From Methylophilus medardicus (GTDB lineage: Bacteria; Pseudomonadota; Gammaproteobacteria; Burkholderiales; Methylophilaceae), in assembly GCF_006363955.1 (NCBI RefSeq), contig NZ_CP040948.1:2232001-2296000 (forward strand): a stretch of DNA of 64,000 bases, given 5' to 3'. How positions within the stretch are numbered: position 1 is the first letter of the stretch; each line of letters begins with the position of its first letter. A program made the translations under genes and the position numbers. This document shows positions 1-64,000 of this stretch, in pieces. The notes under the pieces are model-generated. The model was not told where the DNA came from and searched no databases. It saw nothing but the letters and a program-made list of their open reading frames with translations.

Positions 1-1236
1 GAAGTGGTCAGCGAGCAACAATTCATTGCACTCTCACACGACCTGAACCTGCTCGCCAGTCTAGAGGTTCGGTTGGTACTGGTGCATGGCGCACGTCCAC
101 AAATTGAGCACCGCCTCAAACGCGACAACCTCACCCCTAAACTCCACAATGGTTTACGGATTACCGATGATGCCGCGATGCAAGCGGTAAAAGAGGCCAA
201 TGGCGCCATTCGCGTCGAGATTGAATCACTACTTTCAATGGGGATTGCCAATTCCCCCATGGCAGGAAGCGATATCCGCGTCGCCAGCGGCAACTTTGTG
301 ACGGCGAAACCGCTGGGAGTGCGCGACGGCGTTGACCTGCAACACACCGGTGAGGTGCGTAAAATTGATGCGATTGGGATTCAAAAACGGCTTGATGACG
401 GTGAATTGGTGTTGTTGTCCCCCATGGGTTACTCGCCCACAGGCGAGACCTTTAACTTATCCCTTGAAGACGTTGCGGTGAGTGCCGCCGTTGCACTAGA
501 TGCCGAAAAACTGATTTTTTTGATGGACTCCGCTGGGGTGCATAATCTACGCGGTGAACTACTGCGTGAGATGACTTCGGCCAAGGCCAAAAACCTGCTG
601 CGCAACGTGCAGGAAAGCGATGTGCCTATCCACTACTCAGAAGACGTCAATTACTATTTGCCTGCCGCTGTCCGCGCCTGCGAACATGGCGTAACCAGAA
701 CGCACCTAATTTCTCGTCATATTGACGGAGCCATTGTGCAGGAACTGTTTACCCGGCAAGGCATCGGCACCATGGTGACCGAACTGCCGTTAGAAACCAT
801 GCGCCAAGCGAATATTGACGATGTGGGCGGCATTCTGATGTTGATTGAACCGCTCGAAAATGAAGGCATTTTGGTGCGTCGCGGGCGCGAACGGATCGAA
901 ATGGAGATCAATTATTTTTACGTGATGGAACATGACAACCGGGTCATCGGTTGCGCCGCGCTCTATCCGTTCGCACAAGAGAAAATGGTGGAGTTTGCCT
1001 GCCTAGCGATTGACCCAAGTTATCGCGGAGGCGGCCGTGGCGACAAACTATTCAATTATTGTCAGGCACAAGCCAGTCAAAAGGGTTTTAAACGGTTATT
1101 CTGCCTGACCACGCGCACTGAGCACTGGTTTCTCGAGCGCGGCTTTACTGAGCAAAATATTGATCAGCTGCCTGATGAAAAACAAAAACTTTACAATTTT
1201 CAAAGAAAATCCAAAGTTTTCATCAAACCCTTATGA
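1..1236 (+). CDS. argA: N-acetylglutamate synthase, 5' end outside window
   Basis: Catalyses acetyl-CoA plus glutamate to N-acetylglutamate, the first step of arginine synthesis, in the cytoplasm. The open frame runs from base 1 (reads EVVSEQQF), so the true start lies upstream; the GTG at base 4 is not a credible start because family members carry about 30 more residues before this point. Two domains are visible: an amino-acid-kinase fold (residues about 1-250, with VLVHGARPQIE near the front) that in this family is regulatory, and a C-terminal GNAT acetyltransferase domain (about 265-411) with the acetyl-CoA loop YRGGGRGDKL. argB follows 70 bases downstream on the same strand, which fits arginine biosynthesis. 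Full ArgA proteins are around 440 residues; 411 are visible here. Confidence 0.95.
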   Translation, partial: EVVSEQQFIALSHDLNLLASLEVRLVLVHGARPQIEHRLKRDNLTPKLHNGLRITDDAAMQAVKEANGAIRVEIESLLSMGIANSPMAGSDIRVASGNFVTAKPLGVRDGVDLQHTGEVRKIDAIGIQKRLDDGELVLLSPMGYSPTGETFNLSLEDVAVSAAVALDAEKLIFLMDSAGVHNLRGELLREMTSAKAKNLLRNVQESDVPIHYSEDVNYYLPAAVRACEHGVTRTHLISRHIDGAIVQELFTRQGIGTMVTELPLETMRQANIDDVGGILMLIEPLENEGILVRRGRERIEMEINYFYVMEHDNRVIGCAALYPFAQEKMVEFACLAIDPSYRGGGRGDKLFNYCQAQASQKGFKRLFCLTTRTEHWFLERGFTEQNIDQLPDEKQKLYNFQRKSKVFIKPL

Positions 1237-1303
1237 GTTTTTAGCTAAAATTCAGGCTGACGCTGATTAAACCTAATCGCCTGAAGATTGAATGAAAGTC
1301 TGA

Positions 1304-2188
<885 letters not shown>

Positions 2189-2214
2189 GCCAAACCTCAG
2201 CGGCTGATATCGAC

Positions 2215-2832
2215 ATGGCGGAGATCATCCTCTACAGCAATAAACTTTCTCGCGGCCGCGCGGTGCATTGGTTGCTGGAGGAGTTGCAGGTACCTTATCG
2301 CATAGAACACCTGGCGTTTGGGGAGGCGATGAAAGTCAGCCAATTCCGCGCCATCAACCCGATGGGCAAGGTCCCCGCGCTGACGCACGGTGACGCCGTG
2401 GTGACTGAGACGCCGGCCATACTGACTTATCTGGCAGAGCACTTTGCCGAAAAAGGGCTCATCCCTCCTGCTGGCAGCTCGGCGCGCGCCGCGTTCTATC
2501 GCTGGATGTTTTTTATCGCTGGCCCACTGGAGGCAGCAACCTCGGCCACCTTTCTTGGTTGGCAAGCCCCCGAGCGCACGCCGCTGGGTACCTCCTGCCA
2601 AGGTTTTTTAGGCTATGGCTCATTGGACCTGACTCTCGATACGCTAGATGACTTGCTGCAGCAGTCTGCATACGTCTGCGGCAACACATTCACCGCGGCA
2701 GATATCTATCTGGCCTCACATTTGGCATTTGGTATGCGCTACACGCAGGCTTATCCACCGCGGCCATCTTTTACCGCTTATCTCGATCGTTTATTGCAAC
2801 GCCCAGCCAAACTGCGTGCGGATGCCGCCTGA
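2215..2832 (+). CDS. Glutathione S-transferase family protein
   Basis: A 205-residue protein with the two-domain GST layout: an N-terminal thioredoxin-like half (residues 1-80, ILYSNKLSRGRAVHWLLEEL, then the cis-proline segment GKVPALT and the glutathione-gamma-glutamyl binding ETPAIL) and an all-helical C-terminal half with FTAADIYLA, a common GST signature. Family knowledge says such proteins conjugate or reduce substrates with glutathione; the substrate here cannot be told. It starts 26 bases after argB, and its 3' end lies very close to or overlaps the next gene, depending on that gene's start. Confidence 0.88.
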   Translation: MAEIILYSNKLSRGRAVHWLLEELQVPYRIEHLAFGEAMKVSQFRAINPMGKVPALTHGDAVVTETPAILTYLAEHFAEKGLIPPAGSSARAAFYRWMFFIAGPLEAATSATFLGWQAPERTPLGTSCQGFLGYGSLDLTLDTLDDLLQQSAYVCGNTFTAADIYLASHLAFGMRYTQAYPPRPSFTAYLDRLLQRPAKLRADAA

Positions 2833-2848
2833 CGCAACGCCTAGTAGC

Positions 2849-3505
2849 ATGTCCTCGCCGGTATGGATTTTCGATCTAGACGATACCTTACATGATGCCT
2901 CAACGCATATTTTTCCTGTCATGAACCAATCCATGACGCAGTATATGATGCGAACGCTGGCGTTAAATGAGATGGAGGCGCACCATCTTCGTCAGCATTA
3001 TTGGCGCGTCTATGGCGCTACCCTCAAAGGACTCATGCGCCACCACGGCGTTAATCCGCACCACTTTCTCGCTGAAACCCATGCCTTTCTGACCGACGAT
3101 ATGGTGCAAGTCACCAAACAATTGCGCCAGCTGCTGCAACGCTTACCCGGACGAAAATGTATCTTCACCAATGCGCCGCGAGACTATGCAATGCGCGTAT
3201 TGCAAGTGCTGGGCATTGCAGACTGTTTCAGCTTGGTATTCAGTGTGGAGTCCAGCCGTTTTCATGCCAAGCCCAGTGTGCGCGGTTTTCAGGTGTTGTT
3301 GCGCCAGTTGCGTTGCCGTGCGGCGGATTGCACCCTGTTCGAAGATAGTCTACCCGCTTTGATGACAGCGAAGAGATTGGGCATGCGCACCGTATGGATT
3401 AGCCGACGGTTGCATAAACCAAACTATGTGCAATATAGGTTATCGCATATGTTGGCGCTCACTCACAGCCCGTTGAAAAAAGTCTCTAATTCGTTCACGC
3501 ACTGA
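2849..3505 (+). CDS. HAD-family pyrimidine 5'-nucleotidase-like hydrolase
   Basis: A haloacid dehalogenase superfamily phosphatase of 218 residues. Motif I is FDLDDTLHD near residue 8 (nucleophile and acid aspartates), motif II is the threonine of IFTNAP, and the C-terminal motif is FEDSLPAL with the acidic residues that hold magnesium. The pattern resembles the SDT1-like pyrimidine 5'-nucleotidases that dephosphorylate UMP or CMP, but the substrate is inferred from family only. I chose the ATG at 2849, just before the first conserved strand (PVWIFDLDD). An upstream in-frame ATG at 2822 would add nine residues and overlap the GST gene by 11 bases. The next gene, slmA, follows after about 65 bases. 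Confidence 0.85.
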   Translation: MSSPVWIFDLDDTLHDASTHIFPVMNQSMTQYMMRTLALNEMEAHHLRQHYWRVYGATLKGLMRHHGVNPHHFLAETHAFLTDDMVQVTKQLRQLLQRLPGRKCIFTNAPRDYAMRVLQVLGIADCFSLVFSVESSRFHAKPSVRGFQVLLRQLRCRAADCTLFEDSLPALMTAKRLGMRTVWISRRLHKPNYVQYRLSHMLALTHSPLKKVSNSFTH

Positions 3506-3571
3506 CAGAATGCGGTTAAAATACTGCATAAAATAATGAACCCTCATCGGGACGGATCCGGAAATATCACC

Positions 3572-4165
3572 ATGGCCACCATCAACAAAGAAGCGCGGGC
3601 GAACCGTAAACAGCAAATTTTAGAAACGCTTGCGGGCATGCTGCAGACGCCTAAAGGTGAAAAAATCACCACCGCGGCGCTGGCAGCCAAGCTAGACGTC
3701 TCCGAGGCCGCGTTGTATCGGCACTTTGCCAACAAAGCCAAAATGTTTGAAGGCCTGATCGAATTTATCGAAGGCGCTTTGTTTGGCGTCATGAATAAAA
3801 TCACCACCGATGAAACAGATGGCCTCAAACAGGTGCAACTCATGTTGCAAACTATGCTCAAGTTTGCTGAACGCAATCCTGGTATGTCTCGCGTACTGAT
3901 TGGCGATGCGCTGGTCAATGAAGACGACGCGTTGCAAGCACGCATTAACCAACTGCTGGATCGTCTCGAAGCCAGCCTGAAACAATCTTTGCGTATTGCC
4001 GAGGCACAGGGTCACAAATTGCACGATGCCGGCACTGCTGCCAATACCATGATTAGCTTTGTGTTGGGCCGCTGGCACACCTTTGCCAAAAGTGGATTTA
4101 AGCGCAAACCGAGCGACAACTTGGAACAACACGTCACACAATTGATCACAGGTTGTTTGCAATAA
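3572..4165 (+). CDS. slmA: TetR-family nucleoid occlusion factor SlmA
   Basis: A 197-residue TetR-type DNA-binding protein. The N-terminal helix-turn-helix is visible at about residues 25-55 (ITTAALAAKLDVSEAALYRHF), followed by the all-helical dimer domain. SlmA binds chromosomal sites and stops FtsZ assembly over the nucleoid. Its length equals the 198 residues of the Escherichia coli protein. The annotated start is MATINKEAR at 3572; an upstream ATG at 3536 would give twelve non-conserved residues. The position after a HAD nucleotidase and argB is the usual betaproteobacterial context. In this window it sits some 8 kb from ftsZ, its target protein's gene, on the opposite strand. Confidence 0.9.
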   Translation: MATINKEARANRKQQILETLAGMLQTPKGEKITTAALAAKLDVSEAALYRHFANKAKMFEGLIEFIEGALFGVMNKITTDETDGLKQVQLMLQTMLKFAERNPGMSRVLIGDALVNEDDALQARINQLLDRLEASLKQSLRIAEAQGHKLHDAGTAANTMISFVLGRWHTFAKSGFKRKPSDNLEQHVTQLITGCLQ

Positions 4166-4188
4166 GCAGCCTCAGAAAGTTTTAAAGC

Positions 4189-4413
4189 ATGGAAACCACC
4201 GTTTTTGGCATGAATGAAGCTCAGCTGACAGAGTTCGGCATGAGCTGGGGCCTAGCCGCCCTGATGCTGTTTATTGTATTTATCGTCGGTAATTTAGCTT
4301 GGAAATCCAAAGCGGGTAAGACCGGCACGTTTGCGCTTTTTCTGGCACTTACCTTAGGCTTAGTAGGCTTTTTAGCCAAATTCGCCATTCAGCATTATCT
4401 CAATATTCAGTAA
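4189..4413 (+). CDS. Small two-helix membrane protein (DUF2788-like)
   Basis: A 74-residue protein with two hydrophobic segments (about residues 20-36 and 47-66) separated by the basic loop KSKAGKTGTF. This is the pattern of the DUF2788 family, of unknown function. It lies 23 bases after slmA on the same strand and is likely cotranscribed. No catalytic motif can be seen. The recognition rests on the loop and the spacing of the helices rather than on a search. Confidence 0.75.
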   Translation: METTVFGMNEAQLTEFGMSWGLAALMLFIVFIVGNLAWKSKAGKTGTFALFLALTLGLVGFLAKFAIQHYLNIQ

Positions 4414-4710
4414 TAGCCTGATGTTTAAACCCAGTCAGACTGGGGGCATGTTAACAACAAACTGATCACGCTTGACTGCACTTGCACTGGCGTGCCAAGG
4501 CTATTTTCCCGCGCGCGCATAGTCTATTTTTAGTTAGATAATAAGGCCTCGAATGGGCGGCAACCTGGTGTCACACATCCACCCAGCCATCATGAATGGG
4601 CTCACCCCACGTAAATTAACGCACTCTTACGCGAATCGTACAAAAGGGCTATTGCAGGCAAAGCCCGAGTCCATTAGTCTGGTAATTAAATTATTACCAA
4701 TATTTGCCGT
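4414..4710 (+). promoter_or_regulatory. Intergenic leader before the PAS-GGDEF gene, with hairpins
   Basis: About 300 bases without a convincing gene. Visible structures are a perfect inverted repeat CCCAGT-CAG-ACTGGG at 4430-4444 just after the DUF2788 gene (no T-run, so a poor terminator), a hairpin GGGCT...AGCCC at 4646-4666, and GGTAAT-TAAATT-ATTACC at 4681-4698, ending 12 bases before the ATG of the diguanylate cyclase. The last could affect ribosome access. I could not match this leader to a known c-di-GMP riboswitch. Confidence 0.4.
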
Positions 4711-5658
4711 ATGGATCATTCACTCCCTAACGACGAAAACATCTACAAAACCCTACTCGAATCCACGCAGGCGATTCCTTGGAAAATCGACTGGGCCACC
4801 AAGCAATTTACCTACATTGGCCCACAGATTGAATCATTGTTGGGTTGGGCCCCTTCTACTTGGCAAACGGTGGATGATTGGGTGTCGCGGATCCATGAAG
4901 AGGATAGAGCGCGTATTCTCAATTTTTGCGTAGAGCAATCACTCCTCGGTTTAGATCATGAAGCAGACTATCGCGCGCTCACCGCAGATGGCAATTTTGT
5001 CTGGATTCGTGACGTAGTGCATGTGATCAGAGCCAGCAATGGTGAGCCTGAAGCCTTGGTTGGTTTTATGTTTGATATTAGTGAACGTAAAAAAACGGAT
5101 GAAAAATTGCAACTCTTGCAAATGCAGCTCGAAGAGTTCTCTTATCAAGACGGTCTGACTGGTGTGGCCAATCGCAGAATGCTTGACCGAATATTAGAGC
5201 GGGAATGGTTAAATGCAAAACAGCGGCAACAACCGCTTGCACTGATCATGATGGATATTGACTACTTCAAACAGTTTAACGACTTTTATGGGCATTTGCG
5301 GGGGGATGAAGTACTCAAACAAGTGGCAGAAATTTTGTCGCATACCGGTGTGCGCGGCAGAGATTTTTTTGCGCGTTTTGGCGGCGAAGAATTTGTATTG
5401 GTGTTACCTGAGGCGCCACTCAATGCCGCGCGCAGGATTGCCGAACGTTGCAGACAATTGATTTTTAAAGCCCAAATACCGCATGAACAATCCGAGATCA
5501 GCCACATATTAACCATCAGCATGGGTGTCGGCAGCATCATCCCTAACGCCTCCGATGACTTGCAACACTTCATCGATTCAGTGGATCAGCTCATGTATGA
5601 GGCCAAACATCAAGGCCGAAACCGCATCGCTAGCCCATCGGCGCAACGCGCAAACTAA
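4711..5658 (+). CDS. PAS-GGDEF diguanylate cyclase
   Basis: A 315-residue cytoplasmic signalling protein with no membrane segment. Residues about 10-130 form a PAS domain with its C-terminal PAC motif (GFMFDISERKKTDEKL), then a short coiled linker, then a GGDEF domain (about 150-310: DGLTGVANRRMLD, MMDIDYFKQFND). The active-site motif is GGEEF at residues 224-228, which is a competent variant of GGDEF. Five residues before it is RGRD (215-218), the RxxD inhibitory site, so product feedback is expected. It should make c-di-GMP from GTP in response to a ligand or redox signal sensed by the PAS domain; the signal is unknown. There is no EAL domain and no partner gene beside it. The gene is preceded by a structured leader and ends before a terminator-like hairpin that serves the opposite strand. 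Confidence 0.93.
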   Translation: MDHSLPNDENIYKTLLESTQAIPWKIDWATKQFTYIGPQIESLLGWAPSTWQTVDDWVSRIHEEDRARILNFCVEQSLLGLDHEADYRALTADGNFVWIRDVVHVIRASNGEPEALVGFMFDISERKKTDEKLQLLQMQLEEFSYQDGLTGVANRRMLDRILEREWLNAKQRQQPLALIMMDIDYFKQFNDFYGHLRGDEVLKQVAEILSHTGVRGRDFFARFGGEEFVLVLPEAPLNAARRIAERCRQLIFKAQIPHEQSEISHILTISMGVGSIIPNASDDLQHFIDSVDQLMYEAKHQGRNRIASPSAQRAN

Positions 5659-5660
5659 AT

Positions 5661-5685
5661 AAAAAAAGGGGCACAATTGTGCCCC
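5661..5685 (-). terminator. Rho-independent terminator, minus strand
   Basis: A perfect stem GGGGCAC-AATT-GTGCCCC (5668-5685) is flanked on the plus strand by seven A residues (5661-5667), so on the minus strand it reads as hairpin then T-run. It would end transcripts coming from cca, whose stop codon is about 245 bases upstream. It may also slow transcripts leaving the GGDEF gene, but there is no T-run in that direction. Confidence 0.75.
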
Positions 5686-5690
5686 AATGA

Positions 5691-5930
5691 CCTGCTGGCC
5701 CAGCAGGTGAGTAGAAGTAATTTACCCCCACAGAAAAGGCATCTACTTCTTTTATAAAACAGTGCTGCCGGGGAATCTTGTTTCTCACCCAAAGCTGCAA
5801 AATCAGTTAGATGATACCACATTGTTAATAAATGTTAATTATTTAAGTGGCGCTGATGCAGTATTAAGTGATTTAGTGAATGAATACTTGATGGACGAAA
5901 TGAAGTGGATGGCGGGCGCCCTCTATCTTA
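5691..5930. other. Intergenic region with inverted repeats between convergent genes
   Basis: A second perfect hairpin CCTGCTG-GCC-CAGCAGG is at 5691-5707, and a looser repeat (AGAAGTA near 5713, TACTTCT near 5752) follows, ending in TTTTA. The rest is AT-rich with no supported gene. These may be additional transcript ends between the diguanylate cyclase and cca. Confidence 0.4.
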
Positions 5931-7151
5931 TTAATGCGTCAAAGATAGCGCTTCGGCAATCGCTTGTTGGCGGGCAGCGAAAATGGCAGATTTGATATGC
6001 GTAGGGCCGTCACAGGTGCGTGCAATCGCCCCAGCATCCACCGTCAAGGCCGCTAGCAGGGCACGGGACAGATGATCTGCGTCATCGAGAGGGCATTGCT
6101 CTAATCCTAGGCGACCCCGGCTATCACATTCACATGCCAGCAAAAAATCATCGAAACGGGCACGCTGACGGAAAGCATCGAGCGCTTCTAAAAACTGTAA
6201 TAGCGTGCTGGCCTTCATCTGCCGCACCGCATGTAATTTGCCATGATACTTGGCGACGACTAAGGCGAGGTCTTTGCAGTCATTCGGGACTTTGAGTTTG
6301 CTGACGACCTCGTGAATCAGCGCAACACTGCGCAATTCATGGCCGATATGGCGTGGCAACACGTCGGCTGGGGTGGTGCCCTTACCCAAATCATGCGTGA
6401 GAGCGGCAAAGCGCACTGGCAAGCTGAAGCCCTGTTTGGCGGCATAATCAATCACCATCATCACATGCACACCCGTATCGATTTCAGGGTGATAGAGCGC
6501 AGTTTGTGGTACGCCCCACAAGGCATTCAGCGCGGGTAAAATCTTGTGCAGTGCGCCGCAGGCGCGTAGCGTTTCAAACATACGGCTGGGTTGTTGCTCC
6601 ATCAGCCCTTTGGCAAGTTCTTGCCAAACCCGCTCTGGCACCAGTGCATCCACCTCACCAGCAGCGACCATCTCACGCATCAGCGCAAGCGTCTCAGGCG
6701 CGATGGTAAATTCGGTAAACCGCGCCAAAAACCTCGCCGCGCGCAGGATGCGTACTGGATCTTCAGCGAATGCATCCGTGACATGGCGTAATGTTTTTTG
6801 CTGAATATCGATTTGTCCGTGAAACGGATCAATCAGCTGCCCGTCGTCCGTTTGGGCGATGGCATTAATGGTGAAGTCACGTCGTGCGAGGTCTTGTTCA
6901 AGCGTGACTGCTGAATCGGCATAGACACTAAACCCTTTGTAGCCTTTGCCGGTCTTGCGCTCAGTGCGCGCGAGTGCATACTCCTGATGGGTGTCTGGAT
7001 GCAAAAAAACCGGAAAATCTTTTCCAACCGGGCGATACCCTGCGGCGATCATTTGATCCGGTGTGGCGCCAACCACGACATAATCGCTGTCTTTCACCGC
7101 TAAACCGAGTAATCGGTCGCGGACTGCGCCTCCAACCAGATAAATCTGCAT
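5931..7151 (-). CDS. cca: CCA-adding tRNA nucleotidyltransferase with HD domain
   Basis: Adds or repairs the CCA end of tRNAs without a nucleic-acid template. The 406-residue protein opens with the nucleotidyltransferase signature (YLVGGAVRDRLLG, residues 3-15) and the catalytic acidic pair in KDSDYVVVG (about 20-28). RRDFTINAIA (near residue 90) and EDPVRILRAARF (near 130) are the RNA- and NTP-binding motifs. The C-terminal half holds an HD phosphohydrolase domain with ALTHDLGKG near residue 250, as in the multifunctional gammaproteobacterial and betaproteobacterial type (E. coli 412 residues). It is the last gene of a long minus-strand run and lies 28 bases after the NDUFA9-like gene, with a terminator hairpin downstream at 5661-5685. 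Confidence 0.96.
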   Translation of the reverse strand: MQIYLVGGAVRDRLLGLAVKDSDYVVVGATPDQMIAAGYRPVGKDFPVFLHPDTHQEYALARTERKTGKGYKGFSVYADSAVTLEQDLARRDFTINAIAQTDDGQLIDPFHGQIDIQQKTLRHVTDAFAEDPVRILRAARFLARFTEFTIAPETLALMREMVAAGEVDALVPERVWQELAKGLMEQQPSRMFETLRACGALHKILPALNALWGVPQTALYHPEIDTGVHVMMVIDYAAKQGFSLPVRFAALTHDLGKGTTPADVLPRHIGHELRSVALIHEVVSKLKVPNDCKDLALVVAKYHGKLHAVRQMKASTLLQFLEALDAFRQRARFDDFLLACECDSRGRLGLEQCPLDDADHLSRALLAALTVDAGAIARTCDGPTHIKSAIFAARQQAIAEALSLTH

Positions 7152-7179
7152 GACTCGCCCTAAAATGCTGCCCTAGCGC

Positions 7180-8142
7180 CTAGCGCCTAGCGTTAATGAC
7201 GCGCCCTGCCGCAGCCCGAAACTGGTCATAGGCGCCACGTGGATTGTTTTTGACCAAATAGCCAGAAATCACCGCAAACATATCGGTGGGCACCACGCAC
7301 AATTCATTTGCCATCGGCTGTTGGCAGACATTATCAACTTGCATCGATTTTACGTTGTCGCGCGAGAGTAGTTTAATCGGCAACTTCTGCATGAAACTGC
7401 CTTGCATCAAAGACATTTTCAGATTCAGACCTAGAATCGGGCGTTGCACATGGATGGTATTCATCACTGCCTCAATGATTTGTTGCAGGGTCATGATCGC
7501 AGGCCCGCCCAGCTCATAAGTTTTACCATAGGTCGCTGATTCTTCTACCGAATTGACCATGGCCGCAGCGACATCTTCCACCCAAATCGGCTGAAACTTG
7601 GCTTGCGGCATGGCCAGAGCCAACACCGGCACTACTTGGATCAGCTTAGCGAACAGATTGATAAAACGATCGCGGGTACCAAAAATGACTGAAGGTCTAA
7701 AAATAGTGACATGCAGTTTTTTACTGAATTCCATCACCGCCAAATCCCCAGCCGCTTTACTACGTAAGTATTCACTCGGCCCATTGACGGAGGCTTGCAG
7801 TGCGCTCATGTGGAGCAAACGCGGAATATGCAGCTCATCACATAATTGCGCGACGCGACGCGGAAACTGATGGTGCATTTTTTCAAAGCCGTTATCACGG
7901 GTTTGATGCAGAATGCCGATCAGATTAATGACCACATCACTGCCTTGCAACTGCGCTTTGAGGGCCGCGGGCTCGTGGATATTGGCCTCCACCACTTGCA
8001 CATTAGGCAATAAAATCAAGTGTTTGGCTTGTTCACGTCGGCGCGTCAGCACTTTGACTTGATAGCCGGCCTGATCCAACCGGGCAATGACACTACTGCC
8101 GACAAAACCGCTACCACCTAATACAGTCACTTTCTTCATCAT
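7180..8142 (-). CDS. NAD(P)-binding epimerase/NDUFA9-like protein
   Basis: A 320-residue short-chain dehydrogenase/reductase-type protein. The Rossmann nucleotide loop is clear at the N-terminus (VLGGSGFVGSSVIARL, residues 6-21), followed by DVVINLIGIL and a reduced active-site region. It resembles the 'complex I NDUFA9 subunit family' proteins of proteobacteria, which bind NAD(P) but have no settled function; the link to complex I is by similarity only. It lies between slt and cca in the same orientation and is probably cotranscribed with them. No signal peptide or membrane segment stands out. Confidence 0.8.
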   Translation of the reverse strand: MMKKVTVLGGSGFVGSSVIARLDQAGYQVKVLTRRREQAKHLILLPNVQVVEANIHEPAALKAQLQGSDVVINLIGILHQTRDNGFEKMHHQFPRRVAQLCDELHIPRLLHMSALQASVNGPSEYLRSKAAGDLAVMEFSKKLHVTIFRPSVIFGTRDRFINLFAKLIQVVPVLALAMPQAKFQPIWVEDVAAAMVNSVEESATYGKTYELGGPAIMTLQQIIEAVMNTIHVQRPILGLNLKMSLMQGSFMQKLPIKLLSRDNVKSMQVDNVCQQPMANELCVVPTDMFAVISGYLVKNNPRGAYDQFRAAAGRVINARR

Positions 8143-8200
8143 ACTTATTCCTGATACGTCATGCGATGGATGATATTGTACCGAAAAACAACAGGCACAC

Positions 8201-10180
8201 TTACTCTTGCTCTGAAATGCTAATGGTCGTTGTCACACTTTCAATCTCCCCTGTGCTGCGGGCTGGAATCGTGCCAAGTCGCTTTTTCAGCGTCAACATT
8301 GGTAACCCTAGTCTAGGCGCATACATATGCGCATTGGCTAAGACTTTTTTCACATAATTGCGTGTTTCACTAAAGGGGATCGTTTCCGCATAAATGGCGC
8401 CCTCGAGCGGCGTATTCGCCGCCCAGCGTCTAGCCCGGCTAGGCCCTGCGTTATAGGCAGCCGTCGCCATCACTTCCTGACCGTTAAAGGTATCCAAGGT
8501 ATACCGCATATAAAACGTGCCCAAATTCACGTTGGTATCAATGTCATGCAACATGCCGTCATGGTAACTGCTCCAGCCGAGTTTTTTCGCGATCCACTTG
8601 GCGGTGGTTGGCATGACTTGCATTAAGCCGCCAGCGCCCACAGAGGATTTTGCATAATGCATAAAGCGGCTTTCCTGACGAATAATGCCATACACCCAGG
8701 CCTCATCAATGGCGCGACTACGTGAAGCTTTTTGCAGGTAATCCCGATAAGGCGTCGGGTAGCGCAACTCAAAGTTATGGGTCCGCGTGGTCTTGTCCGC
8801 CGCCAACACCGCAAGATCATACCAGCCCTTTAACATGCCATATTGCGCTGCAACCAACCGGCTAGCGTCATCTAACCCATCTTGCAAATACATCCACTCA
8901 AGCCTCGCTTCATAGCGCGCCTCCACCTCAAACAAAGCTTCCATGCGTTTGACCGCGGGTAGTTTTGAAAATTGCCGCACCTCTTCGTCGGTAGGTTGGT
9001 AGGTGGCCATGGGCTCCCCGGCGACAGGGCCTAAGTCTTCAGCCGCAAGCCAGCCGTAAAAATGGCGCTCTTGAGAGAGCTTGGCCAACATCTGATTTGC
9101 ATCTGCCTGCTGCCCTTTTACAATCAAGGCCCGCGCCCTCCAATAGCGCCATGTAGACTCTTCAGCCAGTGCCGCAGGCATGTCATTAATTACTTTCAGC
9201 ACCATGCCCCAATCCTGTTGACGCAAGGCACTTCTGGCATACCACTCCCATTGCTCGCTACTGAGGGTGGCCGTATTCACTTTTGCAAAAGCCGATAGCG
9301 CTTCTGGCTCATGCTTGCGCGCCGATTCAAGGGCCATATAGGCTTGCGCAAGTTGCTTTTCATCGTGATCCAATAGTCCGCTGTATTTCTGATAAGTGGC
9401 TTTGGCCAACGTCAGGTCGGCTTTGGCCTGACGGTGAATCGCATACAAATACAAAGCGCGGGCATAGGGTGAACGCTCTTGAATACCGCCTTTTTTCAAG
9501 GCTAACGCGGGATTTTGCGCCATGTCATCAATCTGTTTCAACAAACCACTATCCGTTTTTTGACTGCGCTTTGCCAGCACTTTTGCCAAGCCTGTTTTAT
9601 TGGTGAATAAGGCGTCACGATAAAGGGTCAGCAATAACTTCTCATCCAGCACCCCGACTTGCTGCAACGCTTCGAGCATGCCCTGACAATCGGCGGGTAA
9701 ATCCTTGCCCGCCAATAATAGCTTTTTGCCTTCTTCGTAAGCGTTTGGGTCATCCAGCGCAATCCCGGCCTGCACCTGATAACATTGATTGCCCACATCA
9801 TTGAGGCTGTAATACATGGGCATTTGACCACGCATTTCGACAAACTGATCCCAAAACTGTACGCGTCCAAGTCTTTTCAACCAAAGCTCTCGAACGCGTT
9901 GCGATATCAGCGATTCGCTGTTTTCTTGCAAGAATGCTTGCACCTGATCATAAGAGAGTTGATCCACCGTTAGAATCATTTGCCAATATTGCAAATAAGG
10001 TAGCAAGGGAGAGCGGCGTTGCTTCAGCGTCTCCGTGGCTTCTAGCAGCATAGGCAGATTGCGCGTTTGGTAGGCCTGTTTGGCTTGCAAGTAAACATCG
10101 CTATCACCAGCAAAGACAGACTTGGCAAAACCGAGCAGGCATAGGCCAACAAAAAGGAGGGAAGTAAGTCTAGTCTTCAT
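8201..10180 (-). CDS. slt: Soluble lytic murein transglycosylase
   Basis: Cleaves peptidoglycan between MurNAc and GlcNAc, leaving 1,6-anhydro ends, in the periplasm. The 659-residue protein starts with a signal peptide (LLFVGLCLLGFAKSVFAG) and has a long superhelical alpha domain with TPR-like repeats (about 30-450). The C-terminal SLT catalytic domain shows YGIIRQESRF (the glutamate is the catalytic acid), GAGGLMQVMPTTA and AYNAGPSRARRW. Length is close to E. coli Slt70. It lies at the far end of the dcw run, after lpxC and a small membrane protein, so wall synthesis and wall turnover genes are linked. Confidence 0.95.
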   Translation of the reverse strand: MKTRLTSLLFVGLCLLGFAKSVFAGDSDVYLQAKQAYQTRNLPMLLEATETLKQRRSPLLPYLQYWQMILTVDQLSYDQVQAFLQENSESLISQRVRELWLKRLGRVQFWDQFVEMRGQMPMYYSLNDVGNQCYQVQAGIALDDPNAYEEGKKLLLAGKDLPADCQGMLEALQQVGVLDEKLLLTLYRDALFTNKTGLAKVLAKRSQKTDSGLLKQIDDMAQNPALALKKGGIQERSPYARALYLYAIHRQAKADLTLAKATYQKYSGLLDHDEKQLAQAYMALESARKHEPEALSAFAKVNTATLSSEQWEWYARSALRQQDWGMVLKVINDMPAALAEESTWRYWRARALIVKGQQADANQMLAKLSQERHFYGWLAAEDLGPVAGEPMATYQPTDEEVRQFSKLPAVKRMEALFEVEARYEARLEWMYLQDGLDDASRLVAAQYGMLKGWYDLAVLAADKTTRTHNFELRYPTPYRDYLQKASRSRAIDEAWVYGIIRQESRFMHYAKSSVGAGGLMQVMPTTAKWIAKKLGWSSYHDGMLHDIDTNVNLGTFYMRYTLDTFNGQEVMATAAYNAGPSRARRWAANTPLEGAIYAETIPFSETRNYVKKVLANAHMYAPRLGLPMLTLKKRLGTIPARSTGEIESVTTTISISEQE

Positions 10181-10213
10181 ATGTCACAAATCGCGTGCTT
10201 GACGCGATGACAA

Positions 10214-10396
10214 TTAAATTCTGGCCAGGCGACTCAGAAAGAAAAATAGCAGTAGCAGCAGCAATACCACAAAGCCACCCCGCCAAACGATTTTCAACCA
10301 GCGCCAGTAGCGTGGTTGCCCGGTTTGCCAGCCTAACAGCACCAGTATCAGCGTACTGATCACCAGCACTGTAAATAATATTCGTATCCACCACAT
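10214..10396 (-). CDS. Small two-helix membrane protein, function unknown
   Basis: A 60-residue frame starting MWWIRILFTVLV with two strongly hydrophobic stretches (about residues 5-22 and 41-56) joined by a basic, aromatic loop (RYWRWLKIVWRGG). It fills most of the gap between lpxC and slt on the same strand. There is no convincing Shine-Dalgarno sequence before the ATG. I do not recognise it. The regular membrane topology and tight packing make it more likely real than the overlapping GTG-started frame in another register. Confidence 0.6.
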   Translation of the reverse strand: MWWIRILFTVLVISTLILVLLGWQTGQPRYWRWLKIVWRGGFVVLLLLLLFFFLSRLARI

Positions 10397-10417
10397 ATCA
10401 GTCGTCGCTTAGCTGCA

Positions 10418-11353
10418 TCAGGCAGGTAACAAAGGCGCGGGACTAAAATAGTCGCGTTGCTTGACGAAGCCGACCGGCGCATGTGCATCATTCTCAAAAG
10501 TGCAATATTCCCAAGCACTGTCATCTGCTAGCAAGGCGCGTAACAGTTGATTATTCAAGGCGTGGCCCGATTTGAAAGCGGTAAATTGACCAATAATGGG
10601 ATAACCCAAAATGTATAAGTCACCGATCGCATCCAGCACTTTATGCTTGGCAAATTCGTCTTCGTAACGCAACCCACCACCATTCAGCACTTTATATTCG
10701 TCTAGCACAATCGCATTGTCTAGACTGCCGCCCTTGGCTAAACCATTGGCACGCAGATACTCCACCTCATGCATAAAGCCAAAGGTGCGTGCACGACTGA
10801 TTTCATCCACATAGCTTTGGCTATCGTAATCAATGGTGACTGTTTTGCCTGAGTACTCGAACACAGGATGCGCAAAATCAATCGTAAACTCGGCTTTAAA
10901 GCCATGGTGCGGCGTAAACTTTGCCCATTTATCGCCATCTATCACTTCTACCGGCTTGAGAATACGCACAAACTTCTTCGGCACCTCGAGCTCGGCCAAC
11001 CCGGCTGTTTGCAATAAATAGATAAACGGCCCCGAGCTCCCATCCATGATGGGCACCTCGGCTGCCGTCAACTCTATCAACACATTGTCTACGCCCAAAC
11101 CGGCAAGGGCAGACATTAAATGCTCCACAGTAGCAACGCGCGCACCTGAAAACTCTAGGGCGGAGCTCAGGCGAGTATCATTCACTGCCGTCGGGTCAAC
11201 CCGCATGGCAGGCGTGTCGGGCAAATCGACACGCTTGAATACCACTCCATGATCAGCGGGCGCAGGTTTGAGCGTCAGGGTGACTTTTTCACCGCTGTGA
11301 AGCCCAACGCCGGTGGCGCTGATCGATTGTTTAAGCGTGCGTTGCTTTAACAT
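10418..11353 (-). CDS. lpxC: UDP-3-O-acyl-N-acetylglucosamine deacetylase
   Basis: Zinc-dependent deacetylase, the committed step of lipid A synthesis. The 311-residue protein shows the family motifs: [12 protein letters not shown] near the front, [12 protein letters not shown] (first zinc histidine), [14 protein letters not shown] (histidine and aspartate of the zinc site) and [11 protein letters not shown] (catalytic histidine). I set the start at MLKQRTLKQ (11353), which matches the conserved N-terminus; an ATG 45 bases upstream adds a non-conserved leader. It ends the dcw cluster after ftsZ, as in many proteobacteria, with only 54 bases between them. Confidence 0.96.
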
Positions 11354-11407
11354 GGTTTTCTCTGTATGAATGGATAAGCTCATTATAAGCCAATCCAACC
11401 TGCATCA

Positions 11408-12568
11408 CTAATCAGCCTGCTTACGCAAGAACGCTGGAATATCATATTCTTCAATGCCAGAATTCTTCATTGCTTCCACTTGGGCACGGCGACTGTTGCT
11501 GGTAAATACCGCTGGCTCATCTTCTTCAACCGTATTGAAAATCGGTTGATTCGTCGTACCATCACGCAAGGTAGTCATCACCTTCAGTTCAGGTTTGGCC
11601 TGACGTTTTCCAACAGAGCCGTTCAAACCTGTAGCGACCATGGTCACGCGCAGATTGTCACCCATGCTTTCGTCCATGACATTGCCGACAATGACAGTCG
11701 CATCTTCTGCAGTGAATTCTTTGATGGTATTCATCACATCATAGTATTCACGCATTTTGAAGCTCGCGCTGGCACTGATGTTCACCAACACGCCACGTGC
11801 ATTTGCCAAGTTGACATCTTCGAGCAATGGGCTGGCCACCGCTTGTTCAGCTGCAATGCGTGCACGGTTTGGGCCGCTCGCTTCGGCAGAGCCCATCATT
11901 GCCATGCCCATTTCGGACATCACGGTGCGTACGTCAGCAAAGTCGACGTTGACCATGCCTGGGCAATTAATGATTTCAGCAATGCCTGACACGGCGTTGT
12001 GCAATACATCATTGGCGGCGCGGTATGCTTCAACCACGGTCACATCTTCACCCAATACATCCATTAACTTTTCGTTTGGGATAACGATAAGAGAGTCTAC
12101 GTATTGCGAAAGTTCTTCGAGGCCTTCTTGCGCCACTTTGGCACGCTTGCCTTCAAAGGCGAACGGCTTGGTGACCACGGCAACCGTCAAAATACCCATT
12201 TCACGTGCCACTTCGGCAATGATAGGCGCTGCACCTGTGCCGGTGCCGCCACCCATGCCTGCGGTAATAAACAGCATGTCAGCACCGTCAATGGTTTCCG
12301 CGATGCTATCGCGATCTTCGAGCGCAGCTTCACGGCCAATTTCAGGTTTTGCCCCTGCGCCCAAGCCTTTGGTAATGTCAGAACCAATTTGCAGCACGAC
12401 TTTTGCATGGCTCTTTTTCAACGCCTGCATGTCAGTGTTAGCGCAAATAAACTCTACGCCCGTCACGCTCTTGGTCATCATGTGTTCTACCGCGTTACCA
12501 CCGCAGCCACCCACACCAATGACCTTGATTACCGCGCCGTCATTCTCTTTGTCAAAAATTTCAATCAT
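11408..12568 (-). CDS. ftsZ: Cell division GTPase FtsZ
   Basis: Tubulin homologue that forms the division ring at midcell. In the 386-residue protein the GTP-binding domain has GVGGCGGNAVEHM (about 17-29), the tubulin signature GGGTGTGAAP (near 105) and the T7 loop with NVDFADVRTV (near 207), which supplies catalytic aspartates to the next subunit. The C-terminus carries the conserved peptide EEYDIPAFLRKQ that binds FtsA and ZipA. A strong Shine-Dalgarno sequence (GGAGGG) lies about five bases before the ATG on the minus strand. It follows ftsA by 78 bases, the largest gap in the core cluster apart from the cluster's own leader, leaving room for extra regulation. Confidence 0.98.
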   Translation of the reverse strand: MIEIFDKENDGAVIKVIGVGGCGGNAVEHMMTKSVTGVEFICANTDMQALKKSHAKVVLQIGSDITKGLGAGAKPEIGREAALEDRDSIAETIDGADMLFITAGMGGGTGTGAAPIIAEVAREMGILTVAVVTKPFAFEGKRAKVAQEGLEELSQYVDSLIVIPNEKLMDVLGEDVTVVEAYRAANDVLHNAVSGIAEIINCPGMVNVDFADVRTVMSEMGMAMMGSAEASGPNRARIAAEQAVASPLLEDVNLANARGVLVNISASASFKMREYYDVMNTIKEFTAEDATVIVGNVMDESMGDNLRVTMVATGLNGSVGKRQAKPELKVMTTLRDGTTNQPIFNTVEEDEPAVFTSNSRRAQVEAMKNSGIEEYDIPAFLRKQAD

Positions 12569-12646
12569 ACTAACCCTCCATTGCCTATTATTTGAGTGAT
12601 TGGTTTGCCCCGCACACCCGCCCTAAAACATTAAAAAAACTACCCT

Positions 12647-13885
12647 CTAAAAATTGCCGGTAAACCAGCTTTTCATGCGCTCCAGCAATCTGCCCACTGA
12701 CCCAGATTGCAAGTTACCCACCATTTGTTTTTCTACCTGTTGCTTGGCCATCAGCAACAAGCCTATGCCGGTGGCATAACGTGGATTACCCACTACTTCG
12801 GATAACCCTTCCACCCCTCTGGGCACGCCCAGACGGACCGGGGTGTGAAAAATCTCTTCGCCCAGCTCGACCATGCCGCGCATCTGCGCTGCACCGCCGG
12901 TGATCACAATGCCAGAGGCAATCATGGATTCCATGCCACTCCGGCGCAGCTCTTGCTGCACGAATTCGTAAATCTCTTCGACGCGGTCTTCAATCACCTC
13001 GGTCAGTGCCTGGCAAGACAATTGACGCGGTTCGCGACCATCGACTGCGGGCACCTCAACCACTTCGCGCGGATCGGCCAGCTGGCGCAAAGCGCAGCCG
13101 TGTTTAACTTTAATTTCTTCAGCCGATTGGGTCGGTGTGCGCAAGGCCACCGCGATGTCATTGGTGATCTGATCGCCCGCAATCGGAATCACAGCGGTAT
13201 GCCGAATCGCGCCATTTTTAAATACCGCCAAATCGGTTGTACCGCCGCCAATATCCACCAAACACACACCCAGCTCTTTTTCGTCGTCAGTGAGCACCGA
13301 CTCACTCGACGCTAGCGGCTGTAAAATTAGGTCGCTCACTTCTAGGCCACAGCGCTTGATGCACTTCACGATGTTTTGCGCAGCGGCAATCGCACCGGTC
13401 ACAATATGCACACGAACTTCTAGGCGAATTCCGCTCATGCCCAATGGTTCACGCACATCTTCTTGACCGTCGATAATGAATTCTTGAGTCAGAATATGCA
13501 GAATCTGCTGGTCTGCCGGCAGGGCAATCGCACGCGCAGTTTCCACCACACGGTCAATATCCATTTGTGAGACTTCACTCTCTTTAATCTTCACCATACC
13601 GTGTGAGTTCAGGCTCTTGATATGGCTGCCGGCAATGCCTGAATACACGGTATTAATTTTGCAATCTGCCATCAGTTCGACTTCTTCAATCGCGCGTTGG
13701 ATGGCTTGCATGGTGGAATCAATATTCACCACCACGCCTTTCTTCAAGCCGCGTGAAGCATGTTGACCCACACCGATAATTTTCAGCGTGCCCTCGGGCA
13801 AAATCTCGGCTGCAATGGCAACAATCTTCGAAGTGCCGATATCCAGCCCTACGATTAAATTCTTATCTTCTCTGACTCTACTCAT
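12647..13885 (-). CDS. ftsA: Cell division protein FtsA
   Basis: Actin-family ATPase that tethers FtsZ filaments to the inner membrane. The 412-residue protein has the phosphate-1 motif VGLDIGTSKIVAI (about 13-25), the phosphate-2 loop VDIGGGTTDLAVF (near 210), and an adenosine motif around GIVITGGAAQM (near 335). The C-terminal end LERMKSWFTGNF is an amphipathic membrane-targeting helix. Length fits the family (about 410-420). It sits between ftsQ and ftsZ in the standard order. Confidence 0.97.
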   Translation of the reverse strand: MSRVREDKNLIVGLDIGTSKIVAIAAEILPEGTLKIIGVGQHASRGLKKGVVVNIDSTMQAIQRAIEEVELMADCKINTVYSGIAGSHIKSLNSHGMVKIKESEVSQMDIDRVVETARAIALPADQQILHILTQEFIIDGQEDVREPLGMSGIRLEVRVHIVTGAIAAAQNIVKCIKRCGLEVSDLILQPLASSESVLTDDEKELGVCLVDIGGGTTDLAVFKNGAIRHTAVIPIAGDQITNDIAVALRTPTQSAEEIKVKHGCALRQLADPREVVEVPAVDGREPRQLSCQALTEVIEDRVEEIYEFVQQELRRSGMESMIASGIVITGGAAQMRGMVELGEEIFHTPVRLGVPRGVEGLSEVVGNPRYATGIGLLLMAKQQVEKQMVGNLQSGSVGRLLERMKSWFTGNF

Positions 13886-13923
13886 TTATTTTCCTTGACC
13901 TACATTCTGGCAGTCTTATTTTC

Positions 13924-14628
13924 TTAGGCGCCACCGCGTGGCATGCGCAAGGCAAAGCCGTTCGGGTAACGCAAATCGGCATAACGCCAGTCACTTTCTG
14001 CGATATTGGCTTGCTGGCGGTACGCCGACACAAACTGTTGTAATCGCTGCCGGGCTGATTCACGTCCCAGCATCATTTGTCGACCATCGACCGTTTTAAT
14101 TTCCCAAGCACGCCGCGAAGACAAACTCAACTGCTGAATCTGCAGTGAGGTTTGCGACAGCATCTGCGCAAAACTCGCATAGCCTTGGGCAACTTCTTTC
14201 ACCGCATCGCCTGGCCCATAAAATGTGGGCAATTGCGCATCAGAGGCAGCCTGAAACAACTCACCATAGCGATTCACCAGTGCCACCCCGCCCCAACGCC
14301 CCAAGGCCTGATGCTCCTCAATCTGCACCACGATGGTGTCGGGCCATTGACGACGCACGCTCACTTTTCTTGCCCAGGGCAATTTCTCAAATGCCGCACG
14401 GGTGCGTTGTAAATCGAGCGTATAAAAATTGCCTTTGAGGTACTTGCTCACAATCAACTGAATCTGCTCGTGATTGACGTGATCGAGGTTGCCCTCAACC
14501 TGCACTTGCTTGACCGGAAAAATGGGCAAATGCAACACCACGAATAACAAGGCGTAGAGCAGCATCACCACCGCCAGCGAAAACAGCAGGTTAGCGATCC
14601 AGTTCAGCAATGTTGGTTTGTCCCACAT
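13924..14628 (-). CDS. ftsQ: Cell division protein FtsQ
   Basis: Bitopic inner-membrane divisome protein that recruits FtsB and FtsL. The 234-residue protein has one membrane span (about 15-35, LLFSLAVVMLLYALLFVV), then a POTRA domain (VKQVQVEGNLDHVNHEQI, about 43-60) and the beta domain ending in YADLRYPNGFALR. The order ddl-ftsQ-ftsA is standard. The gap to ddl is five bases, so the two are probably translationally coupled. Confidence 0.95.
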   Translation of the reverse strand: MWDKPTLLNWIANLLFSLAVVMLLYALLFVVLHLPIFPVKQVQVEGNLDHVNHEQIQLIVSKYLKGNFYTLDLQRTRAAFEKLPWARKVSVRRQWPDTIVVQIEEHQALGRWGGVALVNRYGELFQAASDAQLPTFYGPGDAVKEVAQGYASFAQMLSQTSLQIQQLSLSSRRAWEIKTVDGRQMMLGRESARQRLQQFVSAYRQQANIAESDWRYADLRYPNGFALRMPRGGA

Positions 14629-14633
14629 CGTGC

Positions 14634-15566
14634 TTATGCGCTCCGTGCGTCCGTAGATAAGGTTTGTTGCAAAATGCGAATCACCAGCGCCTCAAAATCC
14701 AAGCCCGCCGCTTTGGCCGCCATCGGCACCAAACTATGGTCAGTCATCCCCGGACTCGTGTTCACCTCTAAAAAATAATGTTTACCCGCGGCATCCATTA
14801 AAAAATCGACGCGGCCCCAGCCTTGGCAACCCAGTACTTTAAAGGCTTGCAGGGCGTCGGCTTGAATCTGTTTTTCCTGCTCGGCAGCCAAGCCGCATGG
14901 GCACAAATACGCCGTGTCATCACGCAAGTATTTGGCTTCATAATCGTAATATTCGTTTTTAGGCACGATGCGCACGATAGGCAAAGCGGTCTCACCTAAA
15001 ATGCCGACGGTGTACTCTCCGCCGCCAACAAATTGTTCTGCAATCACCAGTGGATCAGACTGTTTAGCCAGCGCATACGCCGCCATCACATCCCCGGCCT
15101 GTTTCACCTTGCTCACGCCGATGCTGGAGCCCTCATTGGCGGGTTTTATAAACAATGGCAAGCCAAGCGCTGTGACGACATTTTCAGCGTGGGTGCTGTC
15201 ATCCATCAGTACATAGTTAGGCGTAGTCACGCCGGCGGCGGTCCATAACAGCTTGGTCCGCCACTTGTCCATACCCAGCGCAGAGGCCATCACCCCGCTA
15301 CCGGTGTAAGGAATATCCATCAGTTCGAGTGCGCCCTGTATCGTGCCGTCCTCACCATAGCGACCATGTAAGGCAATAAACGCGCGGTCAAAGGCTTTCA
15401 GATCAGACAGCGGTTGGTTGGCGGGATCAAACGCGTGGGCATCTAACCCCTGACGTTGCAGGGCTGCCAGCACAGCGGCGCCGCTCTTGAGCGAAACAGC
15501 ACGCTCGCCAGACCGGCCGCCAAATAACACAGCCACTTTGCCAAAAGATTTTTGATCAACACTCAT
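14634..15566 (-). CDS. ddl: D-alanine-D-alanine ligase
   Basis: ATP-grasp enzyme joining two D-alanines for the peptidoglycan stem peptide. The 310-residue protein shows [16 protein letters not shown] at residues 11-26, [17 protein letters not shown] near 70, and [11 protein letters not shown], the ATP-grasp loop, near 142. The metal-binding end is [11 protein letters not shown]. It overlaps murB by four bases (ATGA), a sign of coupled translation. It is of the DdlB type by its place in the dcw cluster. Confidence 0.97.
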
Positions 15567-16468
15567 ACCGCTAAAACACCTTCCCCAATGACTTTTACTT
15601 CTTGGTGCAACGTCACACCCTGCTTTTCAAGCACGATTGCTTTCGCGTGCGCCATTAAATCTTCAATGTCAGCCGCACTGGCGTGCCCGAGATTGACAAT
15701 AAAGTTGGCATGCTTTTCAGAGATCTGCGCGCCACCGATCACGGCACCCTTCAGACCTGATGCTTCAATCAATCTGGCAGCAAAGTCCCCTTCAGGATTT
15801 CTGAAAGTAGAGCCCGCACTCGGCATATTCAGTGGCTGGCTAGCCAAACGCTTGGCCAGCAATTGTTTAATCTGCGTTGCAGAAGCTTTGCCATCGCCAG
15901 ACGGCATCGCAAACCAGCCGCCTAAAAACCATTCGTCTGCGGCAGGATGCGCCACTTGGCGGTAACTTGGCTGGTATTCATGGCGGCTGCGCACTTGCAC
16001 CACGCCCGCCCGATTAATTGTTTTCACTTCATCGACCCATTGCCAAGTCTCGCCGCCATAACAACCGGCATTCATCGCCAATGCACCACCCACCGTGCCT
16101 GGAATGCCCGCCATAAACTCAGCGCCAACACGCCCTTGGCTTGCCGCAAAGCGCGCCAACTTTGCGCAAGTGACGCCAGCATCCGCGTATACGCGGTCAC
16201 CCTCCATGGCTAACGCTTGCAAGGCTTGATGCATGACCACCACCGTGCCTCGCACGCCGCCATCACGCACCAACAGGTTGCTGCCCAAGCCGATAAAGGT
16301 CAGCGGCTCACTGGCGGGCAGTTGCTGCAAAAATTGCTGCAAATCCTCTACCCGCTGCGCCAATACCAGACGATCCGCCGGGCCGCCAACACGCCAACTG
16401 GTGTAGCGCGCTAATGGCTCGTGTTGCAACACTTGCAACCCTGTCTGATGGATGACTGACGCGCTCAT
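15563..16468 (-). CDS. murB: UDP-N-acetylmuramate dehydrogenase
   Basis: FAD- and NADPH-dependent reductase that makes UDP-MurNAc from the enolpyruvyl precursor. The 301-residue protein has [13 protein letters not shown] near residue 22 and the FAD-binding [12 protein letters not shown] near 60. [22 protein letters not shown] near 118 is the core flavin site, and [12 protein letters not shown] carries the catalytic serine. Its form with AGSTFRNP matches the shorter type II-like MurB rather than the long E. coli enzyme. It overlaps both ddl and murC by four bases. Confidence 0.95.
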
Positions 16469-17859
16469 AGGCTTGCCAGCTCCTTGGTTTTTGCAGCCAC
16501 GCTACCAATACTGCCAGCGCCCATCACCACCACCACGTCACCCGGCTGCACGCTTTCTAAAATCGACGCAGGTAGCGCATCAGTGGTCTCAACAAAACGC
16601 GGTTCAACCTTACCGTTGACGCGGATCGCGCGAATCAGGCTACGTGTATCTGCAGCGACAATCGGTGCCTCACCAGCCGAATAGACCTCGGTGAGCAATA
16701 AGGCATCGACGGTTGACAGCACCTTGACGAAATCTTCAAAGCAGTCGCGCGTGCGGGTATAGCGGTGCGGCTGAAAAGCCAATACCAACCGTCTATCTGG
16801 GAAAGCGCCACGGGCGGCAGCAATCACTGCTTGCATTTCAATCGGGTGATGACCGTAATCATCTACCAAAGTAAAGTGGCCACCATGCACGGGGACCTCG
16901 CCGTAACGCTCAAAGCGACGACCCACGCCTCTAAATTCAGCCAAGGCTTTCACGATTGCCGCATCCGGCACATTGAGTTCGGTTGCAATGGCAATCGCCG
17001 CCAATGCGTTCAACACATAATGATGTCCAGGTAGGTTAAGTGTGATTTCATTGCGCAAAGTCACCCCATTTTTACGAATCAGCGTGAAATGCATTTTGCC
17101 GTGGTCAGCTACGATGTTTTCAGCGCGAATGGCGGCATCTTCATGGGTGCCATAGGTCGTCACCGGGCGGGTCACACGCGGTAAAATTTCACGCACATTG
17201 GCGTCGTCTATGCACAACACCGCCATGCCCCAAAACGGAATCTGCTGCAAAAACTCAACGAAAGCCGTTTTGAGTTTGTCAAAGCTGTGCTCGTAGGTAT
17301 CCATGTGATCTTGGTCGATATTGGTCACCACCGCCAAAATCGGATTCAAATGTAAGAACGAGGCATCAGACTCATCGGCTTCGACCACGATCAGCTCCCC
17401 AGTGCCCAAGCGCGCATTGGCACTGGCGGCCTCTAACTTGCCACCAATCACAAACGTCGGGTCCATATCAGCTTCAGCCAAAATACTGGCGATCAAACTG
17501 GTGGTTGTGGTTTTGCCATGTGTGCCTGCCACGGCAATGCCTTGTTTGAATCGCATCAGTTCAGCCAGCATGACCGCACGCGGAATCACCGGCACCTTGC
17601 GGGCGCGGGCCGCGATAATTTCTGGGTTTTCTTCGTTAATTGCGCTCGAGACCACCACTACATCGGCATGATTGAGATGCTCAGTCGCATGGCCTTGAAA
17701 CACCGTCGCCCCAAAACCTTGCAAACGTTTAGTGGTGGCATTGCTCGCCAAATCAGAGCCGCTGATTTCAAAGCCCAAGTTGAGCAATACTTCAGCAATG
17801 CCACTCATGCCTGAACCGCCGATGCCGATAAAGTGAATTTTTTTAACTTTATGTTTCAT
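16465..17859 (-). CDS. murC: UDP-N-acetylmuramate-L-alanine ligase
   Basis: Adds the first amino acid, L-alanine, to UDP-MurNAc. The 464-residue protein has an N-terminal Rossmann domain ([19 protein letters not shown], from residue 8), the ATP P-loop [13 protein letters not shown] near 110, and the Mur-ligase C-terminal domain with DDYGHHP near 343 and FQPHRYTR near 373. I start at MKHKVKK (17859), whose ATG overlaps the TGA of murG by four bases. An upstream start would add 17 residues inside murG. Confidence 0.96.
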
Positions 17860-18956
17860 GCTGCACGTTGTTTCTTGTTGTAATGGTTGGAGGCCAATTG
17901 TTGGCAACATGCCGCAACCTCTTGGGTGGCTTGCGGCTTAGCCAGTGCACGCGCTTTCAACGCCATGGCCAAACAGCTTGCTCTATCCAGTGTTTGCAAG
18001 GTGGCGGCTAATTTCGCCACATCGAGATCGCGTTGCTGAATCAACAAAGCGGCCCCTGCTTGCTGTAGATAGGCGGCGTTAGTGGTCTGGTGGTCGTCTA
18101 CGGCGAAAGGGAACGGCACTAAAATGCTGGCCGCGCCAACATTGGCGAGTTCAGCCACGGTTAATGCGCCTGCACGACAAATCACCAAATCGGCCCATGC
18201 GTAGACCTCTGCCATGTCGTGAATAAAGGCCCGGCAATCTGCCGCCACGCCAGCCTCGGCATAGGCTTTTTTCAAGGCCTCGAATTGTTTTTCACCGGCT
18301 TGATGAATAATCTGTGGCCGCGCTTGCACTGGTAGCGTTGCAAATGCCTGCGGGACTAAGGTATTTAACGCCACGGCACCCAAACTGCCGCCCACCACCA
18401 ATATGCGTAAGGCCCCATGATGTGTAGCAAACCGCTGCTCAGGCACAGGTAACGTTGTAATCATCTCGCGGACTGGATTACCCACCATTTCACCGCGCAC
18501 ACCTAATGCGCCCGGAAAACCGGTCAATACCCGATCAGCCAGGCGGGCCAGCACTTTATTGGTCAGGCCAGCCACCGAGTTTTGCTCATGAATCACCAAA
18601 GGCAGGCCGGATAGTTTTGCCATCACACCCCCCGGAAAAGCCGCAAAACCGCCCATGCCTAGCACAACATCTGGTTGATGCTGCTTGATTGCAGCGCGGG
18701 CTTGTGCAAACGCGCGCGCCAATTTCACTGGCAATGTCAGCCAACCTAACCAGCCTTTACCGCGCACGCCTTGCATGGTCATCATGGCTTTGTCGTAGGG
18801 TTTGTTTGCAATTAAGCGATTTTCCATGCCGCCTTCAGTCGCCAGCCAGACGATCTTCCATCCTGCTGCCAGCAACGCATCGGCGACTGCCATGGCGGGG
18901 TAAACATGTCCACCGGTGCCGCCCGCCATCACCATTAATGTGTATTGTTGGCTCAT
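17856..18956 (-). CDS. murG: Lipid II synthase MurG
   Basis: Transfers GlcNAc from UDP-GlcNAc to lipid I at the inner face of the membrane. The 366-residue GT-B protein has the N-terminal glycine-rich loop [17 protein letters not shown] (10-26), the second loop [12 protein letters not shown] near 186, and the donor-site segment [25 protein letters not shown] spread over about 255-280. Length and motifs are normal. It overlaps ftsW upstream and murC downstream by four bases each. Confidence 0.97.
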
Positions 18957-20104
18957 GTTTGCAAACCCTTCTGCAAACGACGGTTCTCAAAATCAATGCG
19001 CAATAGCACTGACATCGCAATACAATTGGCCAGAATTCCGCTGCCACCATACGAGAGCAGTGGCAAAGTCAGGCCTTTGGTGGGTAGCAGCCCCATATTT
19101 ACGCCCATATTGATGAAGCCCTGCACGCCCATCCAGACACCAATCCCCTGCGCCAGCAAAGCTGCGTAATAACGCTCATTCGCGACTGCTTCTTTGGCGA
19201 TGCTAAACGCGCGAATGACCAACCATGCGAACAGCAAGACCACCACTAAAACCCCAATGTAGCCGAGCTCTTCGGCCACCACGGCCAGCAAGAAGTCGGT
19301 ATGCGCCTCGGGCAAGTACAATAATTTCTCAACACTACCGCCGAGTCCTACGCCCCAAAATTCACCGCGACCAAACGCGATCAAGGCATGCGACAACTGA
19401 TATCCGGTATCAAACGGATCATCAAACGGATTCAAAAAGCCTTTCATGCGCTCTAGGCGGTAGGGCTCCATCACCACGAGGCCGAACACCGCCAATGGCA
19501 ACGCTCCTAGCATTGCGATAAACACTTTGAGATTGACGCCACCCAACCACATGATCGAAAACGCAATGGAGGCGGTCACGGCAAAGGCGCCAAAATCGGG
19601 CTCTTTTAACAGCAATACGCCCACAAACACCATCACCCCCAGCATGGGCAAAAAGCCCTTTTTAATGCTGTGCATATTGCTTGCTTTGCGGACAGCATAA
19701 TCGGAGGCATACATGGCAATAAATAACTTCATTAACTCAGACGGTTGCAGGTTCATCACCAGCAATGAGATCCAGCGACGGCTACCATTAACGACTTTGC
19801 CGATACCGGGAATCAACACCATGATCAACAAGACGATGCCCAGAATGAACAAATAAGGCGACATTTTCTGCCACCACGCCATGGGCACTTGAAAGACGAT
19901 GACCGCCGCCACCAAGCCAACGGCGATATACAAAGCCTGACGCAACAAAAAGTAGATGCTGTTATGGCCAAACATTTTGCTCGAATCCGCGTAGGCAATT
20001 GATGCCGAATACACCATGACCATGCCAAACGCCAGCAAAGACAACACCACCCACAGCAACGACATATCGTAGCTCGGCGAGTTATAACGCTCACGATTCA
20101 TCAT
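18953..20104 (-). CDS. ftsW: Septal SEDS peptidoglycan polymerase FtsW
   Basis: Polytopic SEDS-family glycosyltransferase that polymerises lipid II at the septum together with FtsI. The 383-residue protein has about ten membrane segments, starting with LLWVVLSLLAFGMVMVYSAS, and the conserved stretches LQPSELMKLFIA near 140 and EELGYIGVLVV near 290. I start at the ATG at 20104, which overlaps the murD stop in a TAATG arrangement. An upstream ATG at 20119 lies inside murD. A second ATG follows directly at 20101 and could equally be used. Confidence 0.95.
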   Translation of the reverse strand: MMNRERYNSPSYDMSLLWVVLSLLAFGMVMVYSASIAYADSSKMFGHNSIYFLLRQALYIAVGLVAAVIVFQVPMAWWQKMSPYLFILGIVLLIMVLIPGIGKVVNGSRRWISLLVMNLQPSELMKLFIAMYASDYAVRKASNMHSIKKGFLPMLGVMVFVGVLLLKEPDFGAFAVTASIAFSIMWLGGVNLKVFIAMLGALPLAVFGLVVMEPYRLERMKGFLNPFDDPFDTGYQLSHALIAFGRGEFWGVGLGGSVEKLLYLPEAHTDFLLAVVAEELGYIGVLVVVLLFAWLVIRAFSIAKEAVANERYYAALLAQGIGVWMGVQGFINMGVNMGLLPTKGLTLPLLSYGGSGILANCIAMSVLLRIDFENRRLQKGLQT

Positions 20105-21474
20105 TAACGGGCCAAGCATGCGGCCTCCATGGCTTTGACAGCCTCGACAAAGACTTCGGCGCGGTGTTCATAGTTACGGAACATGTCAAAACTGGCGCAG
20201 GCCGGTGACAGCAAGACGGCATCGCCTGCTTCTGCCAATGTTTTCGCAATGTGCACCGCAGCTGGTAAATCAACGGCATCCACAATAGAGACGGGTAAGT
20301 TTTGCAAAGTATGCTGAATTTTTGGTGCATCGCGTCCGATCAACACCACCGCTCTGGCATGATGCAAGACAGCTTCACGCAAAGGTGTGAAATCCTGACC
20401 TTTGCCATCACCGCCCGCAATCAGCACGACCTTTTGTGGCTTGCCCTGCTTGAGCATGCCGCTGATGGCCGCACAAGTCGCGCCGACATTGGTGCCTTTG
20501 GAGTCGTCATAAAAATCGATCTGGTCAATGCTCGCCACCCACTCAACGCGATGTGGCAAGCCGCTAAAAGATTTCACGGTATTCAGAATCGACACCTTGT
20601 CGATGCCGATCGCCTGTGTCAGTGCAATCGCTGCCAGCGCGTTGGCAATATTATGCTTGCCACGAATTTGCAGGCTGTCCGCTTCAATATAATGCCGATG
20701 ACCGGCACACAGGCAACCCGCTTCATTCAGGCCATAATCATTGATGGTCGGCGAAGGGTTCACGCCAAAAGATACTTGAGGCAACTGCCCTGCCAAAGCC
20801 GCACTGACGGGATCGTCACGATTCACCACCGCCAGCCGCGCATGCTTATAAATGCGTGCCTTGGCTTGGGCATACTCTTCCATGCTGTCATAACGATCCA
20901 TGTGATCCTCAGACAGGTTAAGAATCGTTGCTGCATCCACTTGCAACTGATGCAGGGTCTCTAACTGAAAACTGGACAATTCCAACACATACACATCGGG
21001 GGCTGACATCTGCAATGTATCCAGCACGGGCAGCCCAATATTGCCAGCGACGATCGTGTTCAATCCGGCTTGTTTACAAATCTCGCCGACCAATGTGGTG
21101 ACCGTGGTTTTACCGTTAGAACCGGTAATGGCAATCACCTTTGCATAAGGCGCACGAAAACGGGCAAACAACTCAACATCGCCCACCACATACTTGCCTT
21201 GCGCCATCAACTGCACCAGGCAGGGATCTTTAAGCGACACGCCAGGGCTGGCAACAATCAAATCCATCGTCGACAATAATGCGAAGTTAAATGGCCCGAG
21301 GTGGTACTCCACCTCAGGGAAGGCTTCTTGCAGATGATTCTGTCCTGCCGGGTGCAGCCGCGAATCGAACATCACCACTTCAGCGCCCATTTGGCGCAGC
21401 CAGCGCAAAGCAGAGAAGCCGGTGTCACCCAGTCCCAATACCGCGATCCGCTGTTTTTCAAAGTGTTTCTTCAT
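20104..21474 (-). CDS. murD: UDP-N-acetylmuramoyl-L-alanine-D-glutamate ligase
   Basis: Adds D-glutamate to UDP-MurNAc-L-Ala. In the 456-residue protein the N-terminal UDP-binding domain carries AVLGLGDTGFSALRWL (12-27). The ATP P-loop is [14 protein letters not shown] near 115, the magnesium-binding region NLSEDHMDRY near 185, and the C-terminal domain has FYDDSKGTNVGAT near 320. Length is usual. It follows mraY with a 28-base gap, one of the few places in the cluster where genes do not overlap. Confidence 0.97.
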   Translation of the reverse strand: MKKHFEKQRIAVLGLGDTGFSALRWLRQMGAEVVMFDSRLHPAGQNHLQEAFPEVEYHLGPFNFALLSTMDLIVASPGVSLKDPCLVQLMAQGKYVVGDVELFARFRAPYAKVIAITGSNGKTTVTTLVGEICKQAGLNTIVAGNIGLPVLDTLQMSAPDVYVLELSSFQLETLHQLQVDAATILNLSEDHMDRYDSMEEYAQAKARIYKHARLAVVNRDDPVSAALAGQLPQVSFGVNPSPTINDYGLNEAGCLCAGHRHYIEADSLQIRGKHNIANALAAIALTQAIGIDKVSILNTVKSFSGLPHRVEWVASIDQIDFYDDSKGTNVGATCAAISGMLKQGKPQKVVLIAGGDGKGQDFTPLREAVLHHARAVVLIGRDAPKIQHTLQNLPVSIVDAVDLPAAVHIAKTLAEAGDAVLLSPACASFDMFRNYEHRAEVFVEAVKAMEAACLAR

Positions 21475-21502
21475 GGTGATGCCTGATTCGTCTCTCTGTC
21501 TG

Positions 21503-22606
21503 TTACCGCAATTTCAAGGTGGACAAGCCCACCAGTACCAGCATCATGGTGATGATCCAGAATCGCACCACCACTTGCGTTTCTTTCCAGCCCTTTTGTT
21601 CATAGTGGTGGTGCAATGGCGCCATCAGAAAAATACGTTTCCCGGTCCCGGTCATTTTTTTGGTGTATTTGAAATAGAGCACTTGCGCAGCCACCGAGAA
21701 GGTTTCAATCACAAACACCCCGCCCATAATGAACAGGACAATTTCTTGGCGCACGATCACCGCGACGACGCCTAAGGCTGCCCCTAGCGCTAATGCGCCG
21801 ACATCCCCCATGAACACTTCTGCCGGATAGGCGTTAAACCATAAAAATCCCAACCCCGCACCTGCCATGGCAGCGCAAAATACCATCAGCTCACTGGCGC
21901 CGGCAACATAAGGAATACCGAGATATTTTGAAAACACGGCATGACCGGCAACATAAGAAAAGATCGCCAAGGCGCTGCCGACCATGACTGTCGGTAAGGT
22001 TGCCAATCCATCCAGACCATCGGTCAAATTCACGGCATTACTGCTGCCGACAACCACCAAATAGGTCAGAGCAATAAAGCCAGCAGCGCTCAGTGGAAAC
22101 ACCAAATGCTTAAAGAACGGCACGATCAGTGTGGTTTCAACAGGTGTGGTAGCGGTGGCATATAAAAAAGCTGCGACGCCCAAACCCACCACACTTTGCC
22201 AAAAATATTTTTCTTTAGCAGATAAGCCTTTAGGATTTTTGTAGACTACTTTGCGGTAATCATCGACCCAGCCAACTGCACCAAAGCCGAGCGTGGTAAT
22301 CAACACTACCCAAATAAAACGGTTATGTAGATTGCCCCACAGCAAGGTGGATACTGAAATGGCGACCAAGATCAAAGCGCCGCCCATGGTGGGCGTACCG
22401 GCCTTCACCAAGTGTGTTTGCGGGCCATCATCGCGTACCGCTTGGCCAACCTTATACTCCGTGAGCTTACGGATCATGGCTGGCCCAACCATGAAAGAAA
22501 TGGCTAAGGCCGTGAGCGTGGCCAACACCGCACGAAAGGTGATGTAATTAAACACATGAAACCCATGCACATCCGTTGCCAGCCATTTTGTCAGTTCAAA
22601 TAACAT
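21503..22606 (-). CDS. mraY: Phospho-MurNAc-pentapeptide transferase MraY
   Basis: Integral membrane enzyme that links phospho-MurNAc-pentapeptide to undecaprenyl phosphate, giving lipid I. The 367-residue protein has about ten membrane spans. Conserved signatures are [13 protein letters not shown] near residue 68, [14 protein letters not shown] near 115, [13 protein letters not shown] near 190 with the catalytic aspartates, and the cytoplasmic loop [13 protein letters not shown] near 328. Length is close to that of E. coli (360). It begins eight bases after murF ends. Confidence 0.97.
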
Positions 22607-22614
22607 ATGCTTTC

Positions 22615-23979
22615 CTATTCCGCCCCTATATCAGTGGTTTGCAACGCCACTAACGCATTTACTACGCGCTCCATTTGCATAAAGCGCGAGCCTTTTACCA
22701 ACACCACGTCGTCGGCTTGCATTTCTGCCTGCAAAGCGGCTAACAACGTCTCCAACGTGGCAAAATGTTGCGCTGGCTGGCCGAATGCCTGCACCGCCGC
22801 TTGTGTGAACTTGCCCAATGCATATAACTTGTTCACCCCGCACGTTTTGGCATACCGGCCTATTTGTGCATGCATGTCTTCAGCATCAGCGCCAAGCTCC
22901 CCCATGTCGCCCATCACAAATAAGGTGTTCTGGCCCGCATTTTTCAGCACCTCTAGCGCCGCGCGCATGGAGTCAGGGTTGGCGTTGTAAGTGTCATCAA
23001 TCACGACTGCACCATTGGCCGCAGTCTTTTTTTGTAAACGCCCGTTGACCCCGGCAAACTGTTGCAAACCCAGCCCCACGTCTGCCAGAGGCACGCCAGC
23101 TGCCAGACTGGTTGCCGCCGCAGCGAGTGCATTCATCACGTTATGCACACCGGGCACAGCCAATGTGACTTGCACAGCCTGATGTTGATAATGCAATGTA
23201 AAGCTAGACGCAGCATCCAACATCACGCCACGCACATCTGCATTTGCATCCAGCCCAAACGTCACCACCCGTCTAGCGGTATTCAAGCCGCGCCAGTAGT
23301 CAGCAAAAGCACTATCGGCATTGATTACCGCAACGCCATCACTGCGCAAGCCTGCGAAAATCTCGCCTTTGGCTTTGGCAATGTTTTCACGCGAACCCAG
23401 TTCCCCAATATGGGCAGTGCCTGCATTGTTGATGACAGCCACATCTGGGCAGGCCAGGCGCGTCAGGTAGTCAATCTCACCTAAATGATTCATGCCCATT
23501 TCGATCACGGCATGACGATGGGTGGGACGCAAACGCAACAACGTCAGCGGCATGCCGATGTCATTATTAAAATTACCGGCAGTGGCCAACACCGCGTCCG
23601 CGCGGCCACTATGCACTTGCAGAATGTCGGCAATCATTTCTTTGGTGGTGGTTTTGCCATTGCTGCCAGTCACTGCTATCAGCGGCAATGCCCACTGCTG
23701 ACGCCACCAACTGGCCAACTGACCCAATGCCAATCGCGTATCTTTGACCAGCACGGTTGGCAGAGGACTATCTACCGGCCGACTCACCAAGGCAGCCACT
23801 GCGCCTTGCGTAGCCACTTGCGATAAAAAGTCATGTCCATCAAACTTTTCGCCCGGCAATGCGACAAACAATTGTCCGGGCTGCGCACGACGACTGTCTG
23901 TATCGACCGACGTCACCGTGACATCTTCACCCTGCAAAGTACCGTGCAACACTGTTGCGATGTCGGATAGCGCAATCAT
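22615..23979 (-). CDS. murF: UDP-MurNAc-tripeptide-D-alanyl-D-alanine ligase
   Basis: Adds the D-Ala-D-Ala dipeptide to the UDP-MurNAc-tripeptide. The 454-residue protein shows the P-loop [18 protein letters not shown] near residue 105, the conserved [13 protein letters not shown] near 160 and [13 protein letters not shown] near 330. I start at [11 protein letters not shown] (23979), whose ATG overlaps the murE stop by four bases; a longer frame would add 12 residues of overlapped murE sequence. Confidence 0.96.
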
Positions 23980-25406
23980 GCTTTCGCCCTCTTTTTCAGA
24001 GCGCTTTGTACCCAATCAGCATCGCTAAATGGATAGCGAATGCCTTGCATTTCCTGATAATCCTCATGGCCTTTGCCAGCGACCAATACCACATCACCTT
24101 TGCTTGCCTGACTCACGGCCAAGGCAATCGCTTTGGCGCGATCTATTTCAACTGTCGCTTCCTGTGTCATGCCTTCAGCGATCGCGGCGATAATTGCATA
24201 AGGGTTTTCACTGCGTGGATTATCATTGGTAAGCACGACGCTATCGGCCAGTGCATCAGCGATTCGGCCCATCTCGCTGCGTTTGCCACTATCGCGATCA
24301 CCGCCACAGCCAAACACACAGCTCAACTTGCCACGGGCTTGAATACGTAGCGTCTGCAGCGCCTTCTCTAAGGCATCTGGTGTATGCGCATAATCGACCA
24401 CCACCAAGGGCAAATCGCCACCGCCAAACATTTGCATGCGCCCAGCCACTGGTACCAATCCGGATACCGCTTGCAACGCAGCTGGCAATGCCACGTCATG
24501 TGCTAACAAGCAGGTCAATACCGCCAACGCGTTGTAAACATTAAATTGCCCAAGCGCATGTAACTGAATTTCTCCAGTGCCTTGTGCAGTACGCACCTGA
24601 ATTTCAAAACCGGTGGCATGCATGGTGACGGCCGTTGCACAGACATCCGCCTCCTGATGCAGCCCATAACTCAATACTTTTTTGCCTTGCTTGCGCGTAT
24701 CTTCGATGAGTGCCAAACCGAAGGCATCATCCGCATTAATCACCGCGGCCGTGAGCGTTTGCCAATCAAATAATTTGCGCTTGGCCGCCTGATAGGCCTC
24801 CATGGTCAGGTGGTAATCGAGATGATCACGCGTGATGTTGGTCAACACGGCGACGTCAAACGCCACCCCATTCACCCGCCCCTGATCGAGTCCATGTGAG
24901 GAAACTTCCATCGCCACAGTGCGCACTTGATCCAGCACAAAGGTGGCGAGCATTTTTTGCAGCTCTACGGGTCCCGGCGTGGTATTTTGCGTGGGCTGCA
25001 AATCGTCCAGTGCACCATTGCCCAACGTGCCGATCACAGCCGCTTTCTGCTGCAAAAATCGATAGGCCTGTGCCAACCAATGTGTCACCGTGGTTTTACC
25101 GTTCGTCCCGGTGACGCCGATGCACCACATTTGCTCAGAAGGCTCTTTGTAAAACTGGCTCGCAATGTGACCCACCTGCGATTTCAGGTCGGCAATGGCG
25201 ATGTTATGTACTTGCCAAGCTGGATCCCAATCAAAGCCCTGATTATCCCAAATCACGGTATTTGCACCCTTGGCAATCGCGTCTTGAATAAAGTCGCGAC
25301 CATCGCTGTGCTGACCGGGATAAGCCAAAAATAAGCCATGCTTTTCGACTTGGCGACTATCCGCTGTGATGCCGTGCACCGGGGCTGGAATAATGTATTT
25401 ACTCAC
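23976..25406 (-). CDS. murE: UDP-MurNAc-L-Ala-D-Glu-meso-DAP ligase
   Basis: Adds meso-diaminopimelate to the peptidoglycan stem. In the 476-residue protein GITADSRQV is at the front, the P-loop GVTGTNGKTTVTHWLAQA near 113, NITRDHLDYH near 190, and VDYAHTPDALEKAL near 335. DNPRSENP near 400 is the specificity motif of enzymes using meso-diaminopimelate rather than lysine, as expected in a Gram-negative. It overlaps ftsI and murF by four bases each. Confidence 0.97.
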   Translation of the reverse strand: MSKYIIPAPVHGITADSRQVEKHGLFLAYPGQHSDGRDFIQDAIAKGANTVIWDNQGFDWDPAWQVHNIAIADLKSQVGHIASQFYKEPSEQMWCIGVTGTNGKTTVTHWLAQAYRFLQQKAAVIGTLGNGALDDLQPTQNTTPGPVELQKMLATFVLDQVRTVAMEVSSHGLDQGRVNGVAFDVAVLTNITRDHLDYHLTMEAYQAAKRKLFDWQTLTAAVINADDAFGLALIEDTRKQGKKVLSYGLHQEADVCATAVTMHATGFEIQVRTAQGTGEIQLHALGQFNVYNALAVLTCLLAHDVALPAALQAVSGLVPVAGRMQMFGGGDLPLVVVDYAHTPDALEKALQTLRIQARGKLSCVFGCGGDRDSGKRSEMGRIADALADSVVLTNDNPRSENPYAIIAAIAEGMTQEATVEIDRAKAIALAVSQASKGDVVLVAGKGHEDYQEMQGIRYPFSDADWVQSALKKRAKA

Positions 25407-27136
25407 ATCGCCTCCTTTACTTCGGCGGCATCCGCCGGTGGCGCGACCGGCAATGCGTTGCCGTCTTGTGGAATCACCAGCATACGCAATACGTCATTCA
25501 TCACCGCACTGAATACGGGTGCCGCGACGCTGCCCCCGTAGTATTCGCCATTGCTGGGCTCATCAATCATCACAGCCATGATGAGGCGTGGATTCGAGGC
25601 CGGCACCATGCCAACAAACGAGCCCACATATTTGTCATGCTCATAGCCATGCTCGCCCAATTTGTGCGCAGTGCCCGTTTTACCTGCCACGCGATAACCA
25701 GTCACTTGCGCCTTCAAAGCCGTGCCCCCGGGTTGCACCACCAGTTCAAGCATGTCTTTAACCGCGTTTGCCACCTTGGCAGAAAACACTTGGCGCCCCA
25801 CTGGCGGCTCGGAAAGCTTGGTTAATGTGACCGGCAATAACTCACCCTCATTGGCAAACACGGTATAGGCGCGCGCCAATTGCAACAGCGTTACGCTAAT
25901 ACCATGGCCATAGGACATGGTGGCCTGCTCAATCGGACGCCAAGTTTTGTAATCACGTACCTTGCCAGAAGCTTCGCCCGGGAAGCCAATCTTGGTTGTC
26001 GAGCCAAAGCCGAGTTGCACATAGGTGTTCCATAACTGCTCGCGGTTTAAATCGAGCGCCATTTTGGCCGAACCGACATTTGAAGACTTTTGGATCACCT
26101 GAGATACGGTTAACACTTGGTTAGGGTGCGCGTCATGAATGGTGGCGGTGCCAATGCGCAGATAACCGGGCGCTGTCTGAATTTTAGTATCGGGCTGGTA
26201 GGGGCCAAACTCCATCGCCGCCGCCGCCGTCACTGGCTTCATGGTCGAGCCAGGCTCAAAAATGTTGACGATGGCCGAGTTACGTAGCTTGCTGGCCACA
26301 TTCACTGGATTATTCGGGTTGTAAGTCGGAATATTCACCAGCGCCAATACCTCGCCAGTTTTGGCATCAAGCACAACCGCTGCCGCCGCTTTGGCTTTAT
26401 GTTTTTCAACGGCGCGAGACAACTCTCTGTGCACCACATATTGCACCGTACGGTCTATGCTCAGCACTAAGTCTTGCCCATCGTGCGGCAATTTGACGGC
26501 CACCAGGTCTTCCACCACATGGCCTTTGCGATCGCGCACAAAATCGCGTTTGCCAGCACTTCCTGACAACACGTGATTGCGGTAGAGCTCCATGCCCTCA
26601 ACGCCGGTATCATCCACCCCGGTGAAACCGACGATATGCGCCGTCACTTCTGCCGCGGGGTAGAAGCGTTTGTATTCTTTTTGACTGAACACACCGGGTA
26701 CCTTCATCGCCATCACCTGTTTTGCCACATCGGGCGCCACTCTCCGTTTAATAAAAACAAATTCTTTTTTCTTTTTTTGCAGCTTTTGTTGCAATTCTTT
26801 GGTCTGCATGTCGAGCAAGCTAGACATTTGCTTTAACTGCCCGACAGAAATCTGCACATCTGTCGGGTTAGCCCACACCGACTCCACCGGCAAACTAATC
26901 GCCAATGGTTTAAAGTTACGGTCATAAATCTTGCCGCGATGTGGCATCAACACCACTTTGCGCCGAGAAAATGCCTCGCCTTTTTTAATCAGGTAATCCT
27001 TGTGCAAGGTCTGCAGATAAAATCCGCGCCCCAGCAACAAGACAAAACTCAACAACATCAACACCAGCAGCATGCGACGGCGCCAGGCTGGCAACTTCAC
27101 CAGCTTGTGTTGACTCTCTTTCAGTAACATAACCAT
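25403..27136 (-). CDS. ftsI: Septal transpeptidase FtsI (PBP3)
   Basis: Penicillin-binding protein that cross-links septal peptidoglycan, partner of FtsW. The 577-residue protein has a short cytoplasmic tail and one membrane anchor (about 18-40, MLLVLMLLSFVLLLGRGFYL), the PBP dimerisation domain, and the transpeptidase domain. In the latter the serine motif is EPGSTMKPV (near 295), the second motif KSSNVGSAK, and the third VAGKTGTAHK. I start at MVMLLKES (27136), 19 bases after ftsL; the ATG at 27130 is equally possible. An upstream frame start would overlap ftsL. Confidence 0.95.
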   Translation of the reverse strand: MVMLLKESQHKLVKLPAWRRRMLLVLMLLSFVLLLGRGFYLQTLHKDYLIKKGEAFSRRKVVLMPHRGKIYDRNFKPLAISLPVESVWANPTDVQISVGQLKQMSSLLDMQTKELQQKLQKKKKEFVFIKRRVAPDVAKQVMAMKVPGVFSQKEYKRFYPAAEVTAHIVGFTGVDDTGVEGMELYRNHVLSGSAGKRDFVRDRKGHVVEDLVAVKLPHDGQDLVLSIDRTVQYVVHRELSRAVEKHKAKAAAAVVLDAKTGEVLALVNIPTYNPNNPVNVASKLRNSAIVNIFEPGSTMKPVTAAAAMEFGPYQPDTKIQTAPGYLRIGTATIHDAHPNQVLTVSQVIQKSSNVGSAKMALDLNREQLWNTYVQLGFGSTTKIGFPGEASGKVRDYKTWRPIEQATMSYGHGISVTLLQLARAYTVFANEGELLPVTLTKLSEPPVGRQVFSAKVANAVKDMLELVVQPGGTALKAQVTGYRVAGKTGTAHKLGEHGYEHDKYVGSFVGMVPASNPRLIMAVMIDEPSNGEYYGGSVAAPVFSAVMNDVLRMLVIPQDGNALPVAPPADAAEVKEAM

Positions 27137-27155
27137 GTATTCGCAGTGATTCCGG

Positions 27156-27434
27156 TTAGGGTGCTGAAGGCACATCCACCATGATCACCTGCGTCTGTTG
27201 CATGCTCGGGCTATGCATATGTAAACGCGTGGTTGCGAACTCCTCCAACCGTGAATGCATGGCCCAAGTACTCTGCTCAATTTGCAACTGGTCATATTCC
27301 GTCATGTATTGCTTGGTCAACACGGCCTGACGATCCAACTCAAAATACAATTTTCGCGCCTTGTATTGCGCGGTCACCACGCCTAGCGCTAAGACGATGG
27401 TTAATGCAAATAAAATCAAATTCAGCCGAATCAT
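27156..27434 (-). CDS. ftsL: Cell division protein FtsL
   Basis: Small bitopic divisome protein of 92 residues. A single membrane span (residues 4-22, LNLILFALTIVLALGVVTA) is followed by a coiled-coil with heptads (about 28-60, KLYFELDRQAVLTKQYMTEYD is the start) that pairs with FtsB. Sequence conservation in this family is low; identity rests on topology and the place between rsmH and ftsI. The gap to rsmH is 11 bases. Confidence 0.9.
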   Translation of the reverse strand: MIRLNLILFALTIVLALGVVTAQYKARKLYFELDRQAVLTKQYMTEYDQLQIEQSTWAMHSRLEEFATTRLHMHSPSMQQTQVIMVDVPSAP

Positions 27435-27445
27435 GAGGTGATCGT

Positions 27446-28435
27446 TTATTGCACCGTAGTACGTTCAGCCACACGCAACACTGCGCTACGTGATCGCACA
27501 TTCGCCGCCACCTCAGCCGCGCTTGGCTTGCTGGCCCGACCAATCGCCTGCATGCGTGGCTGCGGCAATTCGCTAGCGCGCACCGGCAAGCCTGCAGGTA
27601 AGTTATCCCTATCCACTTCTGACTGAATAAAGCGTTTGACGATGCGATCTTCCAACGAGTGAAAGCTGATCACCGCTAGCCGCCCTTGCGGACGCAGCAG
27701 CTTTAAACAATCTGGCAGCACTAGCGAGAGCTCCTCAAGCTCTTGATTGACGAAAATCCGTAGAGCTTGAAATGTGCGCGTTGCAGGGTTCTGGCCCGGC
27801 TCAATCTTGGGGATGGCACCTGCCACGACCTTGGCAAGTTGCCCTGTAGTGGTGATGGCATGCCCATCTTCGCGCTCTTTAACAATCGCCCTTGCAACCT
27901 GCTTAGCAAACCGTTCTTCACCATAATCTCGAATCACCTCAACCAATTGTTTTTCAGTCAGCGTCGCCAACCACTCTGCCGCAGTTTTGCCACGACTTTG
28001 ATCCATGCGCATATCCAAAGGCCCGTCGAAACGGAAACTGAACCCGCGCACCCCTTCATCAATCTGCGGCGATGAAATGCCCAAATCGAGCAAAATGCCA
28101 TCCACCGCTCGCACGCCCATCTCATCAAGCACTGCGGCCATAGATGAAAAATGCGCATGCACCATACTAAAACGCGCATCGGCGATCGTCCGCCCATGCG
28201 CTACTGCCGCCAGATCACGGTCTAAGCCGATCAGGCGCCCTTGACTACCTAACTTGGAAAGTATGCGGCGGCTATGTCCACCACGACCAAAAGTACCATC
28301 GACATAGATGCCATCTGATTGCACGTTCAGCGCATCGACCGCCTCATGCAGCATCACGGTGATATGACTGGCGGCGACTGGTGACTCTGACGTTTCCGTC
28401 AAGGACGCGGGCGCTGACTTCGCGCCCGACGTCAT
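27446..28435 (-). CDS. rsmH: 16S rRNA m4C1402 methyltransferase RsmH
   Basis: Methylates N4 of cytidine 1402 in 16S rRNA using S-adenosylmethionine. The 329-residue protein has [10 protein letters not shown] near residue 27, the SAM-binding [13 protein letters not shown] near 43, and [10 protein letters not shown] near 112. [15 protein letters not shown] is near 127, and the C-terminal [14 protein letters not shown] is the mark of the family. I start at MTSGAKSAP (28435), whose ATG overlaps the mraZ stop by four bases. The frame open upstream lies within mraZ. The first 20 residues are a non-conserved extension. Confidence 0.95.
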
Positions 28436-28878
28436 AGCGAGAATCCTTCTAGCTCTTGCGGTATCTGCAACTGGTCGGTCGCCATCAGACTCTCCAATTG
28501 CTGATCCCATGCCGCCAGATCCCACAATTCAAAGTGACTGCCCTGCCCGACCATCATCACATCCTTATCGAGCTTGGCAAACTTGCGCAGTACGGCATTC
28601 ACCAACAAACGGCCCGCCGAGTCCAGATGCATCACATCTGCCTGACCCACGATCATGCGTTGAATACCACTGGTTTGAGGATTAAAACTGGACAAACTGG
28701 TGAGCTTGGTCTCAATCGGTTCCCAAGCTGTTTTCGGATACAAAATCAGGCAGCGATGCGGATGCGCCGTGAGCACCACTTCGCCCTGCCCACCGGCGGT
28801 CAGGGCGTCACGATGCTTGGCCGGCACACTCAGCCGCCCCTTAGCATCCAAACTTATCTGTACCGCCCCGCGAAACAT
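28432..28878 (-). CDS. mraZ: Transcriptional regulator MraZ
   Basis: First gene of the dcw cluster; a ring-forming DNA-binding protein that represses the cluster's promoter in E. coli. The 148-residue protein has two SpoVT-AbrB-like repeats: [18 protein letters not shown] (9-26) and [18 protein letters not shown] (near 86), each with the DxxGRxxxP/N pattern. A likely operator of three 10-bp repeats lies in its leader at 28922-28951, so autoregulation is expected. Confidence 0.95.
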
Positions 28879-28921
28879 GAAATATGATCCCTAACCACTC
28901 GTTTTGATTAAAAGCAGGAGA

Positions 28922-28951
28922 AATTTCCCACAATTCAACACAAAATCACCC
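28922..28951 (-). promoter_or_regulatory. Likely MraZ operator, three 10-bp repeats
   Basis: Reading the minus strand, three consecutive decamers are GGGTGATTTT, GTGTTGAATT and GTGGGAAATT. Their G and TT positions line up with exact 10-bp spacing. E. coli MraZ binds three TGGGN units with 5-base spacers, also a 10-bp period, so this matches the known layout though not every base. It lies just downstream of the predicted transcription start, a repressor position. Confidence 0.6.
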
Positions 28952-28959
28952 TTTTGCAC

Positions 28960-28988
28960 ACTATAGATAAAATAAAAGTGCTTGGCAA
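28960..28988 (-). promoter_or_regulatory. Sigma70-type promoter of the dcw cluster
   Basis: On the minus strand TTGCCA (28983-28988) and TATAGT (28960-28965) are separated by exactly 17 bases, a near-consensus sigma70 promoter. The start would be near 28953, about 75 bases before mraZ. The -35 box sits inside a perfect inverted repeat (28975-28995, AAAGTGCTT-GGC-AAGCACTTT). Confidence 0.75.
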
Positions 28989-29225
28989 GCACTTTGGGCG
29001 AAAAAATCTCTTTTAAAGACAAAGACTTAGAGCATTTTAACAAAGCAATTTAAATCAAGAGATTGGCGCAATTAACACATAAAATTGTTTAATAAAAATA
29101 GCTATCCCATTGAAATTATTGAATAATAAAAAAATGTTATTTTTTAACCGCTTTTTTTGGATGAACAGTGGCTTTATCTAGTCAAACGCTGGGATCCCAA
29201 AGATGCCAGACCATTTACTGACAGC
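28989..29225. other. AT-rich intergenic region between mraZ and glutaredoxin gene
   Basis: About 240 bases, strongly AT-rich with A and T runs. It lies between the divergent mraZ promoter and the glutaredoxin start. I see no further gene. It may hold the glutaredoxin promoter, but several AT-rich hexamers are possible and I cannot choose one. Confidence 0.4.
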
Positions 29226-29609
29226 ATGTCGAAAAAATTACAATTTTTATTGATTGGTGTAGGCATTTTAATTGCCATGGAATGGCGCGCCTGGGGCTAT
29301 TACTTCATGCCGCCGCCGGACTACAGCCAAGGCGGCGTGGTCTTGTACGCCACAGACTGGTGCCCCTATTGCGAGAAGACCCGAGCCTTACTGCAGCAAA
29401 AGCACATCGCATATAAGGAGTTGAACATTGAAACCTCAGACACTGGTCGAGCGCAGTACCAACGTCTGGCAGGCAGAGGAGTGCCTGTATTGCTGGTGGC
29501 AGGTGAGGTAATCCGTGGCTACAACGAAACACGGATGCAGCAGGTTTTAGATACCTGGCAGGCGAATCAAGCCTTGCAGCAAGAGAAAGAAAATAAAGCC
29601 AACCGGTAA
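29226..29609 (+). CDS. Membrane-anchored glutaredoxin-family protein
   Basis: A 127-residue protein with one N-terminal hydrophobic segment (about residues 5-19, LQFLLIGVGILIAM) followed by a glutaredoxin fold. VVLYATDWCPYCEKTRALL carries the redox motif CPYC, then GVPVLLVAGEVIRGYN with the cis-proline and glutathione site. It probably reduces disulfides or mixed glutathione disulfides. If the helix is an anchor or uncleaved signal, the domain may face the periplasm, which would be unusual for a glutaredoxin. I start at MSKKLQF (29226); a TTG-started frame upstream is less likely. The 3' end overlaps the 3' end of rnpB on the other strand by about 15 bases. Confidence 0.8.
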   Translation: MSKKLQFLLIGVGILIAMEWRAWGYYFMPPPDYSQGGVVLYATDWCPYCEKTRALLQQKHIAYKELNIETSDTGRAQYQRLAGRGVPVLLVAGEVIRGYNETRMQQVLDTWQANQALQQEKENKANR

Positions 29610-29956
29610 GCCGGGTTCTGTAATCACTTGCGTGACTGACAGTCATTCATCTAGGCGTGCAATTGCTCACACGCTCAAGCTATCTACCCGCTGGCAGCGC
29701 GAGCCACGCCTTATTACTTGCGTAAAATGCCAGCCTATTTGATATTGCTGCAGATGGAGGTTACCGCGTTTCACCCGTTTCGACGCAAGTTCGCAACAAG
29801 TTGCTCACTGGTCGAACCGACTCGTCTCTGTGGCCCTATTCCTCACCTTATACTGTTACCAGCTTTCAGCGTACGGCCGTTAGCCGTCATCCCGCTCTGT
29901 GCAGCCCGGACTTTCCTCCCCCTGTTTGCACAGGCGGCGACTGTCTGGTTGGCTTC
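29594..29956 (-). ncRNA. rnpB: RNase P RNA (class A)
   Basis: Catalytic RNA that trims the 5' leaders of pre-tRNAs. Reading the minus strand, the 5' end GAAGCCAACCAGACAG pairs with the 3' end GGTTGGCTTT to make helix P1. The universal segment GAGGAAAGTCCGGGCT follows the P3 hairpin, with GGTAACAGTATAAGGTGAG, AAACCTCC-like and GCAATATCAAATAGG core parts in order. The 3' part has TAGATGAATGACTGTC and AGAACCCGGCTTACCGG. Size is about 363 nucleotides, usual for bacterial type A. Ends are placed by the P1 pairing and could be off by a few bases. It is convergent with the glutaredoxin gene and divergent from ung. Confidence 0.97.
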
Positions 29957-29965
29957 ATACGTATT

Positions 29966-29994
29966 TTACCACGTAAGCGGCTAGCCTCTATAAT
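29966..29994 (+). promoter_or_regulatory. Probable ung promoter
   Basis: TTACCA (29966-29971), a 17-base spacer and a perfect TATAAT (29989-29994) read toward ung, whose ATG is at 30024. On the other strand a TAAAAT (29963-29968) lies at the right distance before the rnpB 5' end at 29956, so the two promoters overlap back to back. Confidence 0.65.
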
Positions 29995-30023
29995 GCGCAA
30001 AAGTCTTTGTGAAGTGACCAAAT

Positions 30024-30710
30024 ATGCGCCCCCCAACAATCGCAGCGACCTTACCAGCCTCTTGGCAACCTGCGCTCGGCCGAGAATTGACCCAACCCTA
30101 CATGCAGTCATTGCTGGCGTTTTTGCAGCAAGAAGAGGCGCAGGGCAAAACCATCTTTCCACCAGCGCCATTGATTTTTAATGCGTTTAAACACACGCCT
30201 TTTGAAAAAGTACGCGTCGTGATCATCGGGCAAGACCCGTATCACGGGCCCGGCCAAGCCCATGGCCTGAGTTTTTCGGTGCCGCCTGGCACGGCGTTGC
30301 CGCCATCACTGCGTAACATTTTCAAAGAGCTTGCGTCGGATTTAGACCTACCCATGCCTGGTAGTGGCGACTTAACGCCTTGGGCCAACCAAGGCGTGCT
30401 GTTGCTAAATGCAATCTTGACTGTAGAAATGGCGCAGGCCGGGGCACACCAGAACCGTGGTTGGGAGTTATTCACAGACGCAGCCATTGCCGCATTGAAT
30501 ACTGAAAAAACCGGGTTGGTATTTGTGTTATGGGGCAGCTATGCGCAAAAAAAGGGGGCCTTGATAGACCCCAGCCGACATCTGATTCTGCAATCCGCGC
30601 ACCCGTCACCTTTGTCTGCGCATCGTGGCTTTTTCGGCTCGCGGCCGTTTTCTGCGATTAATGCCCATTTGCTACGCCAAGGGCAGATGCCGATTGAATG
30701 GGCGCTCTAA
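30024..30710 (+). CDS. ung: Uracil-DNA glycosylase, family 1
   Basis: Removes uracil from DNA, beginning base excision repair. The 228-residue protein has the water-activating motif [18 protein letters not shown] (near 72-89, aspartate and histidine included), the uracil-pocket LLLNAILTV, and the DNA-intercalation loop [13 protein letters not shown] near 193. Length fits E. coli Ung (229). It is divergent from rnpB and convergent with pyrC, with only 22 bases between the two stop codons. Confidence 0.97.
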
Positions 30711-30732
30711 GGCAGCCCATTCGAGGCCCTGA

Positions 30733-31767
30733 TTACACCAGCTTCCAAGCAATCGTTTGGCCTGCACGCAATGGCACCAAGACATCGTCAGCAAAAGGAA
30801 TCGTCTCAGGCACCTGCCAAGCGGCCTTGCGCAATGTGATCTGTTCGCGATTTCTTGGCAAACCGTAAAAATCCGCACCAAATTCACTGGCAAAACCTTG
30901 CAACCGATCTAGCGCACCCGCTTCTTCAAACGCCTCCGCATACAGCTCAATCGCAGCATGCGCGGTATACATGCCCGCGCAGCCACAACTCGCCTCTTTA
31001 GCCGATTTGGGGTGGGGAGCGCTGTCTGTTCCCAGAAAAAACTTACCCGAGCCGGAAATCGCCGCCTGCACCAAGGCTAACCGATGGGTTTCGCGCTTGA
31101 GGACCGGCAAGCAATAATGATGTGGACGAATGCCGCCGGTGAACATGGCATTGCGGTTCATGAGCAAATGGTGCGCAGTAATGGTCGCCGCCAAATTGGC
31201 TGGACCCGCAGCGACAAACGTAGCAGCGTCTTGGGTAGTGATGTGTTCAAACACGACTTTTAAACCGGGAAAATCTTTGAGTAGCGGCTGCAAATGACGC
31301 TCAATAAACACCTTCTCGCGATCAAACACATCGACTTCGCCATCGGTGACTTCGCCGTGGATCAGCAAAGGCATGCCCTGCTTTTCCATCTCAGCCAGCG
31401 CGCCGGCACATTTGTGCAGACTGGTGACGCCTGAGTCACTATTAGTGGTTGCGCCTGCGGGATATAACTTGACCGCATGCACAACACCACTGGCACGGGC
31501 AGCAACAATTTCTTGCGCGGAGGTATTGTCAGTCAAATATAAAGTCATCAACGGCTCAAACGTAAGCCCAGCTGGCAGTGCTTGTTTGATGCGTTGATAA
31601 TAAGCAAGCGCAGACGCTGCCGTCGTCACCGGCGGACGCAAGTTTGGCATCACGATAGCCCGCGCAAATTGTTTGGCGGTATCTGGCAAAACGGCTTTCA
31701 AGCCATCGCCATCTCGCAGGTGTAAATGCCAGTCATCTGGCCGAGTCAGGGTGAGTTCAGTGATCAT
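30733..31767 (-). CDS. pyrC: Dihydroorotase, PyrC type
   Basis: Zinc enzyme interconverting carbamoyl aspartate and dihydroorotate in pyrimidine synthesis. The 344-residue protein shows the metal motif [10 protein letters not shown] (11-20), the [10 protein letters not shown] substrate loop near 40, and the metal-binding HGEVTD near 137. [10 protein letters not shown] is near 172, and [15 protein letters not shown] near 245 carries the catalytic aspartate. Length matches the short class II dihydroorotases of E. coli type (348). Its ATG overlaps the stop of rsmI by four bases. Confidence 0.97.
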
Positions 31768-32636
31768 GGTTCGTTACCTTGGGATTGTGGGCTTGCTGCT
31801 TTGAGCGCAAGCGCCGCTTCATACAATTCGTTTTTTTTCTGACCTGTAATATCGGTCGCCAGCGCCACCGCCTGCTTCAGCGGCAGCTCCTGCAATAGCC
31901 GCTTTAAAATTCTAAGCGTTTCTTCATCCAAGCCTTCAGGTTTTTCCTGCAGGTCAGGATGCACCAACAACACAAATTCGCCACGTTGTTGATTGAGGTC
32001 TGCATTTAACCAGTCTACCGCGTCTGTCAACAGGCAAGAGTGAATGGTTTCAAAGGTTTTTGTCAGCTCGCGCGCGAGGGTGAGTTGGCGTGCACCGCCC
32101 AATACATCCTGCATATCCTGCACACACTCGACAATACGATGCGGCGCCTCATAAAATACCAGCGTCGTCGGAATCGCCTTTAGCGATTGCAAGCGCTTAC
32201 GACGCTGCGACCCACTCGCCGGCAAAAAGCCGTCAAAATAAAATCCCGATTGCACGATGCCTGCCGCCGACAAGGCCGCGATCACGGCACTAGCGCCCGG
32301 CACCGGCACCACTTTAATTCCAGCTTGGCGCACGGCTTGCACAACAACCGCGCCGGGATCACTCACCGCCGGCGTGCCTGCATCCGTCACCAGCGCGATA
32401 GACTCGCCTGCCTGCAATTTTTTGATCAGGCCTTGCGCCGACTGTTGTTCGTTGTGTTCATGTACGGCCAATAAGGGTTTGCTAATGCCAAAGTGCCTTA
32501 ACAAGCCAACACTGTGGCGGGTATCTTCTGCGGCAATCGCATCCACTTTTTGCAACGTATCTAAGGCGCGCTGGCTAATGTCACCCAGATTGCCGATGGG
32601 GGTTGCGACCACATATAATGTTCCAATTTCATTCAT
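31764..32636 (-). CDS. rsmI: 16S rRNA 2'-O-ribose C1402 methyltransferase RsmI
   Basis: Adds the 2'-O-methyl group to cytidine 1402 of 16S rRNA, the same nucleotide modified by RsmH encoded elsewhere in this window. The 290-residue tetrapyrrole-methylase-fold protein has [18 protein letters not shown] (8-25), [27 protein letters not shown] near 83, and FYEAPHRI near 155. Length is usual. It is the first gene of a two-gene unit with pyrC and is divergent from yraN, 96 bases away. Confidence 0.96.
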
Positions 32637-32732
32637 GTAGACATTTTATGTCATCGCGCCAATTTCGCTAAGCATTGGTTTCGCGTGCCCGCACCGTGAA
32701 CAGCGCACAATCATTCAAAAATACCGCACAAC

Positions 32733-33089
32733 ATGAAACTCAATCCAAACAATCAAGGGGGGGCTGCGGAACTTGCAGCGGCTAGGTTTTTGCAACAGCA
32801 GGGCCTAATGCTCCTAGCACAAAACTATAGCTGCCGTTTTGGGGAGATCGATCTCATCATGCGAGACAAACAGACGTTGGTGTTTGTGGAGGTACGGTTA
32901 CGCAGCCATCAGGCGTTTGCAAGTGCGGCAGACAGTATCGACTATCGAAAGCAACAAAAACTCATACGCGTCGCCCAGTTTTATCTGCAATCGCACGACC
33001 TCAATCTTGCTTGCCGCTTCGACGCCGTGCTGTTTGATAACACCCAATACCGCTCGCCCGACTGGATTCGTAATGCAATAGACACATAA
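32733..33089 (+). CDS. YraN/UPF0102-family putative endonuclease
   Basis: A 118-residue protein with a restriction-endonuclease-like fold signature: GGAAELAAARFLQQQG at the front, then FGEIDLIMRD and VFVEVRLRSH, giving the E..D..ExR pattern of this family. The function is not established; members are often next to rsmI, as here. The 3' end runs into an inverted repeat (33082-33110). Confidence 0.88.
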   Translation: MKLNPNNQGGAAELAAARFLQQQGLMLLAQNYSCRFGEIDLIMRDKQTLVFVEVRLRSHQAFASAADSIDYRKQQKLIRVAQFYLQSHDLNLACRFDAVLFDNTQYRSPDWIRNAIDT

Positions 33090-33110
33090 AAAGCGTAGAA
33101 TTTTATGTGT
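33082..33110. repeat. Inverted repeat overlapping the yraN stop codon
   Basis: ACACATAAAA (33082-33091) and TTTTATGTGT (33101-33110) form a perfect 10-bp stem around a 9-base loop. It includes the yraN stop codon. It is AT-rich, so its strength as a terminator in either direction is doubtful. Confidence 0.55.
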
Positions 33111-33166
33111 AGTTAGCTGTCCCACCTTTCATCTTTAGGTTTTATCTCGTTGATCAAGGAAGTCTC

Positions 33167-33751
33167 ATGACTCAAACAATATTCACCAGAACGCTCCCCG
33201 CGATTGCTTTGCTGTTGCTCAGTACACAACTAAGCGGATGCTTTCCCGCTGTGGTCGGTGGCGCAGCTGCCGGTGGCGCCATGGCCGCTGATCGTCGTAC
33301 TTCTGGCATTTATGTAGAAGATGAAAACATCGAACTGAAAACGCTGAAACGGCTGTCGCAATACATGGACAAAGCCTCGCACATTAACGTCACCAGCTAT
33401 AACCGCATTGTGCTGCTATCAGGCGAAGTGCCCAATGAGAGTCAGCTGAAACAAGCAGAAACCCTCACCCGTGAGATTTCCAATGTGCGCAACATTCACA
33501 ACGGCCTCACGGTTGCACCCGCCTCTACGCTTGGCGACCGCAGCAACGACACCTATATCACCACCAAAGTCAAAACGCGCTTTGTGAGCGAACGCCTGTT
33601 CCCAGCCAACATCGTCAAAGTGGTGACCGAAGGCAGTGTGGTTTACTTGATGGGCATCGTCACTGAAAAAGAGGCCACGGATGCGGTCGAGATCGCCCGC
33701 ACGACAGAGGGCGTCAGCAAAGTGGTGAAAGTGTTTGAATACTCCAAATAA
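33167..33751 (+). CDS. BON-domain lipoprotein (DolP-like)
   Basis: A 194-residue protein with a lipoprotein signal (LLLLSTQLSGC, lipidated cysteine near residue 25), then a glycine-alanine stretch and two BON domains (about 50-115 and 125-192: SHINVTSYNRIVLLSGEVPNE; VVTEGSVVYLMGIVTEKEA). The residue after the cysteine is phenylalanine, so outer-membrane sorting is expected. It resembles DolP (YraP), which supports outer-membrane integrity. A clear Shine-Dalgarno AAGGAAG precedes the ATG. In E. coli dolP also lies near yraN and rsmI, which supports the call. Confidence 0.88.
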   Translation: MTQTIFTRTLPAIALLLLSTQLSGCFPAVVGGAAAGGAMAADRRTSGIYVEDENIELKTLKRLSQYMDKASHINVTSYNRIVLLSGEVPNESQLKQAETLTREISNVRNIHNGLTVAPASTLGDRSNDTYITTKVKTRFVSERLFPANIVKVVTEGSVVYLMGIVTEKEATDAVEIARTTEGVSKVVKVFEYSK

Positions 33752-33778
33752 TTGTTAACTTCGTATTAAGGAATCTGC

Positions 33779-34066
33779 ATGGAAAATCAGGAAATTATTA
33801 TTCAGGGCATCACATTGGCTGGTAAGCCATTTCGCCCAAGCGACTGGGTGGATCGCATGTGTAGCACCTATGCCACTTTTGGCGATGACAAAAAACTGCG
33901 CTATTCACCCTACCTGAAGCCCAAGCTGGTGAATAATGTGCGTAGCTTGTCGGTGGACATGAAACTCAAAGACGTCAATCCTGCCGGCTTTGAACAACTG
34001 ATCCAATTTGCCAAAGAAAATCAGCTCAGCGTAATCAATCCAGCGGGCGAAGCCGTCACCATTTAG
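33779..34066 (+). CDS. DUF3579-family protein
   Basis: A 95-residue soluble protein beginning MENQEIIIQGITLAGKPFRPSDW, a pattern I recognise as DUF3579, a betaproteobacterial family of unknown function. There is one cysteine (CSTY) and no transmembrane segment. It follows the BON lipoprotein by 27 bases with an AAGGAA ribosome site. Its stop codon overlaps the stop of the convergent thioredoxin-like gene. Confidence 0.78.
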   Translation: MENQEIIIQGITLAGKPFRPSDWVDRMCSTYATFGDDKKLRYSPYLKPKLVNNVRSLSVDMKLKDVNPAGFEQLIQFAKENQLSVINPAGEAVTI

Positions 34067-34569
34067 TTGAGCGCATTTTTTGGCGGCGTAGACGCGGCCT
34101 CCTTGAGTAAGGCCTCTAACCAAAGCCGGCTCAAGGCGCCGCGTTTCACTTTGTAGAGCGTTCCATCCGGCGCATAAATATAAGTGGTTGGCAGTACTTC
34201 AGGCGTCAGCAAGACCTGTTTTGGTGCTTGGCCTAGAATAATCGGGTATGAAATCAGCATGTCGTCCACATAAGTTTTGACGGATTTTTCATCTTGATAT
34301 TGCACTGCCACGCCTAGCACCATTACATTTTGCTTCATGTGCGCGTCATAAAACGTTACCAGCTCTGGCATCTCTTGCAGACACGGTGGACACCAAGGCG
34401 CCCAGTAATTCACAATCAACCACTTGCCCTTGTAAGCGGACAGTTGATGGACATGCCCTGCCATATCCCGCATCACCCATGGCACAGACGACTCTGTGGC
34501 CACGCCGATATTGACTACTAGCAACCATAGACAAACAGTCGACCAGACTTTAAAAAGATTAAATCGCAC
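34063..34569 (-). CDS. TlpA-like periplasmic thioredoxin
   Basis: A 168-residue protein with an N-terminal signal or anchor (about residues 8-24, VWSTVCLWLLVVNIGVA) and a thioredoxin domain with the redox motif WCPPC in NYWAPWCPPCLQEMPEL (near 55). The cis-proline is in VLPTTYIYAPDG. Such proteins reduce periplasmic disulfides, often for cytochrome c assembly; the partner here is unknown. I start at the GTG at 34569 because AAGGGGG lies six bases before it. The longer frame adds a non-conserved N-terminus. It is divergent from trxA and convergent with the DUF3579 gene. Confidence 0.85.
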   Translation of the reverse strand: MRFNLFKVWSTVCLWLLVVNIGVATESSVPWVMRDMAGHVHQLSAYKGKWLIVNYWAPWCPPCLQEMPELVTFYDAHMKQNVMVLGVAVQYQDEKSVKTYVDDMLISYPIILGQAPKQVLLTPEVLPTTYIYAPDGTLYKVKRGALSRLWLEALLKEAASTPPKNALN

Positions 34570-34630
34570 GTGCGACCCCCTTGTTTTAAGCGAAACACAG
34601 CGCAATCTAGAACGCATGCTCGGAAAAAAC

Positions 34631-34660
34631 TTGATTATGCGTGAAAACTGTTGCTATACT
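34631..34660 (+). promoter_or_regulatory. Probable trxA promoter
   Basis: TTGATT (34631-34636) and TATACT (34655-34660) are separated by 18 bases and read toward trxA. The start would fall near 34667, leaving a leader of about 130 bases before the trxA ATG. No other structure stands out in the 34570-34796 gap. Confidence 0.55.
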
Positions 34661-34796
34661 AGTTGGTATCTCGTTTAGTAATTTCAATTTTCAGCAAATT
34701 ACTGATTCAAACAAAACTTAGCCGCACACTCAACATTTTCTGTTTAAATCCAGTGTACATTTGATTTAAATTCTTCACCATTCTTAAGAGGCAATA

Positions 34797-35123
34797 ATGA
34801 GCGACAACATTACCCATTTAAGCGACGCCAGCTTTGAACAAGAAGTATTGCAATCCACCGTCCCTGTGTTAGTGGATTATTGGGCAGAATGGTGCGGCCC
34901 TTGTAAAATGATCGCCCCGATTCTAGATGACATCAGCAAAGAGTACGCTGGGCGCTTAAAAGTGGCAAAACTGAATATTGATGATAATCAGAATACCCCA
35001 CCAAAATATGGCATTCGTGGCATTCCAACCCTGATGTTGTTTAAAAACGGCAATGTTGAAGCGACCAAAGTCGGTGCATTGTCCAAATCACAACTCAGCG
35101 CGTTTATCGACAGCAATATTTAA
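34797..35123 (+). CDS. trxA: Thioredoxin 1
   Basis: General cytoplasmic disulfide reductase of 108 residues. The active site is WCGPC with cysteines 33 and 36, the buried aspartate is in VLVDYWAEW, and the cis-proline in [11 protein letters not shown]. Length and motifs are typical. An AAGAGG ribosome site precedes the ATG. It is followed by a rho-independent terminator and then rho, the conserved trxA-rho order. Confidence 0.97.
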
Positions 35124-35130
35124 TCTATCC

Positions 35131-35166
35131 ACCCGGTTTCCAGTCTGCGAGACCGGGTTTTCTTTT
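35131..35166 (+). terminator. Rho-independent terminator after trxA
   Basis: ACCCGGT (35131-35137) pairs with ACCGGGT (35152-35158) across a 14-base loop and is followed by TTTTCTTTT. It lies between trxA and rho, so much trxA transcription should stop here. Confidence 0.8.
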
Positions 35167-35203
35167 CAATCTCTCCGGCGTTCCTCAGGCTAGCGAGTTA
35201 CTC

Positions 35204-36463
35204 ATGCACTTATCCGACCTCAAACATCTCCCCGTGACCGAACTGGTCGAAATGGCCATTGCGAATGACATTGAAAATGCCAGCCGCATGCGCAAGCAAG
35301 ATCTCATCTTTGCCATCTTAAAAAACAAGGCCAAAAAAGGCGACAGCATTTTTGGTGATGGCACGCTGGAGGTTCTCCCTGACGGGTTTGGCTTTTTGCG
35401 CTCGCCAGATACTTCTTATTTGGCTGGTCCGGATGATATTTACGTTTCGCCATCGCAAATCCGCCGCTTCAACCTGCACACGGGTGACAGTATTCAAGGC
35501 GAAATCCGCACGCCTAAGGATGGTGAGCGCTATTTTGCGCTGGTAAAAGTCGACAGTGTGAATAATGAAGCGCCTGAAAACACCAAGCACAAAATTCTGT
35601 TTGAAAACCTGACGCCACTGTTTCCGACCGTGCCATTAAAGCTAGAACGGGATATTCGCGGTGAAGAAAACATTACCAGTCGCGTCATCGACATGATCGC
35701 CCCGATTGGTAAAGGCCAACGTGCATTGCTGGTCGCGAGCCCAAAAAGCGGTAAAACCGTGATGTTGCAAAACATCGCGCACGCGATTACAGCCAACCAT
35801 CCTGACTGTATTATGATCGTGCTACTAATTGACGAACGTCCAGAAGAAGTCACCGAGATGACACGCTCGGTGCGCGGCGAAGTGGTGGCCTCGACCTTTG
35901 ATGAACCAGCCACACGCCACGTGCAAGTGGCAGAAATGGTGCTTGAAAAAGCCAAACGTTTAATTGAGCACAAAAAAGATGTGGTCATTTTGCTGGACTC
36001 GATTACCCGTCTGGCACGTGCTTACAACACCGTGATCCCATCATCAGGCAAGGTGCTAACCGGTGGTGTCGACGCTAACGCGCTACAAAAGCCTAAGCGT
36101 TTCTTTGGTGCTGCGCGTAACGTAGAAGAAGGCGGTTCACTGACCATCATCGCGACCGCACTGGTAGATACTGGGTCACGTATGGATGATGTGATTTACG
36201 AGGAGTTTAAGGGCACGGGCAACATGGAAATCCACTTGGATAGACGCATGGCCGAAAAACGTACCTATCCTGCGATCAACGTCAACAAATCCGGTACACG
36301 CCGCGAAGAATTACTGCTGGACAAAGATGTACTACAAAAAATCTGGGTATTGCGTAAACTGCTCTATCCGATGGATGACCTTGAGGCGATGGAGTTCTTG
36401 CTGGACAAAATCAAGGCGACCAAGAGCAACAATGACTTCTTTGACAGTATGCGTCGCGGCTAA
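35204..36463 (+). CDS. rho: Transcription termination factor Rho
   Basis: Hexameric RNA helicase that ends transcription. The 419-residue protein has an N-terminal helix bundle (1-48), the cold-shock-like RNA-binding domain ([16 protein letters not shown], 52-67), and the RecA-type ATPase. Walker A is [10 protein letters not shown] near 178, Walker B is [17 protein letters not shown] with the Q/R loops, and [19 protein letters not shown] follows. Length equals E. coli Rho (419). It sits just after a factor-independent terminator; the 37 bases between that terminator and the ATG leave little room for a promoter, so expression may depend on readthrough. Confidence 0.98.
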
Positions 36464-36498
36464 TGTGGTCGTTGATACAATTATTTTTCACTTTGCGC

Positions 36499-36527
36499 TT
36501 GATAAAAGCATTAAATTCATACATAAT
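36499..36527 (+). promoter_or_regulatory. Probable rpmE promoter
   Basis: TTGATA (36499-36504), 17 bases, CATAAT (36522-36527) read toward rpmE at 36567. The transcript would begin near 36534. A GAGAGAAAG ribosome site precedes the ATG. Confidence 0.55.
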
Positions 36528-36566
36528 CGCGCGTTTACTGCAACTGCTTAAGATTAGAGAGAAAGC

Positions 36567-36767
36567 ATGAAAGCTGACATCCACCCAAATTATCCGGAAA
36601 TTAACGTCACATGTAGTTGTGGCAACAAGTTCCAAACTCGTTCTACCAGCGGCAAAGACTTCAACATTGAAGTTTGTTCACAATGCCACCCTTTCTACAC
36701 TGGTAAACAGAAGATTGTTGATACCGCCGGTCGCGTTGAGAAATTCCGCCAAAAATACGGCATGTAA
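36567..36767 (+). CDS. rpmE: Ribosomal protein L31, zinc-binding form
   Basis: A 66-residue component of the 50S subunit. Cysteines 16, 18, 37 and 40 (CSC and CSQC) are all present, so this is the zinc-containing (C+) form rather than the YkgM-like C- form made during zinc shortage. Sequence ends [10 protein letters not shown]. It follows rho with its own likely promoter and a strong terminator. Confidence 0.97.
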
Positions 36768-36787
36768 TGTCGAAAAAGTTGGGCAAG

Positions 36788-36817
36788 AAAGGCAGCATAG
36801 CTGCCTTTTTCGTTTTT
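36788..36817 (+). terminator. Rho-independent terminator after rpmE
   Basis: AAAGGCAGC-ATA-GCTGCCTTT is a perfect 9-bp stem with a 3-base loop (36788-36808), followed by TT, CG and TTTTT. It separates rpmE from the downstream membrane protein gene. Confidence 0.85.
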
Positions 36818-36884
36818 AATTGTAGCTACTTCAGGGGTAATATCTTACCCAGGCCCTCATTCATTCTGCGACAGACACACCAAC

Positions 36885-38564
36885 ATGCAGTTTTACATTG
36901 ATCACGACTGGCAAGAAAACATGGCGACTCCACGTGCCAAGGTGGGTGAGCGCGCCAAAACCCACCTACTGATTTTCCTTTGCGCCATCTGGCTGTGTGT
37001 AGGGTTAATTGGTCACTCCCCCTGGAAGCCGTTTGAATCGCAATCCATCAGCATCATTCAATCACTGATCGAGCATCCGTTTTTATCCGCAAACAGCTGG
37101 ACGCAAGGCGCTTGGATTGCCCCCGTCTCCGCTGGGCATCCCGCGCTAGAGACGCCGCCTTTATTTTATTGGGTCGCCACCGGTTTTGCCTATGTGCTTT
37201 CGCCGATACTTCCGACCCACGATGCGGCCAGACTGAGTGTCGGATTTTGGATGCTGCTGACCCTCATCATGACGGGCCTGAGTGGTCGGGAACTGTGGAA
37301 TTTAGGCGTCGGTCGACAAACCAATTTTGTATTTATCGGCTGCTTAGGATTGGTCGTCAGCGCACACACCATGATGCCAGCCGTTGCAACATTGAGCGGC
37401 ATTACCATGGCTTTTTACGCATTGGCGCTAGTGATGCGCAAACCTTTGCGCGCCATGTGGTTGCTGAGTGGCGGGCTGTTGATTGCCTTTTTGGCCGGCG
37501 GCGTCATGCCCATGCTAATCATTGTGTTATCCGTCATTAGCCTGTTATTACTACCGGCAATCCGCCAGCAGCATCCCACCTATCGAGCGATGTTAGCAGG
37601 TATCATGCTCGCAATACCCGGCATTCTGCTGTGGAGCTGGTGTTGTCAACAGTGGGCGCCCGCGCTATGGCAAGGATGGTGGCAAGCGCAATGGCAGTTC
37701 CAACTGCCTGGCAATCATGCTTACTTCGTCAGAACACTTGCTTGGTACGCATGGCCTGCGTTGCCATTTGCCATGTGGGGCGTTTGGCGCTTCAGGCAGA
37801 CAGTGCTGCACACCTATCGCTTCCAACTCGCATTGATTTTTTTCAGCATTGCTTTTGTATTGATTGGCTTTTCGAGTGATCGCAGTGAAGTGGCCGCATT
37901 GCCTTTATTGGTGCCACTGACTGTTCTCGCCGCCGGCAGTATTGAGACGCTTAAACGTGGAGCAGCTGGGGCTTTAAACTGGTTCGGTTTAATCCTGTTT
38001 GGTATTTTAATCGCCATGGCTTGGCTTGGCTGGTGGGCGATGTTGAACGGCTCTCCGCTCAAACTGTATCAGCGCTTGAGTTATCTATCCGGTCTGCAAA
38101 CGATCCCATTTAACCTGCTCTATGGCGCTATTGCCGTCGCGGTCACCCTGATTTGGTTATCTATCGTTTTACGTGCCAAACACTCCAACCGCTCCAGCGC
38201 GACAAACTGGGCGATCGGCATGACCTGCGCTTGGACGGTATTTATGAGTTTGTGGCTGCCGATGATTGAAGCCGCACGCACTTATCAGCCGTTATTTGAG
38301 GATTTGCGCAAACACTTGCCAGCTCATTACAACTGCATTCATACCCAAAACATCGGCGCGTCGCAGGAGGATTTACTCCACTACCATGCCGGCATCAGGC
38401 TGAAGGATCACGAGCCAGCCAAAGCGACGCAATGCGATTTGTTTCTAATTGAAGATCAGCCAGGCAAACGCCACGTCTTACCTGGGGAAGATTGGCGAGT
38501 CATCTGGGAAGGTCAGCAAACGCGGCAGAATCGGGAATCTTTTAGACTGCTACAACGCCATTGA
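36885..38564 (+). CDS. ArnT/PMT-like GT-C membrane glycosyltransferase homologue
   Basis: A 559-residue polytopic protein with about eleven to twelve hydrophobic spans from residue 27 to about 470 and a soluble C-terminal domain. The first loop (GHSPWKPFESQSISII) and the following ALETPPLFYW resemble the first periplasmic loop and EKPPLxYW motif of ArnT-like lipid-linked sugar transferases. Family members usually have an aspartate in the first loop (KPDE); here it is phenylalanine followed by glutamate (KPFES), so the catalytic aspartate may be absent or moved. Substrate is unknown. An alternative start is MATPRAK at 36921. Its stop codon directly abuts the stop of fdsD on the other strand. 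Confidence 0.7.
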   Translation: MQFYIDHDWQENMATPRAKVGERAKTHLLIFLCAIWLCVGLIGHSPWKPFESQSISIIQSLIEHPFLSANSWTQGAWIAPVSAGHPALETPPLFYWVATGFAYVLSPILPTHDAARLSVGFWMLLTLIMTGLSGRELWNLGVGRQTNFVFIGCLGLVVSAHTMMPAVATLSGITMAFYALALVMRKPLRAMWLLSGGLLIAFLAGGVMPMLIIVLSVISLLLLPAIRQQHPTYRAMLAGIMLAIPGILLWSWCCQQWAPALWQGWWQAQWQFQLPGNHAYFVRTLAWYAWPALPFAMWGVWRFRQTVLHTYRFQLALIFFSIAFVLIGFSSDRSEVAALPLLVPLTVLAAGSIETLKRGAAGALNWFGLILFGILIAMAWLGWWAMLNGSPLKLYQRLSYLSGLQTIPFNLLYGAIAVAVTLIWLSIVLRAKHSNRSSATNWAIGMTCAWTVFMSLWLPMIEAARTYQPLFEDLRKHLPAHYNCIHTQNIGASQEDLLHYHAGIRLKDHEPAKATQCDLFLIEDQPGKRHVLPGEDWRVIWEGQQTRQNRESFRLLQRH

Positions 38565-38783
38565 TTAATGCTTGAGGTGCTGCTCAATGGCAGCAATCAC
38601 GCGCGGATGCAAACCCTGACCCTGCTGTTGCTGCACATGCACCACCAGTGATTCAATCATGACCGAGTTCCAGAATTTTTTCAAATGGCTGGCAATATCG
38701 AGTTTGGCTTCCTCGACGTTTGGATTCGCCTCAAAAAAATCCCCAATCTGATTGGCCATTTTAATTAGTTTATCGACTTCCAT
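38565..38783 (-). CDS. fdsD: Formate dehydrogenase delta subunit
   Basis: A 72-residue protein starting MEVDKLIKMANQIGDFFEA, the pattern of FdsD, a small subunit or maturation factor of the soluble NAD-dependent formate dehydrogenase. It has no cofactor motif. It closes the fds operon six bases after fdhD. Its stop abuts the stop of the convergent membrane protein gene with no intervening base. Confidence 0.9.
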   Translation of the reverse strand: MEVDKLIKMANQIGDFFEANPNVEEAKLDIASHLKKFWNSVMIESLVVHVQQQQGQGLHPRVIAAIEQHLKH

Positions 38784-38789
38784 ACACCT

Positions 38790-39716
38790 TCACTCTTTCT
38801 TGTAAGACTCGTGACTATCACCTGGCGCGAGCCCGCCGCTGTACACCACGCATTGCGTTGACTTGGCAAAGCCAACCAGCAAACAGCGATACTGACGAGC
38901 CAACTGCACAGCCAAAGCGGTTGGCGCAGACAGTGCGATCAGCGCGCTTCCGCCACAGATTGCGACTTTTTGCACCATTTCATAACTGGCACGACTGGTG
39001 GTCAGCACCCAATGCTGCCGCCAAAATGTCGAGAAATCATACCGCTGCCGCAACAGACTACCGATCAATTTATCGAGTGCGTTATGCCGACCCACATCTT
39101 CACGCACACATAAGACTTGCCCCTGCTGGTCGACGATCGCCGTCGCATGGGTGGCACCGGTTAATTGCTGCAGGGGCTGCTGCGCACGCAGACCCGACAA
39201 TGCCATTTCAATTGCTTTTAGAGAGACTGCCACGCCAGGCTCCTCCGCTGGCTTGAGTGGTTTAAACACTTGCTGCAACCGTTCAGCACCGCATAATCCA
39301 CAGCCGGTGCGGCCGGTTAAGTTGCGACGTTGGGCTTTCAACGCTGCAAACTGTTCCGCTGCCAAGGAAATATGCAATTCAATGCCTTGCAATTGTCCAT
39401 CGGCATGAAACAAAGCTTGGCTATCTACGCCATAAATTTGCCCACGCGCAGAAATAATGCCCTCGGTGAATGAAAAGCCGTAAGCAAAGTCTTCAAGGTC
39501 AGCCGGCGTGGCCAGCATCACGACATGCGAAATCCCATTGTAGACCAGCGCAATCGGCACTTCTTGCGCCACTGCATCATCCACATCGTTAGGCGCTGCA
39601 TCTTGCCAGCGGGCAACCGTCAGCCTAGTGACGGCCTGCTGCGCATCCATGGGTGCCCACTCGCTGCTGTCGGACACCACACACACATCGGCGTCACCCA
39701 AATCCGCTACCATCAA
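38790..39716 (-). CDS. fdhD: Formate dehydrogenase sulfurtransferase FdhD
   Basis: Transfers sulfur from the cysteine desulfurase to the molybdenum cofactor, needed for formate dehydrogenase activity. The 308-residue protein has PIALVYNGISHVVMLATP near 52, the redox CxxC motif in RTGCGLCGAERL near 138, REDVGRHNALDKLIG near 215, and TSRASYEMVQK near 250. It overlaps fdsA by four bases, so supply of this maturation factor is tied to the large subunit. The N-terminus is longer than in E. coli FdhD. Confidence 0.95.
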   Translation of the reverse strand: MMVADLGDADVCVVSDSSEWAPMDAQQAVTRLTVARWQDAAPNDVDDAVAQEVPIALVYNGISHVVMLATPADLEDFAYGFSFTEGIISARGQIYGVDSQALFHADGQLQGIELHISLAAEQFAALKAQRRNLTGRTGCGLCGAERLQQVFKPLKPAEEPGVAVSLKAIEMALSGLRAQQPLQQLTGATHATAIVDQQGQVLCVREDVGRHNALDKLIGSLLRQRYDFSTFWRQHWVLTTSRASYEMVQKVAICGGSALIALSAPTALAVQLARQYRCLLVGFAKSTQCVVYSGGLAPGDSHESYKKE

Positions 39717-42634
39717 GAAGCAACCGTGCTCGGGTCCATGCCGGACAACTCCACTTGCGTGTCACTAAATGAACGATATTGCTTTTGCCAATCCGACAAT
39801 TGATTCACTTTTGACACTTGCACCGCAGTCACTTTGTACTCGGGGCAATTGGTCGCCCAATCTGAGTTATCGGTCGTAATCACATTCGCGCCAGACTCCG
39901 GATGATGGAACGTGGTATAGACCACGCCAGGCTGTACCCGGTCGGTAATTTTAGCGCGTAATACGGTTTGACCCGCGCGGCTGGATATGCCGACCCAATC
40001 ACCGTCGACCAGACCGCGGTCTTCCGCATCGTGCGGATGGATCTCGATCAGGTCTTCGTGGTGCCATGCCACATTTTGAGTGCGTCGTGTCTGCGCGCCA
40101 ACGTTGTACTGGGACAAAATACGGCCAGTGGTCAGAATGAGTGGGAATTTCTGATTCACGCGCTCTGTGGTCGGCACATACTGCGTGATAAAGAACTTAC
40201 CTTTGCCACGCACAAAACCATCCACGTGCATGGTTGGCGTGCCCTGCGGCGCTTCATCGTTACAAGGCCACTGGATACTCCCCAGCTCGTCGAGTTTTTT
40301 GAAGCTGACACCGGAGAACGTCGGCGTCAATGCCGCGATTTCATCCATAATTTCGCTAGCATGCGCATACTGCATTGGGTATCCCAGCGCTGCCGAGAAT
40401 TTAGCCGTGATCTCCCAATCTTCTAAACCAGCCTCTTGAGGACCCTCTTCACGCAGGCCGTTTTTGGGCGTCATCACTCTGCGCACAGGCGAGATTCGGC
40501 GCTCCGCATTGGTAAATGTCCCGCTCTTCTCAAGGAAAGAGGCCCCAGGGAAAAACACATGCGCAAATTTGGCTGTTTCGTTCAAGAACAAGTCTTGCAC
40601 AATCACGCACTCCATACTTTCAAGTGCATGCGTCACATGTTGCGTATCTGGGTCTGACTGTGCGATATCCTCACCGACACAATACAAAGCCTTAAAGCTG
40701 CCTTCAGTGGCGAGGTCTAACATGTTGGGGATACGTAAGCCGGGGTCTGCACTCAGTGGCACCCCCCACGCTTGCTCAAACTGGGCACGCGTCACATCAT
40801 CAGACACATGGCGATAGCCAGGGAACTCATGTGGCATAGAGCCCATATCGCATGAGCCTTGCACGTTATTTTGACCACGCAGCGGGTTTATCCCCACACC
40901 CTCACGCCCGACATTGCCGGTGGCCATGGCCAGATTGGCAATCCCCATTACGGCGGTAGAGCCTTGGCTATGTTCAGTGACCCCGAGGCCATAATAAATG
41001 GCGGCATTGCCACCGGTTGCATACAGGCGTGCCGCGGCACGCACCTCTGCTGCTGGCACGCCTAAGGCTTCTTCGAGCGCTTCGGGTGAGTTTTCAGCTT
41101 TCGCTGCGAAATCTCGCCACGCCACAAACGAATCCCATTCGCATCGTTCTTGCACAAATGCTTCTTGCACCAAGCCCTCAGTCACAATCACATGCGAGAT
41201 CGCAGACACCATGGCGACATTGGTACCAGGACGCAATTTTAAGTGGTAATCCGCACGCAGATGCGGCGAATTGGCTACCAGATCAATCTCACGTGGATCA
41301 ACCACAATCAGTTTCGCGCCTTCGCGCAAGCGACGTTTCATGATGGAGCCAAAGACAGGGTGACCATCCGTTGGGTTAGCCCCCATGACAAAAATCACAT
41401 CAGACTTCATCACTGAGTCAAAGGTCTGCGTGCCCGCCGACTCACCAATCGTTTGCTTCAAGCCATAGCCAGTCGGGCTATGGCAGACACGGGCACAAGT
41501 GTCGACGTTGTTCACACCGAACACCGCACGCACCAATTTTTGTGTCACATAAACTTCTTCGTTGGTGCAACGGCTAGAAGTGATGCCGCCCACGGCTTCT
41601 TTACCGTATTGCTGTTGAATACGTAAGATCTCAGCGGCGGCGTAGTTAAATGCTTCATCCCAGCCGACTTTTTGCCAAGGATCGTGAATGCTTTTGCGAA
41701 TCATCGGCGTTGTGATGCGATCCGCATGGGTAGCATAACCCCAGGCAAAACGGCCTTTGACACAGCTATGACCGTGATTGGCGCCACCTTCTTTGCTGGG
41801 CGTCATGCGCACCACTTGCTCGCCTTTCATTTCCGCATCAAAGCTACACCCTACGCCGCAATACGCGCAGGTCGTGGTTACTTTATGCTCAGGGGTCCCC
41901 GCCTCAATCACGGTTTTTTCCATTAAAGTGGCGGTGGGGCAAGCTTGCACGCAGGCACCGCAAGAAACACATTCAGAGTCTAGAAAGTCTTTACCGCCTG
42001 CCGACACCTTGCTGTCAAAACCACGGCCTTGAATCGTCAATGCAAACGTGCCTTGGGTCTCTTCACATGCCCGCACACAACGTGAGCAGACGATACATTT
42101 AGAAGCATCAAAGGTGAAATAAGGGTTGGATTCATCTTTGGTTTGCCCAAGGTGGTTTTCGCCTTCGTAGCCATAGCGAACCTCCCGCAGACCAACCGCC
42201 CCTGCCATGTCTTGTAACTCGCAATCGCCATTTGCGCTGCAAGTCAGACAATCTAATGGGTGGTCTGAGATATACAATTCCATCACGCCGCGGCGAACAT
42301 CCGCCAGTTTTGGCGTTTGCGTTTTCACTTTTAGTCCGGGCGCCACGGGGGTAGTGCATGACGCGGGATATCCTCTGCGCCCTTCAATTTCAACCAGACA
42401 CAAACGGCAAGAACCAAAAGGCTCTAATGAGTCAGTCGCACACAGCTTGGGCACGGTCACCCCGCCTAGCTGCGCCGCATGCATGATCGAAGTGCCTTCA
42501 GGCACCGTGACCTCCACGCCATCAATATTAAGTGTTACCAAAGTGGTACTGTCCGACTTTGGCGTACCGTAATCCTTTTCGGGATCATATTTGGGTGTCT
42601 GTGGTTGCGAAGAGCTGTATTTGATGTCATCCAT
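39713..42634 (-). CDS. fdsA: NAD-dependent formate dehydrogenase alpha subunit
   Basis: Molybdenum catalytic subunit that oxidises formate to CO2. The 973-residue protein has an N-terminal 2Fe-2S ferredoxin domain (SCRLCLVEIEGRRG), a NuoG-like region with CLTCSANGDCELQ, and two 4Fe-4S motifs (CIVCSRCVRACEE; CVSCGACVQACP). The bis-MGD domain follows (TCAYCGVGCSF near 255). The molybdenum ligand is cysteine 384 in ARVCHSPTGYG, followed by the conserved histidine; there is no selenocysteine. I start at MDDIKYSS (42634) because AAAGGA lies ten bases upstream; a longer frame overlaps fdsB. Formate oxidation is the last energy-yielding step of methanol oxidation in this kind of organism. Confidence 0.97.
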   Translation of the reverse strand: MDDIKYSSSQPQTPKYDPEKDYGTPKSDSTTLVTLNIDGVEVTVPEGTSIMHAAQLGGVTVPKLCATDSLEPFGSCRLCLVEIEGRRGYPASCTTPVAPGLKVKTQTPKLADVRRGVMELYISDHPLDCLTCSANGDCELQDMAGAVGLREVRYGYEGENHLGQTKDESNPYFTFDASKCIVCSRCVRACEETQGTFALTIQGRGFDSKVSAGGKDFLDSECVSCGACVQACPTATLMEKTVIEAGTPEHKVTTTCAYCGVGCSFDAEMKGEQVVRMTPSKEGGANHGHSCVKGRFAWGYATHADRITTPMIRKSIHDPWQKVGWDEAFNYAAAEILRIQQQYGKEAVGGITSSRCTNEEVYVTQKLVRAVFGVNNVDTCARVCHSPTGYGLKQTIGESAGTQTFDSVMKSDVIFVMGANPTDGHPVFGSIMKRRLREGAKLIVVDPREIDLVANSPHLRADYHLKLRPGTNVAMVSAISHVIVTEGLVQEAFVQERCEWDSFVAWRDFAAKAENSPEALEEALGVPAAEVRAAARLYATGGNAAIYYGLGVTEHSQGSTAVMGIANLAMATGNVGREGVGINPLRGQNNVQGSCDMGSMPHEFPGYRHVSDDVTRAQFEQAWGVPLSADPGLRIPNMLDLATEGSFKALYCVGEDIAQSDPDTQHVTHALESMECVIVQDLFLNETAKFAHVFFPGASFLEKSGTFTNAERRISPVRRVMTPKNGLREEGPQEAGLEDWEITAKFSAALGYPMQYAHASEIMDEIAALTPTFSGVSFKKLDELGSIQWPCNDEAPQGTPTMHVDGFVRGKGKFFITQYVPTTERVNQKFPLILTTGRILSQYNVGAQTRRTQNVAWHHEDLIEIHPHDAEDRGLVDGDWVGISSRAGQTVLRAKITDRVQPGVVYTTFHHPESGANVITTDNSDWATNCPEYKVTAVQVSKVNQLSDWQKQYRSFSDTQVELSGMDPSTVAS

Positions 42635-42653
42635 CGTGTCATCCTTTGCTGCC

Positions 42654-44219
42654 CTAGGCAGCGGCTTCTTTGTTACTAAGACCAAAATCTTCAGGGAAAT
42701 GATTCAAAGCACTTAATACTGGGTAAGGCGTCATGCCGCCCAGTGCGCACAATGAGCCATTGAGCATGGTGTCGGACAAGTCCCGCAGCAAATGTACATT
42801 TTTTGCATGGTTATTGCCTGCGACAATCTTGTCCATCACCTCGACCCCACGCGTCGAACCAATCCGGCACGGGGTACATTTGCCGCAACTCTCTTCTGCA
42901 CAAAATTCAAAGGCATAACGCGCCATTTTGGCCATGTCGACACTGTCATCAAACGCGACAATGCCACCATGGCCCAGCACTGCCCATATCTTGGCAAAAG
43001 CTTCATAATCCAGCGGCGTATCAAATTGGCTCTCAGGCAGGTAAGCCCCTAAAGGACCGCCTACCTGCACTGCGCGAATCGGACGACCGCTGGCAGAGCC
43101 TCCGCCAAAGTCGTATAACAGCTCACGCAAGGTCGCGCCAAAGGCCAGTTCGACCAGACCCGTTTGTTTTAAATTGCCAGCCAGTTGAATCGGCAAAGTG
43201 CCACGTGAGCGGCCCATGCCATAATCGGCATAGAACTGCGCGCCTTTATCCAAAATAATTGGCACGGTGGCCAGTGAGATCACATTGTTGACGATGGTTG
43301 GTTTACCAAACAAACCTTCAATCGCTGGCAGGGGGGGTTTAAAACGCACCAAGCCACGTTTGCCTTCAAGACTTTCTAATAACGAGGTTTCTTCACCACA
43401 GACGTAGGCGCCAGCCGCGCGCCTAACTTCGAGATGAAACGTATGGCCGGAACCTAGAATGTTTTCACCGAGATAGCCAGCTAAATTCGCTTTTCGGATT
43501 GCTTCATTGAGGGTTTTCTGTGCATGCGGATACTCGCTGCGCAAATAAATATAGCCCTGTGTTGCGCCAACTGCGATCGCCGCAATCGTCATGCCCTCAA
43601 TCAACACGAAGGGATCGTCTTCCATGATCATTCGGTCTGAATAAGTGCCTGAATCGCCTTCATCGGCGTTACAAACCACATACTTTTGTTCGGCGGGCGC
43701 ATTGAGGACGGTGTTCCATTTGATGCCGGTGGGGAATGCCGCGCCACCACGGCCACGCAAGCCTGAGTCAGTGACGACTTTAACGATGTCGGCGCCTGAT
43801 AAGGCAAGCGCTTTGCTTAGCCCCTGATAACCATCATGTGCAAGATAATCTTCGAGCGAGCGCGGGTCAGTGATGCCGACACGGGCAAACGTTAAACGCT
43901 GCTGCTTTTTCAACCAGCTGAGCGCATCGGTAAGCCCTAGGTATAAAGGATGTTGTTGTGCTCGGTCTGACAAGGCATGAATAAAGTCAGCCTCGAATAA
44001 ACTGGCGACATCTTTTGGCTGCACTGGACCAAAAGCGACCCGACCTTGCGTGGTCTCGACCTCAATCAGTGGCTCCAACCAGAATAAGCCGCGTGAGCCA
44101 TTGCGTACCAATTCAATGTCTATCCCGCGCGCTTGGGCTTCTTGCACCACTCTTTGCGCAGTGCGCTCAGCACCCAAGGACAGCGCGGTGGAGTCGATCG
44201 GCACATACACTTTAACCAT
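42654..44219 (-). CDS. fdsB: Formate dehydrogenase beta subunit (NuoF-like)
   Basis: Flavin subunit that passes electrons from FdsA to NAD+. The 521-residue protein has an N-terminal thioredoxin-like region, then a NuoF-type domain with the FMN-binding loop [16 protein letters not shown] near 150, the NADH-binding [14 protein letters not shown] near 185 and [21 protein letters not shown] near 270. A C-terminal 4Fe-4S site is in [16 protein letters not shown] near 448. I start at MVKVYVPID (44219); this ATG lies within the last codons of fdsG, an eight-base overlap. Confidence 0.97.
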
Positions 44220-44691
44220 GACACACCTCTGCAATCAACTCAGTAACCTTCTGCGTACTCATGCGACCGTAGACTTCGTCATCAAGCATGACCGCAGGCG
44301 AACACGCACAGTTACCCAAACAATACACCGGTAACAACGTGAGATTGCCATCCGCTGTGGTTTGGTGATAATCCACCCCCAGTGTCGCTTTCAGCGCTGC
44401 CTCCAGTTTTTCTGAACCCATGGCCTGACAAGATTCGGCGCGACACACTTGCAACACATGCTTGCCAACCGGGTGGGTGCGGAAATGATGATAGAAAGTG
44501 ACTACGCCATGCACCTCGGCCACAGAAAGGGCGAGGGCTTTCGCGATCTCAGGATACACCGCTTCGGGCACATAGCCTACATCATCCTGAATGGCGTGCA
44601 GTAAGGGCAAGAGCCCACCTGGCACATGCTGATGTGCTTGAATATGCGACTGTATTTGCGCATGTTGCGCATGACTTAATGTGTTATCCAA
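44212..44691 (-). CDS. fdsG: Formate dehydrogenase gamma subunit (NuoE-like)
   Basis: A 159-residue 2Fe-2S subunit of the soluble NAD-linked formate dehydrogenase. Ligand cysteines are in [12 protein letters not shown] near 83 and [15 protein letters not shown] near 125, the thioredoxin-like ferredoxin pattern. The start codon is TTG at 44691, preceded by GAGG about six bases upstream; no in-frame ATG lies near enough to the conserved region. It is the first gene of the fds operon, divergent from moaA, with a pair of 11-bp repeats 19-40 bases before the start. Confidence 0.95.
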
Positions 44692-44709
44692 ACCGACCTC
44701 ACATCTTAA

Positions 44710-44731
44710 CTAGTTACAATTTAGTTACATT
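44710..44731 (-). promoter_or_regulatory. Tandem 11-bp repeats in the fdsG/moaA intergenic region
   Basis: On the minus strand AATGTAACTAA is followed directly by ATTGTAACTAG. The same tandem arrangement (ATTGTAACCAA, TTTGTAACCAA) is found upstream of xoxF, in the same orientation relative to the minus-strand gene. Two direct repeats one helical turn apart are typical of OmpR/PhoB-family binding sites. Confidence 0.6.
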
Positions 44732-44744
44732 CTATCACCATCAA

Positions 44745-44772
44745 ATCATATCCTCTATTTATACCTTGTGAA
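44745..44772 (-). promoter_or_regulatory. Possible fdsG promoter
   Basis: On the minus strand TTCACA (44767-44772), 16 bases, TATGAT (44745-44750). A start near 44738 would put the 11-bp repeats just downstream of it. The prediction is weaker than for xoxF because the region is short and AT-rich. Confidence 0.4.
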
Positions 44773-44793
44773 AGCATGAAAAGGGCATAAAAT
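44766..44793 (+). promoter_or_regulatory. Possible moaA promoter
   Basis: TTGTGA (44766-44771), 16 bases, TAAAAT (44788-44793) read toward moaA at 44814. It overlaps the predicted fdsG -35 box, so the two promoters would compete for the same stretch. Confidence 0.45.
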
Positions 44794-44813
44794 ACTGATT
44801 AGTTTAAATAATC

Positions 44814-45833
44814 ATGACAGCAATGCAAACCATGCGCTCCGTACCTTCACAGCTTATCGACCAGTTTGGCCGGCGGGTGGACTACATCCGGCTATCGATT
44901 ACCGATCGCTGCGATTTCCGTTGCCAGTACTGTATGGCAGAGGACATGACCTTTTTACCGCGTGAGGCCGTTTTGTCACTCGAAGAATGCGCGCGTCTGG
45001 TTAAATTGTTTGTCCGCATGGGGGTCACGAAAGTTCGCATCACCGGCGGTGAACCTTTGGTGCGTAAAAATGCCATGTGGTTATTTGAAGAAATCGGTCA
45101 CCTCCCCGGTCTAGACTCGTGTGTACTTACCACCAACGGTAGCCAACTAGACAAATATGCCGTAGCACTGAAGGCGGCGGGCGTTAAACGGATCAACATT
45201 TCCATCGACAGCTTGCAAGCAGACCGCTTTAAAACCATCACCCGTGTTGGCGAGTTGTCAAAAGTCCTCAGCGGACTGGACGCAGCGCGCGCCGCGGGCT
45301 TCGATAATCTGAAAATCAACACCGTACTGATGCGTGGGATCAATGATGATGAGGCGGAAGATTTAGTCAATTTTGCGCTGCAAAAACAGGTCGACATTAG
45401 TTTTATCGAAGAAATGCCGCTGGGTGAAGTCAATCACCTGCGTGAAGACAGTTGCGTCAGCAATACAGAGACGCTGGCCTTATTAAAAAGTAAGTTCTCA
45501 CTCACTGCCAGCACCCACCATACTGGCGGCCCCGCCCGTTATTGGCAGGTAAACGGTCACCTGACAAAAATCGGCTTTATTTCGCCGCACAGCCACAATT
45601 TTTGCGAAAGTTGCAATCGCGTTCGTATCACCTGCCAAGGCGAGTTGTTTCTCTGCTTAGGGCAAGATCATCAGGTGAACTTGATGCCATTATTGCGTGA
45701 GCATCCAGACGATGATCAGCCGCTGGTAGATGCGATTTTGCATGGCATGCGCATCAAACCCAAAGGACACGACTTTGATTTGCGACGCACAGCACCCGCT
45801 GTCGTGCGCTTCATGTCGCACACGGGTGGCTAA
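44814..45833 (+). CDS. moaA: GTP 3',8-cyclase MoaA
   Basis: Radical SAM enzyme that starts molybdenum cofactor synthesis from GTP. The 339-residue protein has the N-terminal cluster motif CDFRCQYC near 33, RITGGEPLVRKN near 82, and the C-terminal cluster cysteines in FCESCNRVRITCQGELFLCLG near 265. The protein ends in GG (MSHTGG), a pair needed for activity in this family. It is divergent from fdsG and its stop overlaps the mobA start (TAATG). Confidence 0.96.
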   Translation: MTAMQTMRSVPSQLIDQFGRRVDYIRLSITDRCDFRCQYCMAEDMTFLPREAVLSLEECARLVKLFVRMGVTKVRITGGEPLVRKNAMWLFEEIGHLPGLDSCVLTTNGSQLDKYAVALKAAGVKRINISIDSLQADRFKTITRVGELSKVLSGLDAARAAGFDNLKINTVLMRGINDDEAEDLVNFALQKQVDISFIEEMPLGEVNHLREDSCVSNTETLALLKSKFSLTASTHHTGGPARYWQVNGHLTKIGFISPHSHNFCESCNRVRITCQGELFLCLGQDHQVNLMPLLREHPDDDQPLVDAILHGMRIKPKGHDFDLRRTAPAVVRFMSHTGG

Positions 45834-46402
45834 TGCAAATTACCGCAGTGATATTGGCAGGCGGCCGCGGGCTGCGCATGGGTGGCGCCGACAAAGGTCT
45901 GATTGACTATCAAGGCAGACCGATGGTCGCCCACGTGCTGGAACGCATTCAACCGCAAGTTGACCATGTAGTGATTAATGCGAACCGTCATCTTGATCAA
46001 TACCAAGCGTTCGGTGTGCCGGTGATCCCTGACGCGAACGATCAGTTTGACGGGCCACTGGCTGGCATGCAAGCCGGCATGCATCATGCCACCACCGAAT
46101 GGATACTCAGCGTCCCCTGTGACGCGCCTTTATTACCCACGGACTTAGTGAGTCGCCTACGTCAAGCGATTACCACCGCACAAGCCATTCATGCAGCGCC
46201 GTCCATGCTGGCGATTGCGCGTAGCGCCAGTGGTACGCACCCGGTATTTTGCTTAATGCCACGCAAGCTTAGTGGCGATCTGGATCAATTTCTGCAGCAG
46301 GGGCAGCGTAAAGTCAGCGCCTGGCAAGCCCTGCACCCCCATGTATTCGTGAGCTTTGAAGACGAGCAAGCATTCACTAACATCAACCACCTGCCATCGT
46401 AA
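45833..46402 (+). CDS. mobA: Molybdenum cofactor guanylyltransferase MobA
   Basis: Attaches GMP to molybdopterin to make the bis-MGD cofactor used by FdsA. The 189-residue protein opens with the nucleotidyltransferase loop LAGGRGLRMGGADKGLIDY (8-26), then DQFDGPLAGMQAG near 70 and the metal-binding VPCDAPLLP near 97. Length fits the family. Its coupling to moaA and its place beside a bis-MGD formate dehydrogenase fit the role. Confidence 0.95.
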   Translation: MQITAVILAGGRGLRMGGADKGLIDYQGRPMVAHVLERIQPQVDHVVINANRHLDQYQAFGVPVIPDANDQFDGPLAGMQAGMHHATTEWILSVPCDAPLLPTDLVSRLRQAITTAQAIHAAPSMLAIARSASGTHPVFCLMPRKLSGDLDQFLQQGQRKVSAWQALHPHVFVSFEDEQAFTNINHLPS

Positions 46403-46407
46403 CGATT

Positions 46408-47673
46408 ATGAACAAACAAGACCTTCTGCAACAATTGGTAAGAGACCCCTCATGTGCAGACGACTATGACCCGAACGCCATGTCGGTCACGCAGGCACGC
46501 CAATATATCCAGCAGTTTCTGTCTCCTTTGCAGGCCACCGAAACCGTGACGATCAAGCAGTCCCTCGGTCGCATTCTCGCGACCCCAGTCATCTCGAGCA
46601 TGAATGTCCCAGCCTACGACAACTCAGCGATGGATGGTTTTGGCTTCCGTCACGCAGAAGCCTCCCAAGCACTGAAAATCGCTGGGACCGCATTTGCCGG
46701 CAGGCCGTTTGAAGGGCACGTGCCAACAAATGCTTGCATTAAAATCATGACCGGAGCGCCGATCCCGCCGGATGTCGATACCGTGGTCATGCAAGAGCAC
46801 ACCACGCGCGAAGCAGATCTCATTACTTTATCAAGCGTGCCCGGCATTGGCGCCAACATTCGACACATAGGCGAAGATATTGCCAAAGGGCAAACGGTGC
46901 TGACCCGTGGGCATCAAATCAAACCGGCCGATATGGGTTTACTCGCATCACTGGGGATTGCAGAAATTCAGGTGTATCGACGCTTAAAGGTGGCCTTTTT
47001 CAGTACTGGCGACGAGCTGGTCAGCGTGGGCACCCCGCTGCAGTCTGGCCAGATTTACGACAGTAACCGTTATAGTCTGTGGGGTATGTTACAGGCCTTA
47101 GCGTTGGAACCCCATGATCTTGGCAATGTGGCGGACGATCCGGCAGCATTAGAGCAGATGCTGTTAACCGCTGCCGCGTCACATGATGTGGTCATTACTA
47201 GTGGCGGCGTTTCGGTGGGTGAAGCTGACTTTATGAAGCAGTTACTGGCAAAACATGGCCAAGTATTGTTCTGGAAAATTAATATGAAACCGGGCCGTCC
47301 GCTGGCGTATGGCAAAATCGGTCAATCACAATACTTCGGATTGCCCGGCAATCCGGTATCGACCATGGTAACGTTTTATCAGTTTGTGCAAGCAGCACTG
47401 CTGCACCTCATGGGAGCAAGCCCCACAGTACCTCCTACCTTTAAAGTGGAATGCATCAGCCCAATTAAAAAAGCAACCGGACGCACGGAGTTTCAGCGCG
47501 GCATTTTATTTAAAGACGGCGAAGACTGGAAAGTGAAAACCACTGGTGAACAAGGCTCCGGTATTTTGAGTAGCATGAGTCAGGCGAATTGCTTTATTGT
47601 GTTAGACGATCAAACCGGCGCTGTGCCAGCGGGCGCAATGGTCGAAGTCCAACCGTTTGGCGGTGTTTGCTAA
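46408..47673 (+). CDS. moeA: Molybdopterin molybdenumtransferase MoeA
   Basis: Inserts molybdate into adenylated molybdopterin. The 421-residue protein has the MoeA N-terminal domain (PAYDNSAMDGFGF near 68, IMTGAPIPPDVDTVVMQE near 112) and the MogA-like domain with FFSTGDELVSVGTPLQSGQIYDSN split over about 196-220. TSGGVSVGEADF is near 271, and GRPLAYGKIGQSQYFGLPGNPVS falls near 297-320. It lies five bases after mobA, closing a moaA-mobA-moeA unit. Confidence 0.96.
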   Translation: MNKQDLLQQLVRDPSCADDYDPNAMSVTQARQYIQQFLSPLQATETVTIKQSLGRILATPVISSMNVPAYDNSAMDGFGFRHAEASQALKIAGTAFAGRPFEGHVPTNACIKIMTGAPIPPDVDTVVMQEHTTREADLITLSSVPGIGANIRHIGEDIAKGQTVLTRGHQIKPADMGLLASLGIAEIQVYRRLKVAFFSTGDELVSVGTPLQSGQIYDSNRYSLWGMLQALALEPHDLGNVADDPAALEQMLLTAAASHDVVITSGGVSVGEADFMKQLLAKHGQVLFWKINMKPGRPLAYGKIGQSQYFGLPGNPVSTMVTFYQFVQAALLHLMGASPTVPPTFKVECISPIKKATGRTEFQRGILFKDGEDWKVKTTGEQGSGILSSMSQANCFIVLDDQTGAVPAGAMVEVQPFGGVC

Positions 47674-47761
47674 GCGCTGACGCGCACTGCCGCTGGCGCG
47701 AACCATAAAAAATAGCTTATAGTGTCGGCTCGCGTTGGGGGTTAATCATAAAGGTGTTGGC

Positions 47762-48547
47762 GTGCAAGCCGTTTTAAAAGAATCTAAACAGTTTAGTCAT
47801 TTATTGGAGTGGTGCCTGATCGCCTCATTGCTTCTGCATGCCGCTATCATGTTTACAATGCCCAAGCCAGACTACGATTTGCCGCCACCCAAAAAGCAAG
47901 AAATCCGCATCGAACTGGTGAAACAAACGCCACCAGCGACCTCAAGCTTACCGGAACCTACCCCTACTCCGCCTGCGCCGACCAAACCTCAACCAACCCC
48001 GCCGCAGCCCCAACCCGTGAAGCCAACGCCCAAGCCAGTCGAGCCAACGCCTGTGGTGCCACAAAAACCGTCTACCAGACAAGAGCAGCCCACTGAAGCG
48101 CGACCAGTGGTAGACACGCCAGCCCCGGCTGTCATTGCAGCCAAACCAACAGTGGCGGAATCAAAACCTGAAATGGTGGTACCGGTGGCTGCGCCCCCTG
48201 CCCCCCCACCTGAGCCGGTGAAAGCATCTGGCCCAAGTGAGGGCGACATCGAGGCTGCCCGTAATGCATTTAAAGAAGCGGCGCAGCGCGAAATTCAAAA
48301 AAATCTTCGCTATCCAAGAATCGCGCTTGAACGCGGGATTGAGGGAGTTACCCACTTGCACATCAGCTTTGACGATCACGGCAATATCACAAACATTGAA
48401 GTCACCGAATCCAGTGGCAACAAGGCCTTGGATGAAGCAGCCATTGCCACCGTCAAAAAATCCCAATTCAAAGCATTATTTAACGACATTTTGCGTGGCA
48501 GATTAAAGTCCACCAACGTGCCCGTCAGCTTTAAGCTAGACAGCTAA
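47762..48547 (+). CDS. TonB-family energy-transducing protein
   Basis: A 261-residue protein with one N-terminal membrane span (about residues 18-32, CLIASLLLHAAIMF), a long proline-rich, lysine-containing periplasmic spacer (about 40-165), and a C-terminal TonB domain (LRYPRIALERGIEGVTHLHISF near 190, ending KSTNVPVSFKLDS). TonB proteins pass proton-motive energy from ExbB/ExbD to outer-membrane receptors; no exbBD genes are nearby. I start at the GTG at 47762, preceded by AAGGTG; the TTG frame start upstream is less likely. In an organism using XoxF, TonB systems also carry lanthanide uptake, but nothing here shows which substrate this one serves. A histidine kinase gene follows six bases later. 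Confidence 0.88.
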   Translation: MQAVLKESKQFSHLLEWCLIASLLLHAAIMFTMPKPDYDLPPPKKQEIRIELVKQTPPATSSLPEPTPTPPAPTKPQPTPPQPQPVKPTPKPVEPTPVVPQKPSTRQEQPTEARPVVDTPAPAVIAAKPTVAESKPEMVVPVAAPPAPPPEPVKASGPSEGDIEAARNAFKEAAQREIQKNLRYPRIALERGIEGVTHLHISFDDHGNITNIEVTESSGNKALDEAAIATVKKSQFKALFNDILRGRLKSTNVPVSFKLDS

Positions 48548-48553
48548 GCCACA

Positions 48554-50035
48554 ATGTTTTTAAAACGTAAACGTTTAGCGGAGAACGCATTCGCGCTGCA
48601 CGACAAGCCGCTCAGACAGTTACTGCTGTTTCATGACCTGTATTTTATCGCCCTCATCGTGTTGGCAGTGGCCAGTGGCGGCTATGGTATTTACCTGTGG
48701 GATAAAGCCTCTAAGCAGTCGCAACGCATCAATATTGTGATTCAGGAAATTTATCTGGTGCGTGGCGACCTCTATCGTCAAACCAAAGAACTATTCGACG
48801 CGTTTTTCTTGCAAGAAGAAAATGCGCTGTATGAATATAATCAATACACCACCTCGATTCTTGTCCATCTAGAACGTTTACAAAACATCGCCATCGATCA
48901 AGAAGAGCGCGATGCGCTGATGGATATTGAGCGTAAATACCGAAGCTTGGTGAACGAAGCACCCGCCTTGTTCTACCGCTATCAAAACAACCCTGACCGC
49001 AAAGCACAAAAATCCATCTATCAAGACATCGAAACCGGCATCTTCAGGCATTACGAAGAGGTGTCCAAACGTGCCGAGTATCTATTATTGGTCAAACAAG
49101 GTGAAATCAAACATCGCTTAGATGAAGCCAGAAGCAATTCAATAGCAGTGCTATCCATGCCTTTATTGCTTGCTTGCATCCTGATTGTGTATTCAAGGCG
49201 CATTCTTAAAAACTCGATCGTCAGGCCGATCAATGACATCATGCAAGCCACCACTGCGATCAGTACCGGCAACTTGACTCACCAAGTGCCCGAGGCGGGC
49301 GCAGAAGAACTGGCGGTGCTGTCGCGCGAAATTAACAAAATGGCCGAAGACCTCGCGGCCAGCCGTGACGCCTTGGTCAAAAGTGAAAAGCAAGCGGCCT
49401 TAGGCTTACTGGTGCCGATGCTCGCGCACAACATTCGCAACCCACTGGCGAGCATTCGTGCCACCGCACAAGTCATCGACGACCCGCTGTTAGATAAAGA
49501 AACTCTGGAGTCGATTCAAGGCATTATCCATACCGTGGACCGACTCGAGCGCTGGACTGGCAGCTTATTGTCCTATCTGCACCCGATCAAACCGATGCTG
49601 AATCAGTTGTTACTCTCGTCGATCGTGCAGGGCGCGATCACGACGTTGCAACCTAAGCTGAATGAAAAGCACATCAAGATCACTGAAAACAGTGCGACAA
49701 TCAAACGCCTGGTGTTGACGGATGAACATTTGTTAGAACAAATGCTTTATAACCTGTTGCTGAACGCCTCAGAGGCCTCAGCAAAGAATGCCGAAATTCA
49801 GTTGCATTGCGCCTTGTTAGACCATGTGTTGACCTTGGTCATCATCGACCAAGGACCGGGCATGCCATTTAAGCCGGAACCACATGCACTGACGCCGGGT
49901 CCGACCACCAAGCGATTTGGGACGGGCCTTGGTATTCCATTTGCCTTCAAGGTGTGCGAAGAGCTGGGCGGTGCCATGTCATTTGATAGTCAACCGGGCC
50001 AGGGCACCCGAATCACCATCTCGCTGCCACAATAA
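48554..50035 (+). CDS. Membrane sensor histidine kinase
   Basis: A 493-residue protein. Membrane spans are near residues 28-50 and 195-212, enclosing a mostly helical periplasmic sensor region. A HAMP segment (RPINDIMQATTAISTGNLTHQVPEAG, in parts near 223-250) leads to the H-box MLAHNIRNPLASIR with phosphorylated histidine 292. The ATPase domain has NLLLNASEAS (N box), DQGPGMP and GTGLGIPFA. No response regulator gene is adjacent, so it is an orphan kinase in this window. It lies six bases after the TonB-like gene, suggesting cotranscription. Confidence 0.9.
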   Translation: MFLKRKRLAENAFALHDKPLRQLLLFHDLYFIALIVLAVASGGYGIYLWDKASKQSQRINIVIQEIYLVRGDLYRQTKELFDAFFLQEENALYEYNQYTTSILVHLERLQNIAIDQEERDALMDIERKYRSLVNEAPALFYRYQNNPDRKAQKSIYQDIETGIFRHYEEVSKRAEYLLLVKQGEIKHRLDEARSNSIAVLSMPLLLACILIVYSRRILKNSIVRPINDIMQATTAISTGNLTHQVPEAGAEELAVLSREINKMAEDLAASRDALVKSEKQAALGLLVPMLAHNIRNPLASIRATAQVIDDPLLDKETLESIQGIIHTVDRLERWTGSLLSYLHPIKPMLNQLLLSSIVQGAITTLQPKLNEKHIKITENSATIKRLVLTDEHLLEQMLYNLLLNASEASAKNAEIQLHCALLDHVLTLVIIDQGPGMPFKPEPHALTPGPTTKRFGTGLGIPFAFKVCEELGGAMSFDSQPGQGTRITISLPQ

Positions 50036-50110
50036 AGCCAGCCACAAGATTTTTCGTTTTGTGCTTGCTTAATTTTGTGTTTTTATCAACAATGTAACCA
50101 AGTGATTGTC

Positions 50111-50581
50111 ATGACTACTATGCTTAACTCACCTGCTCCGGATCTCATCTTACCTGCCACCTCTGGCCTTGAATTTAATAGCAAAGACTATTTAGGTAAG
50201 TTCGTTGTGCTCTATTTTTATCCCAAAGACGCTACCCCTGGCTGCACTACGCAAGGCATGCAGTTTCGTGACATGCATGCGCAGTTTGTGGCAGCGGATG
50301 CTGTCGTCTTTGGTATTTCACGCGATAGCCTCAAATCGCATGAAAACTTCAAAGCCAAGTACAGTTTTCCATTTGAGTTGATTTCTGACGGCGAAGAGAT
50401 CGCCTGTCAGGCGTTTAACGTAATCAAAATGAAAAATATGTATGGAAAACAAGTACGTGGCATTGAACGCAGTACATTTTTGGTCAATCCACAAGGCATC
50501 ATCGTCCGCGAATGGCGTGGTGTCAAAGTCGATGGTCATGCCGCTGAAGTATATGCCAGCATTCAGTCTTCCCACTCGTAA
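50111..50581 (+). CDS. bcp: Bcp/PrxQ-type peroxiredoxin
   Basis: Thioredoxin-dependent thiol peroxidase of 156 residues. The peroxidatic cysteine is C45 in PKDATPGCTTQGMQFRD. The usual resolving cysteine five residues later is a methionine (M50), but C99 (EEIACQAF) sits where the alpha-3 type PrxQ enzymes have their resolving cysteine. I start at MTTMLNSPAP (50111); an upstream frame start adds non-conserved residues. It is followed at 11 bases by the phoH-like gene. Confidence 0.92.
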   Translation: MTTMLNSPAPDLILPATSGLEFNSKDYLGKFVVLYFYPKDATPGCTTQGMQFRDMHAQFVAADAVVFGISRDSLKSHENFKAKYSFPFELISDGEEIACQAFNVIKMKNMYGKQVRGIERSTFLVNPQGIIVREWRGVKVDGHAAEVYASIQSSHS

Positions 50582-50592
50582 AGTGATCTTTT

Positions 50593-51987
50593 ATGGCCAG
50601 TGCTCCACACACCAAACTGTTTGTTCTTGATACCAACGTTTTGATGCACGACCCGTCGTCGCTGTTCAGATTTGAAGAGCACGATGTTTATTTGCCCATG
50701 GTGACATTAGAGGAACTGGACAATAACAAAAAGGGGCTGACTGAAGTCGCCCGCAATGCACGGCAGGCCAGCCGGTTTCTAGAAGAGATCATGGGTGGCA
50801 ATGAGACAGCACATCTTGAAGATGGCTGTCCTTTGGCCATTCAAGGCAATCGACATTTAACCGGCAAACTATTTTTTCAGACGGAGCATGTGCCTACGGA
50901 CTTGCCTGGTCTGGCTGGCAGCAAAGCGGATAACCAGATTATCAGCGTCGTATTGGCGCTTAAAAAACAACACGCCAATCGCAACGTCATTCTCGTTAGT
51001 AAAGACATTAACATCCGCATTAAAGCACGGGCTATGGGTGTGGCGGCCGAGGATTACTTCAACGATAAAGTGCTTGAAGACAGCGACATGCTGTATACCG
51101 GTTTGCGTGAACTACCAGAAGACTTTTGGGACGCGCATAGTAAAGACATGCACTCCTGGCAAGAGTCAGGCCGGATGTTTTATAGAATCAATGGTCCGAT
51201 TGTCAAGTCTCTACTGGTCAATGAATTTGTGTTTTATGAGTTCAACAAACCTTTCCATGCCATCGTCCGTAAAATTGAAGACAATACTGCGGTGCTTGAG
51301 ATCATTCAAGATCATCAAAATCCAAAACATAGCATTTGGGGAATCACCGCGCGTAACCGTGAACAAAATTTTGCCCTCAACTTGTTGATGGATCCTGACA
51401 TTGACTTTGTCACCCTGCTTGGCCAAGCCGGCACCGGCAAAACCTTGTTAACACTGGCGGCGGCCTTGACGCAAACCCTAGATAAAAAACGTTATTCAGA
51501 GATCATCATGACGCGGGTGACGGTGCCTGTGGGTGAAGATATTGGATTCTTGCCAGGCACAGAAGAAGAGAAAATGGCGCCTTGGATGGGGGCGTTAGAA
51601 GACAACCTCGATGTATTAAACAAAACGGATGAAGATGTTGGTGAGTGGGGGCGGGCTGCCACGCAGGACCTGATCCGCACCCGCATCAAAATCAAGTCGC
51701 TTAACTTTATGCGCGGCCGGACTTTTCTCAATAAGTTTTTAATCATCGACGAAGCGCAAAACCTGACGCCCAAGCAAATGAAAACACTGATTACGCGTGC
51801 AGGTCCCGGGACCAAGGTCGTCTGTTTAGGCAATATTGCCCAAATTGATACGCCCTACCTGACCGAAGGTAGCTCAGGTCTGACTTATGTCGTCGACCGA
51901 TTTAAAAACTGGTCGCACAATGGCCATATCACCCTGGTCCGCGGCGAACGCTCCCGTTTGGCCGATTTTGCTGCCGAGGTCCTGTAG
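50593..51987 (+). CDS. PIN-PhoH family ATPase
   Basis: A 464-residue protein fusing an N-terminal PIN ribonuclease-like domain (FVLDTNVLMHDPSSL near 9, GSKADNQIISVVLAL near 112, VSKDINIRIKA near 137) to a C-terminal PhoH ATPase. Walker A is GQAGTGKT at about residues 277-284 and Walker B FLIIDEAQNLTPKQ near 382. The architecture is that of YlaK/PhoH2-type proteins, which unwind and cut RNA. No VapB-like antitoxin is adjacent. Confidence 0.9.
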   Translation: MASAPHTKLFVLDTNVLMHDPSSLFRFEEHDVYLPMVTLEELDNNKKGLTEVARNARQASRFLEEIMGGNETAHLEDGCPLAIQGNRHLTGKLFFQTEHVPTDLPGLAGSKADNQIISVVLALKKQHANRNVILVSKDINIRIKARAMGVAAEDYFNDKVLEDSDMLYTGLRELPEDFWDAHSKDMHSWQESGRMFYRINGPIVKSLLVNEFVFYEFNKPFHAIVRKIEDNTAVLEIIQDHQNPKHSIWGITARNREQNFALNLLMDPDIDFVTLLGQAGTGKTLLTLAAALTQTLDKKRYSEIIMTRVTVPVGEDIGFLPGTEEEKMAPWMGALEDNLDVLNKTDEDVGEWGRAATQDLIRTRIKIKSLNFMRGRTFLNKFLIIDEAQNLTPKQMKTLITRAGPGTKVVCLGNIAQIDTPYLTEGSSGLTYVVDRFKNWSHNGHITLVRGERSRLADFAAEVL

Positions 51988-52007
51988 ACACTGTCTGCTT
52001 GCATGTT

Positions 52008-53174
52008 ATGGTCAAAGGCTTTTATACCTTACTGATTGCCCAGTTTCTCTCGGCAATCGCTGATAATGCGCTCTTATTTGCCGCGATTGCGTTGCTTGCA
52101 AAGCTCAATGCCCCCAGTTGGCATGAACCGCTGCTTAGAGAGTTCTTTGTCATTTCTTACATCATCCTCGCGCCATTTGTCGGCCCTTTTGCCGATGCGT
52201 TACCAAAGGGCCGTGTGATGTTTTTAAGTAACGGTCTGAAATTCATTGGCTGTTTAATGGCATTGGTCGGTGTACCGCCACTGTACGCCTATGCCATGGT
52301 GGGGGTAGGTGCTGCGGCCTATTCCCCAGCCAAATACGGCATTCTCACCGAAATGCTACCGTCGAGCTTACTGATCAAAGCGAACGCTTGGATGGAAGGC
52401 ACCACGGTCACCGCCATTATTCTGGGGCCAGTACTAGGCTCGACCTTGTCAGCAAATAACCCATACACCGGCATTGCCTTCATCATGGTGCTTTATTTAA
52501 TGGCGGCTGGCTTTAACTATTACATTCCTAAAGTACCTATTGATCACAAGGTGGAGCAAAAAAACCTGCAATTTTTACTGAAGGATTTCTGGCACGCTTT
52601 TGTGACGTTATGGAAGGATCCGCAAGGCCAAGTATCATTGGCGGTGACGACTTTATTCTGGGGGGCTGGGGCGACCTTGCAATTTGTTGTGCTGCAATGG
52701 GCTGATGTCAGATTAGGATTTTCACAACAACAAGCAACTTACTTGATTGCCATTCTGGCGGTGGGTATCGCGGCGGGCTCGATCATTGCCTCGCGCTATG
52801 TAGAGCTTGAAAACGCCGTAAAAGTATTACCCGCAGGCATTTATATGGGGATTTTGGTCATCAGTATGATGCTGATTCACAGCCCTGTGCTGGCAGGCAT
52901 TTTATTGTTCGTCATTGGCGTACTATCCGGCTATTTTTTGGTGCCACTCAACTCATTGTTGCAGCATCGGGGGCACCATCTATTAGGCGCTGGCCACTCG
53001 ATTGCCGTACAAAATTTTAATGAAAATATCGGTATTTTATTGCTCTTAGGCGCCTATACCTGGATGGTCGGCGCAAAGCTAGACATCAATACCATTGTCG
53101 CGATTTTTGGCGTATTCATTATTGTCAGTATGTCGCTGATCACGATACTTTATCGAAAACAAATTCAACGCTAA
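52008..53174 (+). CDS. lplT: Lysophospholipid transporter LplT-like MFS protein
   Basis: A 388-residue major facilitator protein with about twelve membrane spans. The start MVKGFYTLLIAQFLSAIADNALLFAAI, given in part, and AAYSPAKYGILTEMLP near 105 match LplT, which flips lysophospholipids inward for re-acylation. In E. coli lplT is followed by the acyltransferase gene aas; here it is followed by a terminator, so the partner must be elsewhere. I start at ATG 52008; a TTG three codons earlier is possible. Confidence 0.87.
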   Translation: MVKGFYTLLIAQFLSAIADNALLFAAIALLAKLNAPSWHEPLLREFFVISYIILAPFVGPFADALPKGRVMFLSNGLKFIGCLMALVGVPPLYAYAMVGVGAAAYSPAKYGILTEMLPSSLLIKANAWMEGTTVTAIILGPVLGSTLSANNPYTGIAFIMVLYLMAAGFNYYIPKVPIDHKVEQKNLQFLLKDFWHAFVTLWKDPQGQVSLAVTTLFWGAGATLQFVVLQWADVRLGFSQQQATYLIAILAVGIAAGSIIASRYVELENAVKVLPAGIYMGILVISMMLIHSPVLAGILLFVIGVLSGYFLVPLNSLLQHRGHHLLGAGHSIAVQNFNENIGILLLLGAYTWMVGAKLDINTIVAIFGVFIIVSMSLITILYRKQIQR

Positions 53175-53189
53175 TCAGCATCAACTATC

Positions 53190-53216
53190 AAAAAGGGCGC
53201 TTAAAGCGCCCTTTTT
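53190..53216. terminator. Bidirectional terminator between lplT and ndh
   Basis: AAAAAGGGCGCTT and AAGCGCCCTTTTT make a nearly perfect stem with A and T runs on the two sides, so it works for both strands. It ends lplT (+) and the ndh transcript (-). Confidence 0.9.
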
Positions 53217-53236
53217 GACTCACAAACCTATTCAAA

Positions 53237-54562
53237 CTAGTGCAGCTTGACGTGAGGCTCAGTTCGTCTGGAGATAATGCGTCCGATGGTATGCACAATC
53301 ACCGCGAAAATACCATGCAACGCCATCAAGTGCATTTTATACAATGAACGATACATCACACGTGCAAACAAGCCTTGGATGTACATGCTACCGCCAGCCA
53401 CCGCGCCCATCAAACTGCCTACGGTCGAATATTTGCCAAGGTTTACCAGTGAACCGTAATCCGTGTAGTGGAACTCAGGCAGTTGCGCTTTACCTGCCAC
53501 ACGCGCTTTCACTGTTTTAACCAATAAGGAGGACTGCTGGTGCGCCGCTTGGGCGCGTGGTGGCACTGTAGCATCATGACCCAGCCATGGACATGCCGCA
53601 CAATCGCCAAAGGCAAAAATGTTGGTATCACGCGTCGTTTGCAAGTGCTGATTCACCACCAATTGATTGATGCGATTGGTTTCCAAGCCATCAATATCTT
53701 TTAGAAAGTCTGGCGCCTTGATGCCTGCCGCCCACACCACCAATTCTGCAGGAATCGTGCGGCCACTATGCGTCGTGATCCCCTTGGCCGACACCTCAGT
53801 CACACGCTCGCCGGTGAATACATTGACGCGTAATTTACGTAATTCAACATCAACGGCATAAGACAACTTGGCAGGCAGTGCAGGCAAAATACGATCACTC
53901 GCCTCAATGAGTGAGATTTTGACGTCGCGATCTGGATCAATCTTATCCAGACCATACGCCGTCAATTCACGTGTCGTATTGTGTAATTCTGCCGCCAGTT
54001 CTACACCAGTTGCTCCGGCTCCTACAATTGCTACTTCCAGTTGCCCTGGTTTTAAGGATTCTGGTTGTGTCTGTGCGCGCAATAATGCGTTGTGTAAATA
54101 ACGATGGAATTTTTGCGCTTGTTCTTGCGTATCCAACGCCATGGAATACTCTCGCGCACCGTTAATACCAAAGTCATTGGTGGTGCTACCCACGGCGATG
54201 ATGAGGGTATCGTATTTGAATGAACGACGCGCAATAATCTCGTTACCATCCTCATCATACACAGGCGCCAACAACACCTCACGTGTGTTGCGGTTTAAGC
54301 CATCCATACGACCCAAACGGAATTTGAAATGATGCCAATGTGCTTGTGCTAAATATTCGAGCTCATGGCGGTCTGGATCCATGCTGCCTGCAGCAATTTC
54401 ATGCAGCAATGGTTTCCAGACATGGGTTCGTGTGGCATCAATCAGGGTGATGCTGGCTTTCTTTTTTTTACCCAAAGAATCACCTAATTTAGTCGCCAAC
54501 TCGAGCCCACCGGCGCCGCCACCTACAATGATGACATGGTGTAAATTATTTTCGTCTGCCAC
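53237..54562 (-). CDS. ndh: Type II NADH:quinone oxidoreductase
   Basis: Single-subunit, non-proton-pumping NADH dehydrogenase. The 441-residue protein has an FAD-binding loop HVIIVGGGAGGLELATKLG (9-27), the NADH-binding loop EVAIVGAGATGVELAAEL near 175, ELVVWAAGIKAPDFL, and FAFGDCAACPW near 310. The C-terminal region (LMALHGIFAVIVHTIGRIISRR) is an amphipathic membrane-attachment helix. It lies downstream of the xox genes on the same strand, behind a terminator. It could oxidise NADH formed by formate dehydrogenase; that link is inference from the pathway. Confidence 0.93.
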   Translation of the reverse strand: MADENNLHHVIIVGGGAGGLELATKLGDSLGKKKKASITLIDATRTHVWKPLLHEIAAGSMDPDRHELEYLAQAHWHHFKFRLGRMDGLNRNTREVLLAPVYDEDGNEIIARRSFKYDTLIIAVGSTTNDFGINGAREYSMALDTQEQAQKFHRYLHNALLRAQTQPESLKPGQLEVAIVGAGATGVELAAELHNTTRELTAYGLDKIDPDRDVKISLIEASDRILPALPAKLSYAVDVELRKLRVNVFTGERVTEVSAKGITTHSGRTIPAELVVWAAGIKAPDFLKDIDGLETNRINQLVVNQHLQTTRDTNIFAFGDCAACPWLGHDATVPPRAQAAHQQSSLLVKTVKARVAGKAQLPEFHYTDYGSLVNLGKYSTVGSLMGAVAGGSMYIQGLFARVMYRSLYKMHLMALHGIFAVIVHTIGRIISRRTEPHVKLH

Positions 54563-54577
54563 ACTTTATCCTTCAAT

Positions 54578-54610
54578 AAAAAAGCGCGCCTGCCGTACTG
54601 CCAAGCGCGC
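54578..54610 (-). terminator. Terminator after the lipoprotein cytochrome gene
   Basis: On the minus strand GCGCGCTTG pairs with CAGGCGCGC (with one G-T pair) and is followed by TTTTTT. It separates the cytochrome gene from ndh. Confidence 0.75.
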
Positions 54611-54630
54611 ACAACAACGCTATTATACCG

Positions 54631-55140
54631 TTATTCGTTACCAGTAATTTTGGCATGACTACGAATAAATGCGATGACCTTCAATACATCATCCGGTTTG
54701 AGGCCATCATCTGGTGCCATTAAACCAAACCCTTTAGCACCCATGCCACCATTGGTGCCATGCCAGATGGTTTCAAACATGCCTTTATTGGTGGCATTTT
54801 TGGCATATCTAAAATTATCGCCAATCAAACCTGGACCAACAGCCCCTTCACCATGGCCGCCATGACAGGCCACACAAGAAAACAAATTAAATTTTTTCTT
54901 ACCTTCTTTAATGGCTTCTTCGTTACCAATGTAAGGGTTTTTACCCGACGCTAAAAATTCCTTAGCCGCTGCGGTATCGAACATTTTGAGGTCGATCTGC
55001 ATGGGTTGACCATCTTGAGTAGTGACGAACTGAACTGCTTTGATATCACTGTCAGCCTGTGCTGCACTACTACCTGTGCTATTGTTGTTACATGCGGCCA
55101 GCATCGCTGCCAGCATCGTTGCTAAAAATATATTTCTCAT
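54631..55140 (-). CDS. Lipoprotein cytochrome c, close paralogue of XoxG
   Basis: A 169-residue c-type cytochrome with the haem motif SCVACHGG near 93 and the likely methionine ligand in GFGLMAPDDG. From DTAAAKEFLASGKNPYIG to the end (ITGNE) it is almost the same as XoxG encoded next to it, but the N-terminus is different: a lipobox LAAC (lipidated cysteine near residue 17) followed by a serine- and asparagine-rich linker. The residue after the cysteine is asparagine, so an outer-membrane, periplasm-facing anchor is expected. I start at MRNIFLATM (55140), five bases after GGGGG. It has its own terminator, and another lies between it and xoxG, so it is probably transcribed alone. It may be a membrane-held electron acceptor for XoxF. 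Confidence 0.88.
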   Translation of the reverse strand: MRNIFLATMLAAMLAACNNNSTGSSAAQADSDIKAVQFVTTQDGQPMQIDLKMFDTAAAKEFLASGKNPYIGNEEAIKEGKKKFNLFSCVACHGGHGEGAVGPGLIGDNFRYAKNATNKGMFETIWHGTNGGMGAKGFGLMAPDDGLKPDDVLKVIAFIRSHAKITGNE

Positions 55141-55239
55141 CATTACCCCCATTTGTTCAATCGTTATTTTTGTAAAAAAAGACGGTTTTTAATGTTGTTT
55201 TTAATAGTCTACCGTTCAGTTTTATTGTGCCACAAAAAC

Positions 55240-55270
55240 AAAAAACGGTCACCAAGGTGACCGTTTTTTT
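55240..55270 (-). terminator. Terminator after xoxG
   Basis: AAAAAACGGTCACC-AA-GGTGACCGTTTTTTT is a near-perfect 14-bp stem with runs on both sides. On the minus strand it follows the xoxG stop by 13 bases. Confidence 0.92.
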
Positions 55271-55282
55271 ATTCGGAACGAA

Positions 55283-55765
55283 TTACTCGTTACCTGTGGT
55301 GCCTACATTGCTGTTACTGCGAATGAAAGCAATTACTTTCAATAATTCATCTGGTTTGATGCCATCATCTGGAGCCATCAAGCCAAAGCCTTTAGCGCCC
55401 ATGCCGCCGTTCGTACCATGCCAAATCGTTTCAAACATACCTTTGTTTGTCACATTTTTTGCATAACGGAAGTTCGCACCAATCAAGCCAGGTCCGACAG
55501 CACCTTCACCTTTACCGCCATGACAGGCGACGCAGGAGTAGAGGTTAAAAATCTTTTTGCCTTTTTTGATGGCTTCTTCGTTACCAATGTAAGGGTTCTT
55601 ACCAGTAGCCAAGAATTCTTTTGAAGCGTCTGTATCAAACAATGCTTTGTCGATATTGATGGTTGAGCCGTCTTGAGTGGCTGATAATGTGATCTCAGCC
55701 ATCGCACCTGTGGCAAATGCCATCAAGGAAACCAACAATGCTGATTTAAATGTGTTGCCTAACAT
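55283..55765 (-). CDS. xoxG: Cytochrome c electron acceptor of XoxF
   Basis: A 160-residue periplasmic cytochrome c with a cleavable signal peptide (LLVSLMAFATGAMAE) and one haem-binding motif SCVACHGG near 81. The axial methionine is probably in GFGLMAPDDG. XoxG (cytochrome cL type) takes electrons from XoxF and passes them to the terminal oxidase branch. AGGAG lies six bases before the ATG. It is separated from xoxJ by about 225 bases holding a terminator, so it should have its own promoter. Confidence 0.88.
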   Translation of the reverse strand: MLGNTFKSALLVSLMAFATGAMAEITLSATQDGSTINIDKALFDTDASKEFLATGKNPYIGNEEAIKKGKKIFNLYSCVACHGGKGEGAVGPGLIGANFRYAKNVTNKGMFETIWHGTNGGMGAKGFGLMAPDDGIKPDELLKVIAFIRSNSNVGTTGNE

Positions 55766-55907
55766 GTTTTCTCCTAATCCTAAACAAAATGAGCAACGCT
55801 AACTGATGAACCTAAAACAATTAACGCATGCACATTTAACGAATCGTTCCAGAAACGGTTGACGAATATTTCTGAAAAAAATTACAGAATGTTTCACTAA
55901 GCCATCT

Positions 55908-55948
55908 CAAAACAAGGCCACGATTCTACTGTGTTTCTATGGCCTTGT
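55908..55948 (-). terminator. Terminator after xoxJ
   Basis: CAAGGCCA (55913-55920) and TGGCCTTG (55940-55947) pair perfectly; on the minus strand the second arm is followed by TTTTG. The loop is 19 bases. The T-run is short, so efficiency is uncertain. Confidence 0.6.
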
Positions 55949-55990
55949 CATTACCAACTGCCTGTTTTTAAAACTTTTTCATCTTCAGTG

Positions 55991-56869
55991 TTATTTTTTG
56001 TAGACGCTATCTCCTTCAACGACTGGCACAGTTGGAATGCCGTAATCCTTGAGAATTGCATTAATTTTATCTTTATTGCGCTCTAAAGACTCATTGATTA
56101 GTTTCATGCGGTCTTTATCCTTCATACGAACGGCCACTGAGATGTTCCAATACTCTTTACCCTTCAAATTAACCTTGTTGTACTCAGGAATCAAGCGGAC
56201 TTCTAGCGGTACTTTAGATTGTTTGGCATAGTAGCCTGCAATCGGACCCCACATGACGGCCACATCAATGTCACCCTTGACCAGGTCATCGATAATAAAG
56301 CTGGTTGGTAAATTCAAATCACGTTGCAAACGGTAAGGTCTTGCATTGGTCATCAAATTAAAGTCGTTCAAAGGGATCGTTGCTGGGCTTTTGTCCACAA
56401 TGCCGATAATGCCTTTTTTCAAATCTGGTGAATCCCAATTTGTAATGTCGTAATTGCTATCTTTGCGCCAAACAAACACATGGCCTGAACGGTAGTATGG
56501 CTTCGACGTACGCAAACCATCAAAATCAGAGGTCATACCGATAATGACATCACAGCGCATCGCATTAATCGTATTACGCAAAAAGCCCTGACGGTTGTAG
56601 GCATATTGATAAGTCAGTTTTTTACCAAGATCATCTGCCAAAACCTGCGCAATTTTGTCTTCAAACCCTTCTAATTTGATGTTTGAATATGGCATATTGT
56701 CTGGATCTGAACAGACTTTAAATTCTGATTCATCCGCAACGCGGCGGACTTCACCGATGCGGCCTTCATCCGGATTAATCGACGGAATATCGATCTCTTC
56801 CGCAAACACCACACCTTGTGTGGCAAACAGCATCGCAAACGCACCCAGTAAATTCCATGTAGTTCTCAT
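55991..56869 (-). CDS. xoxJ: XoxJ/MxaJ-like periplasmic binding protein
   Basis: A 292-residue solute-binding-protein (family 3) fold protein with a signal peptide (LLGAFAMLFATQGVVFAE). Conserved MxaJ/XoxJ signatures are FKVCSDPDNMPYSN near 50, GFEDKIAQVLADDLG near 68, and CDVIIGMTSDFDGLRTSKPYYR (in parts near 107-128). The protein is needed for methanol dehydrogenase function in this family; binding to XoxF and help in its activation have been proposed. AAGGATG precedes the ATG. It lies behind the xoxF terminator. Confidence 0.88.
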   Translation of the reverse strand: MRTTWNLLGAFAMLFATQGVVFAEEIDIPSINPDEGRIGEVRRVADESEFKVCSDPDNMPYSNIKLEGFEDKIAQVLADDLGKKLTYQYAYNRQGFLRNTINAMRCDVIIGMTSDFDGLRTSKPYYRSGHVFVWRKDSNYDITNWDSPDLKKGIIGIVDKSPATIPLNDFNLMTNARPYRLQRDLNLPTSFIIDDLVKGDIDVAVMWGPIAGYYAKQSKVPLEVRLIPEYNKVNLKGKEYWNISVAVRMKDKDRMKLINESLERNKDKINAILKDYGIPTVPVVEGDSVYKK

Positions 56870-56969
56870 TTTGACTTCATCCTTATTGTGATTGTGTCTT
56901 GTCGTTTTTGGAGCCTACCTTTGCTCAAAAGTTCTACCGACCTACGACAAAGTGAATCATCTTATCTTG

Positions 56970-56999
56970 AATGCGTTTTGATTTGTAGCAAAACGCATT
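56970..56999. repeat. Perfect 11-bp inverted repeat upstream of xoxJ
   Basis: AATGCGTTTTG (56970-56980) and CAAAACGCATT (56989-56999) with an 8-base loop lie between the xoxF terminator and the xoxJ start, about 100-130 bases before the ATG. There is no T-run long enough for a terminator. It may be an operator of xoxJ or an mRNA end protector for xoxF. Confidence 0.7.
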
Positions 57000-57039
57000 T
57001 AATTTCTGTGAACGCTGTTTTGATTCATGAATATCATGA

Positions 57040-57069
57040 AAAAAAACACCCTGCCGAAGCAGGGTGTTA
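57040..57069 (-). terminator. Strong terminator after xoxF
   Basis: On the minus strand AACACCCTGC-TTCG-GCAGGGTGTT is a perfect 10-bp stem capped by the stable TTCG loop and followed by TTTTTT. It lies about 44 bases after the xoxF stop. Confidence 0.95.
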
Positions 57070-57112
57070 AGGAGTCAACGTATTACTACGTGTAAATTAA
57101 GACTAGCTTAAA

Positions 57113-58978
57113 TTACAGTGAGAAAACGTTCAGTGCACCGCCGCCAGGAGCAGCGTTGTACTTGGTCAACTCTTTGTAACCACCAGCAGCACCCAGTGCG
57201 TCTGTGTCGTTGGTCATACCCAAGTTCATCGCAACACCAGCCCAACCGCCGATACCGGACAGTACGCCAACGTATTGTTTACCCTTGTTGCCGTATGTGA
57301 ATGCATTACCAATCACGCCGGAACCAACTTGGAATTTCCACAGTTCTTTACCGCTTTGTGCATCAACAGCTTTGAACCAACGATCCAAAGTACCGTAGAA
57401 CACGATGTTAGAAGCTGTAGTCAAAGCACCGCCCCAAGCAGAGAACTTCTCTTTGTTGTACCAAACTTTTTTGTTGGTCATTGGGTCGTAAGCACCGAAA
57501 CCGCCCATCACGCCGTCTGGACCAGCAAACATGGTCAATGTAGCACCAACCCATGGTTGACCGGCAACGTATTTGGACTCAACTGGCTCGTATGTCATAC
57601 ATACGTGGTTCAATGGTGTGTACATCAAACCAGTTTTTGGAGAGTAAGCAGCAGGCTGTTGGTCTTTAGTACCTAAAGCAGCTGGGCAAACACCCTTAGC
57701 GTTGTAGTCTTGGTGAGTAGAAGCAGATGCCAATTTATCAGGTACACCTGTTTTCAGGTCAACACCAGTTGCCCAGTTAACGAATGGATGCACTTTTTCA
57801 GCAGCAACCAATGTACCGTTACCAGCTTGCCATGTGTAGATGAAGCCGTTACGGTCATGGTGCCATGCGTATGTTTTGCCACCTTTGTCGAACAGGATTA
57901 CTTCGTTAATACCGTCGTAGTCCCACTCATCGTGTGGAGTCATTTGCATGCCCCATTTAGCCACGCCAGTGTCCAAATCACGAGCAAAAATTGTCATAGA
58001 CCATTTGTTGTCGCCTGGACGTACATCTGGGTTCCATACGGATGGGTTACCAGTACCGTAGTAAACCAAGTTTGTACGTGCATCATATGGCCACCAGCCC
58101 CATACGGAACCGCCACCATGTTGCCAGCCGTCTTTAACAGCTTGTGGTTTCAACCATGTACGTGTACCCAGTTCTTTTTCGCCGCCTTTGATTTGATCAG
58201 CAGCAACAGCTTTGAAAGAACCACCTTGTTTGTTACCACCGTTTACGTCTTGGTAAACTGACAGTGCGCTGTAGGATGGGTTTTCTTTGTTGAAGTCAGC
58301 ACCGATCAATACTTCGCTGTCTGGACCTGTAGAGAAAGCTTTCCATGCCAGTGAGCCGTCTTTCAGGTTGTATGCTGCGATAAAGCAACGTACACCGAAT
58401 TCAGCACCTGAACAACCTGTCAGAACTTTGTCTTTGATTACGTGTGGAGCATTGGTGTTAGTAGCACCGACTTTTGGATCAGTGTTTTTAACATCCCAAA
58501 CTTTAGCACCAGTTTTCGCATCTAAAGCAACCAACATACCGTCGTTTTGTTGCAGATAGATTTTACCGTCGCCGTAGCCCAGACCACGTGAAACGTTGTC
58601 ACAGCACAAAACTGCTTGAACGCTTGGGTCTTGTTTAGGGAAATAAGACCAAACGATTTTTTGATTGTCGTTCAGATCCAAAGCGTATACGTTGTTTGGG
58701 AAAGCTGTGTGAACGTACATCATGTTGCCCACAACAACTGGTGAACCTTCGTGACCACGGTTTACACCGGTTGCGAATGTCCATGCTGCTTTCAGGTTTT
58801 TAACGTTACCCTTGTTGATTTGTGCCAAGGCGCTGTAACCGTTGTTGTTATGCTGACCACGTGGATGTGCCCAGTTGTTTGCATCTTTCAACGCGGCTTC
58901 TTGGTCAGCTGCTGCGAAAGCAACCAGTGGCAATGCTGCTACCAGACCGAGGGCCAGTTTGATTTTGTTAACTTGCAT
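57113..58978 (-). CDS. xoxF: Lanthanide-dependent methanol dehydrogenase XoxF
   Basis: PQQ-containing periplasmic enzyme oxidising methanol. The 621-residue protein has a signal peptide (LGLVAALPLVAFAA) and an eight-bladed propeller with WAHPRGQHNNNGYSAL near 36. Key residues are the adjacent cysteines 125-126 that form the disulfide by PQQ, the metal ligands Glu193 (GAEFGVR) and Asn311 (GTGNPS), and the catalytic Asp353 in HDEWDYDG. Asp355, two residues on, marks the lanthanide-binding XoxF type; calcium MxaF enzymes have alanine there. No mxaI gene is nearby, as expected. I start at MQVNKIKL (58978), with GGAG about eight bases upstream; the frame extends four codons to a TTG. It has its own promoter and terminator. 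An insertion around residues 235-270 is longer than in MxaF. The XoxF subclade (4 or 5) was not determined. Confidence 0.96.
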   Translation of the reverse strand: MQVNKIKLALGLVAALPLVAFAAADQEAALKDANNWAHPRGQHNNNGYSALAQINKGNVKNLKAAWTFATGVNRGHEGSPVVVGNMMYVHTAFPNNVYALDLNDNQKIVWSYFPKQDPSVQAVLCCDNVSRGLGYGDGKIYLQQNDGMLVALDAKTGAKVWDVKNTDPKVGATNTNAPHVIKDKVLTGCSGAEFGVRCFIAAYNLKDGSLAWKAFSTGPDSEVLIGADFNKENPSYSALSVYQDVNGGNKQGGSFKAVAADQIKGGEKELGTRTWLKPQAVKDGWQHGGGSVWGWWPYDARTNLVYYGTGNPSVWNPDVRPGDNKWSMTIFARDLDTGVAKWGMQMTPHDEWDYDGINEVILFDKGGKTYAWHHDRNGFIYTWQAGNGTLVAAEKVHPFVNWATGVDLKTGVPDKLASASTHQDYNAKGVCPAALGTKDQQPAAYSPKTGLMYTPLNHVCMTYEPVESKYVAGQPWVGATLTMFAGPDGVMGGFGAYDPMTNKKVWYNKEKFSAWGGALTTASNIVFYGTLDRWFKAVDAQSGKELWKFQVGSGVIGNAFTYGNKGKQYVGVLSGIGGWAGVAMNLGMTNDTDALGAAGGYKELTKYNAAPGGGALNVFSL

Positions 58979-59142
58979 ATTGATCTCCAAAGTTAGTACT
59001 AAGGGTTTAATATAAGTACACGTTAAATTTTGCCAACACTAGGATTAGCAAACCAAATTTCCCGCATACTTTTCACTCTAGAGACAAGGGAGAAATTCCT
59101 GAAACATCTGAGAATTTATCACTTGCCGTCTGTGAGGATTGC
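58979..59142 (-). promoter_or_regulatory. Long 5' leader of xoxF
   Basis: About 158 bases lie between the predicted transcription start (near 59136) and the ATG. A hairpin can form from TTTGCTAA and TTGGCAAA on the minus strand (plus-strand arms 59045-59052 and 59028-59035) with one G-T pair. The leader has no gene. Its length would allow post-transcriptional control. Confidence 0.45.
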
Positions 59143-59171
59143 AATATAGAACAATTTGTTTTCAATTGCAA
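59143..59171 (-). promoter_or_regulatory. Probable xoxF promoter
   Basis: On the minus strand TTGCAA (59166-59171), exactly 17 bases, then TATATT (59143-59148). The 11-bp repeats begin four bases upstream of the -35 box, a position used by activators that touch RNA polymerase. Confidence 0.65.
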
Positions 59172-59175
59172 CAGT

Positions 59176-59197
59176 TTGGTTACAAATTGGTTACAAT
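59176..59197 (-). promoter_or_regulatory. Tandem 11-bp repeats upstream of the xoxF promoter
   Basis: On the minus strand ATTGTAACCAA and TTTGTAACCAA follow each other directly and differ by one base. They lie at about -40 to -61 from the predicted start. A matching pair is in the fdsG/moaA gap at 44710-44731. The half-site resembles the TGTAAC core of OmpR-type sites. Confidence 0.65.
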
Positions 59198-59283
59198 TTT
59201 CGAGAAATATTTTTTTGCATTTTTATGCAACTTTTCTGTAATTTAAATTATCATTTAAAATCATATAGTTAATAAAAAATCTC

Positions 59284-60234
59284 ATGACCAACTTTAGCCT
59301 CTATCCAGAATGCCAGCCATTTACAAGTTCACATATTGTGGTGAGCCCGTTACATTCCATCTATGTTGAACAGTGCGGCTACCCAAATGGCGTGCCTGTT
59401 CTGTTTTTACATGGCGGCCCCGGTAGTGGATGTAATCCCGGCCAAAGACGATTTTTTGACCCAAGCCACTATCATATTATTCTTTTCGATCAACGCGGTT
59501 GTGGCCGCAGCCTGCCTGCTGGTGAAACCACCGACAACACTACGCAAGACTTGGTCAACGATATCGAACGCATCCGAGCCCATTTAAACATTGAGCGCTG
59601 GCATGTATTTGGTGGCTCGTGGGGCAGCACCCTTGCCCTAGCCTACGCCAATCACCACGCGCAATCTGTCATCAGCCTCACTTTGCGCGGTATCTTTTTA
59701 AGCAGGCAACATGAAATAGACTGGTTCTTGGGACAAGTATCCTTGTTTTTTCCAGAGGCATGGCAGCAGTTACTGGCGCCAGTCCCAGCCAGCCATCGGG
59801 AAAATGTCCTGGCCTACTATGAAACGCAGGTGTTTGATACCGATACTGCGGTGAGCATTCCTGCCGCCATTCGCTGGAACGCTTTTGAATCAAGCATCAT
59901 GAGCCTGCTGCCCAAAGCAGACAATGCTGAGGTGAATGGCGTTATCGAACTCGGCCGGGCACGCGTACAGATACATTATATTGCGCACCTATGCTTTGTG
60001 AATGGTGCAGACATGCTAGAGGCGGCCGCTAAGCACTTGCGCGATATCCCGACGACCATTGTGCAGGGGCGTTACGATATGGTCTGCCCACCGCAGACCG
60101 CTTGGGAGCTCAGCCAACGCTTGCCGCAGGCGACACTGGTGATGGTACCGGATGCCGGTCACTCCGCCATGGAAACCGGCACCTGTCAGGCCTTGCTGAG
60201 CGCCACTGAGCGCTACAAGCAACTCAGCGCTTAA
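59284..60234 (+). CDS. pip: Proline iminopeptidase
   Basis: Alpha/beta-hydrolase that removes N-terminal proline from peptides. The 316-residue protein has the oxyanion-hole motif HGGPGSGCNPGQRRFFDP near 39, FDQRGCGRS near 76, and the nucleophile serine in GGSWGSTLALAYA near 113. The acid is in VQGRYDMVCPP near 262 and the histidine in PDAGHSAMETG near 292. All three catalytic residues are present. Length fits the family (about 315). It is divergent from xoxF, with a 300-base AT-rich gap between them. Confidence 0.93.
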   Translation: MTNFSLYPECQPFTSSHIVVSPLHSIYVEQCGYPNGVPVLFLHGGPGSGCNPGQRRFFDPSHYHIILFDQRGCGRSLPAGETTDNTTQDLVNDIERIRAHLNIERWHVFGGSWGSTLALAYANHHAQSVISLTLRGIFLSRQHEIDWFLGQVSLFFPEAWQQLLAPVPASHRENVLAYYETQVFDTDTAVSIPAAIRWNAFESSIMSLLPKADNAEVNGVIELGRARVQIHYIAHLCFVNGADMLEAAAKHLRDIPTTIVQGRYDMVCPPQTAWELSQRLPQATLVMVPDAGHSAMETGTCQALLSATERYKQLSA

Positions 60235-60246
60235 TCATTCCACCCG

Positions 60247-61551
60247 ATGCCGTCTCGTATGTGGGTAACGGGGAAACAATGCTGGCAAGCGCTGCAGCGG
60301 CAATTTTCTGCGCTTAGTTATTGCACGCCGTTGTTCGTATTAAAAACGACCTGGCAAGGAGTGAGCCGTCACCGGCTGATGAGCTTATCTGCCGCTTTAT
60401 CGTTTTATGCCTTGTTTGCATTGATTCCGCTGATTGTGCTGATCTTTTTTTTGATCAGCCATTTGGTGTATTCGTCAGATTACGCCATTGTTAAGCTGGC
60501 GATTCTCACCAGCAATTTATTGCCCGAGTTCAGCCAGCGCATCATGATAGAAGTCTATGACAATACCCGCACCCAGGCGGCCTGGGGCGCAGTGGGGTTT
60601 TTTGTACTTTTATGGACGATCATGCCACTGGCTGCACACATGCGCGCCAGTTTTTATCAAATTGCCAGTCGTCGAGATGTGCCGTCTTTCTGGCATAAAA
60701 AATTACACGATATAGTGGCTGTGCTTGGTGTGTTACTGGTTTTCTTCCTGTTTACCGCTGCAGGCTTTGTGCTGGAATCGATCATTCTGTTTCTAGCGAA
60801 TCACTTGCCCTCGGCATTGATCAACCAGGTTGGCACGCTACTGTCATTAAGCTTGACCACGCTATTGATTGCTGGCTTCTATCATACGTTTTGCCCCCTC
60901 AAGGTGGATTGGCGACATTTGCTACTCTCTGCATTACTCACCGCCACGCTTTGGATGCTCATGCGACCCGCGTTTGGCTTGTTCTTAAGTGTGAACAAAA
61001 GTTTTGGTGCCGTGTTTGGCAGCATGAAAGCGATGTTTGTGTCGATCAGCTGGCTTTACGTTAACTTTGCCGTATTCTTAATAGGCATTGAGCTGTTAGT
61101 GACGCTGAAACAAAAGGATATGTTGCTTTTGAAAGGGCTATTTGAGGATTTACCGAACCAGCAGCATTATTTGCAGGCGCTCATGGGCAAATTTGGCAAA
61201 ACCTATGCGCGCGGCGATTACGTATTTCAACAAGGCAATGCGCAACATCACTCTTATTATAGGGTGGTTGCAGGCACATTACATTTAACGCAACGACAAG
61301 CAGACGGCAGCGAACACGCCATACGCATCCTGCAAACTGGTGATTTTTTTGGCGAGATTGCTATGGTTTCTGCCCAAGCGGTGACCGCTAGCGCCATCGT
61401 GGTTTCAGAACGAGCATCCGTGATTGAGATTGACGCCGCGTGCATGGAAAACTTGTTACAGGATGATCCACAGATTGCGGTTCGATTGCTCAAAAGACGC
61501 ACCCAGCATGCAGCGCTTATCAATACGCACGCGCCCATCACAGACTCTTAA
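60247..61551 (+). CDS. YihY/BrkB-like membrane protein fused to a cNMP-binding-like domain
   Basis: A 434-residue protein. Residues about 40-300 are a YihY/UPF0761 (formerly 'RNase BN') domain with six hydrophobic spans and the conserved start RHRLMSLSAALSFYALFALIPLI, quoted in part, plus ALLTATLWMLMRP and NKSFGAVFGS. Residues about 312-420 form a cyclic-nucleotide-binding-like domain (YARGDYVFQQGNAQ, then GDFFGEIAMVS). The phosphate-binding cassette has the FGE glutamate, but the arginine of the usual R-S/T-A triplet is replaced (TASAIV), so cAMP binding may be lost or altered. YihY proteins usually lack this domain. It follows pip by 12 bases. Confidence 0.82.
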   Translation: MPSRMWVTGKQCWQALQRQFSALSYCTPLFVLKTTWQGVSRHRLMSLSAALSFYALFALIPLIVLIFFLISHLVYSSDYAIVKLAILTSNLLPEFSQRIMIEVYDNTRTQAAWGAVGFFVLLWTIMPLAAHMRASFYQIASRRDVPSFWHKKLHDIVAVLGVLLVFFLFTAAGFVLESIILFLANHLPSALINQVGTLLSLSLTTLLIAGFYHTFCPLKVDWRHLLLSALLTATLWMLMRPAFGLFLSVNKSFGAVFGSMKAMFVSISWLYVNFAVFLIGIELLVTLKQKDMLLLKGLFEDLPNQQHYLQALMGKFGKTYARGDYVFQQGNAQHHSYYRVVAGTLHLTQRQADGSEHAIRILQTGDFFGEIAMVSAQAVTASAIVVSERASVIEIDAACMENLLQDDPQIAVRLLKRRTQHAALINTHAPITDS

Positions 61552-61652
61552 AACGCCAGTATTGCCGCCGCTTGCGCTAAATCAATGCAAGCAATCATTG
61601 CGGAATTGTAATATATGTTACAAAATTGTAACTATGTTTGGAATTCTGCATC

Positions 61653-63158
61653 ATGGCTATCTCACTTCCACAAACCATTAATTCATTGATACAACAATTG
61701 AATCAAGGCCAATTCGCCGCGGTGATTCAACAAGCGCGACCATTAATTGCGCAATACCCGCGTGAGTTTGTGTTGCATCATTTGTTGGCGCTGGCACTCG
61801 ACCAAAGCCAACAGTATGCGCCCGCCGCCGAGGCCTATCTGGCGGCACTTAAATTGAATCCGAATGCAGCTGAATTATGGTTTAACTATGCCATTGTACA
61901 AACTCAGTGCCAGGCATTTGACGCGGCCGAACAGGCTTATCGCAAAGCCATTGCCTTGAATCCACAGTTTTTTGAGGCGCATGGCAATCTGGGCACGCTG
62001 TTACAAAAGCAAGGCCGCCTTGCCGAAGCGGTCACCAGCTACCAACAAGGATTACGCATCCAGCCACAAGATGCACGCGGTCATTTCAACCTAGGGACGG
62101 TGTTGCGCGATCAAGGACAATTGCAAGCAGCAGTGGCAAGTTATGAACGAGCGATTGCGCTCTTCCCCAACTATACCGATGCTTACAATAACCTAGGCGA
62201 AACTTGGCGCGATCAGGGTGACATGACCAAAGCAGTCGGGTATTACCAAGCGGCCCTGCAACGGAATCCACAACATGCCGGTGCCAATTACAATATGGGC
62301 GAGTTTTTATATTTGGCAAAGCGGTTTGAAGAAGCGATTCCTCACTTTCAGGCTTCGCAACTGGATGACTGGCAATCCAGAGTCTTGTATTGTCTGTATC
62401 GTGGCGAAAAATTCGATGGCTTTAAGCAATTGCGCGACGAGATCATCAAGCAAGGACCTCATACCGCGCCATTTATTGCAACGCTTTCGACACACTACAG
62501 CCTCAACCACGGCGAACCAGACCCTTATCAATTTTGTCCTGACGGCTTATCGTTTGTCTATCATCGCCCACTACCCGAACTCGCGCCAGGGAGCCCATTG
62601 TTAGCTGAGCTGCTTTTGAACATTGCGCAAGCAGATATTGCTGAGCGTAAGCAGGCGCGCCTCACCAATGGTAAGCAATCTGCTGGCAATTTATTTAAAC
62701 GCCCCGAAGCAGCTTTTAGAGCATTGGCCGACATAGTCAAACGCGAATTTCGACTGTATCAATTGCAATTTAAGGACGCTGAATGTGCGCTGATCACGCA
62801 TTTTCCTGACACCCTAGAATTCACCAGCTCTTGGTACGTCAAGATGCAAAAAGGCGGCCATCTAGACGCCCACATTCATGAAATCGGCTGGCTGAGCGGT
62901 GCAGTCTACCTAGCCATGCCAGAAACCGCTGACCCTCAAGAAGGGGCTTTTGAATATGGCACGCATGGCGATCAATACCCGCAATTGCAGCGCGAATTTC
63001 CGACCCGCTTCATTAAACCGGCGGTCGGCGATATTGTCTTGTTTCCTTCTTCACTGTTTCACCGAACCATTCCCTTTCATGCCGAAGCTGAGCGTATTTG
63101 TGTCGCATTTGACTTAAAACCTGCCGCACATCTCACCATGGCAAGAAGCCAATATTAA
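61653..63158 (+). CDS. TPR protein with C-terminal 2OG-Fe(II) oxygenase-like domain
   Basis: A 501-residue protein. Residues about 1-245 contain at least six TPR repeats (for example AAELWFNYAIVQTQCQAFD; AHGNLGTLLQKQGRLAEAV; RGHFNLGTVLRDQGQLQAAV). After a linker, residues about 390-495 look like a 2-oxoglutarate/Fe(II) oxygenase of the Oxy_5 type. Candidate iron histidines are in HLDAHIHEIGWLSGAVYL (H407/H409) and LFPSSLFHRTIPF (H470), with an arginine in ERICVAFDL for 2-oxoglutarate. The target is unknown; TPRs suggest a protein partner. I start at MAISLPQ (61653). TGTTACA and TTGTAAC elements lie just upstream. Confidence 0.8.
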   Translation: MAISLPQTINSLIQQLNQGQFAAVIQQARPLIAQYPREFVLHHLLALALDQSQQYAPAAEAYLAALKLNPNAAELWFNYAIVQTQCQAFDAAEQAYRKAIALNPQFFEAHGNLGTLLQKQGRLAEAVTSYQQGLRIQPQDARGHFNLGTVLRDQGQLQAAVASYERAIALFPNYTDAYNNLGETWRDQGDMTKAVGYYQAALQRNPQHAGANYNMGEFLYLAKRFEEAIPHFQASQLDDWQSRVLYCLYRGEKFDGFKQLRDEIIKQGPHTAPFIATLSTHYSLNHGEPDPYQFCPDGLSFVYHRPLPELAPGSPLLAELLLNIAQADIAERKQARLTNGKQSAGNLFKRPEAAFRALADIVKREFRLYQLQFKDAECALITHFPDTLEFTSSWYVKMQKGGHLDAHIHEIGWLSGAVYLAMPETADPQEGAFEYGTHGDQYPQLQREFPTRFIKPAVGDIVLFPSSLFHRTIPFHAEAERICVAFDLKPAAHLTMARSQY

Positions 63159-63398
63159 TCTGCGCCGCCACACAACGATGAGCCACTGGCCACGTGAAAC
63201 GGCTGGCTTATCAAACCGAAACAGAATTTATCAAAATGACTCATTTTGCTCGCCAACACGCAAGGTATGATAGATAGTACGCGATGGTTTTTGTGAAGCG
63301 CCTGAGGGCTGGGCACCACCAGTCAGGCCTGCACCCATAGTGCGCGACAGCGCGAGCGCGCCCCTCAGACCAACCCGTTGTGATGGAGTCAACTCATT
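63159..63398 (+). promoter_or_regulatory. Intergenic leader before the YfiR-family gene
   Basis: 240 bases without a gene. A possible promoter is TTTTGC (63246-63251), 16 bases, TATGAT. Further down, CTGAGGG (63302-63308) can pair with CCCTCAG (63362-63368), enclosing GCCTGA/TCAGGC and GCGC/GCGC hairpins, so the mRNA leader is probably folded. No known riboswitch was recognised. Confidence 0.4.
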
Positions 63399-63926
63399 AT
63401 GATTGCAGTGCGCCGGACATGTTTAATATTACCCCTGCTCGGCTTAGGCGCGGCCAGCCTCACGCAGGCGGGGACTGAACAAGTGCGCGAAACCAAGAGT
63501 GCGTTGCTGTTTAACCTGGCAACACTCAGCCAGGCGTCTAACCGCACAGCACAAGATACGTACGCCATTTGCGCCTTTGAGGAGGACATTGGCTACTTAA
63601 AAGCCACTACGCTCGAGTCACAAAAACTGCAAAATTTGCAGATTTTTTTGATTACATTGCGGGCACCTGCCGAGGCAAAACGCTGTAACCTATTGTATAT
63701 TCAGGACTACGTTGCACAAAAGCCGCTAGAATTGCAGCAAGCCATTCAGAAAGACGCGGTCCTGACCGTTGTATATGTGGGTAATTCATTTTCGGAATAC
63801 GGGCATGTGGAAATTAACGAGCAGGACAAACATTACCAGTTTGCACTGCACCTCTCATCGGCTAAACAGGCCGGCATTGTATTTGACACGCGTCTGATGT
63901 CACTGGCGACCAATATCATTCACTAA
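63399..63926 (+). CDS. YfiR-family (DUF4154) periplasmic protein
   Basis: A 175-residue protein with a signal peptide (CLILPLLGLGAASLTQAG). The remainder follows the YfiR pattern: ETKSALLFNLATLSQ, YAICAFEEDIGYLKA, AKRCNLLYIQDY with two cysteines, VLTVVYVGNSFSEYG, and the end AGIVFDTRLMSLATNI. YfiR in Pseudomonas represses a membrane diguanylate cyclase from the periplasm. The next gene begins six bases after the stop and starts with a hydrophobic stretch, as such a cyclase would, but it is cut off. Confidence 0.8.
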   Translation: MIAVRRTCLILPLLGLGAASLTQAGTEQVRETKSALLFNLATLSQASNRTAQDTYAICAFEEDIGYLKATTLESQKLQNLQIFLITLRAPAEAKRCNLLYIQDYVAQKPLELQQAIQKDAVLTVVYVGNSFSEYGHVEINEQDKHYQFALHLSSAKQAGIVFDTRLMSLATNIIH

Positions 63927-63932
63927 GTTTGT

Positions 63933-64000
63933 ATGCTAAGACTGCTCCCTCACCTCAAAATCGCCCATAAATTACTACTCACCGAGCTGGTGATGACTTT
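63933..64000 (+). CDS. Start of a further gene, 3' end outside window
   Basis: ATG at 63933 opens a frame (MLRLLPHLKIAHKLLLTELV) that runs off the window. The first residues are basic and then hydrophobic, as expected for the first membrane span of a sensor or cyclase. In YfiR-type operons the downstream gene is often a membrane diguanylate cyclase or sensor kinase; only the position supports that here. Confidence 0.55.
   Translation, partial: MLRLLPHLKIAHKLLLTELVMT

Follow-up and report, generated by a model that had tools for sequence, protein, structure and literature searches.

A conserved tandem repeat at the xoxF promoter of Methylophilus medardicus is a predicted OmpR box

Among the enzymes of methanol use, XoxF-type methanol dehydrogenases hold a key position, and the locus described here raises the question of which regulator controls the main xoxF copy of Methylophilaceae. 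The gene resides on the minus strand (57113..58978) of a 64,000-nt stretch of the Methylophilus medardicus genome, which was analyzed as a whole and is called the window. It encodes a PQQ-dependent methanol dehydrogenase of 621 aa that scored above the cut-off of TIGR03075 and whose nearest named relatives belong to Methylophilus strains (97% identity at best). Papers on the family use the clade name XoxF4 for the Methylophilaceae enzyme, which is putative for this XoxF. A first-pass annotation of the window had reported perfect tandem pairs with an 11-bp period upstream of xoxF and of the formate dehydrogenase gene fdsG. Both repeats exist on the minus strand at the annotated places and share the exact core TGTAAC-N5-TGTAAC, but their copies are only near-perfect: ATTGTAACCAA/TTTGTAACCAA at 59197-59176 differ at one of 11 positions, AATGTAACTAA/ATTGTAACTAG at 44731-44710 at two.

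The candidate operator of xoxF (59176..59197, minus strand) contains two TTGTAAC half-sites, 59196-59190 and 59185-59179, spaced 11 bp apart. Adjacent to it we predict a promoter (59143..59171, minus strand) composed of the -35 box TTGCAA (59171-59166), a 17-nt spacer and the -10 box TATATT (59148-59143); three promoter-like sites were detected in the xoxF region, while 1.7 were expected. The end of the downstream TTGTAA half-site is 8 nt ahead of the -35 box, and a third, weaker copy, CTGTTGC (59174-59168), extends into this box.

To describe the conservation of the repeat, the best xoxF copy of each genome was taken and 40 promoters were anchored on their -35 and -10 boxes only (40 of 53 genomes with a match; L121 and L123, with three and four mismatches, were left out). 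The anchor itself demanded TTGC and a -10-like hexamer, and the promoter position was kept in the 40. In 31 of these 40 promoters, which, like the related sequences of all our conservation counts, are not independent events, TTGTAA half-sites matching in at least 10 of 12 letters had the offsets -25 and -14 relative to the -35 box; any other offset was found in at most four. The information content reached 1.20 bits per position in the half-sites and 1.04 between them, compared to 0.22 further upstream and 0.68 in the -35/-10 spacer. The footprint at xoxF is strong. Since it is conserved, the site is far more than a chance match, and the annotated OmpR-type tandem site against the -35 box is borne out for much of the Methylophilaceae.

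The repeat adjoins the -35 box, is A+T-rich and has similar counterparts upstream of rRNA promoters, as would an element read by RNA polymerase alone, e.g., an UP element. However, the G of the two half-sites was kept in 33/40 and 36/40 promoters, respectively, the 11-bp spacing was fixed, and the box also occurs at ompR, cox and fds without adjoining a -35 box in this way. We consider such an element very improbable here.

Nine of the 40 promoters lacked the box at its place. L109 showed another arrangement, L200 and L201 contained partial or shifted repeats, and in the remaining six (L120, L134, L195, L198, L202 and L204) the box was absent. An OmpR orthologue was nevertheless present in eight of these nine genomes, which counts against OmpR as the binder; the exception was G021 (L202), whose best protein showed 38% identity. 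The extended pattern TTGTAA-N5-TTGTAA-N8-TTGCAA with up to two mismatches occurred in 105/121 family genomes, including matches away from xoxF such as that of G021, and the reversed control in 26/121. Among 80 named xoxF loci, 76 were usable; 56 of them reached 10 of 12 letters, a generous figure because the anchor was chosen to favour repeats, and several misses were second xoxF copies. Strain HTCC2181, strain KB13, Methylobacillus and Methylotenera were among the positive ones.

Seven extra xoxF copies were inspected as well. L191 and L192 have a similar arrangement, and the other two copies of this genome (L185, L186) are devoid of it. According to the excerpt of PMC5723320, the regulation of xoxF copies is not uniform even within a single genome. 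Second copies (L185, L188, L189, L190) have a common inverted arrangement upstream, around TTAAGCGNNTGTAAC or TTAAGCAGATGTAAC, which is possibly another OmpR-like site.

The leader of xoxF revealed further elements. Just ahead of the start codon (58979-59010) there is a nearly invariant block, AACCCTTAGTA-N-AACTTTGGAGAT, which is longer than a ribosome-binding site and could hide this site by pairing CC-N2-AGT with ACT-N2-GG. Within an alignment of 16 leaders (from L258-L333) no covariation was detected, and the pairing gained no support from it because the five predicted pairs never vary. Many leaders also contain, right after the -10 box, a short inverted repeat (CTCACATG...AATGTGA or GCAC...GTGC) whose letters vary between genera. 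By eye, though not in the alignment, it resembles a 5′-terminal hairpin of the mRNA (examples are L265, L327 and L318).

How frequent the motif is turned out to be of little help. In the 2.6-Mb genome, TGTAAC-N5-TGTAAC occurs exactly four times, every time upstream of a gene or operon: at ompR (L001), at a small ORF leading the coxB operon (L002), which had no match in NCBIfam, at fdsG (L003) and at xoxF (L004). The reversed pattern was found twice. With up to one mismatch there were 11 matches and 26 of the reversed control, two of the latter being one place read on both strands. Since the 11 matches are fewer than those of the control, the motif is not enriched by number. These counts apply to the 11-bp period; at least one bare-core pair with a 10-bp period exists, near phoB (L165). 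Within the window, eight matches with up to two mismatches were detected (3.5 expected), and 6 of 100 shuffles reached eight. The places are a different matter, as 9/11 motif matches but only 6/26 of the control were situated outside ORFs of at least 150 aa.

A similar picture emerged from 60 Methylophilaceae genomes, 19 of which contained together 30 exact matches, compared to 22 of the reversed pattern. Judged by neighbouring genes, three belong to xoxF, eight to cox, two to ompR and two to fds; seven have a tyrS-like gene or rRNA-type promoters as neighbours, and the other eight, L026 among them, lie elsewhere. The number of matches was therefore rejected as evidence, the reversed pattern being commoner at one mismatch and nearly as common when exact. 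Counts below (11 vs 26) or barely above (30 vs 22) the control also speak against OmpR. It is place and conservation, not counts, that set the motif apart from chance. CoxB, FdsG, XoxF, OmpR and PhoB (in L165) exceeded their NCBIfam cut-offs, whereas the names coxA, envZ, moaA, fabA, moxR, dnaJ, htpG, tyrS, tal, hps and mxaF are putative assignments from sequence.

We then scored the best tandem site of each upstream region, allowing two of 14 mismatches. Such a site was present in 43/46 family upstreams of ompR (46 of 59 genomes with a match), 27/40 of xoxF, 14/28 of cox (28 of 30 loci; 48 genomes with a match) and 8/30 of fdsG (30 of 50 genomes with a match), as opposed to 2/134 unrelated upstreams, each taken at least 450 bp away from the target loci. 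With three mismatches the control rose to 18/134; since all 18 matches came from xoxF loci, this threshold is not clean there. A first control set of 207 upstreams (61/207 at two mismatches) was discarded, as it held regions shared with the targets, e.g., that of the gene divergent from xoxF.

Scanning periods from 7 to 15 bp at two mismatches, we obtained 37 sites at 10 bp and seven at 11 for ompR, and nine at 11, seven at 10 and four at 7 for cox. The xoxF upstreams gave 26 at 11 and five at 10; a further 19 had a period of 14 bp, which arises when a half-site is paired with the -35 TTGCAA. Tandem direct half-sites spaced by roughly one turn of the helix (10-11 bp), as they characterize an OmpR box, are thus present, and the period differs between ompR (mostly 10 bp) and xoxF (11 bp), another point against OmpR. 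The box at ompR is not confined to the family, although it is weaker outside. Across the order, close OmpR proteins were found in 30/60 genomes, and 28 loci from other families provided 23 readable upstreams; 15/23 upstreams contained the box at up to three and 7/23 at up to two mismatches, while mononucleotide shuffles gave 4.1% and 0.3%, respectively. In the upstreams of ompR that were read (e.g., L045, L057 and L073), a further conserved element, TGTAAATCGAATGTTTC or a similar sequence, starts approximately 32 bp ahead of the box. This element also forms an 11-bp pair, and two OmpR dimers may sit at this promoter.

Which protein recognizes the repeat? A tandem pair whose core TGTAAC at xoxF, fds, cox and ompR fits the published TGTWAC(AW) makes the annotated OmpR-type operator a sound prediction, and we regard it as quite probable that the repeat is an OmpR box and EnvZ/OmpR of the Methylophilaceae its binder at xoxF. 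The OmpR of the genome (P0001) matched the OmpR equivalog NF007005 with 381 bits (cut-off 331), and its DNA-binding domain aligned closely with that of E. coli OmpR. After ompR, a large ORF with kinase-like text was seen by eye in G000, G034 and G013. Moreover, 5 of 11 genomes scanned (four of genus g16 and G013) encode exactly two proteins with an OmpR-type DNA-binding domain, which we take to be OmpR and PhoB. The four g16 genomes contained 11 matches to TGTAAM-N4,5-TGTAAC and five to the reversed pattern; four of the 11 lie at xoxF, four at cox, one before 16S rRNA (L255), one at its counterpart L256 and one in an ORF (L251).

In these five genomes the phosphate regulator PhoB is the only other regulator of the OmpR fold, and it had to be considered as the binder. 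Pho boxes are 7-bp direct repeats with an 11-bp period, a geometry (7 + 4 + 7 bp) like that of our repeat; the two differ in the half-site, TGTCAT vs TGTAAC. The boxes of phoB itself are TGTCAT-type in this genome (G000), which carries TTGTCATTAAAATGTCAT, and in G013, which carries ATGTCATTAAAATGTCATATTAATGTCAT; on this ground PhoB was held unlikely. In addition, the half-sites of xoxF, cox and ompR are TGTAAC rather than TGTCA-type, and the TGTAAC box sits at ompR in 43/46 upstreams, mostly with the 10-bp period. Two observations leave PhoB some weight: this genome has a TGTAAC-N4-TGTAAC pair close to phoB (L165), and in two g16 phoB regions no clear box of the TGTCAT or the TGTAAC type was seen. 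Altogether we give it a small chance only. With phoB on one side and a divergent transporter-like ORF on the other, the pair in L165 (CTGTAACAAGATGTAAC, around 3444, 10-bp period) is some 45 bp away from the Pho box. Through it OmpR might act on phoB or on the divergent gene, or PhoB might bind both kinds of boxes.

A DNA-binding protein outside the OmpR family is a further candidate, as in other bacteria different two-component systems, namely MxaY (PMC5018670) and PedS2/PedR2 (PMC6115532), govern xoxF or related genes, according to the excerpts of these papers. MxbDM, MxaY/MxaB (MxaB: PMC5874918) and PedS2/PedR2, as far as their descriptions go, are mostly two-component regulators that switch methanol or alcohol dehydrogenase genes and in this respect resemble the system predicted here; they differ in having been described in other bacteria. 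We set them beside OmpR by description only. Against a foreign regulator stand the box at ompR beyond the family and its match to published OmpR motifs, and we judge it to be about as improbable as PhoB.

For OmpR itself, two known cases are close. The Salmonella motif TGTWACAW, mutation of which abolishes in vitro binding at tviA, has the core TGTAAC/TGTTAC and occurs in more than one copy upstream of seven Salmonella genes, as stated in the excerpt of PMC3586657; by the paper's own account, the classic ompC and ompF sites lack its motifs. The targets there are other ones, and this excerpt makes no mention of a strict 10/11-bp pair. In Acidithiobacillus caldus, gel shift and calorimetry were used to assay OmpR binding to the tetH promoter region; the predicted boxes GTAACAAGTTGTAACAGGTG and TTTAGCTTATGTAACAAGTT in the excerpt of PMC9861516 overlap and can be read as TGTAAC-N4-TGTAAC. 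The target is likewise an energy-metabolism gene, but the substrate and the class of bacteria are different. Hence the box is ordinary in kind, resembling published OmpR motifs, and the word "undescribed" in the first-pass annotation applies to its targets, a set that is new as far as we found. The assignment of OmpR to the predicted box is well supported but unproven.

The site at fdsG was less convincing. The gene (44212..44691, minus strand, TTG start) encodes a formate dehydrogenase gamma subunit scoring above the cut-off of NF004638. We predict its promoter at 44745..44772 (minus strand; TTCACA at 44772-44767, 16 nt, TATGAT at 44750-44745) in a region with two promoter-like sites (0.7 expected); a similar promoter element was also recognized by eye in L136, L138-L141 and L149. 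The candidate operator (44710..44731, minus strand) is located downstream of the predicted -10 box, and its core (44729-44713) would span about +10 to +26 if transcription starts approximately 7 nt past the -10 box. It also lies about 85 bp upstream of the start of a divergent moaA-like gene (44814..45833, plus strand).

Three of five genomes of the genus possess the fdsG site, exactly in G000 and G057 and with one change in G019; G036 and G048 do not. Together with the 8/30 upstreams mentioned above, in which the positions vary, this might mean that the match at fdsG arose by chance or is limited to the lineage, and in either case is unlinked to the xoxF site, which would be compatible with OmpR as the binder at xoxF. 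Yet it is one of only four exact sites of the genome, is retained in G057 and nearly so in G019, and G009, G029 and G042 show a TTTACA-N5-GTAACA pair in roughly the corresponding position. We lean against this reading but hold it for a possibility of some weight. The annotation had proposed a shared operator: the exact core and the fixed place in 31/40 xoxF promoters agree with it, while the predicted link to fds is weak.

The box at cox was kept more regularly, i.e. in 5/5 genomes of the genus sampled, three g22 genomes viewed, G007, G042 and the four g16 genomes. By eye, it seems to follow the likely -10 box in genera g1, g22 and g8, to cover the likely spacer and -10 box in g16 and to be positioned upstream of the likely -35 box in g7. 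Sites are also shared upstream of rRNA operons, where Rfam detected 16S in L011, L033, L255 and L030 but not inside the short pieces L243 and L031; one of the one-mismatch sites of this genome belongs to an rRNA operon, too. L029, L034, L039 and L256 are putative members of this group. In L011, L243, L031, L033, L034 and L029 (three genera) the TGTAAC-type pair starts 32-33 nt before an rRNA-type -35 box TTGACC, and in L255 (g16) a reversed pair is placed further upstream of an rRNA-type promoter. Other shared sites are flanked by a moxR-like and a fabA-like gene (L008, L242) or have a dnaJ-like gene next to them (L005, L244, L249). Within the window, TGTTACAAAATTGTAAC at 61616-61632 is one mismatch away from the box, partly palindromic and just before an ORF starting near 61638.

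The suggestion that the repeats are operators of a methanol-oxidation regulon is not well supported by this list of sites, and a regulon devoted to methanol alone is not borne out by it, the other exact sites of this genome belonging to cox and ompR. Among the 11 matches of the genome (up to one mismatch) there is none beside an ORF that we read as mxaF, pqq or fae; the best site in the 1000 nt upstream of mxaF has two of 14 mismatches and is about 650 nt before the frame. In favour of a methanol regulon, an exact match of G052 (L026) resides between tal-like and hps-like ORFs, hps being a C1 gene. Judged from the sites, the set does not look like a dedicated methanol regulon.

From the arrangement of the boxes we infer the following mode of action. 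EnvZ/OmpR would bind a pair of TTGTAAC half-sites separated by one turn of the helix (10 or 11 bp). Phosphorylated OmpR would most likely switch xoxF on because its box directly adjoins the -35 box, where activators that touch the polymerase usually sit. At fdsG and, in several genera, at cox, OmpR would more likely be a repressor, since the box is on or just after the likely core promoter; at cox the sign may differ between genera because the position of the box relative to the promoter varies. OmpR would also control its own gene via the same box.

In the open literature, which leaves most subscription journals outside and was covered by titles and starts of abstracts, there was no link between OmpR and xoxF in Methylophilaceae among the matches listed, no named xoxF regulator was found for this family, and Methylophilaceae together with EnvZ gave no match. 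OmpR is mentioned in the excerpts of xoxF papers as the sensor-kinase annotation in a suppressor mutant and in references to a synthetic methanol-sensing chimera, and in that of PMC5095479 only beside phoRB. The excerpt of PMC6794327 states that two-component systems are greatly reduced in planktonic strains.

As a tentative and rather doubtful extension, EnvZ/OmpR may have been rewired in Methylophilaceae, down to the streamlined 1.3-Mb forms, so that it commands C1 energy metabolism and growth as a master switch. It would turn xoxF on from its site at the -35 box, block cox and fds in several genera from sites on or after the -10 box and act through additional sites ahead of rRNA operons. 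The ompR box would be ancestral, and xoxF would have been recruited to it within the family.

The footprint gives a testable answer to the question of what controls the main xoxF copy, namely OmpR. OmpR is the textbook regulator of osmolarity; if the answer is true, it would have been put to quite a different use, in much-reduced bacteria. The data suggest that OmpR helps to run methanol oxidation and respiration in Methylophilaceae.
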